64,000 nucleotides of DNA from Mycetocola tolaasinivorans (lineage in GTDB: Bacteria; Actinomycetota; Actinomycetes; Actinomycetales; Microbacteriaceae), in contig NZ_RCUX01000010.1 of assembly GCF_003667565.1 (NCBI RefSeq), forward strand, positions 1-64,000, read 5' to 3'. The notes below the pieces were generated by a model that had not been told where the DNA came from, did not search any database, and saw only the letters and a program-made list of their open reading frames with translations. This document shows positions 1 through 64,000 of the stretch, piece after piece; the first letter of the stretch is position 1; every line of letters starts with the position of its first letter. The position numbers and the translations under genes are program-made.

Positions 1-323
1 AGGTCGGTCGTCTGGGTAAGGTCCTGGGTCCGCGTGGCCTGATGCCGAACCCGAAGACCGGTACCGTGACCCCGGACACCGCCAAGGCAGTGTCCGAGAT
101 CAAGGGTGGAAAGATCGAGTTCCGCGTTGACAAGCACTCCAACGTTCACTTCGTTGTGGGCAAGGCATCGTTCTCGGCTGAGCAGCTGAACGAGAACATC
201 TCCGCCGCTCTGGAAGAGATCGTTCGTCTGAAGCCGTCGAGCTCGAAGGGCCGTTACATCACCAAGGGTGCCGTTTCGACCACCTTCGGCCCCGGCATCC
301 CGCTGGACGTCAACAGCATCTAA
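1..323 (+). CDS. rplA: 50S ribosomal protein L1, C-terminal part
   Basis: This is the 3' end of the gene for ribosomal protein L1, the 23S rRNA-binding protein of the L1 stalk that in many bacteria also represses its own operon. The reading frame is already open at base 3 and the start lies outside the window. The L1 signature is visible as [12 protein letters not shown], and the C-terminal tail ends in [12 protein letters not shown]. The stop is TAA, followed at once by a strong hairpin terminator, so this is the last gene of its transcription unit (usually rplK-rplA). Identity is certain. Confidence 0.98.
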
Positions 324-345
324 TTTCGGTTTTCCGAGATTATTT

Positions 346-379
346 CCGGGCCATCCGCTTCCGCGGGTGGCCCGGTTTT
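346..379 (+). terminator. Rho-independent terminator after rplA
   Basis: Two 13-base arms (346-358 and 363-375) pair with one G-U wobble around a TTCC loop and are followed by TTTT. It closes the L1 operon. Confidence 0.9.
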
Positions 380-446
380 GCGTGTGCAGGCCCGTTCATC
401 TGAATGGATTCAGCGTGCACCGTACTGACTCGCGTAGACTCGCCCG

Positions 447-1331
447 ATGACAGCCACCCCCTTTACCGGCCTCATCGCATACCCGATCACCCCGCTGGAC
501 GCCGCGCAAAACCCCGACCTCCTCGCACTCGAACGCATCATCGCCCCGCTGCACGGCCACGGAATCGACGCCGTCACCGTGCTCGCCACCTCCGGTGCCG
601 GCGTCAGCTTTGAAGCCCACGAGCACGCCGCGATCGTGGCCCAGGCCGTGACCGCCGCAGACGGACAGCTGCCCGTGTACGCGGCCATCACCGCCCACTC
701 CACCCCCGCCGTCATCGCCCGCGCCCAGGCCGCGGAATCCGCCGGCGCCGCCGGCGTGATCCTGGCACCGTTCAGCTACCTCCCGCTCGGGGATGCCGAG
801 GTGCGTGAGCTCATCGGCCGGGTCAGTGACGCCACCGATCTCCCCATCGCGTTCTACAACAAGCCCGTGCAGCTCGGCTACGACATCACCCCGGACACCC
901 TCGACTACCTCGTGACCCACGCCCACGTGCGCGCCATCAAGGAGCCCTCGATCCGTCCCGGCCAGCACGATCGGGCCATCCTCGAAACGCGCCTGGCGGA
1001 GCTGCGCTCGGCCGGCGGGCCCGGTTTTTCCCTCGGGCTGAGCGGTGACCTTGGCCTGCTGGCCGAGCCGCCAGCGGTGGATGCCTGGCACACCGGCCTC
1101 GCCGCGTTCCTCCCCGCCGAGTATCACTCGGTGTGGGCGCAGGACGCCTACGCCGACACCTCACGTCGTGCGCTGCGCCGCCTCGCCGAGGCCCTCGCGT
1201 CCGGGCACAGCCCGATCGGCGGACTGCACGTCGCGGCGCGCACCCAGGGATCCACCACCGCGGATCCCCTCGGCCCGGTACTCCCCGCCACGGCGGAGGA
1301 AACCGCGGAGATCGTCGCGGCGCTGTCCTAG
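447..1331 (+). CDS. DapA/dihydrodipicolinate synthase family aldolase
   Basis: A 294-residue TIM-barrel protein of the DapA/N-acetylneuraminate lyase family, which forms a Schiff base on a lysine to condense or cleave pyruvate-type substrates. The family tyrosine sits in IAFYNKP and the Schiff-base lysine in RAIKEPS, in the usual order and spacing. The N-terminal LIAYPITP and the TSGAG segment match the substrate pocket. No lysine-biosynthesis gene is adjacent, so this may be a paralogue acting on another 2-oxo acid rather than true DapA. The gene stands alone between the rplA terminator and a convergent oxidoreductase. Family assignment is firm; the substrate is unknown. Confidence 0.85.
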   Translation: MTATPFTGLIAYPITPLDAAQNPDLLALERIIAPLHGHGIDAVTVLATSGAGVSFEAHEHAAIVAQAVTAADGQLPVYAAITAHSTPAVIARAQAAESAGAAGVILAPFSYLPLGDAEVRELIGRVSDATDLPIAFYNKPVQLGYDITPDTLDYLVTHAHVRAIKEPSIRPGQHDRAILETRLAELRSAGGPGFSLGLSGDLGLLAEPPAVDAWHTGLAAFLPAEYHSVWAQDAYADTSRRALRRLAEALASGHSPIGGLHVAARTQGSTTADPLGPVLPATAEETAEIVAALS

Positions 1332-1452
1332 GCTCCACGGGGTCACCCACGCCGGGAAACGGTGCTCTCGGGGCTCCCAGGCACCGCTAGGGGGCTCCCG
1401 GTGCTCTCGGAGTGCTCGACGTGCGGCCCGCGGGCAGCGCGAACCAGCTCGA

Positions 1453-2436
1453 TTACGGAATCGAGATCGCGATCTTGCCCCGGGTCCGGCCGGACTCCAG
1501 CGCGAGATGGGCATCCACGATGCGCTCGAGCGGGAACGTCTCGGAGATCTCTACCCGCAGCTGATCGGACTCGATCAGCGCCGTGATCTGCTCGAGCACC
1601 CGGGCATCCGGCGACACCTTATAGTGCGTGCCGCGTACTCCGGCGGCCTCCGCCTCGGCGGTAAAACCGGGCCAGCTGCCAGAGGGCACATTGACCAGCA
1701 CGCCGCCCTCGACGATCACCCCGAGCGAGCGCGAGCCGGTGTTGGCGTGGACGTTACCGATGAGGTCGATCACGGCGTCCACCGGGGCGAGGGCATCCTC
1801 GAAGCTCACCGCGGTGTAGTCGATGGCCTCGGCCGCGCCGAGCTCGCGCAGGAAGTCGAGGTTGCGGCCGGAGCCGGTGGCGATCACGTGCGCACCGCGC
1901 AGCGCCGCGAGCTGCACCGCGAAGTGGCCCACCCCGCCCGCGCCGGCATGGATGAGCACGCGCTGGCCGTGCTCGATCTCGGCGGCGTCCAGCGCGCCCC
2001 AGGCGGTCATCGCGGCGAGCGGAACGGCCGCCGCCTCGGCGAAGGACAGGTTCGCGGGCTTCGGGGCCACCGAGAGCGAGGGTGCCGCAACATACTGTGC
2101 GTAGGAGCCGCCCACCCGCGGCACCGGCAGCATGCCGTACACCTCGGTGCCGGGCTGCAGCGGGTGCGCCTCATAGGGGGCGCGGACCACGACACCGGCG
2201 AAGTCCGAGCCGATCAGTGCCGGATACCGGACGATTCCCGCAGCGACGCCGCGGCCCGCGCGGGTCTTCGCATCGATCGGGTTCAGCGCGGAGGCGTGCA
2301 CGCGCACCAGCAGCTCATCCGAGAGCGCAAACGGCAGCGGCAGTTCATCGGTGAGGCGCAGGTTTTGGGCCTCACCCGGGGCATCATAGACGGCGGCAAG
2401 CATGGTCTGCGGAAGCGTGGAGTCGGCGGGAGTCAT
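1453..2436 (-). CDS. NADP-dependent quinone-type oxidoreductase (MDR superfamily)
   Basis: A 327-residue zinc-independent medium-chain dehydrogenase/reductase. The N-terminal half has the GroES-like fold (LIGSDFAGVV, HASALNPIDAK). The Rossmann half carries HAGAGGVGHFAVQLA, the usual quinone oxidoreductase nucleotide loop. No catalytic-zinc cysteine cluster is visible, so reduction of a quinone or alkenal with NADPH is more likely than alcohol oxidation. The start is ATG, with no strong ribosome binding site. It is convergent with the DapA-like gene, with about 120 bases between them that hold only short repeats of GGTGCTCTCGG. Confidence 0.85.
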   Translation of the reverse strand: MTPADSTLPQTMLAAVYDAPGEAQNLRLTDELPLPFALSDELLVRVHASALNPIDAKTRAGRGVAAGIVRYPALIGSDFAGVVVRAPYEAHPLQPGTEVYGMLPVPRVGGSYAQYVAAPSLSVAPKPANLSFAEAAAVPLAAMTAWGALDAAEIEHGQRVLIHAGAGGVGHFAVQLAALRGAHVIATGSGRNLDFLRELGAAEAIDYTAVSFEDALAPVDAVIDLIGNVHANTGSRSLGVIVEGGVLVNVPSGSWPGFTAEAEAAGVRGTHYKVSPDARVLEQITALIESDQLRVEISETFPLERIVDAHLALESGRTRGKIAISIP

Positions 2437-2477
2437 GCTTTCGAGTCTGTCACGATCCGGGGCCGGATAACAGGGTG

Positions 2478-3530
2478 TTACCGCAGGCGTTTGGCGCCCT
2501 CACGGCCGAGCAGCCAGAGCAGGTATACGCCACCCAGGCACACGGTCACGAGACCCACCGGCAGCTGGATGGGGGAGAACGCGCGCTGCGCCAGGAGGTC
2601 CGCACTCACGAGCAGGAATGCGCCCATGCAGGCGGCCGGGATCAGCGCGATTCCGGCGCTTCCGGTGAGGCGGCGGGAGATCTGCGGGGCCACCAGCGCG
2701 ACAAACGCGATGGGGCCGGCCACCGCGGTGACGGCAGCGGTGAGCGCGACCGCGAGAACCACCAGGAGCAGCCGGGCACGCTCGGTACGAACGCCCAGCG
2801 CCTGCGCCGCATCGTCGCCGAGTTCGAGCATGCCGAGGGTGCGCCCGCCGGCGAGGGTGAGCGCAAGCACGGGCAGGATCACCAGGATCGCGGGGAGCGC
2901 CTGTGCCCAGGTGGTGCCGCCGAGCGAGCCCGCGCCCCACACCGCCGCGGCCATCGCCACCTCGATATCGGCGCGCAGTACGAGCCACTGGTTGATCGCC
3001 GCGAGGGCCGCGCTGATACCGATACCCACAAGAATGAGGCGGTAGCCGTGCGATCCGCGCCGCCAGGCGAGGAAATAGATGAGCAGCGCGGTGCCGAGGC
3101 CGCCCGCGAGCGCACCCACGGCGGTGGCCGCGTATCCGCCGCCCACCACCATGATCGCGATCAGTGCGCCCGTGTAGGCGCCGGTGCCAAAGCCGATCAC
3201 GTCGGGGCTACCCAGGGGATTACGGGTGAGCGACTGGAAGACGCCACCGCTGACGCCGAGCGCCGCCCCGAACACGATCGCGGCCAGGGCGCGCGGTGCC
3301 CGCCAGGAGAGCACGATCGAGCGCTCAAGGTCGCTACCGCCGCCAAAGAGCACGCCGAGAACGCGGTCCGGGCCGAGCGGGTAGTCGCCGCTGCCAATCA
3401 TCAGAATGCCGACCAGCGCGGCGAGTGCCAGCAGCACCACGCAGACGATCAGCGTGCGGGTGCGGCTCTGGGAACGCGGACGGACACGCGGGGAGCGGGC
3501 CGCGCCGGTACGTGCGGTGGTGGTGCTCAT
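2478..3530 (-). CDS. FecCD-family siderophore ABC permease
   Basis: A 350-residue membrane permease of the BtuC/FecCD family, which carries ferric siderophores across the cytoplasmic membrane. About ten hydrophobic segments are present. Family motifs include LSWRAPRALAAIVFGAALG, SLTRNPLGSPD and the GPIAFVALVAPQISRR coupling segment. Its ATG overlaps the stop of the upstream permease gene (ATGA), so the two are translationally coupled and probably form a heterodimer. No ATPase gene is present in this cluster; the one in the second siderophore locus of the window could serve both. Confidence 0.93.
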   Translation of the reverse strand: MSTTTARTGAARSPRVRPRSQSRTRTLIVCVVLLALAALVGILMIGSGDYPLGPDRVLGVLFGGGSDLERSIVLSWRAPRALAAIVFGAALGVSGGVFQSLTRNPLGSPDVIGFGTGAYTGALIAIMVVGGGYAATAVGALAGGLGTALLIYFLAWRRGSHGYRLILVGIGISAALAAINQWLVLRADIEVAMAAAVWGAGSLGGTTWAQALPAILVILPVLALTLAGGRTLGMLELGDDAAQALGVRTERARLLLVVLAVALTAAVTAVAGPIAFVALVAPQISRRLTGSAGIALIPAACMGAFLLVSADLLAQRAFSPIQLPVGLVTVCLGGVYLLWLLGREGAKRLR

Positions 3531-4585
3531 AGGCCGGCCACCCGCTTACGTCGAGCGAGGTAGACGAGCACGGGTGCGCCGATCAGGGCGCAGGTGACCC
3601 CGGCCTCGAGCTCACCGGGCAGGATCACCCGGCCGATCACATCGGCAATGAGCAGGATGATGGGCGCGAGCACCGCCGAGAACACCAGCAGCCAGCGCTG
3701 ATCGGTGCCCGAGATGCGGCGGGCGAGGTGCGGGGCCATGAGCCCGAGGAACCCGATCGCGCCCACCGCGGCGGTGGCCGATCCGGCCAGCACGGTGATC
3801 GCCAGCAGAATGAGTACGCGCGAGCGGCCCGGGTGGTAGCCGAGACCCCGAGCGGCATCCTCGCCGAGCGCGAGGGCGTTCAGCCCACGCCCGGTGAACG
3901 CGGCCAGCAGCAGCCCGATGCCCACGGTGATCGCCACGGGAACGAGGAGGTCACTGCCGCGGTCGGCGAGGGAGCCCACCGTCCAGGCGCGCAGCTGATC
4001 GAAGGCCGCCGGCTTCAGCAGGGCGAGCCCGGTACCCACCCCGGAGAGCACGGCCCCGAGCGCGACACCGGCCAGCACCAGGCGGGCGGGATCCAGGCGG
4101 CGGGATCCGCGCATGCCGATGAGCGAGACGAGCCCCGCGGCCAGCAGCGCGCCACCAAACGCGAACCAGACGTAGCCGCTGTAGGCGGTGATCCCGAAGC
4201 TCCCCACCGCGAGGACGATCGCGAGCGAGGCCCCGGCGTTGACCCCGAGTAACCCGGGTTCGGCCAGCGGGTTGCGGGTGAACGCCTGCACGAGGGCACC
4301 GGCCACGCCGAGCGCCGCCCCGGCGAGGATGCCGAGGAGCGCGCGGGGTAGGCGGGAGCCCAGGATGATCGCGTGATCGGCCGAGCCATCCGGTGCGGTC
4401 AGTGCGGCCCACACGGTGTGCGGCGGGATGGGCTTGGAACCGATGAGGAGCGAGCCCAGTGCGAGCAATACGAGGAACGCGAGTGTCGCAATCAGGAGCA
4501 AAACCCGGCGGCCCGTGCGCGTGCTGCGAGGCGACGCGGGCGCGGCGGCCGCGTTCGCGGGGGCCTCGGCGGAGGGCGGAACCAT
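3527..4585 (-). CDS. FecCD-family siderophore ABC permease, first gene of pair
   Basis: A second FecCD/BtuC-type permease of 352 residues. The start at 4585 (MVPPSAEAPA) is chosen because AAGGA lies about ten bases upstream; a longer open frame upstream has no such site. Visible motifs are LPRALLGILAGAALG, TRNPLAEPGLLG and AIGFLGLMAPHLARR. It precedes and overlaps the partner permease and is divergent from the binding-protein gene. The shared promoter region contains an iron-box-like inverted repeat, so repression by a DtxR/IdeR regulator under iron sufficiency is likely. Confidence 0.92.
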   Translation of the reverse strand: MVPPSAEAPANAAAAPASPRSTRTGRRVLLLIATLAFLVLLALGSLLIGSKPIPPHTVWAALTAPDGSADHAIILGSRLPRALLGILAGAALGVAGALVQAFTRNPLAEPGLLGVNAGASLAIVLAVGSFGITAYSGYVWFAFGGALLAAGLVSLIGMRGSRRLDPARLVLAGVALGAVLSGVGTGLALLKPAAFDQLRAWTVGSLADRGSDLLVPVAITVGIGLLLAAFTGRGLNALALGEDAARGLGYHPGRSRVLILLAITVLAGSATAAVGAIGFLGLMAPHLARRISGTDQRWLLVFSAVLAPIILLIADVIGRVILPGELEAGVTCALIGAPVLVYLARRKRVAGL

Positions 4586-4660
4586 GCTGAGTATCCTTCC
4601 CCTCGAGTCGCACCGGAACAGGGGACAGTCTAACCCGCGTTTTCCCGTCACACAGTCGGT

Positions 4661-4690
4661 CCTAAGGTTGGCAAGCCTTACCTAGCCTGT
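4661..4690. promoter_or_regulatory. Iron-box-like operator (DtxR/IdeR type)
   Basis: The short divergent region between the permease pair and the binding protein contains TAAGG...CCTTA arms (4663-4667 and 4676-4680) inside CTAAGGTTGGCAAGCCTTAC. It resembles the DtxR/IdeR consensus TTAGGTTAGSCTAACCTAA but is imperfect. Its position suits iron-dependent control of both directions. Confidence 0.6.
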
Positions 4691-4719
4691 CGCGCGAATC
4701 TACGCTACCGTCTAAAACG

Positions 4720-5751
4720 ATGTTTGATTTACGAAAGAAGCGAGCGCTCCAGGCCGCGGCCGTTGCCCTCATGATCGCCATGACCGCGGGCTGTGCCGCG
4801 ACCGATGGTGGTGGACTGAAGTCGGGTTCGGGGAACACCGACGTCGCCACCGGCGGCGCCCACTTCAAGACCGCCGATGAGGAAACCGCGAAGCTTGGCA
4901 GCACCGCCAAGCCCGGCGTCTTCCCGCGCGAGGTCAAGCACTCCGAGGGCACCACCGAGATTAAGGCCAAGCCCAAGCGGGTGGTGGTGCTCGACACCGG
5001 CGAGCTGGATGACGTGCTCGCCCTCGGCATCACCCCGGTCGGTATTCCCTCCACCGAGGGTGCAAACTCGGTTCCCGGCTACCTGGCCGACCGGGTCAAG
5101 GATGCCACCGGAATTGGCACCATTCAGGAGCCCAACCTCGAGGCCATCGCCGCGCTCAAGCCGGACCTCATTCTCGGTTCGAAGCTGCGCGCCGACAAGC
5201 TGTACCCGCAGCTCTCCCAGATCGCGCCCACGGTGTTCTCGATCCGTCCGGGGTTCCCGTGGAAGGAAAACCTGCGCCTGGTCGCCGCCGCGACCGGTGA
5301 TGAGGACAAGGCCGTGAGCCTGCTCAACGAGTATCAGGCCGAGGCCGATAAGCTGCGCGCAGACATCCCCGGCAACCCCACCATCTCGCTGCTGCGCTTC
5401 ATGCCGCAGAAGACCCGCCTGTACGGCAACGCCTCGCTGATCGGCGTGATCCTGAAGGACGTGGGCCTCGCCCGCCCCAAGATTCAGGACATCGATGAGC
5501 TCGCCACCGAGATCTCCTCGGAGAACCTCGCCCAGGCCGAGGGCGACTGGATCTTCTACACCAGCTATGGCACCCCCGAGGCCACCGGTGAATCCGCGGC
5601 GCTGGCCGGACCGATCTGGCCCACCCTTGACGCCGTCAAGAACAAGCACGTGCAGCGCGTGGACGACGACGTCTGGTACCTGGGCCTCGGCCCGATCGGT
5701 GCGGGAAAGATCCTGAAGGACCTGCGCACCTACCTGGTTCCCAGCAAGTAG
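4720..5751 (+). CDS. Iron-siderophore ABC transporter substrate-binding lipoprotein
   Basis: A 343-residue FepB/FhuD-type (type III) binding protein that captures ferric siderophore outside the membrane. The N-terminus is a lipoprotein signal with lipobox TAGC and lipidated Cys25. The mature domain has the class pattern: KRVVVLDTGELDDVLALGI, NLEAIAALKPDLILGS, QLSQIAPTV and a long linking helix. It is divergent from the two permease genes and ends at a strong terminator, so it forms a single-gene unit of the same regulon. Confidence 0.93.
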   Translation: MFDLRKKRALQAAAVALMIAMTAGCAATDGGGLKSGSGNTDVATGGAHFKTADEETAKLGSTAKPGVFPREVKHSEGTTEIKAKPKRVVVLDTGELDDVLALGITPVGIPSTEGANSVPGYLADRVKDATGIGTIQEPNLEAIAALKPDLILGSKLRADKLYPQLSQIAPTVFSIRPGFPWKENLRLVAAATGDEDKAVSLLNEYQAEADKLRADIPGNPTISLLRFMPQKTRLYGNASLIGVILKDVGLARPKIQDIDELATEISSENLAQAEGDWIFYTSYGTPEATGESAALAGPIWPTLDAVKNKHVQRVDDDVWYLGLGPIGAGKILKDLRTYLVPSK

Positions 5752-5761
5752 CGTCCGCTCT

Positions 5762-5800
5762 CCGCCCCGCCCATCACGACGTTGTGGGTGGGGCGGTGTC
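5762..5800 (+). terminator. Rho-independent terminator
   Basis: Arms 5762-5773 and 5785-5796 pair over 12 bases with one wobble and are followed by TGTCTTT. It ends the binding-protein transcript. Confidence 0.85.
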
Positions 5801-5832
5801 TTTAACCGCCGAGATGGCCTAGCCTATAGGAC

Positions 5833-6465
5833 GTGATTATCCTGATTTCCGATCCCCGCGTCGCGCGGATCACCGTTGTAGATGACGGTGACGCGCTCGT
5901 TGAACTCTCGGATTTCGAGGTACGCTGTCGCCCGAACATCGGCGTCGGATCACGGGTTCGCCGCGAGCTGGCACGTCGGCTGCGCGCCGCCGATCAGGCC
6001 CTGCCGGACGGCTTTCACCTGTGCGTGGCCGAGGGGCTGCGCCCGGTCGAAACCCAGCGCGCGATCATCGAAGACTACGTGAACACGCTTCGTGTGGAGT
6101 TTCCCGAGGCCGGTGACGCCGAGCTGGCCGAACTGAGCGCGCGCTACGTTGCCCCCGTTGAGGTGGCCCCGCACGTGGCGGGTGCGGCCGTGGACCTCAC
6201 CCTGGTGAACGATGCCGGAATCGATCTCGATATGGGCACCGTTATCGACGCCACCCCCGAGCAGAGCGACGGCGCGATTCGCTTCGACGCCCCAGGGATC
6301 TCTGCGATCGCGCGCGCAAACCGTGACCTGCTGGCGCGCGCCCTCGAATCCGCGGGCCTCGAAAACTACCCGCACGAGTGGTGGCACTGGAGCTACGGCG
6401 ACCGCTACTGGGCGTTCCGCAGCGGTGCCGATCACGCCCTCTTCGGCCCCGTGGTCGAGGCCTAG
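5833..6465 (+). CDS. D-Ala-D-Ala dipeptidase, M15D (VanX/DdpX) family
   Basis: A 210-residue zinc peptidase of the VanX/DdpX family that hydrolyses D-alanyl-D-alanine. The zinc ligands and catalytic residues are in place: His114 and Asp121 in PHVAGAAVDLTL, and Glu182 and His185 in PHEWWHWSYGD. The arginine region AEGLRPVETQR also matches. The start is GTG. There is no VanH/VanA or VanS/VanR gene nearby, so a DdpX-like role in peptidoglycan precursor turnover is more likely than glycopeptide resistance. No signal peptide is visible, which suits a cytoplasmic enzyme. Confidence 0.88.
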   Translation: MIILISDPRVARITVVDDGDALVELSDFEVRCRPNIGVGSRVRRELARRLRAADQALPDGFHLCVAEGLRPVETQRAIIEDYVNTLRVEFPEAGDAELAELSARYVAPVEVAPHVAGAAVDLTLVNDAGIDLDMGTVIDATPEQSDGAIRFDAPGISAIARANRDLLARALESAGLENYPHEWWHWSYGDRYWAFRSGADHALFGPVVEA

Positions 6466-6507
6466 CCGCGCGCGAGTACGATCCCGTCGCGGGCAAGGTG
6501 CGCGCTA

Positions 6508-7143
6508 TTACGGCGCGTAGGGCGCGATCGGTTCCAGGTGTTCGTAGCCCTCGGGCATCGGGATGAAGGTGCGGCGGTGCAGCTCGTTGATGAGGTCGTT
6601 CGCGAGGCCCACGAGCTTGGTGATCTCGGCCTCATCGCGATCGATCCAGCGGCACAGCGGCTCATCGCTCACCGGTACAAAGTTCTTGTGTTCCTCCCAC
6701 ACCACGAGGGTGCGTTCGGCGCCCAGCACGTACTGCTGCCACCAGATCTGACGCATGTAGTTGCGCGGGACGCTGCGCCACGGCTTCGTGGTGGTCTTGA
6801 TCTCGGAGAGGATCACGTGCCCCTCGGGGGTGGTCGTGACGCCGTCCGGGGTGGCCAGGTGACGCTTTTCGAGCTCGGAGTGGTACAGCGCGGAGGAGGG
6901 CTGGATGCCGTGGGTGGCGGCCACCCAGGCGGCGATCTCGGGCTCGCGACGGCGGCCGTGCTCGGTGAACGCGTTTCCGGTGAATCCGGTGCCGTGCAGC
7001 TTCGCGGTGGCCGCGGTGTCGATCGACCGCGGGGTGGAAAGCTTTGCCACGTCGGTAGCGGTGATGCCGCGGGCCCGGGCCCGTAGCCACGCGACCCGAT
7101 CGTTTGAGTCGGCTACAAAGCGTTCCTGATATCCAGATGTCAC
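6508..7143 (-). CDS. YqaJ-type (lambda exonuclease-like) nuclease
   Basis: A 211-residue protein with the YqaJ viral-recombinase domain of the PD-(D/E)XK nuclease superfamily. The catalytic pattern is readable: the glutamate in TEHGRRREPEIAAW, the D-EXK core in TPDGVTT...VILSEIKTTTK, and the trailing glutamine motif IWWQQYVLGAERTLVVW. The start is taken as GTG at 7143; an upstream extension would run into the divergent gene. Relatives are mostly phage recombination exonucleases, but no phage gene surrounds it, so this may be a domesticated chromosomal copy. Partner recombinase and role are unknown. Confidence 0.8.
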   Translation of the reverse strand: MTSGYQERFVADSNDRVAWLRARARGITATDVAKLSTPRSIDTAATAKLHGTGFTGNAFTEHGRRREPEIAAWVAATHGIQPSSALYHSELEKRHLATPDGVTTTPEGHVILSEIKTTTKPWRSVPRNYMRQIWWQQYVLGAERTLVVWEEHKNFVPVSDEPLCRWIDRDEAEITKLVGLANDLINELHRRTFIPMPEGYEHLEPIAPYAP

Positions 7144-7278
7144 TTCCCTATTGTCCCCCGGATCGGTGACGCCGCGAGCCACGTCCCCCGCGCGTCGTGG
7201 AAGCCCGCCACCGGCTGTTCGCTCAGCGTTCACCCGGGCAGCGATCCAATGTCGGTGGGTCGTGGCACCGTTGATGCT

Positions 7279-7893
7279 ATGGGACAGGACTTCGCGGTGC
7301 ACGTTGGCCCGACCTCCACCGAGGTCGAGCGTCGTGGTGCGGCCGCCGCGGCCGCATCCTGGCTGGGTTCCAGCCGCCGGGCCGGGCTCGTGGTTTCCAC
7401 GAGCCACACCTCCGAGTCGGAGCGCGCGCTCGTGCGTGCCGTCACCGACCGGATCCCCGTCCGCGGTGCCTGGGCGCACAGCGTGCGGCACGGCAACCGC
7501 GGGATCGACGGCCTCGACGCGCTCATCGTAGTCGCTCCGGACGCGGAGCTACTGGAGTGGGTGATTGCACGCGCGGGTGAGGAACCGGTGGTAGTACTCG
7601 GTGCCAACGCCCACGCAACCGAGGCGCTGCTTGCCCGCGGGTCCCGTCCGCTTCGCGCCGATCGAGTGCCGGCGGGTACGCCCGCCCTCGTGCAGTCGGG
7701 CACCGTGCAGTCGGGCCTTGGGCAGCCGAGTTTCGGGCAGCCGGCCAGCATCAGCAATCTTGTCTCGAACGCCGGTGATCTTGTGTCGACCGGCGAATAC
7801 GCGCCGATCGCCAGCGACTATGCCCCCACGGTGAGCCCGGCTCGCGGCCGCCGCTGGGCCGCGCCGTTTAGCGTCGCCCGAGTGGGTGCGTAG
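7279..7893 (+). CDS. Hypothetical protein with Q/S/G-rich tail
   Basis: A protein of about 204 residues of no family I recognise. The first 120 residues look like a small alpha/beta domain (RAGLVVSTSHTSESERALVRA, GLDALIVVAP, EPVVVLGANAH). The tail has an imperfect short repeat (VQSGTVQSGLGQPSFGQPAS) and then a low-complexity end. The start could be 7249 or 7279; neither has a clear ribosome binding site and the shorter form is given. No signal peptide or membrane segment is visible. It is divergent from the YqaJ nuclease and ends at a perfect palindromic terminator. Confidence 0.55.
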   Translation: MGQDFAVHVGPTSTEVERRGAAAAAASWLGSSRRAGLVVSTSHTSESERALVRAVTDRIPVRGAWAHSVRHGNRGIDGLDALIVVAPDAELLEWVIARAGEEPVVVLGANAHATEALLARGSRPLRADRVPAGTPALVQSGTVQSGLGQPSFGQPASISNLVSNAGDLVSTGEYAPIASDYAPTVSPARGRRWAAPFSVARVGA

Positions 7894-7909
7894 CGAGCCG
7901 TATTGAAGC

Positions 7910-7955
7910 AACACGAGGGGCCACTCACGATCGATCGTGAGTGGCCCCTCGTGTT
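7910..7955 (+). terminator. Perfect 46-bp palindrome, terminator between convergent genes
   Basis: Two 23-base arms (7910-7932 and 7933-7955) are exact reverse complements with no spacer, followed by TT within GTGTTTTCG. It separates the + strand hypothetical gene from the - strand marR gene and may act on both strands. Confidence 0.85.
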
Positions 7956-7973
7956 TTCGCGGGAGTCGCGGAG

Positions 7974-8564
7974 CTACACCAGGTCGGTGAGGTCCCGGAG
8001 GAGTTTTGCGAGGTGCTCCACATCGCCGGTTTCCCAGCCACGCAGATTCTCGTAGAGGCGGCTTCGACCGGCCTCGCGCAGTGCCTTGATCTCGGCGATG
8101 GCCGCATCGGTGGCCGAGAGGTTGATGACCCGGCCGTCGCGCGCATCCGGGGTGCGGATCACGAGCTCATGCTCCACCAGCTGGCGAATCAGCCGGCTCG
8201 TGGTGCTGCGATCGCTGCCCAGAAGCTCGGCCAGCTCGCCCGCCTGGAGCGAACCGTGCGAGATGATCGTGCCGAGTGCCTTGTACGCGCCCGGCTGCAG
8301 GCCGGGACGCAGGAGCTCCGCGCGCTCACGAATCGTGGTGCGTACCTTCGCGAACAGCCCGATCAGCTGGTGTTCGAGGTCGGCTACGGCGGCGTTGAAG
8401 TCCGGATCCGCAGTCGTGACCACGGAGACCGGGGCGCACAGGGGCGGTTCGTGCCGCACGGGCCCGGTGGATGCCCCCGCGAGGGGGGCGTCCACCGAGT
8501 CCGGCCGGTCTGCCGCGCGGTCGCTGGGGGCCACGGGGGCGGCTGCGGGAGTATCCACGGTCAT
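7974..8564 (-). CDS. MarR-family transcriptional regulator
   Basis: A 196-residue winged-helix regulator. The core runs from about residue 55 to the end: ELLRPGLQPGAYKALGTI, then the recognition part SLQAGELAELLGSDRSTTSRLIRQL, then the wing RTPDARDGRVINLSATD. The first 50 residues are a disordered Ala/Pro-rich extension unusual for MarR. It lies nine bases downstream of the MFS exporter gene on the same strand, so the repressor is made from the exporter's transcript. It probably binds the GTTGA/TCAAC half-sites in front of that gene. The inducer is unknown. Confidence 0.9.
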   Translation of the reverse strand: MTVDTPAAAPVAPSDRAADRPDSVDAPLAGASTGPVRHEPPLCAPVSVVTTADPDFNAAVADLEHQLIGLFAKVRTTIRERAELLRPGLQPGAYKALGTIISHGSLQAGELAELLGSDRSTTSRLIRQLVEHELVIRTPDARDGRVINLSATDAAIAEIKALREAGRSRLYENLRGWETGDVEHLAKLLRDLTDLV

Positions 8565-8573
8565 GCCGTCAGT

Positions 8574-10322
8574 TTAGTTGTCCGCGTCGGGTCGGCGCTG
8601 GCCGTTCCCGCCCACCTGGGGGATAGATCCGGTGGTGAGCAGGTCGCCCTGCGCCCCGATGCTGGCCTCGCCCACGGCGATCAGGTTCTCGGCGGCCTCG
8701 GTCCCGAGGGATTCGGGGGCGTCTTCGGTCTGGTCGTCGGCACCGGGAGCCATGCGCTCGCGTGCGGTCTGGGTGCTGAGCGAGCGGTTCGGGAGGAACA
8801 CGATCGCGAGCACCGTGATGAGGGCGAGCGGGGCGGCGACGAGGAAGATATCGGCCACACCCTGTCCGTAGACGGACTCGATGATGACGCGCACGCTGTC
8901 CGGCAGTTCAGACACCTTCGGCAGGACGCCGCTCGAAAGCTGCTTACCCACCTCGGCACCCGACGGTCCGAGTGCCACGAGGGCCTGCTGGATGTCGGCG
9001 GCCTTCGCGCTGATGCCATCGGTGATCTTGGTGGCGAGGACGGCACCCAGAACCGAGATACCGATCGTGCCGCCGAGGCTGCGGAAGAAGGTGACGCCCG
9101 AGCTGGCCACACCGATCTCCTTGGGGGAGACGGTGTTCTGAACGATCAGCACGAGGTTCTGCATGACCATACCCACACCCACACCGAGGATGAACATGTA
9201 GACCGAAACCAGCACGTAGTTGGTGTCGTACTTGATGGTGCCCATCAGGAACATACCGACGGTCAGGGCGATGGATCCGAAGACCATGTACGCCTTCCAC
9301 TTACCGTACTTACTGATCAGCATGCCCACGAAGGTCGAGGCGAGCAGCAGACCGGCGATCATCGGCAGGGTGAGCAGGCCGGACTGCGTCGGCGTCGCGC
9401 CACGAGCCAGCTGCATGTACTGACCGAGGAACACCGAGGTGCCAAACATGGCCACACCCACGGCGATCGAGGCGATCACGGCGAGGGAGAAGGTGGGGTT
9501 CTTGAACAGCGTCATCGGGATGATGGGGTTCGAGACCCGCAGCTCAACGATCACGGCGAGGATCAGCATGATGACGGCGGCACCGATCATGACGTAGCTG
9601 GCGGTGGAGTCCCAGTCGAACTCGTGGCCGGCCATGGTGACCCAGATCAGCAGCAGCGAGATACCGCCGGTGATGAGCACCATGCCGAGGTAGTCGATCT
9701 TGATCTTGATCTTCTCGAGTGCGGGGAGGTTGAGGTTGCGCTGCAGCAGGAAGATCGCGGCGATCGCGAAGGGCAGGGCCACGAAGAAGTTCCAGCGCCA
9801 GCCGATGGCGTCGGTGATCACGCCACCGAGCAGCGGGCCACCCACGGTACCCACGGCCATGACGGCACCGAAGAGACCCATGTAGCGGCCACGCTCACGC
9901 GGGCTGATGATGTCGGCCATGATGATCTGGCTGAGGGCGGCGAGGCCACCACCGCCGAGACCCTGCAGGACGCGGAAGATGATGAGGGTTTCGGTGTTCT
10001 GCGAGAACCCGGCGAGGGCCGAGCCCAGCACGAAGATCACGAGCGCGAGCTGGATCAGCAGCTTGCGGTTCATGATGTCGGCGAACTTACCCCAGATCGG
10101 TGTGGACACCGTGGTGGCGAGCAGGGTCGAGGTGATGACCCAGGTGAAGGCGGCCTGGTTACCGCCGAGGTCCGAGATGATTCGCGGCATCGACGTGGAG
10201 ACCACGGTTCCGGCGAGGATCGAGACGAACATACCCATGAGGAGCCCGGAGAGGGCCCGCATCACGGCGGGATGTGACATGGCGGCGGGTGATGGTGCCG
10301 CTTCGGTGGTTGTTGCTGACAT
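8574..10322 (-). CDS. MFS drug exporter, DHA2 (EmrB/QacA) family
   Basis: A 582-residue, 14-helix proton antiporter. The start is ATG at 10322, with GGAG about ten bases upstream; the frame is open to a TTG further up. DHA2 motifs are visible: MPRIISDLGG in loop 1, WGKFADIMNRK after helix 2 and PRERGRYMGLFGAVMAVGTVGGPLLGG (motif C region), plus a long cytosolic tail after helix 14. It heads a two-gene operon with marR, the usual arrangement for drug-inducible efflux. Substrates cannot be read from sequence. Confidence 0.92.
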   Translation of the reverse strand: MSATTTEAAPSPAAMSHPAVMRALSGLLMGMFVSILAGTVVSTSMPRIISDLGGNQAAFTWVITSTLLATTVSTPIWGKFADIMNRKLLIQLALVIFVLGSALAGFSQNTETLIIFRVLQGLGGGGLAALSQIIMADIISPRERGRYMGLFGAVMAVGTVGGPLLGGVITDAIGWRWNFFVALPFAIAAIFLLQRNLNLPALEKIKIKIDYLGMVLITGGISLLLIWVTMAGHEFDWDSTASYVMIGAAVIMLILAVIVELRVSNPIIPMTLFKNPTFSLAVIASIAVGVAMFGTSVFLGQYMQLARGATPTQSGLLTLPMIAGLLLASTFVGMLISKYGKWKAYMVFGSIALTVGMFLMGTIKYDTNYVLVSVYMFILGVGVGMVMQNLVLIVQNTVSPKEIGVASSGVTFFRSLGGTIGISVLGAVLATKITDGISAKAADIQQALVALGPSGAEVGKQLSSGVLPKVSELPDSVRVIIESVYGQGVADIFLVAAPLALITVLAIVFLPNRSLSTQTARERMAPGADDQTEDAPESLGTEAAENLIAVGEASIGAQGDLLTTGSIPQVGGNGQRRPDADN

Positions 10323-10366
10323 TGTGTGCGCGTACTCCGTGGCTTCGTTAATATCCTTGCGAAAAG

Positions 10367-10399
10367 TCAACTATATGCCGATGGTTGATTTCTGTCAAC
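10367..10399. promoter_or_regulatory. Likely MarR operator: three TCAAC/GTTGA half-sites
   Basis: Upstream of the exporter start are TCAAC (10367-10371), GTTGA (10384-10388) and TCAAC (10395-10399). The last two form an exact inverted repeat with a 6-base spacer, as expected for a MarR dimer. Binding here would cover the promoter of the exporter-marR operon. Confidence 0.6.
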
Positions 10400-10499
10400 T
10401 AAGTGTGGGATTGGCTGTGTGCCGGGGTTTCGCGCGTGGGTTTCGAGCCGCATGCGCGTCCTTCGCCGGGGCCGCGGGGCCCTCCACTAGGGTCAATGC

Positions 10500-11498
10500 G
10501 TGAAATCTAACGTGATCCGTGGCGGTGTCTGGGGCGGTCTCCTCCTGGTGGGGCTCGCGGTCTGGGTGCTCCCGTATACCCCGGCGCGAGCCTGGCCGAT
10601 CGGCAGCCACCTGGTCGCGATCGACCGCATCATTACCCTCCTGCTGGCCGGGGCCGCGGTGGCGGCGCTCATCCTCGCGCTCACCGTGTGGCGCCGCAGT
10701 GGCGGTCGCGGGCGCTCGCTGCTGATCGGCGTAACCTGCGTGCTGTTCGCGCTCGCCGGGCTCTTTGGTGCGCGCATTCTCGCTCAGGGCACGGCGGAGG
10801 GCTCGGATCCCGGCCAGAACTCGGGCCTGCGGGCGCTGGCCTGGAACGCCGCCGGGGAGGATAACACCGCCCCGGCTGATATCCTCATGCCCGTGATCAA
10901 GGCATACGGCGTGGAGATCCTGGTGCTGCCCGAAACAGGGTGGCGCACGGCCGAGATCGCCGCGGAGTACCTCGGGGAGCGCGGCTTCGCAAACGTGGCG
11001 TATACCGATGAGGGCACCGCCACCTCGGTGTTGCTCTCGCCGCGCCTGGCCGCGGCCGGGAACTACCGGGTGGACACCAATATGCCGCCCTGGGCGGGCT
11101 TGGCTCTGCGGCCCGAGACGCCGTCGCCGGAAACGCCGATCATCGTGGGGACGCACCTTCAGCAGCCCTCGCCGGGCAACATCGAGACCTGGCGGATGCA
11201 CCTGGACTGGGTGGCCGGCCTCTGCGCCGAGAGCCCCTTCGTGGTGGTGCTGGGGGACATGAACTCGACCCTGAACAACCTCGGCGGCGATACCGTGGGC
11301 GTCTGCCGTGACGTGGCCGCCGCCCACGGTGCGGGGGCCACGGCCACCTGGCCGACCTGGCTGCCGAGCGGCCTCGGGGTGTCTCTCGATCGCTTCCTGA
11401 TGGGCACGGGTTTTGATCCCGAGCGGGCGAGCGTCCGGGTGCTTCGGGAGATCCAGCCCGAGCGGGCCGACCACTGGCCCATCCTGGTGTCGTTCTAG
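10500..11498 (+). CDS. Membrane-anchored endonuclease/exonuclease/phosphatase (EEP) family protein
   Basis: A 332-residue protein with three N-terminal membrane helices (about residues 8-27, 40-62 and 74-95) and an EEP-fold hydrolase domain that would face outside. Active-site landmarks are LALAWNAAG (start of the fold), LVLPETGW (metal-binding Glu), VVVLGDMNSTLNNL (Asp/Asn) and RADHWPILVSF (catalytic Asp-His). The start is GTG. Relatives act on phosphodiesters in nucleic acids, sphingomyelin or phosphoinositides; the substrate here is unknown. It is transcribed alone and ends at a terminator. Confidence 0.85.
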   Translation: MKSNVIRGGVWGGLLLVGLAVWVLPYTPARAWPIGSHLVAIDRIITLLLAGAAVAALILALTVWRRSGGRGRSLLIGVTCVLFALAGLFGARILAQGTAEGSDPGQNSGLRALAWNAAGEDNTAPADILMPVIKAYGVEILVLPETGWRTAEIAAEYLGERGFANVAYTDEGTATSVLLSPRLAAAGNYRVDTNMPPWAGLALRPETPSPETPIIVGTHLQQPSPGNIETWRMHLDWVAGLCAESPFVVVLGDMNSTLNNLGGDTVGVCRDVAAAHGAGATATWPTWLPSGLGVSLDRFLMGTGFDPERASVRVLREIQPERADHWPILVSF

Positions 11499-11503
11499 TA
11501 ATA

Positions 11504-11546
11504 CGGCAGCGGCCGCCCCTCGTGGAGGGCCGGCCGCTGCCGTTTT
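11504..11546. terminator. Rho-independent terminator between convergent genes
   Basis: Exact 11-base arms (11504-11514 and 11532-11542) are followed by TTTT. The hairpin lies between the convergent EEP and ABC ATPase genes. Confidence 0.85.
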
Positions 11547-11552
11547 GGCCGG

Positions 11553-12230
11553 TTACTTGCCGGTGATCTCGCTCACCCCGCCGCCGCCCAGGTGCAGGCG
11601 GCGCGGTGCGCGCTTCGCGACCGCGGAGTCGTGGGTCACGATGATCATCGTGAGGCCCTGGTCGCGCCAGAGCCCCTCGAGGAGGGCGAGGACGTCGTCC
11701 CGGGTGTCCTCATCGAGGTTGCCGGTGGGCTCATCCGCGAGGATCACGGTGGGGTTTTTGACCAGCGCGCGGGCGATGGCGACGCGCTGCTGCTGGCCGC
11801 CGGAGAGCTCGCTCGGCCGGTGATCAATGCGGTCGTCGAGCCCCACCTGGGCCAGGGCGGTGCGGGCCCGACTGCGGCGTTCGGCGGCCGGGACCCCGAG
11901 GGGAACGAGCGCCGTCTCGACGTTTTCACCGGCGGTCATGGTGGGCAGCAGGTTGAACCCCTGAAACACGAAGCCGATGCGTTCGGCGCGGGCCTTCGCC
12001 CGGCGGCCCTCGCCGAGGGCGCCGAGTTCGTCTCCGGCGAGGTGGATCGATCCGGTGGTGGGCTTGTCGAGGGCCCCGAGCATCTGCAGCAGGGTGGACT
12101 TGCCACCGCCGGTGGGGCCCTGAATGGCGATGAACTCGCCATCCTCGATGCGTAGGTTGACGTCCTTCAGCGGGGTGACCGGCCCGCGGGCGGTCTTGTA
12201 TGTCTTGGTGAGGTTTGTGAGGGTGTACAC
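11553..12230 (-). CDS. ABC transporter ATP-binding protein (LolD/MacB type)
   Basis: A 225-residue ATPase with Walker A GPTGGGKST, Q-loop FVFQGFNLLPTMTAGENVE, signature LSGGQQQR, Walker B VILADEPTGNLD and the H-loop in VTHDSAVA. The FNLLPTMTA segment is typical of the MacB/LolD subgroup, which drives mechanotransmission rather than classical import. GTG start. It follows the permease gene by 21 bases on the same strand and is its evident partner. Confidence 0.93.
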   Translation of the reverse strand: MYTLTNLTKTYKTARGPVTPLKDVNLRIEDGEFIAIQGPTGGGKSTLLQMLGALDKPTTGSIHLAGDELGALGEGRRAKARAERIGFVFQGFNLLPTMTAGENVETALVPLGVPAAERRSRARTALAQVGLDDRIDHRPSELSGGQQQRVAIARALVKNPTVILADEPTGNLDEDTRDDVLALLEGLWRDQGLTMIIVTHDSAVAKRAPRRLHLGGGGVSEITGK

Positions 12231-12251
12231 GAGTGTTCCTTAGCGTCGAGG

Positions 12252-13727
12252 TTAGACGATGGCGCGGAGGGCCGCGGCCGGGCTGAGGCGGGAGGCACGC
12301 CAGCCGCCGATGGCACCGGCGAGGAGGCCGGCGAGGACGGCGAGACCGACCGCGAGGAGGATCAGCGAGGGATCAAAGGGCAGGTGCAGCGCGATGTTGG
12401 TGGTGTGTTCGGCCGCGGCGGTGCGTGCCGCATCTCCCGCACCCGTTCCGCCCCCGGTACCGCCACCGAAGCCGCCGCCTCCGCCACCCCCACCCCCACC
12501 GAATCCGCGTCCCGCGGCCCGGGTGGAGGCACCCACGGTGGGGGCGATGGCGTTGACGATGGTGGTGCCGATGAGGCCAAGAACCACACCGATGACCGCG
12601 CCGATGAGGGCCTGCACGACCGATTCTCCGGCCACCTGACCAACCACGCGCCCGTTGCTCCAGCCGATGGCCTTGAGCGTGCCGAACTCGCGGGTGCGAC
12701 GGGTGACGCCGGAGACGGTGAACAGGATCGCGAGCAGCACGGCGGCGGCGAGCACGATGATCGACAGCCAGGTGCCGAGGGAGCTGACGAGGCTCGCGGC
12801 GCTGCCGAGCGAGCCGGAGATTCCGGCGGCGAGGTCGGCCTGGGTCGACACCTTGGTGCCGGTCAGCGCCGTGGTGAGGGCGGTGCTGGTGGCGGGGATG
12901 GTATCGGCGGAGGTGGCCTGCACGTAGATGGTGCTGACCTTGCCGGTTTCGCCGGAGAGCTGCTGGGCCACACCCAGCGGAATGTAGACGTTTGCGGCCC
13001 CCGGGTCTCCGGCGTCGTCCACGATGCCCACGATGGAGAACTCGGTGCCGCCGAGGGAGACGGTGCCGCCCACGGCGAGGTTCGCGGTGGTCGCGTAGGT
13101 GGAGTCGAGCACGGCCACGTTGGCGGCGGCATCCGAGGTGGCCAGCGCCCGGCCGGAGGTGGTCTTGTCGCCGGAAATCGGGCCGATGGTCGCGGCCGGG
13201 TCGAGCCCGAGCACCGAGATGGTGTCGACGTTGAAGTTACCGCCGCCGGAGCGGCCGCCCTCGACCTCGCCACGGCGGTTCTGCGTACCCGGGGTGGCCC
13301 CGGTGAAGGTGCCGCCGAAGGTGATGTTGTTGAGGGCCAGTGCGCCGCTGGAATCCTTGACCCCGCTCACGGTGCCCGCGGTTTTGACCATGCCCTGATC
13401 GAGGAGCCCGGCTCCGCGGGAGGCCACGAGACGTGAGGTGGAGACGTTGGTGTCTCCGCTGCCGGTGCCGGGGGCACCGCCGGAGAAGCTGAACTGCTGG
13501 CCGGTGCCGGGGGCTCCGGTGCCGGGGGCCTGCGGCTCGGCGGTTACGGTGATGTCGGTGCCCACACCGTAGAGACCGGTGAGTACCTTCGCCTGGGCGT
13601 TCGCGATCCCCGCGGAGACGCCGCCCACGATGACCACGAGGGCAATCGCGAGGGCGAGCCCGAGGGACACGATGAGGGTTTGCTTTTTGCGGCCGAGGAG
13701 TTCTCGGCGCAGGGATGTCAGAAACAC
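12252..13727 (-). CDS. MacB/FtsX-like ABC permease with glycine-rich loop
   Basis: A 491-residue permease with one N-terminal helix (KKQTLIVSLGLALAIALVV), a long extracellular domain and three C-terminal helices, the MacB/FtsX layout. The extracellular part holds APGTG repeats near residues 70-90. A second loop between the last helices contains an almost uninterrupted glycine tract (about residues 400-420) encoded by GGT/GGC runs, which is unusual. The start is GTG. It heads an operon with the downstream ATPase. Its promoter carries direct repeats matching those in front of the nearby response-regulator gene, so two-component control is likely. The substrate is unknown. Confidence 0.88.
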   Translation of the reverse strand: MFLTSLRRELLGRKKQTLIVSLGLALAIALVVIVGGVSAGIANAQAKVLTGLYGVGTDITVTAEPQAPGTGAPGTGQQFSFSGGAPGTGSGDTNVSTSRLVASRGAGLLDQGMVKTAGTVSGVKDSSGALALNNITFGGTFTGATPGTQNRRGEVEGGRSGGGNFNVDTISVLGLDPAATIGPISGDKTTSGRALATSDAAANVAVLDSTYATTANLAVGGTVSLGGTEFSIVGIVDDAGDPGAANVYIPLGVAQQLSGETGKVSTIYVQATSADTIPATSTALTTALTGTKVSTQADLAAGISGSLGSAASLVSSLGTWLSIIVLAAAVLLAILFTVSGVTRRTREFGTLKAIGWSNGRVVGQVAGESVVQALIGAVIGVVLGLIGTTIVNAIAPTVGASTRAAGRGFGGGGGGGGGGFGGGTGGGTGAGDAARTAAAEHTTNIALHLPFDPSLILLAVGLAVLAGLLAGAIGGWRASRLSPAAALRAIV

Positions 13728-13779
13728 TGCGGGTCTCGCTTTCCGCGGCCGGATGCCGCGAAACCGACGTTAGGCAGCG

Positions 13780-13820
13780 ACCCTATGGCGAGCTCAAGGA
13801 GAACCTATGCGTAACTTATG
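13780..13820 (-). promoter_or_regulatory. Response-regulator box: CATARGTT repeats at 11-bp period
   Basis: On the minus strand CATAAGTT (13813-13820) and CATAGGTT (13802-13809) are spaced exactly 11 bp apart, with a third, one-mismatch copy 22 bp further on (13780-13787). Tandem repeats at 11 bp are the usual target of OmpR/PhoB-type regulators. The same word occurs upstream of the response-regulator gene at 16479-16498. Confidence 0.65.
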
Positions 13821-13836
13821 AGTTTTTATGTTTTGT

Positions 13837-14502
13837 TTATCCGAGGGGGATGAGGCGGTCGCAGGGGGTGAGGATTCTCGGATCGTGGGAGGCCAGGAGC
13901 ACGGCCGTTCCGGCATCGGCGAGGGCGCGAAGATGCGTCGCGAGCAGCGTGGCGGCGGCCGCGTCGAGGGCTGCGGTGGGCTCATCGGCGATGAGGATCG
14001 CCGGGGCGCGGATGAGTGCCCGCGCGAGGGCCACCCGCTGCCGCTGCCCTCCGGAGAGCGTGTCCACGTTCTGTTCGGGTCGGAGATCACCGAGCCCCAC
14101 AGTTCCGAGGGCGGCCCTGACCCGTCGCGCGCGCTCGGACTGGCCGACGCGGGGGCGGATAAACAACAGCGGCAGCTCGATGTTTGCCGCGACCGACTCG
14201 GAGCGGAGGAGGTCCCCGCTCTGCGCCAGAAAGCCGATGTGGGCGGTACGGATGCGGGCGAGCGCCCGCGGGGTAGCGTAGTTCAGGCTCTCGCCGGCCA
14301 CCCAGACGGTGCCCTCCTGCGGGGGAAGAAGTCCCGCAAGAATGCGCAGCAGCGTGGTCTTACCGGTGCCCGAGGGGCCGTGCACTCCCACCATCTCGCC
14401 CGCGGAGAGATCGAGGGAGAAGCCGTCCAAGATGAGCCGGGTGTTTTCACCGTCGGGGAAGGCATGGGAGAGGTTATCGGCGTGCAGGAGCGCGCTGGTC
14501 AT
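13837..14502 (-). CDS. ABC transporter ATP-binding protein
   Basis: A 221-residue ATPase with Walker A GPSGTGKTT, Q-loop FLAQSGDLLRSESVAANIE, signature LSGGQRQR and Walker B ILIADEPTAALD followed by LLASHDPRI. The start is ATG at 14502, overlapping the stop of the upstream membrane gene (ATGA); the much longer open frame upstream is a shadow. It is the third gene of a unit with two four-helix membrane proteins, giving a MacB-like exporter with a heteromeric permease. Confidence 0.92.
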   Translation of the reverse strand: MTSALLHADNLSHAFPDGENTRLILDGFSLDLSAGEMVGVHGPSGTGKTTLLRILAGLLPPQEGTVWVAGESLNYATPRALARIRTAHIGFLAQSGDLLRSESVAANIELPLLFIRPRVGQSERARRVRAALGTVGLGDLRPEQNVDTLSGGQRQRVALARALIRAPAILIADEPTAALDAAAATLLATHLRALADAGTAVLLASHDPRILTPCDRLIPLG

Positions 14503-15392
14503 GATGGACCTTTCGGGTGCAGGGTGCGGGAAATTCTGCGGGCAAACGGAATCCCGATGAGTAGGTGGAGCGCGAGGGCAAAGAGTGCGGGAAACAGTAG
14601 GTAGTGCGCGGGGAGGAGCGGCGGCCAGTCCGCCCCGGCGTAGACGATCCGCCCGGCGGTGAACCCCAGGAGCAGTGGCGGGGTAATCCCCAGGGCCAGC
14701 ACCAGCTGGGCGCGCAGGTGAAGCATACCCGGGCGTGCACCGTGGAGGTGCTCGATGAGGAAGCGCCGAAGCGTGTGTGCGCGCAGTCGGTGGGCACCGG
14801 CGGCCACCACCACGCCTCCGAGCAGGGAGACGGTGATGCCGAGCGTGAGGTTTAGCCGGTCGATCAGGGTGCCCGAGCGCTCGAGTGGGGAGATCAGCTC
14901 CTTCACTGGAACGGCCTCGTAGCGTCTCCCGGTTTCGGCGGCGTCCTCGGCCGCATTTATCGAGACGATCACGTCCTCGAGGGCGTCCGGGGCGCACAGA
15001 CAGCGAATCAGCCGGGCGAGATCCTCGGCGCGCATCCCGGCGGTGAACTCCTCGGCGGTGGTGGCCCCCGGGTCGATGCGGCCATCCTCCCCGGTGAGGA
15101 AGAGATCAGCGCGCTCGCCGAGGGCCCCGAAGAGAACAGGGGCACCGGGAAGCAGGGCGGGTTCTTCGAGGTCCTGCACGTTGCGCGCCTGGGGATCGAT
15201 CACGCGGACGGCGCTCCCCTGCCCCGCGGGCAGCTCCGTTTCAGAGGGTGAGGCGGCCGCGTCTGCATAGCCCACGGTGAACGTCGCAAAACTCGCCACG
15301 AGTGCGGCCTGGCCCGCGAGGATCACCGCGCAGAGCACGAACCATCCGGTGGCGGAGCGGAAGTCGCGCCCCACCCTAGTGCGGGACGACAT
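14499..15392 (-). CDS. FtsX/MacB-like ABC membrane subunit
   Basis: A 297-residue membrane protein starting at ATG 15392. One helix lies near residues 18-40 (TGWFVLCAVILAGQAALVA), an extracellular domain covers about residues 45-185, and three C-terminal helices follow (LNLTLGITVSLLGGVVVAAG, LVLALGITPPLLLGF and ALFALALHLLIGI). This one-plus-three layout with an outer domain is that of FtsX/MacB permeases, but no strong family motif is seen. It overlaps the upstream membrane gene by 17 bases and the downstream ATPase gene by 4, so the three are translationally coupled. Confidence 0.75.
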   Translation of the reverse strand: MSSRTRVGRDFRSATGWFVLCAVILAGQAALVASFATFTVGYADAAASPSETELPAGQGSAVRVIDPQARNVQDLEEPALLPGAPVLFGALGERADLFLTGEDGRIDPGATTAEEFTAGMRAEDLARLIRCLCAPDALEDVIVSINAAEDAAETGRRYEAVPVKELISPLERSGTLIDRLNLTLGITVSLLGGVVVAAGAHRLRAHTLRRFLIEHLHGARPGMLHLRAQLVLALGITPPLLLGFTAGRIVYAGADWPPLLPAHYLLFPALFALALHLLIGIPFARRISRTLHPKGPS

Positions 15393-16389
15393 GGCGCACG
15401 GTGGTGGAGGTCCAGCGCAGGGCGATGCCCGTCTGGATGGCGAGTGAGAGGACGTGGAGACAGAGCGCGGCACCGAGGGTGAGCGCGATCGTTTCGGGTG
15501 CGGAGAGGAGGGATTCCGCTGCAGCGCTCACCCATCCGGCCGTGATGAGCGCGCCCACCGCACCGCCGAGGAGGGCAGGGCCCAGCGTGGTGCGCAACTG
15601 GTCACGGCGCAGGAATCCGCGGCTCGCTCCCGCCTGCGCCCACACCGTGTACCGCGTTCCGTGCGCGGTGAGGAGCGCCACCATCGCAAAGATTGGGGCG
15701 AGCACCACCACGGATCCAAACCCGACAGCGATGATGCCAAACGGGCTCGCTACTCCGCGCGTGATCAGGGCGGGCAGCGCGGTGTCGGGCGTGAACGAGA
15801 TATCGACGATCCTGAGACCGCCGTCTTCCAGTGCATCGGTAATGGGCTGCACGGTGTTCTCTCGGGTGCCAAAAATCCAGTAGGTGCCCCCGCCGAACCT
15901 CAGCGCCTCGGGTGTGAAAAACGCCGCCGGGGTGCGGTCCTCGAATGATGCCGTCGTGCTGAAACGCCCCACGATGTCGGTGAGGTTGTCGTTCCCGGCA
16001 CGTGCCGCGCGCACCGTCTGTTCCGGCGCACCGGGGAAATTGGTTGTGACGATCGCCCGCGCTCCGGGTGGATCCGAACGCAGCTCCCTGGCCGCATCGA
16101 TCCGTTTTTCCGGATCGAAGAGCGTCACCAGCCCGGTCTCGTACCAGTGTGAAAACGCCACGGACGACCCGCCCTCCCGTGCCGCGGAGGTGAGGCGGGC
16201 GGTATCCGCATCGTTCAGATCGGCACCGATCACCGTAACGCGTGCGGAGGGCTCCTGCACCCCCAGCCGCGATTCGGCGGCCGCGGCAGAACCCTCAACA
16301 ACCATGATCGCGAGCGCACCCCAGAAGATCACCCCGAGCGCCCCACACAGAGCGAGGGGTAACGCTCGGAACCTCCCTGAGTGAGCCAT
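15376..16389 (-). CDS. FtsX/MacB-like ABC membrane subunit, first gene of operon
   Basis: A 337-residue membrane protein with an N-terminal helix (LPLALCGALGVIFWGALAIMV), an extracellular domain to about residue 215 and three C-terminal helices. The GTRYTVWAQAGASRGFLRRDQL segment resembles the FtsX-family loop that contacts the ATPase. It is the lead gene of the three-gene ABC unit and is divergent from the response-regulator gene, with repeat boxes in between. Similar split permeases occur next to bacteriocin genes in other Gram-positives, but none is seen beside this one. Confidence 0.75.
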   Translation of the reverse strand: MAHSGRFRALPLALCGALGVIFWGALAIMVVEGSAAAAESRLGVQEPSARVTVIGADLNDADTARLTSAAREGGSSVAFSHWYETGLVTLFDPEKRIDAARELRSDPPGARAIVTTNFPGAPEQTVRAARAGNDNLTDIVGRFSTTASFEDRTPAAFFTPEALRFGGGTYWIFGTRENTVQPITDALEDGGLRIVDISFTPDTALPALITRGVASPFGIIAVGFGSVVVLAPIFAMVALLTAHGTRYTVWAQAGASRGFLRRDQLRTTLGPALLGGAVGALITAGWVSAAAESLLSAPETIALTLGAALCLHVLSLAIQTGIALRWTSTTVRHVVPH

Positions 16390-16478
16390 TAGGAGTGAGG
16401 CTATGCGCCCGGCCCTGTGTTTTGGGTGTGCGCCAGGAACATCGCTTTTGGGGTTGTTCAGCGAGCATTCTGCAAGCG

Positions 16479-16498
16479 CATAGGTTTCTCATAGGTTT
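16479..16498 (+). promoter_or_regulatory. Response-regulator box upstream of the two-component operon
   Basis: CATAGGTTT occurs twice (16479-16487 and 16490-16498) with an 11-bp period, just before the response-regulator start and in the shared region with the divergent ABC operon. It matches the boxes at 13802-13820. Autoregulation plus control of the flanking transporters is the simplest reading. Confidence 0.65.
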
Positions 16499-16515
16499 GC
16501 GCGGATACTGGAGGA

Positions 16516-17280
16516 ATGAGCGACAGCAGCAGTTTCCGACCCGCCGTGCCCCTGAGCGCGATGACCCGTGCCGATGGCGGGGCCCTGCGGATCCTCGTGG
16601 TGGACGATGAGCCCGCCCTGACCGACCTGCTGCGCATGGCGCTGCGCTATGAGGGGTGGGAGGTCGAGACCGCCGGGAACGGGGCAAACGCCCTCGCGAC
16701 CGCGCGCCGATTCAACCCCGACCTCGTGATCCTCGACATCATGCTCCCCGACCTCGATGGCCTCAGCATCCTCGCCCGCCTGCGCGCCCGCGATGCCGAC
16801 CTCCCCGTGCTCTTCCTCACCGCAAAGGACGCCCTCGACGACCGCATCGCCGGGCTCACCGCCGGCGGCGATGACTACGTCACCAAGCCGTTCAGCCTCG
16901 AAGAGCTCGTGGCGCGCATTCGTGGCCTGCTGCGCCGGGCGGCGCTCGTCACCCCCGAACAGATCGGCCCGATCGTGCAGGTCGGCGACCTCATCCTCAA
17001 CGAGGACTCCCACGAGGTTGAGCGCGGCGGCGACCCCATCGACCTCACCGCCACCGAGTTTGAACTGCTGCGCTACCTCATGCGCAACCCCCGCCGCCTG
17101 CTCAGCAAGATGCAGATCCTCGACCGCGTGTGGAACTACGAGTTCGACGGCCGCACCAGCATCGTTGAGCTCTACATCTCATACCTGCGCCGCAAAATCG
17201 ATGCGGGCCGCGAGCCGATGATCCACACCTCGCGGGGCGTGGGCTACATGATCAAGCCTGCCCGGGTGAGCGCCGAATGA
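16516..17280 (+). CDS. OmpR-family response regulator
   Basis: A 254-residue regulator with a receiver domain (residues about 25-140: acidic pair Asp30-Asp31, phospho-acceptor Asp74 in VILDIMLPD, Lys124 in YVTKPF) and a winged-helix DNA-binding domain (ATEFELLRYL, RVWNYEFDG, YISYLRRKID). It most resembles actinobacterial TrcR/PhoP-type regulators. GGAGG lies only one base before the ATG, so the transcript may be leaderless or start slightly downstream. It overlaps the kinase gene (ATGA). Confidence 0.93.
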   Translation: MSDSSSFRPAVPLSAMTRADGGALRILVVDDEPALTDLLRMALRYEGWEVETAGNGANALATARRFNPDLVILDIMLPDLDGLSILARLRARDADLPVLFLTAKDALDDRIAGLTAGGDDYVTKPFSLEELVARIRGLLRRAALVTPEQIGPIVQVGDLILNEDSHEVERGGDPIDLTATEFELLRYLMRNPRRLLSKMQILDRVWNYEFDGRTSIVELYISYLRRKIDAGREPMIHTSRGVGYMIKPARVSAE

Positions 17281-18899
17281 GCGCCCACAACACCGAGCTT
17301 CCCCCGCGCCCGCCCCTGCCGCCGCAGAGGCCCGAGGGCGCAGGCGCACCCACCGGGAACGAGGGTGCACCCGCAGAGAACACCAGCGAGGCTCCGAAAA
17401 AGAAGCGTCGCCGCGCCTTCACCCTGCGCCAGCGCCTCCTCGCGATCCTGCTCGTGGGCATCGCGGCCGCGAGCGCGCTGATCGGTGGTGCGAGCGTACT
17501 CACCGTGCGCAACCTCCTCGAAAACAGGGTGGACGAACAGCTCGTGCACCTCTCGCAGCGGCCCGAACGCACCCTCGGCGGCTTCGACCCGCAGAACCCC
17601 GGCTTCCTCGGCGACCCCGGCACCGGCCCGGGCGCGCTCGGCGCGGTGATCCTCGACGGCGAGGTGGTGCGCTCCGCCGCACTCTCCACCGACGGCTCAC
17701 CCACGCCCCTGACCGAGGCGCAAAACCAGGCGATCCTGCGCGCCTCCACGCACGTAGAACCCGCGAACATCACCATTCCCGGGCTCGGTAACTACCGCGT
17801 GATGGCCCGCGAAATACAGGTGCTCGTCACCCCGACCACCCTGCGCACCGGCATCAGCGTCACCGGCCTGCCCCTCGCGGCTACCGAACTCACGCTCTCG
17901 CAGCTGACCCGGGCCATCCTGATCCTCGCCGTCGGCGTGCTCCTCATCGTTGCCGCCGCGGCCTACCTCGTGGTGCGGCTCGCGCTGCGCCCGCTCGACC
18001 GGGTGGCCGCCACCGCTGCCGAGGTATCCCGGCTCTCGGTCGGGGCCGACGGCGACCCCGGCACCACCCCGGGCGGCGACCGAACCGAGGCAGCACTGCG
18101 CGTGCGCGTACCCGAACGTGATGCCGATGAGCGCACCGAGGTGGGCCGCGTGGGAGCCTCGCTCAACCTCATGCTCACGCACGTCGAGGAGTCCCTACAG
18201 GTGCGTCGCGCCGGCGAGGTCAAGCTGCGCCGCTTCGTCTCGGACGCCAGCCACGAGTTGCGCACCCCGCTGGCCTCGATCCGCGGCTACTCCGAACTCG
18301 CCCGCCGCATCGGCACCGACCTGCCCGAAGACATCGCCTACTCGCTCTCGCGCATCGGCTCCGAATCGATCCGGATGACCGGCATCGTCGAAGACCTGCT
18401 GCTGCTCGCTCGCCTGGACGAGGGCCGCGAACTCACCCGGCGCCCCGTGGACCTCACCGACATCGTGTTTCACGCGGTCAACGACGCCCACGCGGCCGGC
18501 CCCGACCATCCGCTCGAATTCGATGCCCCCGAGGTGCCGATCCGCGTGCTCGGAGACACCCCGCGCCTGCAGCAGGTCATCGTCAACCTCCTCGCAAACG
18601 CCCGCGTCCACACCCCCGCCGGCACGCAGATCCGCGCGCACCTCGAGGCGAAGGACGGCGAGGCGCTGCTCGAGATCAGCGACAACGGCCCCGGCGTCCC
18701 CGAAGACCTCCGCGACCACGTGTTCGAGCGCTTCGTGCGCGGCGACGAATCCCGCACCCGCGCCCCCGGATCCGGTGGCACCTCGGGCCTCGGGCTCTCC
18801 ATCGTCGCCGCCGTCGTGCAGGCCCACGGCGGCCGAGTGGCACTCGAATCCGAACCGGGCAACACCGTGTTCCGGATCACGCTCCCGCTGCTCCCCTAA
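17277..18899 (+). CDS. Sensor histidine kinase
   Basis: A 540-residue kinase. A Pro/Ala-rich cytosolic start of about 45 residues and a KKKRRR stop-transfer precede helix 1 (LLAILLVGIAAASALIGGA). An outer sensor domain spans about residues 75-210 and helix 2 is AILILAVGVLLIVAAAAYLV. HAMP, HisKA (SHELRTPL with His326) and HATPase (VNLLANARVHT, DNGPGVPEDL, GTSGLGLSIV) follow. It is the partner of the overlapping response regulator. The outer domain matches no sensor family I recognise. An envelope stimulus handled by the neighbouring ABC systems is plausible but inferred. Confidence 0.93.
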   Translation: MSAHNTELPPRPPLPPQRPEGAGAPTGNEGAPAENTSEAPKKKRRRAFTLRQRLLAILLVGIAAASALIGGASVLTVRNLLENRVDEQLVHLSQRPERTLGGFDPQNPGFLGDPGTGPGALGAVILDGEVVRSAALSTDGSPTPLTEAQNQAILRASTHVEPANITIPGLGNYRVMAREIQVLVTPTTLRTGISVTGLPLAATELTLSQLTRAILILAVGVLLIVAAAAYLVVRLALRPLDRVAATAAEVSRLSVGADGDPGTTPGGDRTEAALRVRVPERDADERTEVGRVGASLNLMLTHVEESLQVRRAGEVKLRRFVSDASHELRTPLASIRGYSELARRIGTDLPEDIAYSLSRIGSESIRMTGIVEDLLLLARLDEGRELTRRPVDLTDIVFHAVNDAHAAGPDHPLEFDAPEVPIRVLGDTPRLQQVIVNLLANARVHTPAGTQIRAHLEAKDGEALLEISDNGPGVPEDLRDHVFERFVRGDESRTRAPGSGGTSGLGLSIVAAVVQAHGGRVALESEPGNTVFRITLPLLP

Positions 18900-18903
18900 A
18901 CCT

Positions 18904-18986
18904 GCCGAGCGCCCGTAGTTCTTGAAGGGAGGCTACGGGAGCTCGGCGGCAAACCTCACCGGTGCCGGTCGGTGCAGACCGGCACC
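18904..18986. terminator. Two hairpins between convergent kinase and ABC exporter genes
   Basis: The first hairpin pairs 18904-18918 with 18933-18947 (GCCGAGC and CCGTAG arms). The second pairs 18961-18970 with 18977-18986 exactly. Neither has a clear T-run, so termination is probable but not certain. Confidence 0.55.
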
Positions 18987-18994
18987 GGCAAAAA

Positions 18995-20764
18995 CTATCC
19001 GTTCTGCGCCGCGTGCAAGCGGGCATAGTGCCCGCCCAGCGCCAGCAGCTCGTCATGGCTGCCGATCTCGACGATCTTTCCGCGGGCAAGCACCACGATG
19101 CGGTCGGCCGAGCGAATCGTCGAGAGCCGGTGCGCCACGATCAGGGTCGTGCGATCGCGCAGCAGCGAATCCAGCGCCTCCTTGATGTGCGACTCCGACT
19201 CGGAATCCAGAGCCGAGGTGGCCTCATCGAGGAACAGGATCCGCGGATCCCGCACCAGCGCCCGCGCAATCGCGAGACGCTGACGTTGACCGCCCGACAG
19301 GCTCGCCCCGCGCTCACCCACGACGGTGTCCCAGCCGTTCGGCAGGTTCTCGATAATGTCCATCGCGTGGGCGTCGGTCAGCGCCTTCAACACCCGCTCA
19401 TCGGTGACGTTTTCGAGGCCATAGGTGATGTTGTCGCGCACCGTGCCATCAAACAGCACCGACTCCTGCGGCACCACCGAAACGAAGCGGCGTACCTCGC
19501 GCAGATCGAGCGACTCCAGGTCGCGGCCATCCAGCAGAATGCGGCCGCCGGTGGGGCGCAGGAACCCCAGCACGAGGTTCAGCATCGTGGACTTTCCCGA
19601 CCCCGAGGGGCCCACAAACGCGATCGTCTCGCCGGGCTTCACCGTGAGGTTCACACCGTCGATCGCGACCCGCGGATCCCCGGGGAAGCGGAACCGAATG
19701 TCTTCAAAGCGCAGTTCGCCGGCCACCTCGGTGAGGTGCGCCTTGCCGTCGTTCTCCTCGACGTCCGGATCCTGCAGCACCTCGCCCACCGAACGGATCG
19801 ACTCCAGCCCGCGGGTGAACACCGGCACGAGGCTCAGCAGGGTCACGATGCCGCCGGTGAGAATCGTGAAGTAGGTGGAGAGCAGCACCACTTGGCCGGG
19901 CGTGATCGGCAGCAACCCGGTGAGCGACGCGGCCGCGGCGGCCACCAGGCAGAAGACACCGAGCAGCTGATACGCAACCCAGGACATGGCACCGAAGCGG
20001 CCGTTCAGCACGTCCAGGTTAATGCCGGCGCTACGTACCTCCTCGGTGCGGTTCGAGACGCGCTCCACGGCTACCTTCTCGAGACCGTGCGCGCGGGTGA
20101 TCGGGATCAGCGTGGCCATCTCGCCCACACCCTTGGAGAACCGCTCCACCTGGCGGCGGAAGTCCTCATTGCGGTGCCGGGAGCGGGCGCGGACGTAGCG
20201 CATGAGCAGCACGGCGATGGGTACCGTCAGTGCAAACACGAGCACAAACGCGGGCACCTGAATGGCGGTCATGATGATCGCACCGGTGAGCGCCGCCACC
20301 GCCGAGAGCGCGGCAGGGAAGGCCTGCTGCATCATCAGCTCGACGTTCTCCACATCGCGCACCACCTTGGTCTGGATGACCGCGGCGCTCGCGCGCGAGT
20401 GGTAGCCGATCGAGAGCGACTGCAGGTGCTCGGTCAGGGTGTTGCGGAGATCCGCGGCGATCCGACGCGTCACGGTACTGAACAGCCGGGTGAAGGCCAT
20501 GTGCAGCGGATAGTTCTGCACCAGCAGCAGCACGGCCAAACCGGCCGCAATCGCGAGCTCGGTGAGGGATCGGCGGTCCACCACGATGTCGATCACGCGC
20601 GCGGTAATCACCGGCATCAGCCACAGCGGGCTGTCCTTCACCACAAACGCGAGCGCCGCGAGGAGCAGCTTGCCGCGGTGGGGGCGCAGCAGGCTGAGGA
20701 ATGCGCGGCCGGGGTTCTGACCGAGGGGCGGCAGCGGGATGGGGGAGGTGTGTGGTGCGTTCAC
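18995..20764 (-). CDS. Fused ABC exporter (membrane and ATPase domains)
   Basis: A 589-residue half-transporter of the MsbA/LmrA class: six helices in the first 330 residues, then an ATPase with Walker A GPSGSGKST, Q-loop VVPQESVLFDGTVRDNI, signature LSGGQRQR, Walker B ILFLDEATSALD and H-loop VAHRLSTIRSADR. The start is taken as GTG at 20764 (VNAPHTSPIPL), with GGAAA eight bases before; in-frame starts further up run into the divergent gene's promoter. It probably works as a homodimer; the substrate is unknown. It is divergent from the DUF1349 gene. Confidence 0.9.
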   Translation of the reverse strand: MNAPHTSPIPLPPLGQNPGRAFLSLLRPHRGKLLLAALAFVVKDSPLWLMPVITARVIDIVVDRRSLTELAIAAGLAVLLLVQNYPLHMAFTRLFSTVTRRIAADLRNTLTEHLQSLSIGYHSRASAAVIQTKVVRDVENVELMMQQAFPAALSAVAALTGAIIMTAIQVPAFVLVFALTVPIAVLLMRYVRARSRHRNEDFRRQVERFSKGVGEMATLIPITRAHGLEKVAVERVSNRTEEVRSAGINLDVLNGRFGAMSWVAYQLLGVFCLVAAAAASLTGLLPITPGQVVLLSTYFTILTGGIVTLLSLVPVFTRGLESIRSVGEVLQDPDVEENDGKAHLTEVAGELRFEDIRFRFPGDPRVAIDGVNLTVKPGETIAFVGPSGSGKSTMLNLVLGFLRPTGGRILLDGRDLESLDLREVRRFVSVVPQESVLFDGTVRDNITYGLENVTDERVLKALTDAHAMDIIENLPNGWDTVVGERGASLSGGQRQRLAIARALVRDPRILFLDEATSALDSESESHIKEALDSLLRDRTTLIVAHRLSTIRSADRIVVLARGKIVEIGSHDELLALGGHYARLHAAQNG

Positions 20765-20919
20765 GAGTTTCCGGGTGAGTGGTGGATGGGTCGAGACACG
20801 AGAGTACTCGCTTTTGCACCCCCGCGGGACCGTTTCTCGAAGATTCATCCGGGCGTGCCTCCGGGTGTTGGATATGCTCGGCGGAGGGCGAGGTGCGCCC
20901 ACGATGGAGAGGACTCCCG

Positions 20920-21504
20920 ATGACCGACCGTTTACTCCCGTGGAGCGCCGGAACCTGGACCACCGAGCCGGTGTCTGCCGAGGTCACCTCGGTGGGACTG
21001 GAGGTCGAGGCCGTCGAGGGCAGCGATGCCTGGCGGCACACCTCCTATGGTTTTGTGCACGATACCGAGCACGCGCTCCTCGTGCCCTTCGCGGTGGGCC
21101 GCGCGGTCGAGATCACGTTCACGGCCGCGTTCCGCGAGCAGTTCGATCAGGCGGGCGTTTTCCTGCGCGCCGGTGAGGAAACCTGGATCAAAGCCGGCGT
21201 CGAGTTCGCCGACGGCGCTCTGCAGCTGGGGGCCGTGGTCACCCACACCAACTCCGACTGGTCGGTCGCTCCGGTGCCCGAGTGGAACGACCGCAACATC
21301 ACCATCCGGGTGAGCCGCGATGACACTTCGGTGACCGTTCGCGCCCGCGTGGATGCCGAACCCTGGCGCCTCGTTCGGGTTGCGCCGCTCGCCGGAAACC
21401 TCGACATCGGGGCCGGGCCGCTGATCTGCGCCCCCACCCGGGCCGGGTTCCGCACCACCTTCCTCAGCTGGGTGGAGACGGCCGCGGATACCGATCTGCA
21501 CTAG
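20920..21504 (+). CDS. DUF1349 domain protein
   Basis: A 194-residue protein of the DUF1349 family, a concanavalin-like beta-sandwich found in yeast 'regulation of enolase' protein 1 and many bacteria. Family landmarks are DAWRHTSYGFVHDTEHALL, QAGVFLRAGEETWIKAGVEF and a conserved C-terminal FLSWVE. The start is ATG with GAGAGGA seven bases upstream. Its biochemical role is not known; a sugar-binding fold is inferred from the superfamily. Its 3' end overlaps the convergent GntR gene by about 40 bases. Confidence 0.85.
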   Translation: MTDRLLPWSAGTWTTEPVSAEVTSVGLEVEAVEGSDAWRHTSYGFVHDTEHALLVPFAVGRAVEITFTAAFREQFDQAGVFLRAGEETWIKAGVEFADGALQLGAVVTHTNSDWSVAPVPEWNDRNITIRVSRDDTSVTVRARVDAEPWRLVRVAPLAGNLDIGAGPLICAPTRAGFRTTFLSWVETAADTDLH

Positions 21505-22135
21505 CGCTTACGCGCCCGCGCAGGTTCGCCAGCGTGCGCTGGTTGCGCTCCATCGTGGCGCGCCGGGCCGCCGCATCGGTGTGTGCTCCTGCGCGGATCG
21601 GGCGAGCCCAGGCGCTCAGCAGTTCGGAGATCGCGGCGATCAGCGCGTTGCCGGTGCCGCGGGCGAGCGCCGCGTGGAAGTCCTCATCGTGTGTGAGTGA
21701 GGCATCGGCGCTGAGAGCTTCTGGATGATCGTCGATCGCCCGCGACAGGGCCGCCAGCGCCGCCTCGTCCATGCGTTCCGCGGCGAGATCGAGGATGTGC
21801 GCGTCGAGGGCCGCCCGCAGCTCGGCGGCATCGCGATGGTCGTCGCTCGCGGCGAGCACCGCGCCGATCAGGGCGGCCTCCCGGCCGAAGTCCGCGGTTA
21901 CCGAGGTGCCGCTTCCCCGGCGACGCACCACCAGGCGGCGCGCCTCCAACCGGCTCAGCGATTCCCGCAGCAGCGGGCGTGAAACACCAAGGTGCAGCGC
22001 CAGATCGCGCTCGCTCGGAAGGCGTTCTCCCGGCTCGAGGGTGCCGGCGAGGATGAGGTTTTGGAGGTGCACCAGGACGTCGGTTCCCGAGGGCGCAGAC
22101 CGACCCGGTAGCGGCGGAATACGGTCAATCGACAC
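21464..22135 (-). CDS. GntR-family (FadR/FCD) transcriptional regulator
   Basis: A 223-residue regulator. The N-terminal winged helix is clear (LEPGERLPSERDLALHLGVSR, then RESLSRLEARRLVVRRRGSG). The helical C-terminal part (RAALDAHILDLAAERM, HDEDFHAALARGTGN) is the FCD ligand-binding domain. The start is GTG at 22135 with GGGAGG six bases upstream. FCD regulators usually sense carboxylic acids and control a neighbouring catabolic gene, but no such gene is adjacent. Confidence 0.88.
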   Translation of the reverse strand: MSIDRIPPLPGRSAPSGTDVLVHLQNLILAGTLEPGERLPSERDLALHLGVSRPLLRESLSRLEARRLVVRRRGSGTSVTADFGREAALIGAVLAASDDHRDAAELRAALDAHILDLAAERMDEAALAALSRAIDDHPEALSADASLTHDEDFHAALARGTGNALIAAISELLSAWARPIRAGAHTDAAARRATMERNQRTLANLRGRVSASADRYPRPSPPS

Positions 22136-22262
22136 GGGGCCTCCCGGGATGGAACGGGATGGGCGGGTGCCCACCCGACCATTATTGTGCGAGCCCGGGT
22201 CGCGCGGTGCCGTCCTGGCGGGTTCGGTGCCCTCGCGTGCGCGAGTGCCCCGAGAGATTTTC

Positions 22263-22688
22263 CTACGCCGACATTTCGCGTGCGTTCAGTGCGGCAACGG
22301 CCTGCACCGTGGCGACGGTCAGCGGGGTCGGCAGGGCGTCCAGCGGAAACCAGTCGAGCCCGTCGTGCTTGTGCGGTTCGACCAGCCGCGGAGTGCCGGT
22401 AAACGCGGTGGCGAGGTGCACCGGCGCGATCCAGTGGGTGCCCGCCTCGGCATCGATCTGATCCACCACGCACAGCAGCGTGGTGCCCGCGAGGGCGATG
22501 TCGATCTCCTCGGCGATCTCGCGGGCAATGGCCGCGGGTACGGTTTCGCCGAGGTCGACCTTGCCGCCCGGTAGCCCCCAGGCCCCCGCCTCGGGTTCCC
22601 GCAGCCGACGGATCAGCAGGAGCCTGCCATCGCGCAGGATCGCGGCACCGCAGCCGACGCGCGGTTCGGTGGGAGCGGGGTGTGACAT
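22263..22688 (-). CDS. Nudix hydrolase
   Basis: A 141-residue hydrolase with a full Nudix box (GGKVDLGETVPAAIAREIAEE), which binds the metal ions used to cleave nucleoside diphosphates linked to another moiety. The upstream WGLP and downstream IAPVHLATAF and DGLDWFPLDALP segments resemble the ADP-ribose pyrophosphatase/MutT-like group. The exact substrate cannot be told from sequence. It is probably transcribed alone or just after the AlkD-like gene on the same strand. Confidence 0.88.
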   Translation of the reverse strand: MSHPAPTEPRVGCGAAILRDGRLLLIRRLREPEAGAWGLPGGKVDLGETVPAAIAREIAEEIDIALAGTTLLCVVDQIDAEAGTHWIAPVHLATAFTGTPRLVEPHKHDGLDWFPLDALPTPLTVATVQAVAALNAREMSA

Positions 22689-22735
22689 GGGGCCTCCAGG
22701 GACGCGGGCGGGACTTCGAGACTATCGGTGCGGGG

Positions 22736-23839
22736 CTAGTCGGCGTCCAATGCAAACTCGGCGCGCTCGAAGGAGACGCCGTTGACCTGCAGCGCGATCG
22801 CGTGTGCGCCCGGGTGGTAGCGCCGCGTGGTGATCGGCCGGAACGAGTGCTCCTTGGCCACCCGGATGCTCTCGCCCGGTTCGAGCGTCCGCGTGACCAG
22901 CTTGAAGGTTTTGGGGGCGAGGGTGCCGTTTGCCTTCTGGAAGTGAACCACGTAGTCGATCGCGAGTTTGGCGGCGGCCGATCCGGTGTTTGTGACCATC
23001 GCCGAGAAGCCGAGCGAGCCGCCCGCGGGCACCCGATCGGCGCTGAGGACAAGCGGGGACACCTCGGCCGTGGCGGGGGCAAAGCCGAGCTGGGCGAGGG
23101 CCGCCGGATCGCCCTTCTTGATCAGCGTGCGCAGCGCGTGCTTGACGAGCCAGGCGGTGTTCTCATCGGGCGCTGCGAGCCAGGCCGCGGTGGTCTCGGT
23201 CACCAGCTCGGGGCTATGGCGCGCAATATCGTTGAGGTGGTTGGCCACCGAGCGGCGCACATATTCGCTGGGGTCGCGGTAGAGCGCGTGCAGGATGGGC
23301 AGGGTAGCCTCGGGGGCGGCGATCAGGGCCGGTACCCGCACGCCCCAGGGTAGGTACGCGCGGGTGCCCTCGGAGGCGAGGCGACGCACGTGCTCGTCCG
23401 GATGGGTCGTCCACCCCTGAACGATCTCGAGCGAGCGGGGGAGGTCGTGGCGCAGGAGCCCGCGGATCCCAAACTCGGCGGTGAGCCCCGGAGTCAGTGC
23501 CGCCTGCAGCGCGAGCGCTTCGGCCAGGTGGGCATCCGCATCGGTGTTCAGCGCGCGGGTGGTGACGGCCTCGGTCAGCGGCCAGACGCCCCAGCCGGTG
23601 GGTGGTGTGGGCAGGGCTACGGCGGCGTGCACCAGCGTGGCGAGGGCCGCAAAATCGCCGGGAACATCGGCCAGGATGGCATCGCGCAGCAGGTCTGTGC
23701 GCTCGCGCAGTGTGAGCGGCGACAGCGTCTGTGCACTCACCGCCGACAGCGCGGGTGCTGAGCTGAGCCCGGCCGCGTGCAGCGTGGATTCGAGCGAGCG
23801 GACGGCATCGATACCGAGCAGTTCATCGGCAAAAGGCAA
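22736..23839 (-). CDS. AlkD-like HEAT-repeat DNA alkylation repair protein
   Basis: A 367-residue helical protein. Residues about 90-260 form HEAT-like repeats with AlkD landmarks: TAEFGIRGLLRHDLPRSLEI, THPDEHVRRLASEGTRAYLPW, DPSEYVRRSVANHLNDIARH and ENTAWLVKHALRTLIKKGDP. These fit the alkylpurine glycosylase family that excises positively charged lesions without base flipping. A beta-rich C-terminal domain (residues about 275-367, ending in the RRYHPGAHAIALQVNG pattern) is seen in one AlkD-like subfamily. A TTAGGTTAGCC iron-box-like word lies about 28 bases upstream. Confidence 0.82.
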   Translation of the reverse strand: MPFADELLGIDAVRSLESTLHAAGLSSAPALSAVSAQTLSPLTLRERTDLLRDAILADVPGDFAALATLVHAAVALPTPPTGWGVWPLTEAVTTRALNTDADAHLAEALALQAALTPGLTAEFGIRGLLRHDLPRSLEIVQGWTTHPDEHVRRLASEGTRAYLPWGVRVPALIAAPEATLPILHALYRDPSEYVRRSVANHLNDIARHSPELVTETTAAWLAAPDENTAWLVKHALRTLIKKGDPAALAQLGFAPATAEVSPLVLSADRVPAGGSLGFSAMVTNTGSAAAKLAIDYVVHFQKANGTLAPKTFKLVTRTLEPGESIRVAKEHSFRPITTRRYHPGAHAIALQVNGVSFERAEFALDAD

Positions 23840-23866
23840 GGTGGCTCCCGTGGTCAGCGTGTGGGT

Positions 23867-23885
23867 TTAGGTTAGCCGAAACCGG
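23867..23885. promoter_or_regulatory. Weak iron-box-like site
   Basis: TTAGGTTAGCCGAAACCGG matches the first eleven positions of the DtxR/IdeR consensus exactly but the second half poorly. It sits in front of the AlkD-like gene. It could be a chance match or part of a promoter. Confidence 0.3.
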
Positions 23886-23906
23886 TGACAGCGCCCTGAC
23901 CGGCCG

Positions 23907-24287
23907 CTAGGCATCGGCCGTGCAGGCAGAACGTGCGCGCGCACGCGCCAGATAGTTGTCGATCGCCGTGAGGCTGGCGGCCACCAGAATGTGTCGATCG
24001 TAGAGACGCTGGCGATAGCCCTCAAGCTCGAGGCGAATCGCGGGGTCGAGCGGGATGTCTAGCACCTCCTGTCCGGGCTCCACCTCCGGCAACAGGAGCA
24101 GGATGAGCCGCGTGGGCACCCCGGCATCCAGGAGACAGCGGATCGTCTCGACGGTGTGGATGGCGGAATCAGCGTAGAGCCGGTAACCATTCACATCACG
24201 CCCAGCCGGAAGAAGTCCCTGCTTCTCGTAGTAGCGGAGGAGCCGCGGAGATGTCGCGGTGCGGGTGGCAAGCTCGCCGATGTACAT
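23907..24287 (-). CDS. MerR-family regulator (copy 1)
   Basis: A 126-residue MerR regulator. The N-terminal helix-turn-helix and wing are classical (MYIGELATRTATSPRLLRYY, KQGLLPAGRDVNGYRLY), followed by the dimerising coiled coil and a short tail with a single cysteine. It is divergent from an MFS exporter whose promoter has the long spacer typical of MerR targets. A close paralogue with the same arrangement lies at 28764-29168. Start ATG at 24287. Confidence 0.9.
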   Translation of the reverse strand: MYIGELATRTATSPRLLRYYEKQGLLPAGRDVNGYRLYADSAIHTVETIRCLLDAGVPTRLILLLLPEVEPGQEVLDIPLDPAIRLELEGYRQRLYDRHILVAASLTAIDNYLARARARSACTADA

Positions 24288-24362
24288 GGGAATCCGATCT
24301 GCTGGGTCTCCCGGTGACAACGGTCCCACGTGCGGGTGCATTCCCGGCGAAGGAGTGCCGCC

Positions 24363-24401
24363 TTGACCCTGACACTACTGCCAACCCCTCAGGCTGTGTC
24401 C
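24363..24401 (+). promoter_or_regulatory. MerR-type promoter of MFS copy 1
   Basis: TTGACC (24363-24368) lies exactly 39 bases before the ATG, as in copy 2 at 29244. The -10 position falls so close to the ATG that the mRNA would be leaderless. The long gap to the -10 element fits activation by the divergent MerR protein. Confidence 0.5.
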
Positions 24402-25649
24402 ATGACTCAAACCGTGGGCGAGAACGCCCGACCCCTCAATCCCCTCCCCATCGCGATAATGCTCGCCGGCGTGGGGTTCATTATCCTGGTCACCGAGATT
24501 CTGCCGGCGGGCCTTCTGCCACAGATTTCGCTGGGGCTCGGGGTGTCTCCCTCCCTCGCCGGCCAGGGAATCGTCACGTTTGCGATCGGATGCATCGTTG
24601 CCGCAATTCCCCTGACCCGTGCCGCTGCGAGCTGGGATCGCCGTTCGCTTCTCCTCGGGGTGCTCGTGATTTCGGCGGTGTCAAACCTGGGAACGGCCCT
24701 CGCACCGGATATCGTCACCCACCTCATCACCCGTTTTGCAGCGGGGCTCGCGGCCGGCGGGATGTGGGCAATGTTCCCGGGGTACGTGCGTGGCTTCACG
24801 CCGCCTGAGCGGTTGGGATCCACGCTCAGTGTGGCGTTCCTCGGCGTAACGCTCGCATTCGCGCTCGGGGTCCCGATGGGCACACTGCTGGGTGAGACAG
24901 TCGGCTGGCGTCTGGTTTTTGTGATCATCACCGCGCTGACCGTCATGATGGGGATCATTGCACTGTTCCTGGCACCTCGGGTTCCCGGAGTCGCGCGTGG
25001 AACCGATGCACGCATTCCGGTCGAGCAGACCCTCGGCGCAGCCGTGCGCACTCCCGCCGTGCAGCTCGTACTGTTAGCGGTAGTGCTGATCGTTGTGGGC
25101 CAGAGCCTCGGCTATACCTACCTTGCCCCGATCCTCGAATTCGGAGGGGTCGCCCTGAGCACGGGACTGGTCTTCGGGCTGTTTGGGATCGCCTCGGTTC
25201 TGGGGACGATCGGATCCGGTCGCTTTGCAGACCGACACCTCACCGGAACCCTCGTGTCCGCCCTCTCGGCCGGGGCGGTGGGGCTCGCGGGAATCGGCCT
25301 CTCGGCCTGGCCCGGGTTGCTCGCCGAACCGGTGGGGAGCGCCCTCCTCACGATCTCGGTCATGCTGTGGGGATACTCATTTGGCGGCTACTCAATGCTG
25401 TTCCAGGTGGTGGTTGCCCACGCGGGTGGTGCGGCGGCGGATGCCGCGCAGTCGGTGATGGTCACGGTGTGGAACATCTCGATCGCGCTGGGAGGTTTCG
25501 TCGGCGGCGTCCTGCTCGCGGGAATCGGGCCCCTCTTTCTGCTGCCCATCGCCGCGATTCTGATGGCGGTTTCTCTGCCCCCGGTCCTGCGCGTCCTCGC
25601 CGGTATCCGGGCGAAGGCACCGCACTCGACTGCGAGCTCGGCCGTCTGA
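24402..25649 (+). CDS. MFS exporter, DHA1 family (copy 1)
   Basis: A 415-residue, 12-helix transporter of the AraJ/Cmx/NepI group. Landmarks are TEILPAGLLPQI in helix 1, WDRRSLLLG after helix 2, GYVRGFTPPERLG after helix 4 and a repeated VTVWNISIALGGFVGG near helix 11. The start is ATG at 24402. It is paired with the divergent MerR regulator. The paralogue at 29283 has nearly the same sequence along its whole length, so the pair arose by duplication. An efflux substrate such as a drug or nucleoside analogue is inferred from the family. Confidence 0.88.
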   Translation: MTQTVGENARPLNPLPIAIMLAGVGFIILVTEILPAGLLPQISLGLGVSPSLAGQGIVTFAIGCIVAAIPLTRAAASWDRRSLLLGVLVISAVSNLGTALAPDIVTHLITRFAAGLAAGGMWAMFPGYVRGFTPPERLGSTLSVAFLGVTLAFALGVPMGTLLGETVGWRLVFVIITALTVMMGIIALFLAPRVPGVARGTDARIPVEQTLGAAVRTPAVQLVLLAVVLIVVGQSLGYTYLAPILEFGGVALSTGLVFGLFGIASVLGTIGSGRFADRHLTGTLVSALSAGAVGLAGIGLSAWPGLLAEPVGSALLTISVMLWGYSFGGYSMLFQVVVAHAGGAAADAAQSVMVTVWNISIALGGFVGGVLLAGIGPLFLLPIAAILMAVSLPPVLRVLAGIRAKAPHSTASSAV

Positions 25650-25696
25650 CGGTACGGAGGAACAACTCGGATAAATCGGGGACCACGTTAGACTGG

Positions 25697-25709
25697 TGAA
25701 TCGTTTCCA
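25697..25709. promoter_or_regulatory. LacI-type operator before its own gene
   Basis: TGAATCGTTTCCA just upstream of the lacI-family gene shares the core AATCGTTTCCA with the tandem operators at 26860-26887. This suggests autoregulation. Confidence 0.55.
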
Positions 25710-25722
25710 TAGGGAGGGCTAG

Positions 25723-26703
25723 ATGCCGACGATCAAGGACGTGGCGGACCGGGCCGGTGTCTCGGTGGGCACCGCCTCCCGGGTGCTCAGTGGCTCCAGC
25801 AGTACCTCCCCGGACTCTCGTGAGCGTGTGACGGCGGCCGCGGCCGAGCTCAACTACGTGGCCAATGGCCCCGCGCGATCGCTGCGCCGCGCCCGCACCG
25901 ACGTCCTGGGCCTGCTGGTTTCCGATATTCGAAACCCCTTCTTTGCCGAGCTTGCCCATGCGGCCGAGCGCGAGGCGATGCGCCGCGGCTATACGATCCT
26001 GCTCGCCAATGCCAATGAGGATGAGCATCAGGCCGATGAGTACCTGAGCATCTTTGCCGCGCAGCGGGTGGACGGGCTGCTGTTCTCCCCGCAGGGCCCG
26101 GTGTCTCCCAAGCTCGCCTCGCTCGTGAGCTCGGGGTTCCCGATGGTTCTCCTCAACCGCACGGCTCCGGGGCTCGACATCCCGCTCTACGCCACCGATA
26201 ACGCGCAGGGGGTGCGTCTCGTGCTTGACTGGCTACGCGATCGTGGGCACCGGGACGTGGCGTTTGTGGGCGGACCGGCGGCGATGTCCACCGGTGCCGA
26301 GCGGCAGGCCGCGTATTTGGCGGGGCGTGCCGATCACGGCATCACCGAGAATGATGCCTTCCTCGACGTGGGCAACTTCCTCGCCGACGGGGGCGAGGCG
26401 GCGATGATCCGTATTCTCGATCGCGGCGTGATCCCCACGGCGGTGTTTGGGGTAAACGGGCCCACCACGATGGGCATGGTGCGCGGCCTGCACCACCGGC
26501 TGGGAAGCGCGGCCGCGGCGAAGATCGCGGTGGTCTCATTCGATGATCTGGACTGGTTCGAATTCGCCACCCCGCCCATCACCGCACTGCGTCACGATGC
26601 GGCCAGCATCGGCAGGCTCGGGGTTCAGGGCCTGCTCAACCTCATTGAGGGACTGCCTGCAACCTCCGCACGCGTGCCGCTGACCCTGGTGGATCGCTCC
26701 TAG
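25723..26703 (+). CDS. LacI-family transcriptional regulator
   Basis: A 326-residue repressor. Its helix-turn-helix reads PTIKDVADRAGVSVGTASRVLSG with hinge helix GPARSLRRARTD; the periplasmic-binding-protein-like core follows (LLVSDIRNPFFAELAHAAER, VFGVNGPTTMGMVRGLH, VVSFDDLDWFEFATPPITA). It precedes an rpiB-type isomerase and an MHS transporter, and the intervening region holds two abutting copies of the operator also found before its own gene. The effector is probably the sugar or sugar phosphate used by that pathway, which cannot be named from sequence. Confidence 0.92.
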   Translation: MPTIKDVADRAGVSVGTASRVLSGSSSTSPDSRERVTAAAAELNYVANGPARSLRRARTDVLGLLVSDIRNPFFAELAHAAEREAMRRGYTILLANANEDEHQADEYLSIFAAQRVDGLLFSPQGPVSPKLASLVSSGFPMVLLNRTAPGLDIPLYATDNAQGVRLVLDWLRDRGHRDVAFVGGPAAMSTGAERQAAYLAGRADHGITENDAFLDVGNFLADGGEAAMIRILDRGVIPTAVFGVNGPTTMGMVRGLHHRLGSAAAAKIAVVSFDDLDWFEFATPPITALRHDAASIGRLGVQGLLNLIEGLPATSARVPLTLVDRS

Positions 26704-26859
26704 TTTCGCGCCCCACCCGCTCGTGTCCGGGCGGCACCCGTCGTGCGTATGCCTCGCGCGGCATGCGCTCTTCAGTGGCGCAATCGTGCCCTGGGAAGAA
26801 CCTCTGTGGCGCTCGGGACTTGCGCGTCGGGGATCGGTGCTGCATCATGGTGATGTTCA

Positions 26860-26887
26860 TGGAATCGTTTCCATGGAATCGATTCCA
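26860..26887. promoter_or_regulatory. Two abutting LacI operators before rpiB
   Basis: TGGAATCGTTTCCA (26860-26873) is followed with no gap by TGGAATCGATTCCA (26874-26887). The second is a perfect 14-bp palindrome centred on CG, as is usual for LacI-family sites. They lie about 40 bases before the rpiB-like start. Confidence 0.75.
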
Positions 26888-26928
26888 AGCGCGGTGAGAC
26901 GCACCGCACCGAGAGGACCCCAGACACT

Positions 26929-27390
26929 ATGAGAATTGCCGTTGGTGCCGATCACGCCGGTTTCCCCGTGAAGCAGCGCGTGATCGACGCGATCGAAGCA
27001 CTGGGCCACACGGTGATTGATCGGGGCACGCACAGCACCGATCCGGTGGATTTCCCCGACATCACCCAGGCAACCTGCGCCCCCGTCCTCGATGGAACCG
27101 CCGACCGAGCGGTCCTCGTCTGCGGCACCGGTGCGGGTGCCATTATGGCCGCAAACAAGATTCCCGGTATTCGCTGCGGCCTCGCCAATGAGGCGTACTC
27201 GGCACACCAGGCCGTGGAGCACGATGACGCGAACGTCATCGCCCTGGGCGCCTGGCTCGTGCCGCCCGCCTTCATCACCGACATCGTGCGCGAGTTCCTG
27301 GCCGCGACCTTCGACGATGACGAGGATACCCGTCGCCGCGTGGCCAAACTCAACGCGCTCGACGACCTCGTGCCGACCGCTCAGCCCTAA
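26929..27390 (+). CDS. rpiB: RpiB/LacAB-family sugar-phosphate isomerase
   Basis: A 153-residue isomerase of the RpiB family, which interconverts aldose and ketose phosphates such as ribose and ribulose 5-phosphate. Landmarks are IAVGADHAGFPVKQ, the catalytic-loop cysteine in VLVCGTGAGAIMAANK and GIRCGLANEAYSA. It is under the tandem LacI operators and directly precedes an MHS-family transporter. This suggests a sugar utilisation module rather than the housekeeping pentose pathway; the natural substrate could be another pentose, allose or deoxy sugar phosphate. Confidence 0.88.
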   Translation: MRIAVGADHAGFPVKQRVIDAIEALGHTVIDRGTHSTDPVDFPDITQATCAPVLDGTADRAVLVCGTGAGAIMAANKIPGIRCGLANEAYSAHQAVEHDDANVIALGAWLVPPAFITDIVREFLAATFDDDEDTRRRVAKLNALDDLVPTAQP

Positions 27391-27398
27391 CCTTCCCT

Positions 27399-27408
27399 CC
27401 CCCCCCCC
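27399..27408. repeat. Ten-cytosine homopolymer
   Basis: A run of ten C lies between rpiB and the next gene, a few bases before its AAAGGAGAT ribosome binding site. Such tracts can change length by slippage. Confidence 0.8.
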
Positions 27409-27425
27409 GATCAAAGGAGATCCCC

Positions 27426-28748
27426 GTGTCCACCACCCAGCCATCGGTTCTTGGCTCCAAGGACCGCAATAAGACCGCGATAGCGGCGGCGCTTGGTACC
27501 AGCGTCGAAAACTACGACTTCATCGCGTACGGCACCGCCTCGGCGCTGTACTTCAGCGCGGTGTTCTTCCCCGAGAGCGACCGCTTCATTGGCACGCTAC
27601 TCTCCTTCGCCACGCTGGCCGTGGGCTTCCTGATGCGCCCGCTCGGTGGCGCGGTGGGTGGCTATCTGGCCGATCGCTTTGGGCGCAAACCCGTGCTCGT
27701 CGCGGCGATGCTCGTGATGGGTGGGGCCACGTTCCTCATCGGCCTACTGCCCACCTACGCGCAGATTGGTGCGCTGGCACCCGTGCTGCTGGTGATCATC
27801 CGAATGATTCAGGGGCTCGCTTTTGGTGCCGAGTGGGGTGGCGCGATCACCATGGCGTATGAGCATGCGCCCTGGAACCGTCGAGGCATGTACGCGGCAA
27901 TCCCGCAGGCGGGAAACCCGCTGGGTATTGCCCTCGCCAGCGGAATGTTTCTGCTGTGCGCCCAGCTTGAGGGCGACTGGAAGTGGCGTATCCCGTTCCT
28001 GCTGAGCGCGGTGCTCGTGATCGTCGCCCTCATCGTGCGTTCCCGGCTGTCGGAGTCCCCGGAGTTTGAGGAGGCGAAGGCCAGCGGGAAGATCGAGAAG
28101 AATCCGTTCCTCACCACCCTCCGTCGCGACTGGCGCAGCATTCTGCGGGTGATCGGTCTGCGCGTGGTGGAGTCCTTCGCGTACTACTCCACGGCCACCT
28201 ACCTGCTGAACTACCTGTCCGAGCGCTTCCCGGACATCCGCCCCACCGCGCTCGGAGCGATTACCGCGGCGAGTATCCTGGCGATCTTTGTGACGTTCCT
28301 GTCGGGGGCGCTCACCGACCGCATCGGTCGGCGGCCCATCTACATCGTGGGCTGCATCGTGGCAATCCTGTTTGCGTTCCCGATGTACCTGCTCACCAAT
28401 GATGGAACGCCGGCGCTCGTGGTGGCCGTGTTTATCTTCGGAATCGGCATCATCCACGCCTCGCTGACCGGAACGCAGGGTTCGCTGCTGACCGAGCAGT
28501 TTGGCACTTCGACCCGCACCTCGGGTGCCTCGCTCGGCTACCAGATCGCCGCGACCCTGGGCGGTTTCGCCCCGCTGCTGGCCGCCGCGCTGGTGGGCTG
28601 GATCGGGTGGCCCGGTGCCTCACTGCTCTACATGGCGGCCGCCATTATTGGTCTGATCGCGATCCTCGTGACCCGGGAGACCTACGGCCCCGCGGAGCGT
28701 GCCCGCATCAACGCCCTCGTGGCCGCGGAGCGTGCGGAACACCGCTAG
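27426..28748 (+). CDS. MHS-family (ShiA/ProP-like) MFS symporter
   Basis: A 440-residue transporter of the metabolite:proton symporter group. Typical features are ALGTSVENYDFIAYGTASAL in helix 1, GGAVGGYLADRFGRKPVL between helices 2 and 3, and RSRLSESPEFEEAKASGK in the central loop. The start is GTG with AAAGGAGAT seven bases upstream. It is the last gene of the LacI-RpiB module. MHS members carry shikimate, citrate, proline or dicarboxylates, which fits poorly with a sugar isomerase, so the substrate is open. Confidence 0.9.
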   Translation: MSTTQPSVLGSKDRNKTAIAAALGTSVENYDFIAYGTASALYFSAVFFPESDRFIGTLLSFATLAVGFLMRPLGGAVGGYLADRFGRKPVLVAAMLVMGGATFLIGLLPTYAQIGALAPVLLVIIRMIQGLAFGAEWGGAITMAYEHAPWNRRGMYAAIPQAGNPLGIALASGMFLLCAQLEGDWKWRIPFLLSAVLVIVALIVRSRLSESPEFEEAKASGKIEKNPFLTTLRRDWRSILRVIGLRVVESFAYYSTATYLLNYLSERFPDIRPTALGAITAASILAIFVTFLSGALTDRIGRRPIYIVGCIVAILFAFPMYLLTNDGTPALVVAVFIFGIGIIHASLTGTQGSLLTEQFGTSTRTSGASLGYQIAATLGGFAPLLAAALVGWIGWPGASLLYMAAAIIGLIAILVTRETYGPAERARINALVAAERAEHR

Positions 28749-28763
28749 GGGCGGTTACCGCGG

Positions 28764-29168
28764 TTAGGCGGTTTCGGCCGGCGTCGCGGATACGGCATCC
28801 GTGCACGCGGTGTCGGTGCAGGTGCGGGCGAGATAGTTGTCGATCGCCGTGAGGCTCGCGCTCACCCGCACCTGCCGCTCGTACAGGCGCTGGCGGTGGC
28901 CCTCCAGCTCGGCGCGAATCGCGGGATCGATCGGGGTATCAAATACCGACTGACCGGGTGCATAGTTGGGAAGCAGAAGCGGAATCAGGCGCGTGGGTAC
29001 CCCGGCACCCAGCAGGCAGCGGACCGTTTCGACGCGATCCACCGCGGAGGGCGCATAGGTGCGGTATCCGTTTGAATCCCGTTCGGCGCACAGCAGGCCC
29101 TGCTCCTCGTAGTAGCGCAGCAGGCGCGGGGAGGTGTCGGTGCGGGTAGCGAGCTCGCCGATATACAT
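28764..29168 (-). CDS. MerR-family regulator (copy 2)
   Basis: A 134-residue MerR regulator, paralogous to the one at 23907-24287. It shares MYIGELATRT, SPRLLRYYE and the C-terminal SLTAIDNYLAR segment. The tail here has two cysteines (ARTCTDTACTD) where the first copy has one. It is divergent from its own MFS exporter, whose promoter carries a perfect CCACTAGTGG palindrome. Confidence 0.9.
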   Translation of the reverse strand: MYIGELATRTDTSPRLLRYYEEQGLLCAERDSNGYRTYAPSAVDRVETVRCLLGAGVPTRLIPLLLPNYAPGQSVFDTPIDPAIRAELEGHRQRLYERQVRVSASLTAIDNYLARTCTDTACTDAVSATPAETA

Positions 29169-29243
29169 GGGGTTCCGATCCGGTGGGTGTCCTCGTCACA
29201 ACCATCGCTCGCGCGCTCACATTCCCGCTTTCGGGATGTGGGC

Positions 29244-29282
29244 TTGACCCTGCCACTAGTGGTAGCGGTTCATGCTGATGGC
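29244..29282 (+). promoter_or_regulatory. MerR-type promoter of MFS copy 2 with CCACTAGTGG palindrome
   Basis: TTGACC (29244-29249) is followed by the 10-bp palindrome CCACTAGTGG (29253-29262) and a -10-like CATGCT. The palindrome in the stretched spacer is the usual MerR binding position. The ATG falls at the expected transcription start, so the mRNA is probably leaderless. Confidence 0.6.
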
Positions 29283-30548
29283 ATGAGTTCTTTTGTGGGC
29301 CAGGAAGCCCGCCCCGTTCGTCCCCTCCCCGCCGCGATTCTCATCGCGTGTGTGGGGTTCATCAGCCTGCTCACCGAGATCCTCCCGGCCGGGCTGCTCC
29401 CGCAGATTGCCCGCGACCTCGGGGTGTCGGTCTCGGTTGCCGGCCAGGGCATCGTGGCGTTCGCGATCGGATGCATCGTCGCCGCGATCCCGCTGACCCG
29501 GGCCGCGGCCGGCTGGAACCGCCGCTCACTGCTCATCGCGGTGGTTGTGGTCTCTGCCGTGGCAAACCTTGGCACCGCGGTGGCCCCCGAGATCGTCTCC
29601 CACCTCGCATCGCGATTCGTGGCGGGGCTTGCGGCGGGTGTGGTCTGGGCGATGATTCCGGGATACGTCCGCGGATTCACCGCCCCGGGCCGCCTCGGCG
29701 CCACCCTCGGGGTTGCGTTTCTCGGCGGCACGCTGTCGCTCGCCCTGGGTGTGCCGCTCGGCACCGTCCTGGGGGAGAGCCTGGGGTGGCGCGCGGTATT
29801 CGCGATCATCGTGGGCGTCACGGTGCTGGTGGGCGTAATCGTGGCGATCTGGGCACCCCGGGTGCCCGGCATCACGCGCGGGGCGGATGCGAAGATTCCC
29901 GCCGAGGCGAGCCTGCGGGCGGCCCTTGGCACCCCGGCGGTGCTGCTCGTGCTCGCCACGGTCACTCTGAGTATCGTGGCGCAGAACCTCGGCTACACCT
30001 ACCTCACGCCCATTCTCACGTTTGGCGCGGGCGAGCCGGTGCTTGCCCCGAGCCTCGTGTTTGCGCTGTTCGGAATCGCCTCGATCGTGGGCACGTTTGG
30101 CTGCGGTCGGCTCTCTGATCGGTACCTCGCCGTCTCCCTCGTGAGTGCCATGGCGGCCGGCGTGCTGGGCCTTGCCGGAATCGGCCTGGCGGTCTGGCCG
30201 GGGGTGCTGCCCGCCGCGGTCGCCGCCCCGGTAACCTTCGTGTCGGCGCTGCTCTGGGGCTATGCGTTTGGCGGGTACTCGGTGCTGTTCCAGGTGCTCA
30301 TCGCTCGGGCGGGTGGTGCCGCGGCCGACGCCGCGCAGTCGGTCATGGTCACGGTATGGAACATCTCGATCGCGCTCGGCGGGCTCCTCGGTGGGCTCAT
30401 CCTCGCCGGAATCGGAACGCTCGCGCTGCTGCCGATCGGGGCCGTGCTGATGGTGTTCGCGCTGTTCCCGGTGCTGCGGGTGCTCGCCGGAGTGCGGGCC
30501 GAGGACGCCCGTGCGGCCGTCGAACCCGCGGTGGTGGCCGCGATCTAG
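29283..30548 (+). CDS. MFS exporter, DHA1 family (copy 2)
   Basis: A 421-residue, 12-helix exporter, the paralogue of 24402-25649. Shared blocks include TEILPAGLLPQIARDLGVS, GYVRGFTAPGRLGATLGVAF and VTVWNISIALGGLLGG. The start is ATG at 29283, at the same 39-base distance from TTGACC as in copy 1. It ends at a strong bidirectional terminator. Regulation by the adjacent MerR protein is expected. Confidence 0.88.
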   Translation: MSSFVGQEARPVRPLPAAILIACVGFISLLTEILPAGLLPQIARDLGVSVSVAGQGIVAFAIGCIVAAIPLTRAAAGWNRRSLLIAVVVVSAVANLGTAVAPEIVSHLASRFVAGLAAGVVWAMIPGYVRGFTAPGRLGATLGVAFLGGTLSLALGVPLGTVLGESLGWRAVFAIIVGVTVLVGVIVAIWAPRVPGITRGADAKIPAEASLRAALGTPAVLLVLATVTLSIVAQNLGYTYLTPILTFGAGEPVLAPSLVFALFGIASIVGTFGCGRLSDRYLAVSLVSAMAAGVLGLAGIGLAVWPGVLPAAVAAPVTFVSALLWGYAFGGYSVLFQVLIARAGGAAADAAQSVMVTVWNISIALGGLLGGLILAGIGTLALLPIGAVLMVFALFPVLRVLAGVRAEDARAAVEPAVVAAI

Positions 30549-30563
30549 TTCACGCCTCCAGGA

Positions 30564-30601
30564 AAAACCGGCGTATACCCCGAGGGGTATACGCCGGTTT
30601 T
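30564..30601. terminator. Bidirectional terminator, repeated at 37040
   Basis: Eighteen-base arms (30564-30581 and 30584-30601) are exact reverse complements, beginning AAAACCGG and ending CCGGTTTT, so either strand ends in a T-run. It serves the convergent MFS and ECF operons. Nearly the same sequence recurs at 37040-37078. Confidence 0.9.
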
Positions 30602-30621
30602 GTGTGGGTGTGCGTGCGTAG

Positions 30622-31443
30622 CTACGCGCGTGCCAGTGCCGCGCGCTCGGTGAGCACGCGCGCGAGGGCGGTCACGTCGAGACCAACCTCGGGGCACCCC
30701 AGCGCCGCGGCTACCTCGGCCACGGCGGGCGGGTTGAGCCGCGCCTCGGCCATGGCCTCCCGGTCGTAGAAGATCGCGGATGGCGAGCCCTCGGTAACCA
30801 CGCGGCGATTAGCCATCACGATGATTCGTTCAAAGTTCGCGGCCACAAACTCCATATCGTGGGTGATCGTGACCACGGCCTTGCCGCGCGCCTGCAGCGT
30901 GCGGATCAGCTCGCCCAGACGCTCGAGCCCCGCGCGGTCCTGCCCGGCGGTGGGTTCATCGAGAATCAGGGCGGCGCAGTCGCTCGCGATCACCGAGGTG
31001 ATGGTCACAAACTTGCGAATAGACAGCGGGAGATCAAACGGGTTCTCCTCAAGGAACGGTGCCATACCGGTCAGTTCGGCGGCGTCATCCACCCGGCGTT
31101 CGATTTCATCCTCGTCGAGCTTCATGCGCTTGAGACCGTACTCGATCTCCTTGCGCACGGAGCTGTTGAAGATCTGGTCATCCGGGTTCTGGAAGACGTA
31201 GCCCACCTCGCGGGAGACCTGGGCGGTGGTGCGCTCCCGGGTGTTGACCCCGGCGACGATGATCTCGCCCGAGGTGGGGCGCAGCAGTCCGTTCATCATC
31301 TTTACGGTGGTCGACTTTCCCGCGCCGTTCTGCCCCACGATCGCGACCGATTCCCCGGCCGAAAGCTTCATGCTCACACCCTCCACGGCGAGCACGCCGT
31401 TGGGGTAGGAGAACGTGACGTCCTGCAGGCTAATCAGCGACAT
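30622..31443 (-). CDS. ECF transporter ATPase with degenerate signature motif
   Basis: A 273-residue ATPase of an energy-coupling factor module. Walker A is GQNGAGKST, the Q-loop VFQNPDDQIFNSSVRKEI is typical of EcfA proteins, and Walker B is ALILDEPTAGQD. The ABC signature, normally LSGGQ, reads LPLSIRKFV here, so one of the two ATP sites of the heterodimer is probably weak or inactive. It overlaps the other ATPase gene by 14 bases and is the last gene of the nucleoside operon. Confidence 0.88.
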   Translation of the reverse strand: MSLISLQDVTFSYPNGVLAVEGVSMKLSAGESVAIVGQNGAGKSTTVKMMNGLLRPTSGEIIVAGVNTRERTTAQVSREVGYVFQNPDDQIFNSSVRKEIEYGLKRMKLDEDEIERRVDDAAELTGMAPFLEENPFDLPLSIRKFVTITSVIASDCAALILDEPTAGQDRAGLERLGELIRTLQARGKAVVTITHDMEFVAANFERIIVMANRRVVTEGSPSAIFYDREAMAEARLNPPAVAEVAAALGCPEVGLDVTALARVLTERAALARA

Positions 31444-32287
31444 GGTGGGAACCTCCGGAGAGCGCGCCGATCAGCGCGGGAACGGTGAGCGGGGAGCCGG
31501 GCACGGTGACACCGTGACCCGCGAGACGCTGGGCGAGTTCGATGGATTCGGGCAGTGTGATGCCGTGGCTCGCGGCGGCGGGATCGGTGAAGACGTCGGC
31601 GGGGGTCCCGATGGCCTGGATGCGGCCCTCGCCCATGAGCACAACGCGGTCCGAATAGCGGGCCACGTGGCCCATCTTGTGCTCCACGAGCACGATGGTG
31701 CGACCCTGCTTCTGCGCGGCCTCGATCAGGGCGAACACGTCGTCGGTGGACTGCGGGTCCAGCTGACTCGTCGGCTCATCGATCACGATGACGTCCTGCT
31801 CCATGATCAGCATCGCCGCGAGCGCCACGCGCTGCTGCTGCCCGCCGGAGAGCTGGAACGGATCACGGTCGCGAAACGCGGTGATCCCGGCGAGCTCCAG
31901 CATGCCCTCGACCCGCTCGCGGATCTGCGCCGGTGGGACGCCGAGGTTGCGCAGACCGAACGCGAGCTCGTCGTACACGCTCGCGGTGATGCCGCTCATC
32001 TGGGTGAACGGGTTCTGGAACACGAAACCCACGTCGCGCGCGATCTCGCCGATCGAGGCGTCCGCGATATCCTCGCCCTTGATTCGGACGGTGCCCTCGA
32101 AATCCCCCTTATAGAACTTCGGGACGAAGCCACGAATGGCCGCGCAGAGGGTGGTCTTACCCGCGCCGTTGGGGCCAATAATCGAGCAGAACTCACCCGC
32201 ACGAATGCTGAGGTTAATGTCTCGCAGCACGGGTCCCTCGGAACCCGGATAGGTGTAGGTAACGTCGGTCAGGGTTACAGAATCCAC
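31430..32287 (-). CDS. ECF transporter ATPase, canonical
   Basis: A 285-residue EcfA-type ATPase with Walker A GPNGAGKTT, Q-loop FVFQNPFTQMSGITASVYDELAFG in part, intact signature LSGGQQQR and Walker B VIVIDEPTSQLD. With the degenerate partner next to it, it forms the asymmetric ATPase pair that drives rotation of the S subunit. It overlaps both neighbours. Confidence 0.92.
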   Translation of the reverse strand: MDSVTLTDVTYTYPGSEGPVLRDINLSIRAGEFCSIIGPNGAGKTTLCAAIRGFVPKFYKGDFEGTVRIKGEDIADASIGEIARDVGFVFQNPFTQMSGITASVYDELAFGLRNLGVPPAQIRERVEGMLELAGITAFRDRDPFQLSGGQQQRVALAAMLIMEQDVIVIDEPTSQLDPQSTDDVFALIEAAQKQGRTIVLVEHKMGHVARYSDRVVLMGEGRIQAIGTPADVFTDPAAASHGITLPESIELAQRLAGHGVTVPGSPLTVPALIGALSGGSHHVAD

Positions 32288-33108
32288 AGCACAATCCTTA
32301 CTCCGATGATGGCCACGAGGGCGCAGACAATGAGCACACGCAGACGCTTATCGCGGGGGCGGTCCTCTACGTAGCGCAGCGAGGTGCGGGTTCCCGTTGC
32401 GGAGAATCCACGGGATTCGAGGGTCAGTGCTTTCTCCTCCACCCCCATGATGGAGTTGAGAATCAGCGGGCCGATGGTGGGCACAAACGCCTGGGTGCGC
32501 ACCCACAGGTTGGAGTCGGTCTCGACACCGCGCGACTTCTGAGCGTCCATGATCACGCCCATCTGCTTGCGCATCTGGGGAATGATGTTCACGGTGGCGG
32601 TGATCACGTAGGTTGCGCGCGGGCTCATGCCGCGCTGCTCCATGTCGAGCACGAGACGGTCGAGGTTCAGGATCTGGATGAGCAGGATCACGGACGCACC
32701 CACACCCAGCACCCGCGAGGCGATCTGGATACCGGCGGCGAGGCCCTCCGCGGTCGCGGTGAACAGCCACCAGGAGAACAGCTCGGTGGTGCCGGGCACA
32801 AAGAACGTCTGCAGCGCCACGATCGCGATGCCGAGGATGAGGATCGTCCGGGTGAACAGCGTGAGGAAGGGACGAGCACGTCCGGCCAGTGCGCTCAGCA
32901 CGAGGCAGATCGTGACCACGATGACCATGCACAGCGGGCCAAACAGCACCGCCGTCAGGGCGAGGCCACCGGCCAGGGAGAGCTGGGTGGCCGGGTTGAG
33001 GTCGCGCACCCCGTTGCCGGTGCGGAGCACCTCGGTGGCGGGGGACTCCCGGGGATCGCTGTACGATCCCCGGGAGGTGCGCGCGGGGGAAACCGCGGAG
33101 GCAGACAT
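32275..33108 (-). CDS. ECF transporter T component (CbiQ/EcfT family)
   Basis: A 277-residue membrane protein linking the ATPases to the substrate-binding S subunit. Hydrophobic segments start near residue 45 (LSLAGGLALTAVLFGPLCMVI). The EcfT coupling features are visible toward the C-terminus: AQKSRGVETDSN and ALTLESRGFSATGTRT, each holding the conserved Ala/Glu-Arg-Gly signature. It overlaps the downstream ATPase gene by 13 bases. Confidence 0.9.
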   Translation of the reverse strand: MSASAVSPARTSRGSYSDPRESPATEVLRTGNGVRDLNPATQLSLAGGLALTAVLFGPLCMVIVVTICLVLSALAGRARPFLTLFTRTILILGIAIVALQTFFVPGTTELFSWWLFTATAEGLAAGIQIASRVLGVGASVILLIQILNLDRLVLDMEQRGMSPRATYVITATVNIIPQMRKQMGVIMDAQKSRGVETDSNLWVRTQAFVPTIGPLILNSIMGVEEKALTLESRGFSATGTRTSLRYVEDRPRDKRLRVLIVCALVAIIGVRIVLWIL

Positions 33109-33119
33109 ATGAATCCTTG

Positions 33120-33779
33120 CTAGTTGGTGGTGCCGGCGGCGACGGGGGTGGCGGCCGCCTTCTTCTTGGCCTTACGCGCCGTGCGGTACTCGGCAAAGAT
33201 GCTGCCGGTGCCGAACTTCAGCAGCGTGCGGGTGGAGATCGAGCGGATCACAAAGACGGCGATCAGCACGGTGATGGTCTTGTCCGGGATTTCCGAGACG
33301 ATCGAGGAGAGCACCTGGGCAAACCAGAAGGGCATACCCGCGGTCATCATGGCGGCGGCAACCAGGGAGGAACCGCTCGTGGTGAAACCACCGAAGAAGA
33401 GGAAGCGCATGATCACAACGAGGGCGACGCTGACCAGCACGATGATGCCGATCGAGGAGATGATGCGGCCCCAGGTGAGGAACATCTTGCCGCGGGCGAG
33501 GGTACCCACCACGACGCCGACGAGGGCGGCGAGCACGGCCCAGGGGAGCGAGGTCGGGTCGGTGATCGAGACGCCCAGCAGGCTGAGGAACCCGGTTACG
33601 CCACCGACCCAGGGGCCCGCGAGCATCGCGACGATGAAGGTTCCGATGGAGTCGAGGTAGAGCGGCAGCTTGAGGGCGAGGGCGAGCGAGCCACCCACGA
33701 AGTTCACGGCGACCGCGATCGGGATCAGCAGGATGGCCATCAGGGTGAAGTCCTGCTTAATTGCAAACAGCTTTGACAT
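33120..33779 (-). CDS. ECF transporter S component (substrate binding)
   Basis: A 219-residue membrane protein with about six helices and a Lys/Ala-rich tail, positioned as the substrate-specific S subunit. The N-terminal LMAILLIPIAVAVNFVGGSL and LPLYLDSIGTFIVAMLAGPWVG resemble the S-component fold. I cannot assign it to a vitamin subclass (RibU, BioY, ThiT and others lack its pattern). Because it sits in one operon with a nucleoside hydrolase, a nucleoside is the most likely ligand; this is inference. Its ribosome binding site lies inside a small hairpin. Confidence 0.85.
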   Translation of the reverse strand: MSKLFAIKQDFTLMAILLIPIAVAVNFVGGSLALALKLPLYLDSIGTFIVAMLAGPWVGGVTGFLSLLGVSITDPTSLPWAVLAALVGVVVGTLARGKMFLTWGRIISSIGIIVLVSVALVVIMRFLFFGGFTTSGSSLVAAAMMTAGMPFWFAQVLSSIVSEIPDKTITVLIAVFVIRSISTRTLLKFGTGSIFAEYRTARKAKKKAAATPVAAGTTN

Positions 33780-33782
33780 GTG

Positions 33783-33800
33783 AATAACGTCCTTGTTATT
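33783..33800 (-). promoter_or_regulatory. Hairpin presenting the ribosome binding site of the S-component gene
   Basis: On the minus strand AATAAC and GTTATT form a 6-bp stem whose 6-base loop is AAGGAC, the ribosome binding site, three bases before the ATG. It could tune translation relative to the upstream hydrolase. Confidence 0.45.
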
Positions 33801-33839
33801 AGGGGGGTGGATGGGTGATGCGGGTAAAACCGGTGAACG

Positions 33840-34814
33840 CTAGCGGTACTCGTGGCCGATGGTGCGTTCGATGTCTGCCCGGTGTTCCGGGAAGAGCGTG
33901 CCGAGCAGAAGCTCGAAGAATCCGCGGGTGTCCACGGCGTCGGTGGCGACCAGCGCGTTGGCGGTGCGGTCGGTATAGCGGGCGGTGCGGGCCACGACCG
34001 AGCGGCCCTCGCAGATGCCCGCGGTCTCGATCTCCACGTGCGCGGCCACGGTGGGAACCAGCGCGGGATCGATCAGCTGGGCGACGGCGAGCACATCGCA
34101 GAGCTCGGAACCCACCTCGTGGTAGCGGTTCCAGTAGTGGTCGGTGTACTGCCGGGTGGATCCGTGGATGAACCTCGCGGTCGGGGTACCGATCTGACGC
34201 ACCAGCTCGCGCACGCCCGGGGTCATGAAGGCGTGGCGGGTCGCATCGAGACCCACCATTACCGGGGTATCAAAGCCCGCGGCGAAGACCTCGGACGCGG
34301 CCTCGGGATCGTGCCAGAAGTTGAACTCGGCCGACGGGGTGATGTTTCCGGTACCCTCGGCACCACCCATCAGCACTAGCCGCGCGACGCGGCCGGGGAA
34401 GCCCGGATCACGGCGAACCGCCTCGGCAATGTTGGTGAGGGGGCCGATCGCGAGAACGGTGATCTCGCCGGGCTGCTCGCGGGTGATGCGCAGCAGAAAG
34501 TCCACCGCGCTCTCGGTCTCGGCGGTGCGGCTGGCGGGGAACACCGGGCGGAACCCACCGAGGCCGTCGTCCCCGTGGGCGGCGGATGCGCGGGGTCGTT
34601 CCCGGCCGAGCGAGCGATCCGCGCCGCGATAGACGGGCACGTCCTTCGCGCCGGCCAGCTCGAGCAGTGCGAGGGCGTTGGGGGTGACCACGTCGATGCC
34701 GACATTGCCACCGACGGTGGTGAGGGCGATCAGGTCCAGCTTCGGCGAGGCCGTGGCCAACAGGATCGCGATCGCGTCGTCGATCCCGGGATCGGTGTCG
34801 ATGACCAGTTTCAT
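33840..34814 (-). CDS. Inosine-uridine-type nucleoside hydrolase
   Basis: A 324-residue hydrolase that splits ribonucleosides into base and ribose. The calcium-binding aspartate cluster DTDPGIDDA is at the N-terminus, with supporting family segments TVGGNVG, VLAIGPLTNIAEA, MGGA and AEFNFWHDPEAA. Its ATG overlaps the lacI stop (ATGA). Together with the ECF transporter it forms a nucleoside uptake and cleavage pathway. Whether it prefers purines, pyrimidines or a modified nucleoside cannot be read here. Confidence 0.93.
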   Translation of the reverse strand: MKLVIDTDPGIDDAIAILLATASPKLDLIALTTVGGNVGIDVVTPNALALLELAGAKDVPVYRGADRSLGRERPRASAAHGDDGLGGFRPVFPASRTAETESAVDFLLRITREQPGEITVLAIGPLTNIAEAVRRDPGFPGRVARLVLMGGAEGTGNITPSAEFNFWHDPEAASEVFAAGFDTPVMVGLDATRHAFMTPGVRELVRQIGTPTARFIHGSTRQYTDHYWNRYHEVGSELCDVLAVAQLIDPALVPTVAAHVEIETAGICEGRSVVARTARYTDRTANALVATDAVDTRGFFELLLGTLFPEHRADIERTIGHEYR

Positions 34815-35851
34815 GATGCTCCTTGGGGAAGGGGGATGAGGGGGTGGTGGGGGTCCAGAGTGGATTCACGCACCACGAGAATGCCGGGGATCAGGGTGGG
34901 CGCACGGGCGAGTGCCCGCGGTATTGCGGTGCCTACGGTGATGCCGTGTAGTACGCGTTCAACGCTGCGTACGGCGAGTTCCGCGATGGGCTGCCGATAG
35001 GTGGTGAGTGCGGGCCAGACGTATCCGGCCAGACCGATGTCATCAAAGCCGGCCACCGCGACGGGCCCGGCCGCGCGCTGCTGGCGCAGCGCGGAGAGGC
35101 AGCCGATCGCGGTCATGTCATTGGCGGCGAAGATCGCCGTGGGCGGGTTTTCGCGCGCCATCAGGATGCGGGTGGCGGCGAACCCCGACCGTTCGGAGAA
35201 CGCCCCGGGCACGATCAGGGTGGGGTCCACGGGAATGCCGGCGGAGCGGAGAGCGCGCTCGTATCCGCCGCGGCGGGCGGCACCCACCTCCGTGCCGATC
35301 GGGCCGGAGATGTGGCCGATGCGGTGGTGCCCGAGAGCGAGCAGGTGCTCGGTGATGGACCGTGCTCCCTCGGCGTTGTCCACCTGGAACACATCGGTGG
35401 CGATGCCTCGTGGTGCCCGGTCGATCGAGACGAGTGGAACCGGAACGGGCAGCTCACGCTTGGGGGCCTCGGGGTCGGTATCGGTACCGACCAGGATGAT
35501 GCCGTCCACCGATCCCTGGCCGGCCATGCTGAGCACGTGCTGCTCGGCGTTCTCGGTGACGGCGAGGGAGATCCCGAAGCCGACGCGTTCGGCGGCGCGG
35601 GTGGTGTGGTCGATCAGTTCGGGGAAGAAGGGGTTGCGCAGTGACGGCAGGATCAACCCGAGTACGCCGGTGCGCCGCGAACGTAGGCTGCGGGCGGCGA
35701 AGGACGGGGTGTATCCGAGGCGCTTGGCCGAGGCGAGCACGCGTGCCCGGGTTTCGGCCGTGACCGTGGGGTGGTCGTTGAGTGCGCGGGAAACGGTCGC
35801 GGTTGAGACCCCGGCATCGGCGGCAACGTGGTGCACGGATACCTTTTTCAC
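34811..35851 (-). CDS. LacI-family regulator of the nucleoside operon
   Basis: A 346-residue repressor with helix-turn-helix VSVHHVAADAGVSTATVSRALND and hinge FAARSLRSRRTG, then a sugar-binding-protein-like core (LPSLRNPFFPELIDHTTR, FAANDMTAIGCLSALRQ, VAGFDDIGLAGYVWPALTT). The start is GTG with GGAGGTGATC four bases upstream. It is the first gene of the operon and a GTAATCGTTTAC operator lies just upstream, so it represses itself and all downstream genes. The ligand is probably a nucleoside or ribose. Confidence 0.92.
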   Translation of the reverse strand: MKKVSVHHVAADAGVSTATVSRALNDHPTVTAETRARVLASAKRLGYTPSFAARSLRSRRTGVLGLILPSLRNPFFPELIDHTTRAAERVGFGISLAVTENAEQHVLSMAGQGSVDGIILVGTDTDPEAPKRELPVPVPLVSIDRAPRGIATDVFQVDNAEGARSITEHLLALGHHRIGHISGPIGTEVGAARRGGYERALRSAGIPVDPTLIVPGAFSERSGFAATRILMARENPPTAIFAANDMTAIGCLSALRQQRAAGPVAVAGFDDIGLAGYVWPALTTYRQPIAELAVRSVERVLHGITVGTAIPRALARAPTLIPGILVVRESTLDPHHPLIPLPQGAS

Positions 35852-35865
35852 GCGATCACCTCCAT

Positions 35866-35877
35866 GTAATCGTTTAC
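35866..35877. promoter_or_regulatory. LacI-type operator GTAATCGTTTAC
   Basis: A near-palindrome centred on CG, 15 bases upstream of the lacI start. Its half-sites differ from those of the other LacI regulator in the window (GGAAT), which suits separate regulons. Confidence 0.65.
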
Positions 35878-36015
35878 GAAGCGCAGTGGTAACTCTATGA
35901 ATCGCTTTGACCGATGTCTAGGCCCTCAAGTATCGGAAATATCGATGCCAGATATGGGCTTTCTCGAACCCCGATCGGGCACGCTATCGGGGCTCAGGCG
36001 GGTCGGTTCCGCGCG

Positions 36016-36945
36016 CTAGGTCAGCGGTGGCCGGTGCATTTCGCGGGCGGTTTCGCGGCACTGATCGATGAATGCCTGTGCTCGTCGAGAGAGCCGTGCC
36101 CCCATCAGGTGGGCGGCAATCACATCGAGTCGTTCGGCGTTGCCTCGAAGCGGGCGGGTGACAAAACCGAGACCCTCATAGCTCGTGCTGATGCTCGTGC
36201 GCTGGTTCAGGATCGAGTAACCCAGGCCGCGCGACACGAGCGCCCGCACCATTTCGAAGCTGGTGGTTCGGAAGCGAATGTTCGGTTCCACCTCGGCCTG
36301 CCGGAACAGCGTCAGGAAGTACTCCCCGCCGGGTGGGAGGTTAAACAGGATCATCGGTTCGTCCGCGAGGTCGGCGAGGGAGAGCGACTCGGCCGCGGTG
36401 AGCGGATGCCCCTCGGGGAGGATCACATAGGGCAGGGTCTCGAGTACCGTCTGCGTGGTGAGGCCGGCGGCGATACGCTGCTGCCCGATGCCGTCCCCGT
36501 AGTCGTAGAGGATCGCCATGTCCAGGATCCCGCGGCGCAGTTGCTCCTCGAGCTCGTTTTGAGAGCCCTCCACGAAGTTCAGCTCGACCTCGGGATGCCG
36601 GCGCACAAACTCGGTGATGGCCCCCGGCAGCAGAATGGGGGTGAAGCAGCCGATGGTGAGGGTGCCGGTGAGCTCCTCGGTGTTCTCCCGTGCGCGGTTC
36701 TGCAGATCCTCCACCCCGGAGAGGAGGCGCCGGGCATCAACGAGGATTTCCTGGCCGGAGTTTGTGAGGGAGATTCCACGCGGGTGCCGCAGGAAGATCT
36801 GCACCCCGAGGGTGTTTTCCAGCGAGCTGAGCGCGCCGGACAGTGCCGACTGGGACAGGAAGAGTCGCTGCGCTGCGGCGGTCACGCTCCCGGCCTCCGC
36901 GGTGGCCACGAGGTATTCGAGTTGGCGCAGGCTTATTTCTGACAT
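36016..36945 (-). CDS. LysR-family transcriptional regulator
   Basis: A 309-residue regulator starting at ATG 36945 (MSEISLRQLEYLVAT) with GGAGAG upstream. The helix-turn-helix SVTAAAQRLFLSQSALSGALSSLE is classical, and the effector domain follows from about residue 90 (GTLTIGCFTPILLPGAITEF, GLGYSILNQ). The ligand-pocket wording resembles the OxyR/CynR-like aromatic or oxidative group only loosely. There is no divergent target gene: the upstream neighbour is a convergently oriented NADP-binding protein gene separated by a terminator. Confidence 0.9.
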   Translation of the reverse strand: MSEISLRQLEYLVATAEAGSVTAAAQRLFLSQSALSGALSSLENTLGVQIFLRHPRGISLTNSGQEILVDARRLLSGVEDLQNRARENTEELTGTLTIGCFTPILLPGAITEFVRRHPEVELNFVEGSQNELEEQLRRGILDMAILYDYGDGIGQQRIAAGLTTQTVLETLPYVILPEGHPLTAAESLSLADLADEPMILFNLPPGGEYFLTLFRQAEVEPNIRFRTTSFEMVRALVSRGLGYSILNQRTSISTSYEGLGFVTRPLRGNAERLDVIAAHLMGARLSRRAQAFIDQCRETAREMHRPPLT

Positions 36946-37039
36946 GGTGCTCTCCGATGAACAGTGTCGAGTGCGCCTACCGTATCGAGTCGGGAGCATC
37001 CGCGCGAATTAAGTCGGATATTCTTCGTTTGCCCCGGAC

Positions 37040-37078
37040 AAAACCGGCGTATACCCCTCGGGGCATACGCCGATTTTT
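37040..37078 (-). terminator. Terminator resembling the one at 30564
   Basis: Arms 37044-37057 and 37060-37072 pair with one mismatch; the flanks AAAACC and ATTTTT give T-runs on both strands. It shares AAAACCGGCGTATACCCC with the terminator at 30564-30601. It ends the F420-reductase-like gene. Confidence 0.8.
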
Positions 37079-37093
37079 GTGTGGGTGGAGTGC

Positions 37094-37798
37094 CTAGACG
37101 GTGCGTGCGCCCACGTCGGCGCGCGTGGCTCCCGCGAGAGCCTCGCGCAGCACGGCCACCGAGGCCGGGCGGGCATCCTGGCCGCCGGGGTCGGTCGAGG
37201 CGGCATCGAGATACGGCACACCGTAGAGCTCGGTGTCGTTTTCGAAGCGCCAGGTTTCGGCGAGCGAATCGACCGGAACGGTGTCCCAGCCCAGGGTGTC
37301 GAGCAGCGCGGCGGCTCGGGTGAGTGCCTCGGCATCGTCTGAACCGAGGATGAGCGCCGAACGGTCCGGCGCACCCGCCGGCCGCGCAAGCTGGGGCAGA
37401 TGGCGAGCGGCAATGTTGTTGAAGCCCTTCACGTAGCGCGCACCGACGAAGTGGGCGGACAGCAGCTCGGCCACGGTAAGGTCATTCGAATCGAGCTCGG
37501 GAATGCGGCCGTCCCGCGAGGGGTAGTAATTGCTGGTGTCGATCACGACCCTTCCGGCCAGCAGGTCGGCCGGAAAGTCTCGGGCCGCAAACAGCGGGAT
37601 CGTGAGCACCACGATGTCCTGGGCCGCGGCCTCCGAGACGGTGCCCGCGCTCACGCGGTCGCCGAGCTCGGCAACCTTCTCGGTGAGGGACTCCGGCCCG
37701 CGGGAGTTCGCGAGAACCGTGTGTACGCCCGCGCGCTGCGCGAGGGTCGCGACCGCGGTGCCAATGTGTCCGCTGCCAATGATGCCGAGTGTGGTCAT
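37094..37798 (-). CDS. NADPH-dependent F420 reductase-like / NADP-binding protein
   Basis: A 234-residue Rossmann protein with the dinucleotide loop GIIGSGHIGTAVA and a following NSRGPESL basic patch that selects NADP. The IDTSNYYPSRDG and FVGARYVKGFNNIAARHL segments match the Fno/F420-dependent NADP reductase and ferric-reductase-like (STEAP) superfamily. No F420 biosynthesis gene is nearby, so the electron carrier is uncertain. A redox role linked to the neighbouring iron genes is possible. Confidence 0.82.
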   Translation of the reverse strand: MTTLGIIGSGHIGTAVATLAQRAGVHTVLANSRGPESLTEKVAELGDRVSAGTVSEAAAQDIVVLTIPLFAARDFPADLLAGRVVIDTSNYYPSRDGRIPELDSNDLTVAELLSAHFVGARYVKGFNNIAARHLPQLARPAGAPDRSALILGSDDAEALTRAAALLDTLGWDTVPVDSLAETWRFENDTELYGVPYLDAASTDPGGQDARPASVAVLREALAGATRADVGARTV

Positions 37799-37907
37799 GA
37801 TGATCCTTCCGACGTGCGCCTCAGCGCGAAACCCGGTCGCTCGCGCGGAGCCGGCTTAGCGGGGGTAACCAGAATCCTGCCGGAATGATTCCACGGGTGT
37901 CCGGAGA

Positions 37908-39194
37908 TTACCCCGCGCTGTCGTCCCGAGCCGCGTACGGGTCGACCGCCCGCCCAAGCGCCTCCTCCAGCGCCGTGAATAGTCCGTGCGACCACCAGGC
38001 AAAGTCGTGACCGCCGCGTACCTCGCGGTAGCTCACCGGGTATCCGGCCGCGCGGGCGCGGTCGCGCAGGCGTCGGCCCTGCGGGACCAGGATGCCCTCC
38101 TCCGAACCCAGCTGCATGATCAGAGCGCCGGTCTGGGGCCCGGGCGTCCGGATCGACAGGCGCTCGCTGACGTCTCCGGGTTCCTCGGCGTGAGGGCTCG
38201 GCTCGGTATCCGCGCGGAAGTGGAACGAACCGGACTGCACAATCCCGGTGTGCGCAATATCCGGGTGCTCGAGGACCAGCGCGCCCGCCGCGAGTCCCCC
38301 GTAGCTCTGCCCCGCCACCAGCGTGTTGGCCGGTGCGGGCAGCCCGCCCAGTTCCACGCTCAGCGCGGGCAATACCTCGCGGCGCAGGATCTCGGCGATG
38401 CGTGCGGGGTGGGGGAGATCCCGCGAGCGGTCCTCCGGGGAGATCGCCGAGATCATCGCGACCGCGAGCCCGGCCGCGGCGAAGCGGTCCAGCGCGGTGT
38501 GCAGGCCCAGGGCATCCCAGCGGTCGCCGTCAAAGAGCAGCAGCAATCGGGTAACCGGCTCTGGGGGTGTGTAGAGATAGACGGTGCGTTCGGGCGAGAG
38601 TACGGAGCGTGTGCGCAGCGTTCGATAGGTGCCCTCCGGCCGAGTCGACGCGGCCATGCCCGCCGACCAGACGGGGTGCGCGGCAAAGCCCGGCATCACG
38701 AGCATCGAGGAGGTCTCCCCGAGCGGATGCGGCAGGGTGCGCGGGTTCCGCGGATCCGGGCGACCGAGCTCATGGATCCGCAGCCACCCGGGGCGCTCCC
38801 GGCCGGCATCGCGCGGAATGTGGGCATCCGGTACAAACCGGTAACCGGCCAGGAGATCCTCGGGAATGAGATAGCTGATGTGCCGAATGGTGGTGCCCGG
38901 GATGCGTGCGAGCAGCGCCGGGGTGATATCCTCGCGGTGCGCATCGGTCAGCGAGTTGATGTGCACCATCACCTCGGGCTCATCGCCGCGCCACAGGAAG
39001 GTGACCTCACGCAGGGCCACACCGGCGATGTGCCGAGCCTCGCCGAGTACCGGCGACTCGGGCAGCGCGGCCCAGAAGGTCTCCTCGCTCTCGCCCGCGG
39101 CCAGGCGGTCCAGCCAGGCGGCAAACCAGGCCGGGTCGGCTGGGAGCGGGGCACCGGTCACGGCGGTCGGGGTGGGCGAAAGCTCGTTATCCAC
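37908..39194 (-). CDS. Enterochelin esterase (Fes)-like ferric siderophore hydrolase
   Basis: A 428-residue esterase. The N-terminal domain carries the Fes-type beta-sandwich (VTFLWRGDEPEVMVHINSL), and the C-terminal alpha/beta hydrolase has the nucleophile elbow GQSYGGLAAG and the catalytic histidine in VRGGHDFAWW. It would cut an imported ferric triscatecholate ester to release iron. It overlaps the ATPase gene by 8 bases and is the last gene of the siderophore operon. This points to a catecholate-type ligand. Confidence 0.88.
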   Translation of the reverse strand: MDNELSPTPTAVTGAPLPADPAWFAAWLDRLAAGESEETFWAALPESPVLGEARHIAGVALREVTFLWRGDEPEVMVHINSLTDAHREDITPALLARIPGTTIRHISYLIPEDLLAGYRFVPDAHIPRDAGRERPGWLRIHELGRPDPRNPRTLPHPLGETSSMLVMPGFAAHPVWSAGMAASTRPEGTYRTLRTRSVLSPERTVYLYTPPEPVTRLLLLFDGDRWDALGLHTALDRFAAAGLAVAMISAISPEDRSRDLPHPARIAEILRREVLPALSVELGGLPAPANTLVAGQSYGGLAAGALVLEHPDIAHTGIVQSGSFHFRADTEPSPHAEEPGDVSERLSIRTPGPQTGALIMQLGSEEGILVPQGRRLRDRARAAGYPVSYREVRGGHDFAWWSHGLFTALEEALGRAVDPYAARDDSAG

Positions 39195-39987
39195 GGGTGT
39201 GGGTCTCCTCTTCAGTGGGCACGATCAGCGGGCGTCCGGTCACCGGGTCGGGAATTACCAGGGCGTCCACGCTAAACACGGTGCGGACGATGTCCGAGGT
39301 CACGACCTCCTCGGGGGTTCCGGTCGCGATCACTCGCCCCTCGTTGAGCGCGATCACGTGGTCGGCGTAGCGCGCGGCCTGGTTGAGATCGTGCAGCACC
39401 GCCACCAGCGTCTTACCCTCGTTCTGCACGAGCGAGCGGCACAGGCGCAGGGTGTCGAGCTGGTGGGAGAGATCGAGGTAGGTGGTGGGCTCATCCAGCA
39501 GTACCAGTGGGGTCTGCTGGGCGAGCACCATCGCGAGCCAGACGCGCTGGCGCTGGCCGCCGGAGAGCTCATCCACGTTGCGCTCGGCGAGGTGGGTGAC
39601 CCCGGTCGCGGCCATCGCATAGCGGGTGGCCTCGCGGTCATCCTCGCTCCAGCGGCGCAGTAGCCCCTGATGGGCAAAGCGGCCGCGGGAGATCAGGTCG
39701 AGCACGGAGATGCCGTGCGGCGCCACCGAACCCTGCGGGAGCAGGCCCAGCCGTCGGGCGACCACCCGGGTGTCCAGCGAGTGAATGTCGGCACCATCGA
39801 GCAGCACGCTGCCCGCTCGCGGTTTGGTGAGCCGGGAGAGCGCGCTCAGCAGGGTGGACTTCCCGCAGGCGTTGGGGCCGATGATCACGGTGAACTTCCC
39901 CGCGGGGATCTCCACACTGAGGTTGTGAGCGACCACCGTGGTGTCGTAGCCGAGGGTGACGTCGCGGGCGTGCAGGGGTGAGGTCAT
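39187..39987 (-). CDS. Ferric siderophore ABC transporter ATPase (FepC-like)
   Basis: A 266-residue ATPase with Walker A GPNACGKST, Q-loop LLPQGSVAPHGISVLDLISRGR, signature LSGGQRQRVWLA, Walker B LVLLDEPTTYLDLSHQ and VLHDLNQAARYAD. These wordings are characteristic of the FepC/FhuC group. The ATG at 39987 overlaps the upstream permease stop. It is the only siderophore ATPase in the window and may also serve the ATPase-less locus at 2478-5751. Confidence 0.94.
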   Translation of the reverse strand: MTSPLHARDVTLGYDTTVVAHNLSVEIPAGKFTVIIGPNACGKSTLLSALSRLTKPRAGSVLLDGADIHSLDTRVVARRLGLLPQGSVAPHGISVLDLISRGRFAHQGLLRRWSEDDREATRYAMAATGVTHLAERNVDELSGGQRQRVWLAMVLAQQTPLVLLDEPTTYLDLSHQLDTLRLCRSLVQNEGKTLVAVLHDLNQAARYADHVIALNEGRVIATGTPEEVVTSDIVRTVFSVDALVIPDPVTGRPLIVPTEEETHTRG

Positions 39988-41036
39988 GGTGTCTTCCGGA
40001 TGAGGAGCCAAAGCAGGTAAAAGCCGCCGAGCACGCCGGTCATCAGACCGACCGGAAGCTTGGCGGAGATCGGCAGGACCTGGCCGAGCAGGTCGGCGGC
40101 GAGCAGCAGCGCCGCACCGAGGCAGGCAGAGGCGGCGAGCGGCACGTGAGACACGCGCACCAGGCGGCGGGCGAGGTGCGGAGCGGCGAGGGCCACGAAC
40201 CCGATCGGGCCGGTGGCCGCGGTCGCGAGACCGACGAGGGCCACACCGGCCCCCATCGTGAGCAGGCGCACCCGCTCGGTTTTCACACCGAGCTGGCGGG
40301 CAAGTCCCTCGTCGAATTCGAGCGCGTTGAGGTGCCGCGCACCGAGGATGAGCGCGGGCAGCAGCAGGGCGAGCGCTATCGCCACGGTTGCGACGTTGTC
40401 CCAGCCCCGCAGGTTGAGCGTGCCGGTGAGCCACATCTGCGCGCCGATCGCGATGTCGAGGTGACCGCGGGTCAGCAGGATCACGGTCACCGCCTGGAGC
40501 AGCGCCCCGACCCCGATACCCACCAGGATCAGCCGCTGACCATCGGTCTCCCCGTTTTTCCGGGCGAGCACGTACACGGCGGTCGCGGTGACCAGGCCCC
40601 CGGCGATTGAGGCAAACCCCACGGCTACCGCGCCCGCTCCGGCGAGCATGATGGCTGCCACGGCACCGGTCGCGGCACCCGAGGTGAACCCGATCAGGTC
40701 GGGGGAGCCCAGCGCGTTTCTCGAGAGCGACTGGAACACCGCACCCGAGATTGCCAGGCAAGCCCCGGTGAACAGGCCGGTGAGTGCTCGCGGTAGACGG
40801 ATCTCCCAGACGATCGCGGCCGCCGCGGGATCCCCCTGCCCGGCAAGGATGCTGAGTAGCTCGCCCGGGGAGAGCTCGAGCCGCCCCTGGCTGAGCGAGG
40901 CAAACCCGACCGCGAGCGCGATCCCAATCAGGATTACGCAGCAGATGATCGTGCGCGGATGCCAGCGCACACTGATCCGCCCGCGGTTCAGGCTCAGCGC
41001 CCGGAACCCCGGGGCGAGGGTGTCGTGTGGGGTCAC
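39984..41036 (-). CDS. FecCD-family siderophore permease
   Basis: A 350-residue permease with about ten helices. Landmarks are IRLPRALTGLFTGACLAISG, SLSRNALGSPDLIGF and GPIGFVALAAPHLARR. The start is GTG, overlapping the stop of the preceding permease (GTGA). It pairs with that permease as a FepG-like half. Confidence 0.93.
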   Translation of the reverse strand: MTPHDTLAPGFRALSLNRGRISVRWHPRTIICCVILIGIALAVGFASLSQGRLELSPGELLSILAGQGDPAAAAIVWEIRLPRALTGLFTGACLAISGAVFQSLSRNALGSPDLIGFTSGAATGAVAAIMLAGAGAVAVGFASIAGGLVTATAVYVLARKNGETDGQRLILVGIGVGALLQAVTVILLTRGHLDIAIGAQMWLTGTLNLRGWDNVATVAIALALLLPALILGARHLNALEFDEGLARQLGVKTERVRLLTMGAGVALVGLATAATGPIGFVALAAPHLARRLVRVSHVPLAASACLGAALLLAADLLGQVLPISAKLPVGLMTGVLGGFYLLWLLIRKTP

Positions 41037-42043
41037 AGCTGCACCAGCTTTCGGCGTCGCACGATAAGGATGAACACGGGGGCTCCGATCAGGGCCATCA
41101 CGATGGCGGCCTGCAGCTCGCTCGGCCAGAGGATGAGGCGGCCAAGAATATCCGCGGCCAGCAGAAGATCGGCGGAGAGAATCATCGCGGTGGGGAGGAG
41201 CCAGCGGTGATCCGGCCCCACCAGGGTGCGCGCCAGCATGGGGGCGGCGAGGCCGACAAACGAGATCGGCCCGGCCGCGGCGGTCGCGCCACCGGCCAGC
41301 AGCACGATGCAGGTGCCGGTGAGTAGGGTGATCCGCATGGGCGAGGCTCCCACCGCACGGCTGAGGTCCTGCCCGAGGGCGGCCGCGTTGAGCGAGCGTC
41401 CGAGCAGCAGGGCGAGGATCAGGCCCGCGATGATCGCGAGTGCGGGGGCGAGAATTGCGTCCCAGGGCCGGCCCTGCAGCGAACCGGCGTCCCAGGCGCG
41501 GAACGAGGTGAACGCGGTGGGTACATTGAGCAGCAGCGCGGAGGTGTAGGCCCCGAGAATGGCCGCGCTCGCGGCCCCGGCGAGCACCAGGCGTACCGGG
41601 TTGCTCGGGGTGCGCAGCGCGCCACCCAGGGTGAACACCAGCACGGCGGCGGCCGCGGCCCCCGCGAACGCGAGCAGGATGCCGCCGAAGGAGGACAGCG
41701 CGGGGAAAAACACCAGCCCGGTCACAACCCCGGCGGCGGCCCCCGAGTTGATCCCCAACAGACCGGGCTCCGCGAGCGGGTTGCGGGTGAGCGCCTGCAT
41801 TGCGGCCCCGGCCACCCCGAGGGCGCAGCCGGCGAGGATCCCGATGACCGTCCGCGGAAAGCGCAGGTGCGCGAGAATTACGTGGTCGTTATCGGTGCGG
41901 TCATACGCGGTGGCCGCCCGAAACAGCGTGCCAAACGGGATCACGTGGGAACCGATGGCGAAGCTGAGGATCACCAGAATGATCAGCAGTACTCCGCCAC
42001 CGGTGAGAACCCAGGTGAGGTTTCGTTTACGCTCGGAGGGCAT
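41033..42043 (-). CDS. FecCD-family siderophore permease
   Basis: A 336-residue permease starting at ATG 42043 (MPSERKRNLTW). Motifs are LRFPRTVIGILAGCALGVAG, TRNPLAEPGLLGINSGAAAG and GPISFVGLAAPMLART. It overlaps the binding-protein gene by 17 bases upstream and the second permease gene downstream, so the whole operon is translationally linked. Confidence 0.93.
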   Translation of the reverse strand: MPSERKRNLTWVLTGGGVLLIILVILSFAIGSHVIPFGTLFRAATAYDRTDNDHVILAHLRFPRTVIGILAGCALGVAGAAMQALTRNPLAEPGLLGINSGAAAGVVTGLVFFPALSSFGGILLAFAGAAAAAVLVFTLGGALRTPSNPVRLVLAGAASAAILGAYTSALLLNVPTAFTSFRAWDAGSLQGRPWDAILAPALAIIAGLILALLLGRSLNAAALGQDLSRAVGASPMRITLLTGTCIVLLAGGATAAAGPISFVGLAAPMLARTLVGPDHRWLLPTAMILSADLLLAADILGRLILWPSELQAAIVMALIGAPVFILIVRRRKLVQL

Positions 42044-43055
42044 TGACCAGGGTGTTCGCGACTTCCAGCGCACTGTAGTAGTCGATCCGGAAGGAGTTCA
42101 GGCCGAGCGGAATCACGGTGCCGCCGTTCAGCGCGGGGATATTTGCAAACGGCGCGGCCGCGATCAGCTTCTCCTTCGTGGCGTCATCGGCGCTCACCAG
42201 CAGCACGGTGGGGGCCACGAGTGAGATCACCGAGTTTTCGGCGGAGACAAACTGGAAGTCCTTGCGGGCCGAGGCGTCGGGCTTATCGCCGGGGAACTCC
42301 GGGTTGGTCAGGGGTAGGCCCAGCTCGGTGAGCAGGGCGTTGTGCGGGCCGCTGGGCAGCGCGAACGCGGCATCCTCCTGGGCACCGTTGAACACGATGG
42401 CCTGAACGTCTCCGGCGGGCTTCACGATCTTGGCCTTCGCCTCGGCAATCTTCGCGGAGAAGTCGCTGATGGTCGACTCCACGTTCTTCTCCAGGCCGAG
42501 TGCCGGGCCGAGCTTGGTGGCGATGTCCTCCCAGCTCTGGGTGCTGTAGTTCAACGCGATGGTCGGTGCGATCTTGCTCAGCGCATCGTAGGCGTCCTTG
42601 GTGCTGTCGGCACCGGTGACGGAGATCACGATGAGGTCGGGCTTGGCCGCGGTGACCGCCTCGAGGTCGAGCTCCAGGTTGGGGTACAGCACCTCCACAC
42701 CGCGCTTATCGGCCACGGGGCCCCACTGATCAAAGAATCCGCTCTTGTCCAGGCCATTGCCGGGGGTACCGGCGGCGGTGGCGAATACCGGGGCATCGAT
42801 CGCGAGCAGCGTGCCGGTGAGGGTCAGCGAGGTCGACACCACCTTTTTGGGCTGGACCGGAATCGTCGTGTCACCCAGCTCGTGCGTGATGGTGCGCGGC
42901 CAGACACCGGAGTCGGTGCTGGAGGAGGCCGCGGGGGCCTCGGCGGTGGTGCCGCTCGCGGGGCCGCAGGCGGCCAGAGCTGCGGTGAGGCCGAGGGCGA
43001 GCGCGAGACTGCCGAGTGTTTTCAGCAGTCGCGGCGGGCGCACGGATGTGGTCAT
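42027..43055 (-). CDS. Ferric siderophore-binding lipoprotein (FepB-like)
   Basis: A 342-residue type III binding protein with a lipoprotein signal (lipobox LAAC, Cys30). The TIPVQPKKVVSTSLTLTGTLLA opening, LELDLEAVTAAKPDLIVIS and the C-terminal FRIDYYSALEVANTLVNAL are FepB-like. It delivers the ferric chelate to the two permeases encoded just downstream. Confidence 0.92.
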   Translation of the reverse strand: MTTSVRPPRLLKTLGSLALALGLTAALAACGPASGTTAEAPAASSSTDSGVWPRTITHELGDTTIPVQPKKVVSTSLTLTGTLLAIDAPVFATAAGTPGNGLDKSGFFDQWGPVADKRGVEVLYPNLELDLEAVTAAKPDLIVISVTGADSTKDAYDALSKIAPTIALNYSTQSWEDIATKLGPALGLEKNVESTISDFSAKIAEAKAKIVKPAGDVQAIVFNGAQEDAAFALPSGPHNALLTELGLPLTNPEFPGDKPDASARKDFQFVSAENSVISLVAPTVLLVSADDATKEKLIAAAPFANIPALNGGTVIPLGLNSFRIDYYSALEVANTLVNALRA

Positions 43056-43118
43056 GAGGGTGTCTCCATATCTGGGGAAGGGCGGCCGAAGCCGGGGAAA
43101 TCTGTGGGGCGCGGGACG

Positions 43119-43970
43119 CTAGTTCTCGGGGTCCTCGGCGTCCAGGGGCAGGTGATGATCGAGGTCTGCGACGCCGCGCTTCCAGTAGCCGGAAATATCG
43201 ATCTGATTCCGGTCGAGGCCGCGCTCGCGCAGCAGGTGGCGGCGCAGCGGAATCAGTGCGCCGGCCTCGCCGGCCACCCAGACGAACGTGTTGCCGAGGT
43301 TTGTGGGCAGCTCCCCGATCGCGGTGGCGAGAGACTCCCCGGCGTCGCGGTACAGCCAGGTGACCGTCGCGTTGTCGCGGTGCGGAAGCTCGATCCGGGC
43401 CCCCGCGTGCGCAACCTCGGCAAACACCGTGAGGTGCGCGCAGTGCGGGGCCTCCTCGATCCAGCGGGTCAGCGCGGGCAGCGCGGTCTCATCGGCGCCC
43501 ACCAGGTAGTGCGGATAGTCGGTGGGGAACAGCTCGGATCCCCGCGGGCCAATCACCCCCACGGTGTCGCCCACCGCGGCCCCGGCCACCCAGGCACCCA
43601 CCGGGCCGTGCGGGTGCTCGACGCCCCACAGCACGAGTTCGGCGGGGGAGTCGGCGCTCGCCGGGGTGAATGCGCGCACCGTGTAGTCGCGCGAGCTCCA
43701 GGCGGCACCGTCCACGGGCGGCGCGAGGCGCCCGTCCACGATGCGGGGCAGGGTGAGCACGCCGGTTTTGGCATCGGGCACGATCAGCTTCACGTGTTCG
43801 GCCGCGGCCCCGGTCACGGAGGTGAGCGGCTGGGCCTCGAAGTCTCCGCGCAGGCGCAGCTCGACCAGCGTGGCCGAGAGGCGGCGGCGCGAGTGAACGG
43901 TGAGTGCCCGGGCGTGCAGGGGCTGACGGACCCGCTGGCTGCCCGGATGGACACGGTGCTGCTGGGGCAA
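43119..43970 (-). CDS. Siderophore-interacting protein (FAD-dependent ferric reductase, ViuB/SIP family)
   Basis: A 283-residue flavoprotein with an FAD-binding barrel (SRDYTVRAFTPASA includes the RxYTxR FAD motif) and an NAD(P)H-binding half (HYLVGADETALPALTRWIE, FVWVAGEAGALIPLRRHLL). It reduces ferric iron on the siderophore in the cytosol. It is the first gene of the six-gene operon, directly behind the best iron box in the window. Having both a reductase and an esterase implies more than one route of iron release. Confidence 0.92.
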   Translation of the reverse strand: MPQQHRVHPGSQRVRQPLHARALTVHSRRRLSATLVELRLRGDFEAQPLTSVTGAAAEHVKLIVPDAKTGVLTLPRIVDGRLAPPVDGAAWSSRDYTVRAFTPASADSPAELVLWGVEHPHGPVGAWVAGAAVGDTVGVIGPRGSELFPTDYPHYLVGADETALPALTRWIEEAPHCAHLTVFAEVAHAGARIELPHRDNATVTWLYRDAGESLATAIGELPTNLGNTFVWVAGEAGALIPLRRHLLRERGLDRNQIDISGYWKRGVADLDHHLPLDAEDPEN

Positions 43971-44008
43971 GGCCCACCTCTTTCGGGTGTAATTAATCCG
44001 GTGAGTTT

Positions 44009-44027
44009 TTAGGTTAGGCGAGCCTAT
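44009..44027. promoter_or_regulatory. Iron box (DtxR/IdeR operator) of the siderophore operon
   Basis: TTAGGTTAGGCGAGCCTAT closely matches TTAGGTTAGSCTAACCTAA. It lies between the siderophore operon and the divergent AraC gene, so both may be repressed when iron is plentiful. Confidence 0.8.
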
Positions 44028-44041
44028 GTTTTAATATTTTG

Positions 44042-44809
44042 GTGGGATGGACATCGGGACTTCGAGTTTTGGACACCGCGGGTACCGACCCGGCCTTCTT
44101 CGCCGAGCCCCCGCGAGAAAGCTGGGGGTACGCGCACGAGGGGCATGAGCTCACCTGGGTGATCAGCGGCGGGGCGACGCTGGTGCTCGATGGCGCGCAC
44201 TTCCGGGTGGATCCCGAGCGGGCGCTGTGGATTCCCGCGGGTCTCGCCCACGAGGTGCGCCCCGATCCAGGATCGCTGCTGCTGCCGCTGTACATCACCG
44301 TGGCCGAGTTCGGTGCGCGCGAGACGCGGGTACGGTCGATCGCGCGCACCCCGGAGATCGAGGAGGTGGGGCGCGTGCTGCTGCAGCCCGGGCTCACCAC
44401 CGCCACCGAGCGGGCCGCAAAGATCGCGCTGCTGCGTCGCTGCGTGTGTGCGGAGGCTCCCGCCTCGGGCCCGCGCTATCCGGCCGATCCCCGAGCCCTC
44501 GGCGTTGCCCGCTCCCTCGCGGCATTCCCCGCCTCGCCGCTGAGTATGGAGCAGTGGGCCCGGCGTGCGGCAATTTCGGCGCGCACGCTGCAGCGGCACT
44601 TTGTTGAGGAGACCGGCTGCACCTTCGGTCAGTGGCGCACACACGTGCGGATGGCCGCAGCGAGTGATCTGCTGCGCGCGGGGCACTCGGTGGCCTACGT
44701 GGCCGTGCAGGTGGGGTACACGAACCCGCCGGCGTTCAGCACGGCGTTTGGGCGCGAGTTCGGGATGCCGCCGAGCGCGCTGCACCCCGAGCCTGTCGGG
44801 ACCAGGTAG
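44042..44809 (+). CDS. AraC-family regulator with cupin domain
   Basis: A regulator of about 255 residues. The N-terminal cupin (HELTWVISGGATLVLDGAHFRV, LWIPAGLAHEV) would bind a ligand. The C-terminal pair of helix-turn-helix motifs is clear (MEQWARRAAISARTLQRHF, HSVAYVAVQVGYTNPPAFS). The start is taken as GTG at 44042; TTG at 44039 is also possible. It is divergent from the siderophore operon with only an iron box between. By analogy with siderophore-sensing AraC proteins such as YbtA it probably activates that operon when the chelate is present. Confidence 0.88.
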   Translation: MGWTSGLRVLDTAGTDPAFFAEPPRESWGYAHEGHELTWVISGGATLVLDGAHFRVDPERALWIPAGLAHEVRPDPGSLLLPLYITVAEFGARETRVRSIARTPEIEEVGRVLLQPGLTTATERAAKIALLRRCVCAEAPASGPRYPADPRALGVARSLAAFPASPLSMEQWARRAAISARTLQRHFVEETGCTFGQWRTHVRMAAASDLLRAGHSVAYVAVQVGYTNPPAFSTAFGREFGMPPSALHPEPVGTR

Positions 44810-44827
44810 CGGCCGCTAAACGTGAGA

Positions 44828-44856
44828 AAGCCCGGACACCTGTGGTGTCCGGGCTT
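44828..44856. terminator. Terminator between convergent genes
   Basis: Exact 13-base arms (44828-44840 and 44844-44856) surround TGT, between the araC-type and FMN reductase genes. T content after it is modest. Confidence 0.8.
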
Positions 44857-44899
44857 CCTTCGCCGATATTCGGGTTCGGCGGGGTACTGCGGGGGAGAA

Positions 44900-45454
44900 C
44901 TACTTGGAGACGTGAGCGGCGACGAAGGCTGCGTAGCCCTCGAGCCAGGCCTTCAGGAATGCGGCGGTGCCCTCGTTGGTGACCTCACCGGACTCGGTGA
45001 TCAGGCCCTCGGTGAACTGCAGGTAGACCTCGGGCTGGTTGAACAGCGTGGCGTCCGAGAAGTTCAGGATGCCCTTGAGGTGCTGCTGGGCAACGGCGGT
45101 ACCGACGGCACCGATCGATGCGCCGACGACGGCGGAGGGCTTGCCCAGGGAGTTCTGGCCCCAGGGGCGGCTGGCCCAGTCGATGGCGTTCTTCAGTGCG
45201 CCCGGGATCGAGCGGTTGTACTCGGGGGTGACGTACAGGAGGGCGTCGGCCGCGGCGATCGCGTCCTTGAGGGCGGTGGCCTCGGCGGGGTAGGCACCAT
45301 CCAGGTCGTGGTTGTAGAGCGGGAGGTCCTTGATCTCGATCTCAACGAGCTCGAGGTTCGCCGGTGCGAGGGCCTTCAGAGCGAGCGCAAGCTTGCGGTT
45401 GATCGAGTTGGCCGAGAGGCTACCGACGAGGTAACCGATGCGATAGGTGGTCAT
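44900..45454 (-). CDS. NADPH-dependent FMN reductase
   Basis: A 184-residue flavodoxin-like reductase starting at ATG 45454 with GAAAGGG upstream. The phosphate-binding GSLSANSINRKLA, LLYVTPEYNRSIPGALKNAIDW and the flavin-contact SAVVGASIGAVGT are the signature of the SsuE/ChrR/YieF family. It may reduce quinones or metal ions. The proximity to iron genes is suggestive only. Confidence 0.92.
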   Translation of the reverse strand: MTTYRIGYLVGSLSANSINRKLALALKALAPANLELVEIEIKDLPLYNHDLDGAYPAEATALKDAIAAADALLYVTPEYNRSIPGALKNAIDWASRPWGQNSLGKPSAVVGASIGAVGTAVAQQHLKGILNFSDATLFNQPEVYLQFTEGLITESGEVTNEGTAAFLKAWLEGYAAFVAAHVSK

Positions 45455-45548
45455 GGTGACCCTTTCTGATTCCGAATACGTTCCGCGGTTCTCCGGGAAG
45501 TCCATTCATATGAAACTAACTCATGCGGGGTTCCATTCCCGCATTTGG

Positions 45549-45568
45549 AACTTTTTCAAACTTTTTCA
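45549..45568. repeat. Tandem 10-bp repeat in AT-rich divergent intergenic region
   Basis: AACTTTTTCA occurs twice head to tail. It lies in the 258-base region between the FMN reductase and betaine-type ABC operons, which also has the inverted repeat CGCACG-CAAAA-CGTGCG at 45681-45697 just before the ABC start. Both could be regulator sites. Confidence 0.6.
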
Positions 45569-45712
45569 GATATTCCTGGGATCCGCCCCAATCCGCGGAT
45601 CGAGCGGCTCCGAATAGATGACAAAACGGGAACAATTCACACAATGTCGGAGGGCAGTGTCTACGCTAGGTACTCACAACCGCACGCAAAACGTGCGAGA
45701 TGGGGATGATCT

Positions 45713-46687
45713 GTGATCGAGTTTGACGGAATTTCGAAGCGCTTCCCGGATGGCACCCTCGCGGTGGACAACTTCTCGCTGCGCCTGCCCTCGCGCGAAA
45801 TCACCGTGTTTGTCGGGTCTTCGGGCAGTGGCAAAACCACGCTGCTGCGCATGATCAATCGCATGGTCGAGCCCACCTCGGGTCGCATCCTGATCGACGA
45901 TGAGGATGTCGCGCAGCTCAACCCCGTGACCCTGCGCCGCAGGATCGGCTACGTCATGCAGAACTCCGGCCTGCTGCCGCACCGCACCGTGTTGCAGAAT
46001 ATTGCCACCGTGCCGCTGCTCAACCGGGTACCCAGGGCCGAGGCCGTGGCGCGTGCCCGCGAGCTGATGGACACCGTGGGCCTCGACGCCGCCTTTGCGA
46101 ACCGCTATCCCGCCGAACTCTCCGGCGGGCAGCAGCAGCGTGTGGGTGTGGCGCGTGGCCTGGCCGTGAACCCCAACATCCTGCTCATGGACGAACCCTT
46201 CGGTGCGGTCGACCCGATCGTGCGGCGCGAACTTCAGGAGGAGCTGCTGCGCCTCCAGCAGGAGCTCGCCAAGACGATCGTCTTTGTCACCCACGACATC
46301 GATGAGGCGTTTCTCCTCGGCGATCACGTCACGATCCTTGCCCGCGGCGGTCAGATCGCGCAGCACGGCACCCCGGATGAGATCCTGTCGAACCCCGCGA
46401 GCGAGTTTGTGGCCGACTTCATCGGTGCCGACCGCGGTCGGCGTGCACTGACGCTGCGCGAGAGTAACGGCCGCACCCTGGTGGTCGACGGCACCGGCCG
46501 GATCGCCGGCGTGCTCGGCGCCGAAACCGCGACCGGGCCGGTTTCGGTGGGCGCGGGTGGCCGCGACGAGCACCTGGGCGAAATTACCCTGGGTACCGAG
46601 GCGGCGGAGGCCCCACACGAGGTCGCTCCGGCCGTGAATGATGCGCCGACGGCGAGTGGCGTTCCGGAGGTGGATACTCCTCGATGA
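45713..46687 (+). CDS. Glycine betaine/choline-type ABC ATPase (OpuCA/ProV-like)
   Basis: A 324-residue ATPase with Walker A GSSGSGKTT, RRRIGYVMQNSGLLPHRTV, signature LSGGQQQRVGVARG, Walker B ILLMDEPFGAVDPIVR and VTHDIDEAFLLGD, all characteristic of the quaternary-amine group. About 90 residues follow the ATPase core; they do not show the usual pair of CBS domains, so osmosensing through CBS is unlikely. The start is GTG. The downstream permease overlaps by four bases. Confidence 0.92.
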   Translation: MIEFDGISKRFPDGTLAVDNFSLRLPSREITVFVGSSGSGKTTLLRMINRMVEPTSGRILIDDEDVAQLNPVTLRRRIGYVMQNSGLLPHRTVLQNIATVPLLNRVPRAEAVARARELMDTVGLDAAFANRYPAELSGGQQQRVGVARGLAVNPNILLMDEPFGAVDPIVRRELQEELLRLQQELAKTIVFVTHDIDEAFLLGDHVTILARGGQIAQHGTPDEILSNPASEFVADFIGADRGRRALTLRESNGRTLVVDGTGRIAGVLGAETATGPVSVGAGGRDEHLGEITLGTEAAEAPHEVAPAVNDAPTASGVPEVDTPR

Positions 46688-47370
46688 GTTGGCTCTTCGA
46701 GAACTTCTCCGATGTGTGGGCGCTCGCGGTCACGCACGTGGCGCTGAGTGTGCCGCCGATCCTGCTGGGGCTGATTATCTCCGTCCCACTGGGCTGGTTC
46801 GCGCACCGCTACCGCTGGGGGCGGGGCACGCTGCTGACCATCGCCGGGTTGCTGTACACGATTCCCTCGCTGGCGCTGATCATCGCGATGCCCACCATCC
46901 TCGGCACCCAGATTCTGGACCCAATCAACCTCATCGCGGCGCTCACGCTGTACGCCGTGGCGCTGCTCGTGCGCACCGCGGCCGATGCCTTCGACCAGGT
47001 CTCCCCGCAGGTGCTGGATGCCGCGACCGCGCTGGGCTATGGCCCGTGGCGCCGGTTCTGGCAGGTGCAGTTTCCGCTGGCCGCGCCCATCATCATCGCC
47101 GGAACCCGGGTGGTCTCGAGCAGCACGGTGAGCCTCGTGACACTCGGTGCGCTGGTGGGAATGAGCGGGCTGGGTTACCTGTTTACGGATGGTACCCAGC
47201 GGTCGTTCCCATTTGAGATCGGCGTGGGAATCGTCGGGACCGTGCTGATCGCGCTGATCTTTGATCTGATCATCGTGCTGATCGGCAAGGCCCTGCTGCC
47301 CTGGTCGCGGACCCGTCGCGTCCGTGCCAAGACCAACGCGGAGACCCTGGAGGTGACCACGAATGCTTGA
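46684..47370 (+). CDS. OpuCB-like ABC permease
   Basis: A 228-residue permease with five to six helices and the EAA-like loop DAATALGYGPWRRFWQVQFP. VALSVPPILLGLIISVPLGW and YTIPSLALIIAM match the OpuCB/YehW group. It couples to the ATPase gene through ATGA and overlaps the second permease gene by 8 bases. Confidence 0.92.
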   Translation: MSWLFENFSDVWALAVTHVALSVPPILLGLIISVPLGWFAHRYRWGRGTLLTIAGLLYTIPSLALIIAMPTILGTQILDPINLIAALTLYAVALLVRTAADAFDQVSPQVLDAATALGYGPWRRFWQVQFPLAAPIIIAGTRVVSSSTVSLVTLGALVGMSGLGYLFTDGTQRSFPFEIGVGIVGTVLIALIFDLIIVLIGKALLPWSRTRRVRAKTNAETLEVTTNA

Positions 47371-48076
47371 CGGCCTGAACTGGTTGCTGGATCCCGCGCA
47401 CTGGAGTGGTTCGCGGGGTATTCCGACGCGCCTCCTGGAACACCTGGCGATTACCGGTCTGACCCTGCTGATCGCCGGTGTGATCGCGCTGGCCGCGGGC
47501 CTGGCCATCGGGCATACGCGCCGGGGGCGCGGTCTCGTGGTGGGGCTGAGTGGCGCACTGCGCGCGATGCCCACGCTCGGGCTCCTGGTGTTTATCGCGG
47601 TGCAGTTCGGGTTCGGGGTGCGCCTGGCGATCATTCCGACGCTGATCGTGCTCGTGGTGCTCGCGATTCCGCCGATTCTGGCCGGCGCGTATGCCGGGGT
47701 GGAATCCGTGGATCCCGCCACGGTGGATGCCTCGCGTGCGCTGGGCCTCACCGAGTGGCAGATCCTGTGGCGGGTGGAGTTCCCGCTCGCCCTGCCGCTG
47801 ATCGTGGGCGGGCTGCGCTCGGCGATGCTGCAGGTGGTCGCGACCGCCACGGTCGCCGCCTACATTTCCCTCGGCGGTCTCGGCCGCTTCCTGTTTGATG
47901 CCCTTCCGCTGCGGGACTACCCGCAGATGCTCGCCGGGGCGATCCTCGTCGCGGCGCTGGCACTCATCCTTGACCTCCTATTCCTGCTCGTGGGTAAGGC
48001 GGTGCTCCCCGCGGGGGTGCGCGCGACCCGCGGCACTAGACGCAGTAAAACCCCTACCGAAAGGACAGCAGCATGA
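47363..48076 (+). CDS. OpuCD-like ABC permease
   Basis: A 237-residue permease, the second membrane half. Landmarks are HLAITGLTLLIAGVIALAAG, LRAMPTLGLLVFIAV and the coupling loop DASRALGLTEWQILWRVEFP. It ends in the start of the binding-protein gene. Confidence 0.92.
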   Translation: MLDGLNWLLDPAHWSGSRGIPTRLLEHLAITGLTLLIAGVIALAAGLAIGHTRRGRGLVVGLSGALRAMPTLGLLVFIAVQFGFGVRLAIIPTLIVLVVLAIPPILAGAYAGVESVDPATVDASRALGLTEWQILWRVEFPLALPLIVGGLRSAMLQVVATATVAAYISLGGLGRFLFDALPLRDYPQMLAGAILVAALALILDLLFLLVGKAVLPAGVRATRGTRRSKTPTERTAA

Positions 48077-49005
48077 ACATTCGTGGAGCAAAACGGGGAC
48101 TGACCCTGGCCCTGGCAGCCGGTACGATTTTTGCCCTCAGCGCGTGCGCGAGTGGTGACCCGTTGAGCGGTGGTGGCGGCAGTGCCGCGGCCGATACGAT
48201 CGCGATTGGTTCGGCCGCGTTTGCGGAGAACGAGATCATCGCGCAGATTTACTCCCAGGCGCTCGAGGCCAAGGATATCAAGGTCGACTTTAAGGGACAG
48301 ATCGGTCAGCGTGACGTCTACCTGAAGGCGCTGGAGGACGGTTCGCTGGACATCGTGCCCGAGTACTCGGGTAACCTCCTGCAGGCGTTCGACAAGAACT
48401 CGACGGCGGCAACCTCGGCGGAGGTCGAGAAGGCGCTCGGTTCGGCCCTCACCAACGGGCTGTCGGTGTTGAAGGCCTCGCCGGCCGAGAACAAGGACTC
48501 CTACAACGTGACCAAGGAGTTCAGCGAGCAGAACAACGTGAAGAGCCTCGCGGATCTCGCGGGTCTTGACCGTGACCTGACCGTGGGCGGTAACCCCGAG
48601 CTGGAGCAGCGCCCCTATGGCCCTCCCGGGCTGGAGTCGATCTACGGGCTGAGCGCCGCGAAGATCAAGTTCGTGCCGCTGAGTGACTCGGGCGGACCGC
48701 TGACCGTGGGTGCGCTGAAGGATGGCACCGTGGACCTGGCGGACATCTTCTCGACCACCCCGGCGATCAAGGAGAACGGTTTCGTGACCCTTGAGGACCC
48801 GAAGAACATGATTCTGCCGCAGAACGTTATTCCACTGGTGAGCAAGAAGGCTAACACCGAGAAGGTGGCCGATGTGCTCAACAAGGTGTCTTCCGAGCTG
48901 ACCACCGAGGACCTCATCGAGCTCAACGGTAAGAACCAGGGTGCCGAGAAGGCCAGCCCCAAGCAGCTGGCCACCGACTGGCTGAAGGCCAAGAAGCTGA
49001 TCTAG
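48073..49005 (+). CDS. OpuCC/ProX-like substrate-binding lipoprotein
   Basis: A 310-residue lipoprotein (lipobox LSAC, Cys25) of the quaternary-amine binding family. IGSAAFAENEIIAQIYSQAL, DIVPEYSGNLLQAF and NMILPQNVIPLVSKK are family segments. It completes a four-gene importer for glycine betaine, carnitine, choline or a related osmolyte. The operon closes with a strong terminator. Confidence 0.92.
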   Translation: MNIRGAKRGLTLALAAGTIFALSACASGDPLSGGGGSAAADTIAIGSAAFAENEIIAQIYSQALEAKDIKVDFKGQIGQRDVYLKALEDGSLDIVPEYSGNLLQAFDKNSTAATSAEVEKALGSALTNGLSVLKASPAENKDSYNVTKEFSEQNNVKSLADLAGLDRDLTVGGNPELEQRPYGPPGLESIYGLSAAKIKFVPLSDSGGPLTVGALKDGTVDLADIFSTTPAIKENGFVTLEDPKNMILPQNVIPLVSKKANTEKVADVLNKVSSELTTEDLIELNGKNQGAEKASPKQLATDWLKAKKLI

Positions 49006-49026
49006 TTTCGCCCGCAGTAACGTATA

Positions 49027-49065
49027 CCGCCCGCCCGGATCTTGATCCGGGCGGGCGGTGTTTTT
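49027..49065 (+). terminator. Rho-independent terminator of the betaine-type operon
   Basis: Exact 15-base arms (49027-49041 and 49044-49058) are followed by TGTTTTT. The CCGCCCGGATC core recurs in the terminators at 50599 and 54690. Confidence 0.93.
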
Positions 49066-49123
49066 CTGCCATCGCGGTCGAGAATTGCCGGTATCTATTT
49101 TCTCTAATGACGAGTAACATCGT

Positions 49124-49141
49124 CCATAAGTGACTTTATGG
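49124..49141. promoter_or_regulatory. Inverted repeat before the HipB-like gene
   Basis: CCATAA-GTGACT-TTATGG is an exact 6-bp inverted repeat about 33 bases before the start. It is a likely operator for autoregulation. Confidence 0.55.
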
Positions 49142-49173
49142 CTATTTGGGTCGTCGTTATCTGAGGAGTGTTC

Positions 49174-49485
49174 ATGGCTGTTGAGCTGTCGGTACCCGTC
49201 GTGCAGGCCGCCAGGAGCATGGGGGAAGACCTCGCGGGTTGGCGCAAGATTCTGGGGCTCACCACCACGCAGGTGGCCGAGCGGGCGGACATCAGCCGGG
49301 ACACCCTGCGCAAGGTGGAGCGGGGGGACCCCACGGTGAGCTTCCACGTTGTGCTGCGCGTCGCGCGTGCGCTGGGGGTCTTGAAGACCCTGGCCGACGC
49401 CCTTGACCCGCTGAGCACGGACCTCGGCCGAGCCCGTGCGGGGCTGCTTGAGCGAAAGCGCGTGCGCTTCCCGAAATCGAGTTAG
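49174..49485 (+). CDS. XRE/HipB-like helix-turn-helix protein without partner
   Basis: A 103-residue DNA-binding protein with helix-turn-helix TTTQVAERADISRDTLRKVERG and the HipB-like continuation TVSFHVVLRVARALGVLKTLADALDPL. GAGGAG lies seven bases before the ATG. In hipBA modules a HipA kinase follows directly; here a terminator and a CPBP protease follow, so it is a solitary regulator or the remnant of a toxin-antitoxin pair. Confidence 0.85.
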   Translation: MAVELSVPVVQAARSMGEDLAGWRKILGLTTTQVAERADISRDTLRKVERGDPTVSFHVVLRVARALGVLKTLADALDPLSTDLGRARAGLLERKRVRFPKSS

Positions 49486-49498
49486 TGGCCTGATATCT

Positions 49499-49533
49499 CC
49501 CGCCTGGATCCGCGATACGGGCGGGCGGTTTTT
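49499..49533 (+). terminator. Short terminator after the HipB-like gene
   Basis: CCCGCC and GGCGGG arms (49499-49504 and 49520-49525) are followed by CGGTTTTT. It is a degenerate member of the same terminator family as 49027. Confidence 0.6.
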
Positions 49534-49615
49534 GCGCGGAAGAGGTAACGGTTTGCTGGGATCTCGGGGGAGGGTGGACTTCTCGTGGGGATGTCCGCAA
49601 TAATCGGGAACCATT

Positions 49616-50599
49616 ATGTCTGACACCGGTGTGAGCGAATACAACCTTCCGAAAGCCGATACTCGGCCCGATCGACTGGCTCGCGTGCCGTGGCGCGCGG
49701 TCACCATCTTCACGCTGGTGGCGTGGGGGCTCGCCTGGCTGGTGATCCTGCCGCTGTGGCTCACCAACGAGGACAGCCCCGTGCGGCCGCTGCTGACCGG
49801 CACGCTGCCGCTGGTGATGATGTTTACGCCGCTGCTCGCGGTGCTCGTGGTGGTGTTTGCGCTGAGGGTGCCGCGCGGGGAGCGGCTGCGGTTCCTCGGC
49901 GTCTGGCCGCTGCGCCCGGCCAAGCGCGTGGTGTGGTTCATGGTGTTGGCCACGATCGTTCCGCTCCTGCTGGTCGCGGCGACGCTGGGCATTTCGACGC
50001 TGTTCGGGTGGGTAACGCTCGACCTCGTGAACTTCTCCGGGTTCAAGGAGCTGGCCGGCGGCGCACTACCCGTGGACGATTCGCTGCTGGGCGTTATCGT
50101 TATCACCCAGATCCTGACGATCCCGTTTGCTGCCCTGTTCAACACGATTCCCGCGCTGGGTGAGGAGATCGGCTGGCGGGGCTGGCTCCTGCCGGCGCTG
50201 CGCCCGCTGGGTCTCTGGCCCGCTCTCATCGTGAGCGGCGTGATCTGGGGCCTGTGGCACACACCGATCATTCTGCTGGGGCACAACTTTGGGCTGACCA
50301 ACGGCTTTGGTGTGCTGCTCATGGTGGTGGGCTGCGTGTTCTGGGGTGTGCTGTTTGGCTGGGTGCGGCTGCGCACCGGATCGATCTGGCCCGCCGCCAT
50401 CGGTCACGGATCCCTCAACGCAGCCGGTGGCCTGGTGTTCCTCGTGACCCAGGCGGGTGCCCCGATGGATCTCGCGCTGGTGAACCCGCTGGGCGTCTCG
50501 GGCTGGATCGTGCTGGCCGTGATCGTGCTGGTGCTGTACCTCACCGGCCAGTTCAAGCACGAGCCGCAGCTCGCACCGCGGCGCGTTCCCACGGCCTAA
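49616..50599 (+). CDS. CPBP-family intramembrane metalloprotease
   Basis: A 327-residue membrane protein of the CPBP (Abi/CAAX protease) family with about eight helices. The catalytic motifs are GEEIGWRGWLLP (EExxxR), GLWHTPIIL (first His) and IGHGSLNA (second His/Asn). Bacterial members are often linked to bacteriocin processing or self-immunity, which is notable because a secreted-protein exporter island follows immediately, although the island seems to have arrived later. The stop codon overlaps the first base pair of the long direct repeat. Confidence 0.9.
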   Translation: MSDTGVSEYNLPKADTRPDRLARVPWRAVTIFTLVAWGLAWLVILPLWLTNEDSPVRPLLTGTLPLVMMFTPLLAVLVVVFALRVPRGERLRFLGVWPLRPAKRVVWFMVLATIVPLLLVAATLGISTLFGWVTLDLVNFSGFKELAGGALPVDDSLLGVIVITQILTIPFAALFNTIPALGEEIGWRGWLLPALRPLGLWPALIVSGVIWGLWHTPIILLGHNFGLTNGFGVLLMVVGCVFWGVLFGWVRLRTGSIWPAAIGHGSLNAAGGLVFLVTQAGAPMDLALVNPLGVSGWIVLAVIVLVLYLTGQFKHEPQLAPRRVPTA

Positions 50600-50701
50600 A
50601 ACACCGCACCCGCCCGGATCAGTATCCGGGCGGGTGCGGTGTTTCGGGCGTGAGCCCGGCGTCGACGGGTCGTGACTAGTCGGTGCCGGTTTCGAACGCG
50701 G
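50598..50701. repeat. 104-bp direct repeat, left copy, with bidirectional terminator
   Basis: This copy and the one at 54689-54792 match at 101 of 104 positions. It starts with the CPBP stop codon, contains a 21-bp perfect terminator stem (50599-50619 with 50624-50644, loop CAGT), and ends with a fragment of the argG 3' end. The two copies bracket the five-gene export island. Confidence 0.95.
50676..50701 (-). pseudogene. Remnant of argG 3' end
   Basis: The minus strand reads the last codons of argG (FETGTD then TAG) exactly, then diverges. It is the argG tail duplicated in the left copy of the direct repeat, separated from the real gene by the island. Confidence 0.85.
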
Positions 50702-50834
50702 AATCCTGCATCTGAGGGCACGTCGACGATCTGGCGTCATCACAGCGTGCAATTGGTGCCATTTGAATTCCATCGAACCGGCGTTTTGTTAGCTTCGTGA
50801 ATAGAAATGCCCCGCGCACGGACGCGTATGGGGT

Positions 50835-50844
50835 AGTTGCAACT
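50835..50844. promoter_or_regulatory. Palindrome AGTTGCAACT before the island operon
   Basis: A perfect 10-bp palindrome 28 bases upstream of the first island gene. It could be an operator; nothing else in the promoter region is distinctive. Confidence 0.35.
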
Positions 50845-50872
50845 GGGATCATTTTCAGGACTGGAGCACTCA

Positions 50873-51301
50873 ATGAAGAAAACAACTCGGCATCTGTCAG
50901 CTCTAGACGCGTCGGTAACGCTCATCTTGGGGACTTTGATATTGCCGCCAGCTGCGCATGCGGGCGGAACCAGCGTTGCGCTTTCACATGGTGCAGCCGG
51001 CAGCACCATTCTTGACGTTTGGGGGTCTTCCCGAACGGTCACTGCGGCTGCTGTGAGTCACGGTCACAGCGCTGAACCGTGGCTTAGTTATTGCGGTGTG
51101 CGAGGAAAGGTCTGGGGCACCTTGGCAAACGGTCGCCAGTACATCAAAAGGTCAGGATTCTCCTCGGGGTGCTTCCCTATCGGATTCACTAGTCGTACCG
51201 CAGGAACTGTGGTTCTCAAACACGGCACGATGATTAAGGGGCAGTCGTACCATGATGGCAGTTGGGCCCCGGGAATACCGCAGCTCCTGATCCGGGCATA
51301 A
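50873..51301 (+). CDS. Small secreted two-cysteine protein of unknown family
   Basis: A 142-residue precursor with a signal peptide ending PPAAHA (cleavage after about residue 30), leaving a mature protein of about 112 residues. Two cysteines (Cys74 and Cys100) could form a disulphide. A weak internal repeat is visible: SVALSHGAAG and AAAVSHGHSA, each followed by W/L and G. TGGAG lies eight bases before the ATG. It heads a five-gene operon encoding a lipoprotein and a MacAB-like exporter, so it is the likely secreted product or effector. It lacks the pattern of lactococcin 972, which has similar operon company. Function unknown. Confidence 0.7.
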   Translation: MKKTTRHLSALDASVTLILGTLILPPAAHAGGTSVALSHGAAGSTILDVWGSSRTVTAAAVSHGHSAEPWLSYCGVRGKVWGTLANGRQYIKRSGFSSGCFPIGFTSRTAGTVVLKHGTMIKGQSYHDGSWAPGIPQLLIRA

Positions 51302-51302
51302 C

Positions 51303-51923
51303 GTGAGAGCCCCGCTGCCTCGTCGCAGATCGACCAGGTGCGCTGTGACGATACTTTTCGCCAGCGTAGTGCTCGGTCTGGTGTCATGCGCGGCCGAACC
51401 TACCGCGGCGCCATTTGATATTGCCCTGGTGAAAGAATCGACAACTCCCTTTCAATTGACCATTCTTGAAGACGGTGTTGTCACCGCGGCAGAGTACGAG
51501 AGTGCGGTCCTGGCGCACCGCTCGTGTGTGGAAAATGCTGGGGCATCACCGGGAGAAATTGAATCGCTGGGACACAACCAGCGCGGCTTCCAGGTGGAGA
51601 TTATTGCGGACACTGAAGAGGAGGCGGCCCGCATCGATTCCCTGGCGGAAGCCTGCCATGGTGAATACCTGTCGGACGTAGCCGACGTGTGGGTCTACCA
51701 GCAGCTCCTCAGTGAAAAGGAACTCGACGCGATCCGCCCGGACGTGGCGTCCTGTCTGCGTGACGTGGGGATAAAAGTCTCGGATACATTCACGATGAAG
51801 GAACTGTATACCCAGCTTGAAAGGCTTGCGAACACCTCGGCTCTTCAACCGTGTATGGATCGTTACCCCGAGTTCTTCGTACAATCCCCCCGGCAGGATT
51901 CCACCCCGGGTCGCGCTCGCTGA
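51303..51923 (+). CDS. Lipoprotein of unknown family, island gene 2
   Basis: A 206-residue lipoprotein (lipobox LVSC, Cys29) starting at GTG one base after the previous stop. The mature part is acidic and mostly helical, with four further cysteines spaced through it (HRSCVENAG, EACHGEYLS, VASCLRDVG, LQPCMDRYP), which suits two disulphides outside the membrane. I recognise no family. Its position between a secreted protein and its probable exporter suggests a chaperone, receptor or immunity lipoprotein; this is inference. Its TGA overlaps the next ATG. Confidence 0.7.
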   Translation: MRAPLPRRRSTRCAVTILFASVVLGLVSCAAEPTAAPFDIALVKESTTPFQLTILEDGVVTAAEYESAVLAHRSCVENAGASPGEIESLGHNQRGFQVEIIADTEEEAARIDSLAEACHGEYLSDVADVWVYQQLLSEKELDAIRPDVASCLRDVGIKVSDTFTMKELYTQLERLANTSALQPCMDRYPEFFVQSPRQDSTPGRAR

Positions 51924-53002
51924 TGTCGCGCCGCAACCTGCTTATTTGGGTGGTGACGGCGGGGGCACTGGCGATTCCGTTGGCCGGGCTCGCGGCGGGC
52001 ACAGCCCTCACTATGCAGATCGCTCGTGAAACCATTCAACCAGATGTCGGTTCGGCTGTTTATCCCGCAGTTCGAGGCCCGCTGGCCCCCGAGATAAACG
52101 TCGAACTGGCGTTGGAGTGGTCTGAGTCCGCCTCGGTGCTTTCTCCTGCTTGGACGGGCACTGTAACGGGGGTTTCGATCGTCCCCGGGGGAACGCTAAC
52201 AGCGGGCGATCGCCCCGTTCACATCGACAATGTATCGCGCATCGCCTATCACTCTGCTGCTCCCCTTATTGCTCCGGTCGAGGCGAGTAGCCCGTTGGCC
52301 TGGCGTAAAATCGTTATAGACCTTTTCCACCGTTTGGGCCATCAGGGTGGCGAGACCAGTCGGCAACCGTTCGCCACGATTGTTCGCACGATTGCGCAGG
52401 ATCTCGGAGTCCCCGACGCCCAGGACGTTGATTCATTTGACCCCGCATGGGGCATTTGGCTTCCCCAAGAATCGATCACAATTGGCCGGCACCTCCCCGC
52501 CATCGGAGCGGTTGCTCCCGCTCAGGGTGAGCCCATATTTGAGACACCGCGCATGCTCGAAACCATTGCACTCTCTGATGGATCCCCTCCCGTCGTACGG
52601 CCCGAAACGCCCCTGAAACTCAGAACATCCGGGGTGGAAATCGAGGTGACGGAGTTTCCGATCACCGACGCTGAATCATTGATGGTGCTCGCAACGGCCG
52701 TCGGCGCGGATAACCCGGAAACCCTCCCAGGGAAGATCGTCAACGAATCCTTTGGCGAAGGATGGGTTGTACCCGCCAGCGCACTTCTTATTGGGAAATC
52801 AGATGCCTACTGCATTGTCATTCCTGCTGCGCCTGGAACCCAAGCCGAGGCAGCATCACCTGATGCCGCAGTCACCCCGGTCTCCGTTATTAGCGGCGCA
52901 CCACCCGGCGTTGCATGGATCGCGGGAGAGCTGCCAAATGAGTTGCGGGTGTTCTCCCATCCGCTCCGCGAGGACGGAAAGCTTGCATGCCCCTCATCAT
53001 GA
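51923..53002 (+). CDS. MacA-like membrane-anchored adaptor
   Basis: A 359-residue protein with an N-terminal membrane anchor (residues 7-29). A half-lipoyl-like segment (WTGTVTGVSIVPGGTLTAGD, residues about 77-96) is followed by a helical stretch (about 115-165) resembling the peptidoglycan-binding insert of actinobacterial MacA-like proteins. A C-terminal beta-rich domain (GWVVPASALLIGK) completes the adaptor layout. It would link the ABC permease to the cell wall and present the substrate. The start at 51923 is set by the TGATG overlap with the lipoprotein gene. It overlaps the ATPase gene by 16 bases. Confidence 0.7.
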   Translation: MSRRNLLIWVVTAGALAIPLAGLAAGTALTMQIARETIQPDVGSAVYPAVRGPLAPEINVELALEWSESASVLSPAWTGTVTGVSIVPGGTLTAGDRPVHIDNVSRIAYHSAAPLIAPVEASSPLAWRKIVIDLFHRLGHQGGETSRQPFATIVRTIAQDLGVPDAQDVDSFDPAWGIWLPQESITIGRHLPAIGAVAPAQGEPIFETPRMLETIALSDGSPPVVRPETPLKLRTSGVEIEVTEFPITDAESLMVLATAVGADNPETLPGKIVNESFGEGWVVPASALLIGKSDAYCIVIPAAPGTQAEAASPDAAVTPVSVISGAPPGVAWIAGELPNELRVFSHPLREDGKLACPSS

Positions 53003-53631
53003 CCGATGTGGACTATGCCTTCCCCTCCGCAAGGGCCCCGCTGTTTTCTCAGTTGTCACTCACATTCCAGGAAGGAGCGTTGACCGCCGTATCGGGGCCC
53101 AGCGGAAGTGGAAAATCCACTCTCCTGGACCTTCTTGGTGGGCTGCGGGAGCCTACCTCGGGCCATATCTACAGTGAGATTCGCGGTGTCCGTGGCCCCG
53201 TCACCGCCGCGTCTTGGATTGTGCAGCACAATCCTGTTCTCCTGGGCAGGACTGCTGCAGAGAACGTTGCCCTTTCACTCCTCTCCGCCGGAAGCACCCA
53301 CCGTGACGCCCGCAGGAACGCCGTGAAAATGCTTGGAGAGATGGGTCTTGAAGACCGAGTTGACGAACCAGTCAGCCGTCTCTCGGGCGGAGAAATCCAG
53401 CGTGTCTGTATCGCCAGATGCCTTCTTGGCCCATCGTCAGTGATTCTTGCCGATGAACCCACCGGTCAACTTGATCGAGAAAACTCCACTCTTATATATC
53501 ACGCGCTAAAGCGCGCGGCCTTTATGGGCCGGATCGTTGTTATCGCCACCCACGATGCAATCCTCATGCAGGATTGCGACCGCAACATTGTACTCGATAA
53601 GGGGAAGCGTGACATATCAGCCTCGATATAG
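52987..53631 (+). CDS. ABC ATPase of the island exporter
   Basis: A 214-residue MacB/LolD-type ATPase: Walker A GPSGSGKST (residues 37-45), Q-loop WIVQHNPVLLGRTAAENVAL, signature LSGGEIQR, Walker B VILADEPTGQLD and H-loop ATHDAILM. Codon choice is less GC-rich than in the chromosomal ABC genes of the window. It overlaps both the adaptor gene and the permease gene, so the three subunits are made together. Confidence 0.9.
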   Translation: MPLIMTDVDYAFPSARAPLFSQLSLTFQEGALTAVSGPSGSGKSTLLDLLGGLREPTSGHIYSEIRGVRGPVTAASWIVQHNPVLLGRTAAENVALSLLSAGSTHRDARRNAVKMLGEMGLEDRVDEPVSRLSGGEIQRVCIARCLLGPSSVILADEPTGQLDRENSTLIYHALKRAAFMGRIVVIATHDAILMQDCDRNIVLDKGKRDISASI

Positions 53632-54688
53632 CACTCTCTGTCGAGAGGGAGTGCTATCTCTCCACGCTCGGGGACGGGCGGCGCTCAGCATCTCTGTCCT
53701 CGTGTTCTTCTTGGCGATGACCACGCTAATTGTCGAAGGGCACTCGCTGGGAGCGTTAAAGGCTCAGCTCAGCACCTTTGAAGAGGCTGGCGGAAATGTT
53801 CTCGTGGTGGACGCTGAAGGCGCATCCATACCTCAGCAACCTTGCTCGACGCTTTCCGACGTTCGGGGGGTCATCCGGGCGGGAGCGATGGTGGGCGTTG
53901 CAACCGTCCACTCAAGCATTGAGCCCTCGATATCTTTCCGCCAGGGAACGGTGTCTGCCGAGTATCTGATGATCCTTAGCCCAGACTGGGACGCCACGCC
54001 GGGTGCCGTTCTGGGGCCCGAAGCATCAGATACGGTGGGCCTTGCGCCTGGGTCAGAGCTGCGGTTGGGGGAGAGTGAAACCGATACCCGGTTTGGATCT
54101 GCGCTGCCCGCATCGCCACGAGCTGCAGATCGGGCGAGATGGATATATAACGTGCGGGTGGTGAGTGACGAAGACGCCATCCGGGAGTGTTGGGTGCAGG
54201 CCAACTCTGGATATCTCAATCAGGTTCGGGAGGCGGCCGCGGCTGCGTTCAGCGGGACTGATGCACTCCGGATCAGATCGTTGGTGGACCCCGGATCTGC
54301 ACAATCCGCTATCGCCGGTTACGACTCTCGGCTCACCGGTTGGCTGTGGCTGGTCGTAGGGCCCATCATTGGCGGGGTGATCCTGACGCACCTTCGTGCC
54401 CGAGCATCGGAATACGCGCTGTATCGAGTGAGTGGATTTGCCGCCCAGGATGTCGCTCTCATCTCCTACTTGGAGATCATCATTCTTGTACTACTTCCAT
54501 CTCTAATCGCAGCGAGCGCAGCTGCGATGTTTTTTGCAGGTCGGGGAACTCTGGACGCAGATGTCTTCGCGGTCGTTAGCACGACGACGTTGAAGATCGT
54601 CGGTTCGGGCATCGTCGTAGCCGTCGCCCTTGGATTCGGTTTGGTACTGTCCAGTGACCTCGGCCGGACGATGAAGGGCCGCGGTTAG
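53609..54688 (+). CDS. FtsX/MacB-like permease of the island exporter
   Basis: A 359-residue permease starting at GTG 53609 with GGGGAA just upstream. One helix near residues 24-43 (AALSISVLVFFLAMTTLIV) is followed by an outer domain of about 200 residues and three C-terminal helices (WLWLVVGPIIGGVILTHL, ISYLEIIILVLLPSLIAA, IVGSGIVVAVALGFGLVL). EYALYRVSGFAAQDVAL is the FtsX-type coupling loop. Its stop codon directly abuts the right copy of the direct repeat, whose hairpin serves as its terminator. Confidence 0.82.
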   Translation: MTYQPRYSTLCREGVLSLHARGRAALSISVLVFFLAMTTLIVEGHSLGALKAQLSTFEEAGGNVLVVDAEGASIPQQPCSTLSDVRGVIRAGAMVGVATVHSSIEPSISFRQGTVSAEYLMILSPDWDATPGAVLGPEASDTVGLAPGSELRLGESETDTRFGSALPASPRAADRARWIYNVRVVSDEDAIRECWVQANSGYLNQVREAAAAAFSGTDALRIRSLVDPGSAQSAIAGYDSRLTGWLWLVVGPIIGGVILTHLRARASEYALYRVSGFAAQDVALISYLEIIILVLLPSLIAASAAAMFFAGRGTLDADVFAVVSTTTLKIVGSGIVVAVALGFGLVLSSDLGRTMKGRG

Positions 54689-56197
<1,509 letters not shown>

Positions 56198-56429
56198 CTA
56201 GGTGCGCGGCGAGCCTCCGCGCACCTGCGCGAGGCGTGCATCGGTGCAGGTTTCTGATCATGAGACCCGCAGAATCGACCCGGTCAGGCACCGGCACCGT
56301 GATTCCCCCTTATAGGGGTGCGCCAAATTCCCAGGCGGAACCCCGCGGATTTCTCTCGGAAACCCGGGAAAATCCGGGAAAAAACGGCCGGGGGAGGACG
56401 TGTCGGGTATCGCGCGGTAGGCTGGAGGG

Positions 56430-56909
56430 GTGACAGAACATAACCTGCTCGGAATCCCGGAAACCCGCCTCCCGGACGAACCGGAGGTTAGCCGCGCCCT
56501 GAAGAAGGCCGTGGGCATCGACGAACTCGAAGCGATCGTTGCGGCAAACCCGTCGTCCTCGCTCGCCTGGTCGGCATACGCCGCGGCCATCGCGAACCCC
56601 GCGCGGCCCATCGCCGGGTACTCCGCCGCACGCGTCGCCTATCACCGTGGGCTCGATGCACTGCGCAAGGCCGGCTGGCGTGGGCAGGGGCCGATCCCCT
56701 GGTCGCATGAGCCCAACCGCGGTGTGCTGCGCGCGCTCTACCTGCTGCGTCGCGCCGCGCTGGACATCGGCGAAACCGCCGAGGTCACCCGCCTCACCGA
56801 GTTCCTGCGCGACGCCGATGAAACCGCCATCGCCCAGATCGAGAACGAAAACACCCCGGTCGAGCCCGCCCCGACCACCGAGGCGTTCTTCATCCGCGGC
56901 CTGGATTAG
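56430..56909 (+). CDS. DUF3151 family protein
   Basis: A 159-residue actinobacterial protein of the DUF3151 family. Landmarks are NLLGIPETRLPDEPEV at the start, AYHRGLDALRKAGWRG and WSHEPNRGVLRALYLLRRAA. It is commonly found next to purA, as here. Predicted helical and cytoplasmic; function unknown. The start is GTG with GGAGG close upstream. Confidence 0.88.
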   Translation: MTEHNLLGIPETRLPDEPEVSRALKKAVGIDELEAIVAANPSSSLAWSAYAAAIANPARPIAGYSAARVAYHRGLDALRKAGWRGQGPIPWSHEPNRGVLRALYLLRRAALDIGETAEVTRLTEFLRDADETAIAQIENENTPVEPAPTTEAFFIRGLD

Positions 56910-57019
56910 GCCGTCGCGGCGGTTCGAGAAACCGTCACCGCAACACCGCTCTGTGAGCGCGCCCGACCGCGCCTCCACCATAAATTTGTACGTGCAGCAC
57001 CGAAAGAGGGAACACCACC

Positions 57020-58306
57020 ATGCCCGGAATCGTGATCGTAGGAGCCCAGTGGGGCGACGAAGGTAAGGGGAAGGCCACCGACCTCCTCGGTTCGCGTATC
57101 GACTACGTGGTCAAGTTCAACGGTGGAAACAACGCCGGCCACACCGTGGTTGTGGGCAACGAGAAGTACGCCCTGCACCTGCTGCCCTCGGGTATCCTGA
57201 CCCCGGGCGTCACCCCGGTGATCGCCAACGGTGTCGTGGTTGACCTCTCGGTCCTGTTCCAGGAGCTCGAAGCCCTCTCGGCTCGCGGCGTGGACGTCTC
57301 CAAGCTGCGCATCAGCGCCAACGCCCACATCATCACCCACTACCACCGCACCCTCGACAAGGTCACCGAGCGCTTCCTCGGCAAGCGCCAGATCGGTACC
57401 ACCGGTCGCGGCATCGGCCCGGCCTACGCCGACAAGATCAACCGTGTGGGCATCCGCGTTCAGGACCTGTTTGACGAGAACATCCTGCGCCAGAAGGTCG
57501 AGGGCGCCCTCGGCGTCAAGAACCACCTGCTGCTCAAGGTCTACAACCGTCGCGCCATCACCGTCGACGAAATCATGGAGGACCTGCTCAGCTACACCGA
57601 GCGTCTGCGCCCCATGGTTGTTGATGCCTCGCTCGAGCTCAACCGTGCGCTCGACCGCGGCGAGAACGTGCTCTTCGAGGGTGGCCAGGCCACGATGCTC
57701 GACATCGACCACGGCACCTACCCGTTCGTGACCTCGTCTTCCGCCACCTCGGGCGGTGCCGCCACCGGTTCCGGTGTGGCTCCGAACCGTCTCGACCGCA
57801 TCATCGGCATCGTCAAGGCCTACACCACCCGCGTGGGTGCCGGCCCGTTCCCCACCGAGCTGTTCGACGCCTCCGGCGACTACCTGCGCGCCAAGGGCTT
57901 CGAATTCGGCACCACCACCGGCCGTCCGCGCCGCGTGGGCTGGTACGACGCCCCGATCGCGCGCTACACCGCGCGCATCAATGGCGTCACCGACTTCGTG
58001 CTCACCAAGCTCGACATCCTCGATGAGCTCAAGACCATCCCCGTCTGCGTCGCCTACGACGTCGACGGTGTGCGCCACGACGAGGTGCCGGTCTCGCAGA
58101 CCGACTTCCACCACGCCACCCCCATCTACGAGGAGTTCCCCGGCTGGGAAACCGACATCAGCGGTATCCGCGAGTTCGATGACCTCCCCGAGAACGCCCG
58201 CAACTACGTGCTCGCCCTGGAGAAGATGAGCGGTTCGCGCATCTCCGCCATCGGCGTGGGCCCGGGCCGCGACGCCATCATCGTGCGTCACGACCTGATC
58301 GGCTAA
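57020..58306 (+). CDS. purA: Adenylosuccinate synthetase
   Basis: A 428-residue enzyme that converts IMP and aspartate to adenylosuccinate using GTP. The P-loop GDEGKGK is at residues 12-18. [58 protein letters not shown] and [12 protein letters not shown] are diagnostic. Length is standard. It is followed six bases later by the SipW-type signal peptidase gene. Confidence 0.98.
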
Positions 58307-58312
58307 CACCCC

Positions 58313-59077
58313 ATGACGAACGACCCCGCCACCCCGGAACAGAAACCGGTGAGCCGCCGAGAGGCGCACACACCGGCCACGACCGAGGGGGCGGGGTCTT
58401 CCTCATCCGTGCCCGAGGACGCCATTGCTGGGCCTGCCGCCGCGGCACCGCCGCAGCGCTCGCGCGCCCGCCGCATCGCCGGCCTCATCACCAAGATCGT
58501 CTCCTGGGTCGTCATCGGGGCCGCCGCCGCCCTCATCATCGCTTTTGTGCTGGTGCCCCGCGTCACCGGCGCCACCCCCTACACGGTGCTCACCGGATCG
58601 ATGCGCCCCAGCATGCCGCCCGGCACCACCGTCGTCGTGCGCCCCGTCGAGTTCGACACCATCCGGGTGGGCGACGTCATCACCTACCAGATCGCCTCCG
58701 GCAAGCCCGAGGTCGTGACCCACCGCGTGATCGCCGTCAACATCACCCCCGAGGGCCCACGCCTCGAAACCAAGGGCGACGCCAACCCCGCACCCGACCA
58801 GAACCCCATCCGGCCCGAACAGGTGCGCGGCAAGGTCTGGTACTGGGCACCGGTCGTGGGCTACCTCAGCCAGGGCGTCCAGACCGACACCCGCACCTGG
58901 ATCGCCCGCGGCATCGGCATCGCCCTGATCGGATACGCCGGCTACCTCGTGGTCAGCGCCGTCCGCGGCCGCGCCCGCCGCCGAGCCGAAGAACACGCCG
59001 CCGAGGAACACACGATCGAGGAGCACACGACCGAGGAACACTCGGCCGAAGAGCACGACGCCGAAACCCCGCGCTAA
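58313..59077 (+). CDS. SipW-type signal peptidase I with EEH-repeat tail
   Basis: A 254-residue S26 peptidase. The catalytic serine is Ser96 in LTGSMRPSMPPG and the general base is His137 in VVTHRVIAV, the Ser-His arrangement of ER-type/SipW enzymes in place of the usual Ser-Lys. DNA after the active site encodes LETKGDANPAPDQNPI, also typical. Membrane helices are near residues 62-82 and 205-222. The tail has about six EEH-type repeats (AEEHAAEEHTIEEHTTEEH). It should process the alternate-signal proteins encoded downstream. Confidence 0.9.
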   Translation: MTNDPATPEQKPVSRREAHTPATTEGAGSSSSVPEDAIAGPAAAAPPQRSRARRIAGLITKIVSWVVIGAAAALIIAFVLVPRVTGATPYTVLTGSMRPSMPPGTTVVVRPVEFDTIRVGDVITYQIASGKPEVVTHRVIAVNITPEGPRLETKGDANPAPDQNPIRPEQVRGKVWYWAPVVGYLSQGVQTDTRTWIARGIGIALIGYAGYLVVSAVRGRARRRAEEHAAEEHTIEEHTTEEHSAEEHDAETPR

Positions 59078-59093
59078 CCGCACGATCACAACC

Positions 59094-59143
59094 GCACCTC
59101 ACCCGCATTCCCACCGCAAGATTGCGGGGTGAGGTGCTTTTTT
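59094..59143 (+). terminator. Terminator after the signal peptidase gene
   Basis: Arms 59094-59107 and 59123-59137 pair with one bulge and are followed by six T. It separates the purA-sipW unit from the fibre operon and its long leader. Confidence 0.88.
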
Positions 59144-59175
59144 GTGCCCAAAATCATCCGAAACGACTCTCAAGC

Positions 59176-59323
59176 GGGGGACAACCCCAAAGATTTCTTG
59201 CGCAAGGCGGACAATTCCGTGTCCCCCTTAAGCCCCATTTGGGGGACATTTTGCACAGAATATGCATTTGCGCAGCGTCAATATCTCAAATCTTGAGCTT
59301 TTCTTGAGCAAATGGTGTCCCCC
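59176..59323 (+). ncRNA. Two large GGGGGACA/TGTCCCCC hairpins in the fibre-operon leader
   Basis: GGGGGACA at 59176-59183 and 59241-59248 alternates with its exact reverse complement TGTCCCCC at 59220-59227 and 59316-59323, giving two successive hairpins (or one alternative long pairing). The second has extra pairing inside (ATTTTGC with GCAAAT) and a CTTGAGC direct repeat in its loop. The region is A/T-richer than its surroundings. No protein-coding frame with plausible codon use is seen. Calling this an RNA is inference from structure; it could also act as DNA. Confidence 0.5.
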
Positions 59324-59403
59324 GCGCGAAAAAAAGGGAAACGTTGTCGCGATTGCGGCGTTCATCTTGAGGCGGGCTCGCAATTATTGAGTCAACGGCA
59401 AGC

Positions 59404-59611
59404 GAGAACAACCCGAAACTGTTCTCACCGCGGAGAACACCCCCAACGTTCTCGCAGCCAGAGGGTGACCCCAAGCACCCACCCCGAGACCAACCCGAAA
59501 TTGATCTCACCCGGGACCAACCCGAAATTGGCCCCACCGAGGACAACCCGAAACCCGTCCTCACCGGGGCCACCCGAAACCGCATCCCGAGCTCAACCCG
59601 AAACTGAGCTC
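59404..59611 (+). ncRNA. Array of about eight stem-loops with constant loop and covarying stems
   Basis: Stem-loops follow each other every 25-30 bases. Clear ones: 59404-59426 (GAGAACA/TGTTCTC), 59433-59453 (GAGAAC/GTTCTC), 59463-59480 (GGGTG/CACCC), 59486-59508, 59513-59535, 59539-59562 (GAGGAC/GTCCTC) and 59589-59611 (GAGCTCA/TGAGCTC); one at about 59566-59588 is weak. The loop core is CCCGAAA in six and CCCCAA in two, while stem sequences differ and still pair. Most are separated by ACC. The array ends about 60 bases before the first fibre-protein start. I know of no described element like it. Confidence 0.6.
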
Positions 59612-59669
59612 ACCCGATGCAGCGGCCTCACCTCCCCCCATGACGCCTCCCCCCAAAAGGACACCCACC

Positions 59670-60245
59670 ATGAAGAAGACCACCACTGCCGCCATCGCCG
59701 CTACCCTCGGCGCAGCCCTGCTGCTCGGCGGCGCCGGAACCCTCGCCTACTGGACCGACACCAAGGATGCCTCCCCCCAGGTCATCAACTCGGGTAACCT
59801 CGAGCTCGGTCAGATCGACTCCGCTACCTGGAGCGTTCAGCAGATCGTTGGCGACAAGAAGAGCGACGCGGTAAAGGTTGACCCGAACAACTTCCGCATC
59901 GTTCCGGGTGACGTTCTCACCACCACGGTCAACGTGCCGGTAACCCTCGTGGGCACCGACATCAAGGCCAGCCTCAAGGTGGATGACATCTACTGGGAGT
60001 CCAGCTCGCTGCGCGACCAGCTCACCCCGACCGTCGTCAGCATCAACGGCCAGGCTCCGGTAAACGGTGCCGTCACCATCGCCGCGACCCCCGGTCAGAG
60101 CACCGTGAACGTGCCCGTCGTGGTTTCGGTCTCCTACAAGTGGGACGGCGCAACCCAGCGCGCAAACAACCGCGGTGAGTTCAGCAACAGCGCCACCCTG
60201 CGCGCCAAGTACGTCCTGACCCAGGTACCCGTTACCCAGAAGTAA
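59670..60245 (+). CDS. Alternate-type signal peptide (SipW-dependent) fibre-like protein 1
   Basis: A 191-residue secreted protein of the TasA/camelysin-like superfamily. The N-terminus (KKTTTAAIAATLGAALLLGG followed by AGTLAYWTDTKDAS) is the alternate signal cleaved by SipW-type peptidases. The mature part is a beta-rich jelly-roll-like domain (SGNLELGQIDSATW, VPVTLVGTDIKASLKVDDI). The start is ATG 59670 with AAAAGGA upstream. Such proteins form extracellular fibres in Firmicutes. It is the first gene of the operon and lies right after the stem-loop array. Confidence 0.85.
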   Translation: MKKTTTAAIAATLGAALLLGGAGTLAYWTDTKDASPQVINSGNLELGQIDSATWSVQQIVGDKKSDAVKVDPNNFRIVPGDVLTTTVNVPVTLVGTDIKASLKVDDIYWESSSLRDQLTPTVVSINGQAPVNGAVTIAATPGQSTVNVPVVVSVSYKWDGATQRANNRGEFSNSATLRAKYVLTQVPVTQK

Positions 60246-60250
60246 GCCAC

Positions 60251-60441
60251 GTGAGGCCGAGGTTCCCCCCAATCTCGGCCTCACGGATACGTCACCCCGC
60301 ACCATCGGTGGCGTATCACCCCCGGTGCGCGGGCTACGCCCCGCCGGGTGGGACATCGCCAGCGTTGATGCCCCGGTCTGAGCCCCGCTCAGCGAAACGA
60401 TCGGCCCCGCGAGTATTCCCCCAAGCCTCGCGGGGTCGATC
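60251..60441 (+). promoter_or_regulatory. Two strong hairpins with C-rich loops between fibre genes 1 and 2
   Basis: The first is an exact 11-bp stem (60251-60261 with 60274-60284) with loop GTTCCCCCCAAT. The second is a 15-bp stem with one G-U pair (60399-60413 with 60427-60441) and loop TATTCCCCCAAGC. Neither has a T-run, so they look like RNA processing, stability or attenuation elements that could raise fibre 1 over later genes. The CCCCCAA loops resemble two of the array loops upstream. Confidence 0.55.
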
Positions 60442-60477
60442 CCCCTTATCTCCCCCATGACAGAAGAGGACCAGGCC

Positions 60478-61059
60478 GTGCGTAAACTCATCGCCGCAGC
60501 GCTCGCTTCCCTCGTGGGTGCCGCCCTCCTCTTCGGCGGTGCCGGAACCCTCGCGTTCTGGACCGACAGTAAGGATGCGGCTCCGCTCACCATCCAGTCC
60601 GGATCGCTGAGCATCGGCCCGATCGGATCGGAAGCCGCCACCTGGACCCTCGGTCAGGATGTGCCCGGCGGCCGCGGATCCGCGGCCGTACGCTACACCG
60701 GCCAGGCCCTCGTGCCCGGCGACATTCTCACCGCAACCGTGAACGTTCCGGTTGAACTCGTGGGAACCGATATGGCCGCGAGCCTCGCCGTTTCCGCCCT
60801 CACCGTCACCGCCGCGAGCGGTAAGGCGGCCGACCAGGGTCTCGCGCAGAGCCTCGTCACCCGGGTGGTCAGCGTTGGTAGCGCCCAGGCAGGCCCCGAC
60901 GGCCAGGCCCCCACCGCGACGATCCGTGGAGACGTACGTACCGTGCCGGTCGTGATCAGCGCGACCCTGCCCTGGGCCACGACGTCCGCAATGTCCGGTA
61001 GCGTAAAGCTCGCAATGACCTACACCCTGACCCAGCAGCCGATCGGAGCCGCCTCGTGA
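60478..61059 (+). CDS. Alternate-type signal peptide fibre-like protein 2
   Basis: A 193-residue paralogue of the preceding protein. The signal reads VRKLIAAALASLVGAALLFG, then GAGTLAFWTDSKDAAPLTI, and the body repeats the same landmarks (SGSLSIGPIGSEAATW, VPVELVGTDMAASLAVSAL). The start is taken as GTG 60478 because GAGGA lies eight bases upstream; ATG at 60457 would add seven residues. Its stop overlaps the next start (GTGA). Confidence 0.82.
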   Translation: MRKLIAAALASLVGAALLFGGAGTLAFWTDSKDAAPLTIQSGSLSIGPIGSEAATWTLGQDVPGGRGSAAVRYTGQALVPGDILTATVNVPVELVGTDMAASLAVSALTVTAASGKAADQGLAQSLVTRVVSVGSAQAGPDGQAPTATIRGDVRTVPVVISATLPWATTSAMSGSVKLAMTYTLTQQPIGAAS

Positions 61060-61757
61060 GCACCGATCAGCGCACCCCCGATGCCACGGAAACCGAGCGC
61101 ACCCCGCTGATTCGCCGGCTGTTCCGCACCCGCACCTCACGGATCGTGACCACCGCCGTGCTGGCCGCCATCACCGGCTTCGCGCTGCTGGGCGGCCCGG
61201 GCACCATCGCCTACCTCAGCGATCAGGCAGAGGGCCCCAGCGCCACGATCTCGGCCGCCGCGGGTCTCACCGCCACCGCCACCGCGAAGGTCGACACCGT
61301 GACCACCGGCTCTTCCCGCTTCACCGTGGCCGCGCCCGGCACCGGCATCGTCCCGGGCGTGCGCGCCCAGCGAATCAGCTTCGTCGTGACCGCTGGCGCC
61401 AGCAACCCCACCCAGACCGTGGTTGCGGGCAAGATCTCGGCCACCGCCACCCCGCTGGGCGTCACGATGTGGGGGCGCGGCGCGCTCCTCATCGGCTCGG
61501 AGGGCACCGCCGGCTGCGTCGTGAGCGACGCCCGCCTGGTGGAGGGAAAGCTCATCGCCGATGTGTCAATGTCCGCCGGAGCAACCCTGAAGGCCGGGGA
61601 GAGCTGCACGATCACCGTCAACGTTGCCGTGCCGGCGACCCTCGCCGATGGCACCGATGTGGCCCGCGAAATGCGCGCCCAGCAGAAGGCCCCCGTCGCA
61701 AGCTTCGCGCTGGATGCAACCCTGACCCAGGTACCCCGATCGGAGGAGCGCCCGTGA
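61056..61757 (+). CDS. Alternate-type signal protein 3
   Basis: A 233-residue secreted protein with a longer cytosolic lead (about 28 residues), a hydrophobic signal (TTAVLAAITGFALLGG) and the motif GPGTIAYLSDQAEG, equivalent to GAGTLAYWTD in the two fibre proteins. The body is beta-rich, with two cysteines that may pair (EGTAGCVVSDA and AGESCTITV). GTG start overlapping the previous stop. Probably a minor or anchoring component of the same surface structure. Confidence 0.75.
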   Translation: MSTDQRTPDATETERTPLIRRLFRTRTSRIVTTAVLAAITGFALLGGPGTIAYLSDQAEGPSATISAAAGLTATATAKVDTVTTGSSRFTVAAPGTGIVPGVRAQRISFVVTAGASNPTQTVVAGKISATATPLGVTMWGRGALLIGSEGTAGCVVSDARLVEGKLIADVSMSAGATLKAGESCTITVNVAVPATLADGTDVAREMRAQQKAPVASFALDATLTQVPRSEERP

Positions 61758-62689
61758 AGCTTCGTCCCCGCATGATCGCGCTCGGCGTCGGGCTCGCCCT
61801 CGTCGCCGTGGGTATTCCCACCGCCGTGACCGGTGCCGCCCTGAACGTTTCCGTCTCGGCCACCGCCGACACCGCAATGGGTTCCTACTGCACCGTTCCG
61901 GACAGCACGGTCAAGAAAAACGTCTACTCGCTCTCCGACTTCCAGCAGGTCGGCGATACCCGCATGCTCATCGTCCCGGTCGTGCGCAGCGCACAGTACC
62001 TGCCCACCGAGGGCATCGAGGCATCGCCCGGTCAGCTCGGTGTGCGGCTCTGGGGCTGCGCCGACACACTGCCCGCCGGTTCCGTGAAGGTAACCGCCTG
62101 GCGCTCCACCGAGACCCCGGCTCGCACCGACTTCTCGGTCATGCCCGCCGGCGGCAACTATGCCGTCGCCCGGGTGAACCCCACGAGCACCCTCGGCACA
62201 TCGCTGCGTCAGTTGCACGCGGGCGATGCTACGGTCCCGGCCGGTGCACCGGCCGGAGGCCCCCAGGCCGCGCCGATCCCGACCTCCACCGCACGGTTCT
62301 CCTGGATCGTTGACGCCTCCCGAAACAGCGGTGCCCGCGCGGGTGCCGCCGCGGCCTGCACCGGGATCAACTGCGTCGCCCTGCCCTCCGCCGCTGCCCC
62401 GATCAACACAGTGTTCTCCGGAAACGCCGCGGCTCCCGCGTCGGGTGCGGTCAACGCAAACTCGGCCGTGTACTTCGCCGGAAACTACTACGCTCCCGGT
62501 GGCACCTGGCCGAACGGTTCGAACGGAAAGCCCGCGGCCCCCGCCGTGCGCAACACCGTGCTGAGCACCCCAGCCGCGGGTGCAAACCCGCTCGCTGACA
62601 CCACCGGCAACGTTTTGCAGTGGGTGGTCCTGGAATGGACCGGCGCCACCGCTCCGTCGACCTTTGAGATTGAGGTGTTTGCCGGATGA
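61754..62689 (+). CDS. Secreted Ala/Pro-rich surface protein
   Basis: A 311-residue protein with an N-terminal signal (MIALGVGLALVAVGIPTAVTGA) starting at GTG, which overlaps the previous stop. The mature part is rich in Ala, Pro, Gly and Thr, has four cysteines (GSYCTVPD, LWGCADTL, AAACTGINCVAL) and a beta-rich C-terminal block (GNVLQWVVLEWTGATAPSTFEIEV). No family recognised. Its place in the operon suggests a cap, adhesin or linker of the fibre. Confidence 0.7.
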   Translation: MKLRPRMIALGVGLALVAVGIPTAVTGAALNVSVSATADTAMGSYCTVPDSTVKKNVYSLSDFQQVGDTRMLIVPVVRSAQYLPTEGIEASPGQLGVRLWGCADTLPAGSVKVTAWRSTETPARTDFSVMPAGGNYAVARVNPTSTLGTSLRQLHAGDATVPAGAPAGGPQAAPIPTSTARFSWIVDASRNSGARAGAAAACTGINCVALPSAAAPINTVFSGNAAAPASGAVNANSAVYFAGNYYAPGGTWPNGSNGKPAAPAVRNTVLSTPAAGANPLADTTGNVLQWVVLEWTGATAPSTFEIEVFAG

Positions 62690-63333
62690 GTCTGCGCAGG
62701 ATCGTGGCGGGCGGGGCGCTCGCCCTCGCGCTGACCGTCGCCGTACCCACCGTCGCGCTGGCCAGCCCGGCCGATCGCTCGATCGAACTGACCGGAAGCG
62801 GCCACGGCGAAATCGGCGACATGTTCGGTGCCCAGCTGCTGATCCCCGGTAGCCGGATCTCCGCCGACTTCAACGTGGTGCGCCGCGGTGGGGGAGTGTC
62901 CTCGCTCTCGATGGAGATGCTCGCGGATCTGGACCCGAAGGGTGCGCTGGGTCAGGCGGCCCTCGTCACCGTACGGACCCCGCTGGCCGAGGAAACCTCG
63001 GTTCTCGGTGATCTTCTGCTCGCGCACTCCACGATGGATCTGGGCACCGGATCCGAGCAGGTGACCCCGGTTCACCTCGAGATCGCCCTGCCTGCGGAGT
63101 CTGGCAACGGCACCATGGCACGCACCGTGCCCTTCCGTATTCGGGTGACCGCCCAGGATCGCACCGCCACGCCGGAGGTGATTCCCGCGGGACACGGCTC
63201 GGTGGGTAACGGATCGGGCTGGCTCTCCGAGACCGGTTCGAACACCGGGGTGTGGCCCTGGATCGGCGGAATTACGCTCGTTATCGGTGCCGCGGCGCTG
63301 ATTGTGGCCCGCCGCAGACGCTCCCGCGACTAG
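62686..63333 (+). CDS. Cell-wall-anchored protein with LSETG sorting-like signal
   Basis: A 215-residue protein with a standard signal peptide (ending TVALAS), a beta-rich body and a C-terminal sorting signal: LSETG, a hydrophobic helix (WIGGITLVIGAAALIVA) and a RRRRSRD tail. LSETG is a variant of LPxTG/LAxTG. This would be the sortase-linked anchor of the operon's surface structure. No sortase gene is inside the window. ATGA overlap with the previous gene. Confidence 0.78.
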   Translation: MSLRRIVAGGALALALTVAVPTVALASPADRSIELTGSGHGEIGDMFGAQLLIPGSRISADFNVVRRGGGVSSLSMEMLADLDPKGALGQAALVTVRTPLAEETSVLGDLLLAHSTMDLGTGSEQVTPVHLEIALPAESGNGTMARTVPFRIRVTAQDRTATPEVIPAGHGSVGNGSGWLSETGSNTGVWPWIGGITLVIGAAALIVARRRRSRD

Positions 63334-63458
63334 CGACTCATCCCCGATGCTCGTCTGATTCGGAGCATTCCCACGGCTTTCTGACGCATTTCGGTGCACC
63401 GGAGGGTAGGCTGGACGAACGGCGTTTTTCCCCGCCGCAGTCAGGGAGTACCAGCAGG

Positions 63459-64000
63459 ATGACCACCGAGACGATCCGCACCGCGGTCGTGATCGAAGAT
63501 GACCCCGATATTCGCGGTCTGATCACCACGATTTTGACGCAGGCTGGCTTTGCCGTTGCCACGTCGCCGAGCGGGATCGAGGGCGTGGAGCTGGTTCGTA
63601 CCCAGAAGCCCAGCATCGTCACCCTCGATATTGGTCTGCTCGATATCGACGGCCTCGAGGTCGCCCGGCGCATCCGTCTCTTCAGCGACTGCTACATCGT
63701 GATGCTCACGGCTCAGGCCGATGAGGTAGACATCCTCTTTGGTCTCGAGTCCGGTGCCGATGACTACCTCGCCAAGCCCTTCCGCCCGCGCGAACTGCGC
63801 GCCCGGATCGAGGCAATGATGCGGCGTCCGCGCGGCGGCATCGCGCCCGAGGCCCCGGCCGTTTCCGAGGCCCCACCCGCGGGTTCGGTGGCCACCCCCG
63901 CCGCGGCACCCGCCGTCGGGACACCCGCCGCCGCGGCCGGAAACGACCGCAGCTTCGTCCACAACGGGCTCGTGCTCGACCGCGATACCCGCACCGTGGA
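63459..64000 (+). CDS. OmpR-type response regulator, N-terminal part
   Basis: The gene runs off the window after 180 codons. The receiver domain has the acidic pair Asp14-Asp15, phospho-acceptor Asp57 in VTLDIGLLD and Lys106 in YLAKPF. An unusually long Ala/Pro-rich linker (about residues 118-162) leads to the beginning of what looks like a winged-helix effector domain (FVHNGLVLDRDTRTVD). The start is ATG with AGGGAG upstream. It may control the fibre operon it follows. Confidence 0.85.
   Translation, partial: MTTETIRTAVVIEDDPDIRGLITTILTQAGFAVATSPSGIEGVELVRTQKPSIVTLDIGLLDIDGLEVARRIRLFSDCYIVMLTAQADEVDILFGLESGADDYLAKPFRPRELRARIEAMMRRPRGGIAPEAPAVSEAPPAGSVATPAAAPAVGTPAAAAGNDRSFVHNGLVLDRDTRTV

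Follow-up and report, generated by a model that had tools for sequence, protein, structure and literature searches.

A hairpin array with a constant ACCCGAA loop before a SipW-dependent fibre operon: a candidate repeated RNA element in surface-gene leaders of Microbacteriaceae

Described repeated leader elements and the array before the fibre operon

The targets of CsrA/RsmA, and the CsrB/RsmZ sponge RNAs, carry many hairpins with one loop motif; sites lie near the Shine-Dalgarno sequence and the targets are of the surface or biofilm type. In the TRAP leader, a short repeated motif is read by one protein, and the sites are unpaired triplets. ANTAR-target RNAs occur in actinobacterial 5' leaders, often near the ribosome-binding site, as tandem hairpins with conserved terminal-loop bases and variable stems (PMC8164766, PMC3369931). 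Two stem-loops are arranged in tandem with a linker of 2-25 nt (PMC8164766), and the hexanucleotide loops have A1 and G4 and are otherwise variable (PMC8164766, PMC3369931).

The array described here lies in a 64,000-nt stretch of Mycetocola tolaasinivorans DNA, which is referred to as the window. At the Rfam gathering score, neither the window nor any of 20 related loci matched a family, and nothing meaningful was found at E<=1 in 11 loci. No mention of the ACCCGAA motif was found in the open-licence literature. The array and its surroundings are as follows:

58313..59077, + strand: signal peptidase I, archaeal/SipW type (TIGR02228, 89.1 bits)
59094..59144, + strand: terminator-like hairpin and T run 3' of the signal peptidase gene, read from sequence
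59292..59371, + strand: three CTTGAG repeats (59292, 59303, 59366), largely conserved in the genus
59385..59390, + strand: possible -10 element TATTGA, suggested by conservation in the genus; a consensus scan gave no support
59404..59426, + strand: hairpin unit 1, GAGAACA - ACCCGAAAC - TGTTCTC
59433..59453, + strand: hairpin unit 2, GAGAAC - ACCCCCAAC - GTTCTC, variant loop
59463..59480, + strand: hairpin unit 3, GGGTG - ACCCCAAG - CACCC, variant loop
59486..59508, + strand: hairpin unit 4, GAGACCA - ACCCGAAAT - TGATCTC, single C.A mismatch
59513..59535, + strand: hairpin unit 5, GGGACCA - ACCCGAAAT - TGGCCCC, single A.C mismatch
59539..59562, + strand: hairpin unit 6, GAGGAC - AACCCGAAACCC - GTCCTC
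59565..59587, + strand: unit 7, GGGGCC ACCCGAAA CCGCATCCC, pairing weak
59589..59611, + strand: hairpin unit 8, GAGCTCA - ACCCGAAAC - TGAGCTC
59612..59618, + strand: ACCCGAT, in the place of a degenerate ninth copy, read from sequence
59670..60245, + strand: SipW-dependent exported protein (TasA-like), with the array in its leader (TIGR04089, 119.9 bits; TIGR04088)
60457..61059, + strand: second SipW-dependent exported protein (TIGR04089, 80.4 bits)

The eight units within 59404-59611 start 23-30 nt apart; all but one, which is weak, have stems of 5 bp or more. The loop contains ACCCGAA in six of the eight, and ACCCC(C)AA, i.e., ACCCCCAA or ACCCCAA, in the other two. Because the arms of the units at 59404 and 59433 are identical, cross-unit pairing is possible, and the minimum-energy fold uses it. 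The units at 59513 and 59565 are able to pair around the 59539 hairpin, which can itself be extended by pairing of 59529-59535 with 59566-59572.

The gene order is SipW-type signal peptidase, terminator-like hairpin, about 260 bp with the CTTGAG repeats, array, and two SipW-dependent protein genes, so that the terminator-like hairpin separates the fibre genes from the signal peptidase gene. Across the genus, a promoter-like block 5' of the array is kept as far as AAGCG at the array edge. A consensus sigma-70 scan upstream of the array found no promoter, and no -10-like hexamer was seen by eye from the end of the last unit to the ATG at 59670. Given the conserved block 5' of the array and the lack of a -10-like hexamer before the ATG, the array most likely belongs to the fibre operon's own mRNA, as part of its 5' leader; transcription would start near 59397, directly before unit 1. 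The CTTGAG repeats upstream may be regulator sites or promoter elements. Those at 59292 and 59303 are direct repeats 11 bp apart, the third is near the putative promoter, and they resemble response-regulator sites. Also 5' of the array, at 59174-59325, GGGGGACA and TGTCCCCC make up inverted and direct repeats that are possibly regulator sites; the 10-nt arms at 59174-59183 and 59316-59325 are 100% complementary.

Like Csr/Rsm RNAs, the array has many hairpins with one loop motif before surface-protein genes. The Csr loop, however, is GGA, which is absent from the window's hairpin loops (ACCCGAA or ACCCC(C)AA), and CsrB/RsmZ are free RNAs, whereas the array most likely belongs to the leader of an mRNA. 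Further, CsrA (PF02599) is absent from all four genomes of the genus (G000-G003); it was found in other members of the family and also in three control genomes. A Csr link for the genus is thus excluded. The initial annotation had also considered a free-standing CsrB-like sponge, which is not supported, as the array lies between the genus-conserved promoter-like block and the start codon. The repeated leader motif is alike in principle to that of the TRAP leader, but TRAP sites are unpaired triplets and the array lacks a following terminator. There is no T run after any unit, and a scan of 59404-59611 found no terminator-like site, so the units do not qualify as intrinsic terminators.

ANTAR-target RNAs of the EutV/NasR/PdtaR type are similar to the array in that both consist of tandem leader hairpins with a conserved loop and variable stems, and neighbouring units in the window are a few nt apart, as in the ANTAR tandem. 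In contrast to the A1/G4 hexaloop, the window loops are ACCCGAAA followed by C or T, or CCCGAAA, and are 7-9 nt long; where hexaloops are formed (L092, L095 and L096) they are CCCGAA, with C1. The array also differs in keeping the whole of ACCCGAA in most units and in having up to eight copies. The array most likely works, by analogy, like Csr or ANTAR targets; given the absence of CsrA and of the A1/G4 hexaloop, it is a member of neither group.

Folding, stem covariation and copy number in the genus

The sense RNA from 59397 to 59672 folds with -92.2 kcal/mol, compared to -58 +/- 4.1 kcal/mol for dinucleotide shuffles (z -8.3, 0/200). The opposite strand of the array region gave a weaker z of -4.8. 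Covariation was scored on a set of seven 23-nt units, of which the window supplied four and a relative three. Two-sided changes were found in four of the seven stem pairs, and the score was 0.354, while shuffling gave a mean of 0.138 (0/500) and slid registers a maximum of 0.175; the sample consists of few paralogous units of equal length, and template switching can also keep arrays paired. The fold z and the covariation above slid registers together indicate that the arrangement is not due to chance. Internal stem mismatches on the sense strand comprised 10 G.U and 11 A.C, with A.C dominating in the window itself. Since the two counts are nearly equal, pairing alone is no proof of a sense RNA. 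The initial annotation had described at least seven hairpins whose stems change yet remain paired around a constant loop, and had proposed base-pair covariation as the check. Its account of stems and loops agrees with the eight units found, and on the seven units covariation did exceed that of the shuffles.

Array copy number shifts fast within the genus, from eight to 3-4 to one. At the equivalent position G001 and G002 have 3-4 units (three good ones plus further loop copies), and both have ACCCGAA where the window has ACCCGAT. In G003, the fibre gene is retained and preceded by one loop motif, ACCCGAAG, and no array. Absence of the array from relatives that keep the operon, which the initial annotation had said would count against it, is thus seen in G003 and not in G001 or G002. 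In the window's genome, a second SipW-dependent gene is preceded by two sense copies of ACCCGAAAC at -74 and -49, with no clear hairpins. At loci chosen by the fibre protein only, upstream ACCCGAA is mostly sense-oriented.

An array of this kind could be neutral, made by tandem duplication of one unit; template switching at inverted repeats (quasi-palindrome correction), and not selection, would then maintain the pairing of the stems. The rapid copy-number change in the genus and the likeness of the 23-30 nt units are what such a process would leave. We nevertheless regard a neutral origin as improbable, because the same loop is found on unrelated stems in leaders elsewhere, in different genera and before different genes, and invariably in the sense orientation.

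Recurrence of the loop in Microbacteriaceae leaders

A pattern of three ACCCGAA copies with gaps of 12-32 nt was searched for in 400 Microbacteriaceae genomes and found in 48; the reversed control, counted from the same table, was found in about 12, and many of the forward matches resemble coding repeats. From the pattern matches, 20 non-coding arrays (about 13 independent groups) were chosen by eye, orientation and hairpins not being criteria. All 20 are sense to the next gene. In seven of them the last ACCCGAA copy is 1-14 nt before the start codon, as predicted, like all gene starts for array loci, by a home-made finder. This leaves no space for a promoter, and those seven arrays must therefore be transcribed. 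Hairpins were not a selection criterion for these loci, yet among their 95 ACCCGAA copies, a set that takes in those of the window and G002, 47 fall in hairpin loops closed by a stem of at least 6 bp (with shuffled flanks, mean 15.3 and maximum 23). Among coding copies in the sampled DNA the fraction is 36/141 (Fisher p 0.0003). Tandem ACCCGAA copies are unpaired in L109, L110 and parts of L093 and L100. Such unpaired arrays in some genera suggest that the feature recognised is ACCCGAA in single-stranded form, which hairpins may be one means of presenting. A survey of 7-mers in gene-upstream regions showed no general enrichment of ACCCGAA, which is concentrated in a few leaders. It ranks first among the 7-mers that occur three or more times in a leader, but all three loci concerned come from sequence pre-chosen for arrays, so the ranking is not independent evidence. 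When named genomes were scanned for the ACCCGAA pattern, unrelated phyla were represented among the matches listed.

Most array-preceded genes encode surface, matrix or adhesin-like proteins. Examples are:

L110: SipW-dependent protein, with six ACCCGAA copies in the leader
L093: fimbrial isopeptide-domain protein, weak match
L098: laminin-G/beta-propeller protein, with similar proteins in L099 and L104
L101: DUF7927/SpaA-like protein
L108: DUF11/CARDB protein
L106: beta-helix protein
L109: CWB2 cell-wall-binding protein

Off-theme downstream genes encode TetR (one genus), MarR and a small zinc-ribbon-like protein. The TetR-gene leader (L091, L092, L094, L097 and L301) has several ACCCGAA hairpins with covarying stems and lies 3' of a palindromic, operator-like GACAGACTTGTCTGTATGTCC.

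With respect to the initial annotation, a search of related Microbacteriaceae, which it had named as a check, bore it out in that the loop recurs in sense leaders, and went against it in that G003 lacks the array. Its suggestion of a multi-site control leader before the fibre genes is strengthened by the presence of the loop in sense 5' leaders of other genera.

Surface proteins are often highly expressed, and the local structure near the putative 5' end of the fibre mRNA is strong. A structured 5' leader might thus act with no factor at all, shielding a highly expressed mRNA from nucleases or spacing the ribosome, with the loop favoured for its stability. This explanation is unlikely, given that an identical loop is found on unrelated stems and in unrelated genera, that ACCCGAA is also present as unpaired tandem copies in L109 and L110, and that it is uncommon as an intergenic hairpin loop in sampled family DNA (1/114, that one in a known array).

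Single hairpins were sought with a synthetic covariance probe of random 8-bp stems and an ACCCGAA loop, the control having the reversed loop AAGCCCA. At 30 bits or more, 200 family genomes gave 26 ACCCGAA hits versus 1 for the control, whose first pass yielded about half the candidates; across the class, mostly outside the family, the numbers were 0 and 1. Seventy probe loci were inspected. Most of the single hairpins are terminator-like or coding and are orientation-neutral (15 lie between two sense neighbours and 17 between two antisense ones), and single strong ACCCGAA hairpins were therefore set apart from the leader element. A conserved hairpin 3' of mazG was likewise rejected. Its apparent conservation is partly an artefact of loop selection: when 30 mazG loci were picked on the protein alone, only 5 had an ACCCGAA no more than 200 nt away. 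The mazG hairpin has an ACCCGAA loop on differing stems in several genera (L306, L308-L311, L313, L318, L319, L383, L413 and L440).

The orientation-neutrality of single ACCCGAA/TTCGGGT hairpins elsewhere (15 sense, 17 antisense), and the symmetry of the G.U and A.C mismatches (10 vs 11), would be expected if the repeats were a directional DNA site downstream of the promoter, either for a DNA-binding protein or as a cruciform. The arrays, in contrast, are always sense and extend within leaders as far as the start codon, and their spacing is irregular, from about 9 to 38 nt across loci, with no helical phasing. A DNA site, too, is an unlikely explanation.

Proposed action and candidate partners

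We favour, with moderate confidence, the reading that the array acts in cis as a repeated RNA element within the fibre operon's 5' leader, and that its loops would be bound by a putative trans factor that alters translation or decay. Each hairpin would display a single-stranded (A)CCCGAA loop, and the factor, most likely a protein, would bind loops at several sites and so change translation or decay of the fibre mRNA. Where the loop is 1-14 nt from the start codon, a factor bound to it would keep ribosomes off the mRNA, and copies further 5' could strengthen binding locally, as happens in the Csr and ANTAR systems.

The same loop precedes other surface and matrix genes, at several of them in the ribosome-binding region, and the ACCCGAA loop therefore probably marks surface- and matrix-gene leaders in Microbacteriaceae as a post-transcriptional regulon. 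Its recurrence before surface-protein genes suggests a previously undescribed post-transcriptional control of cell-surface proteins. More speculatively, and with the balance somewhat against it, the family may have an ACCCGAA-leader regulon for surface and matrix proteins served by an RNA-binding protein of an unexpected family, as a functional counterpart of Csr/Rsm in bacteria some of which, this genus included, lack CsrA. One such protein could be an ANTAR protein particular to the lineage whose loop specificity has changed. All 20 genomes searched encode an ANTAR protein, with one per genome in the window's genus (78.9 bits in G000), and it is, by analogy, a candidate partner. Little is known of post-transcriptional control in Actinobacteria, and this genus is without CsrA. 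A loop motif common to many leaders offers a concrete handle on the factor and its regulon; if real, such a regulon would account for the coordination of fibre, adhesin and cell-wall-binding proteins across a large bacterial family.

The loop might instead be read by RNA, through a UUCGGGU loop or segment of a small RNA or 3' UTR, as a 7-bp kissing or antisense pair. Strong hairpins occur in the 3' regions of L372 and L393, and their UUCGGGU loops are fully complementary to the ACCCGAA loop. We nevertheless regard an RNA partner as improbable, as we do a neutral origin: no conserved multi-copy TTCGGGT RNA was found, and UUCGGGU is present in 16S rRNA, yet one 7-mer rRNA match is unsurprising. 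With regard to pairing with a tRNA loop, there was no tRNA-Pro in the sampled loci.

Some further observations concern the complementary motif. In 16S rRNA (L153:9707-9720), CTTCGGGTTG is the complement of CAACCCGAA in the window; this match of 7-9 nt is probably due to chance. Intergenic 3' regions in L302, L372, L393 and L114 have two to three successive hairpins with ACCCGAA or TTCGGGT loops in either orientation, and these runs are possibly terminators or 3' UTR elements. In one genus (L371 and L395), a hairpin with TTCGGGT in its loop on the sense strand, the complement of the usual orientation, lies 5' of a predicted secreted-protein gene.
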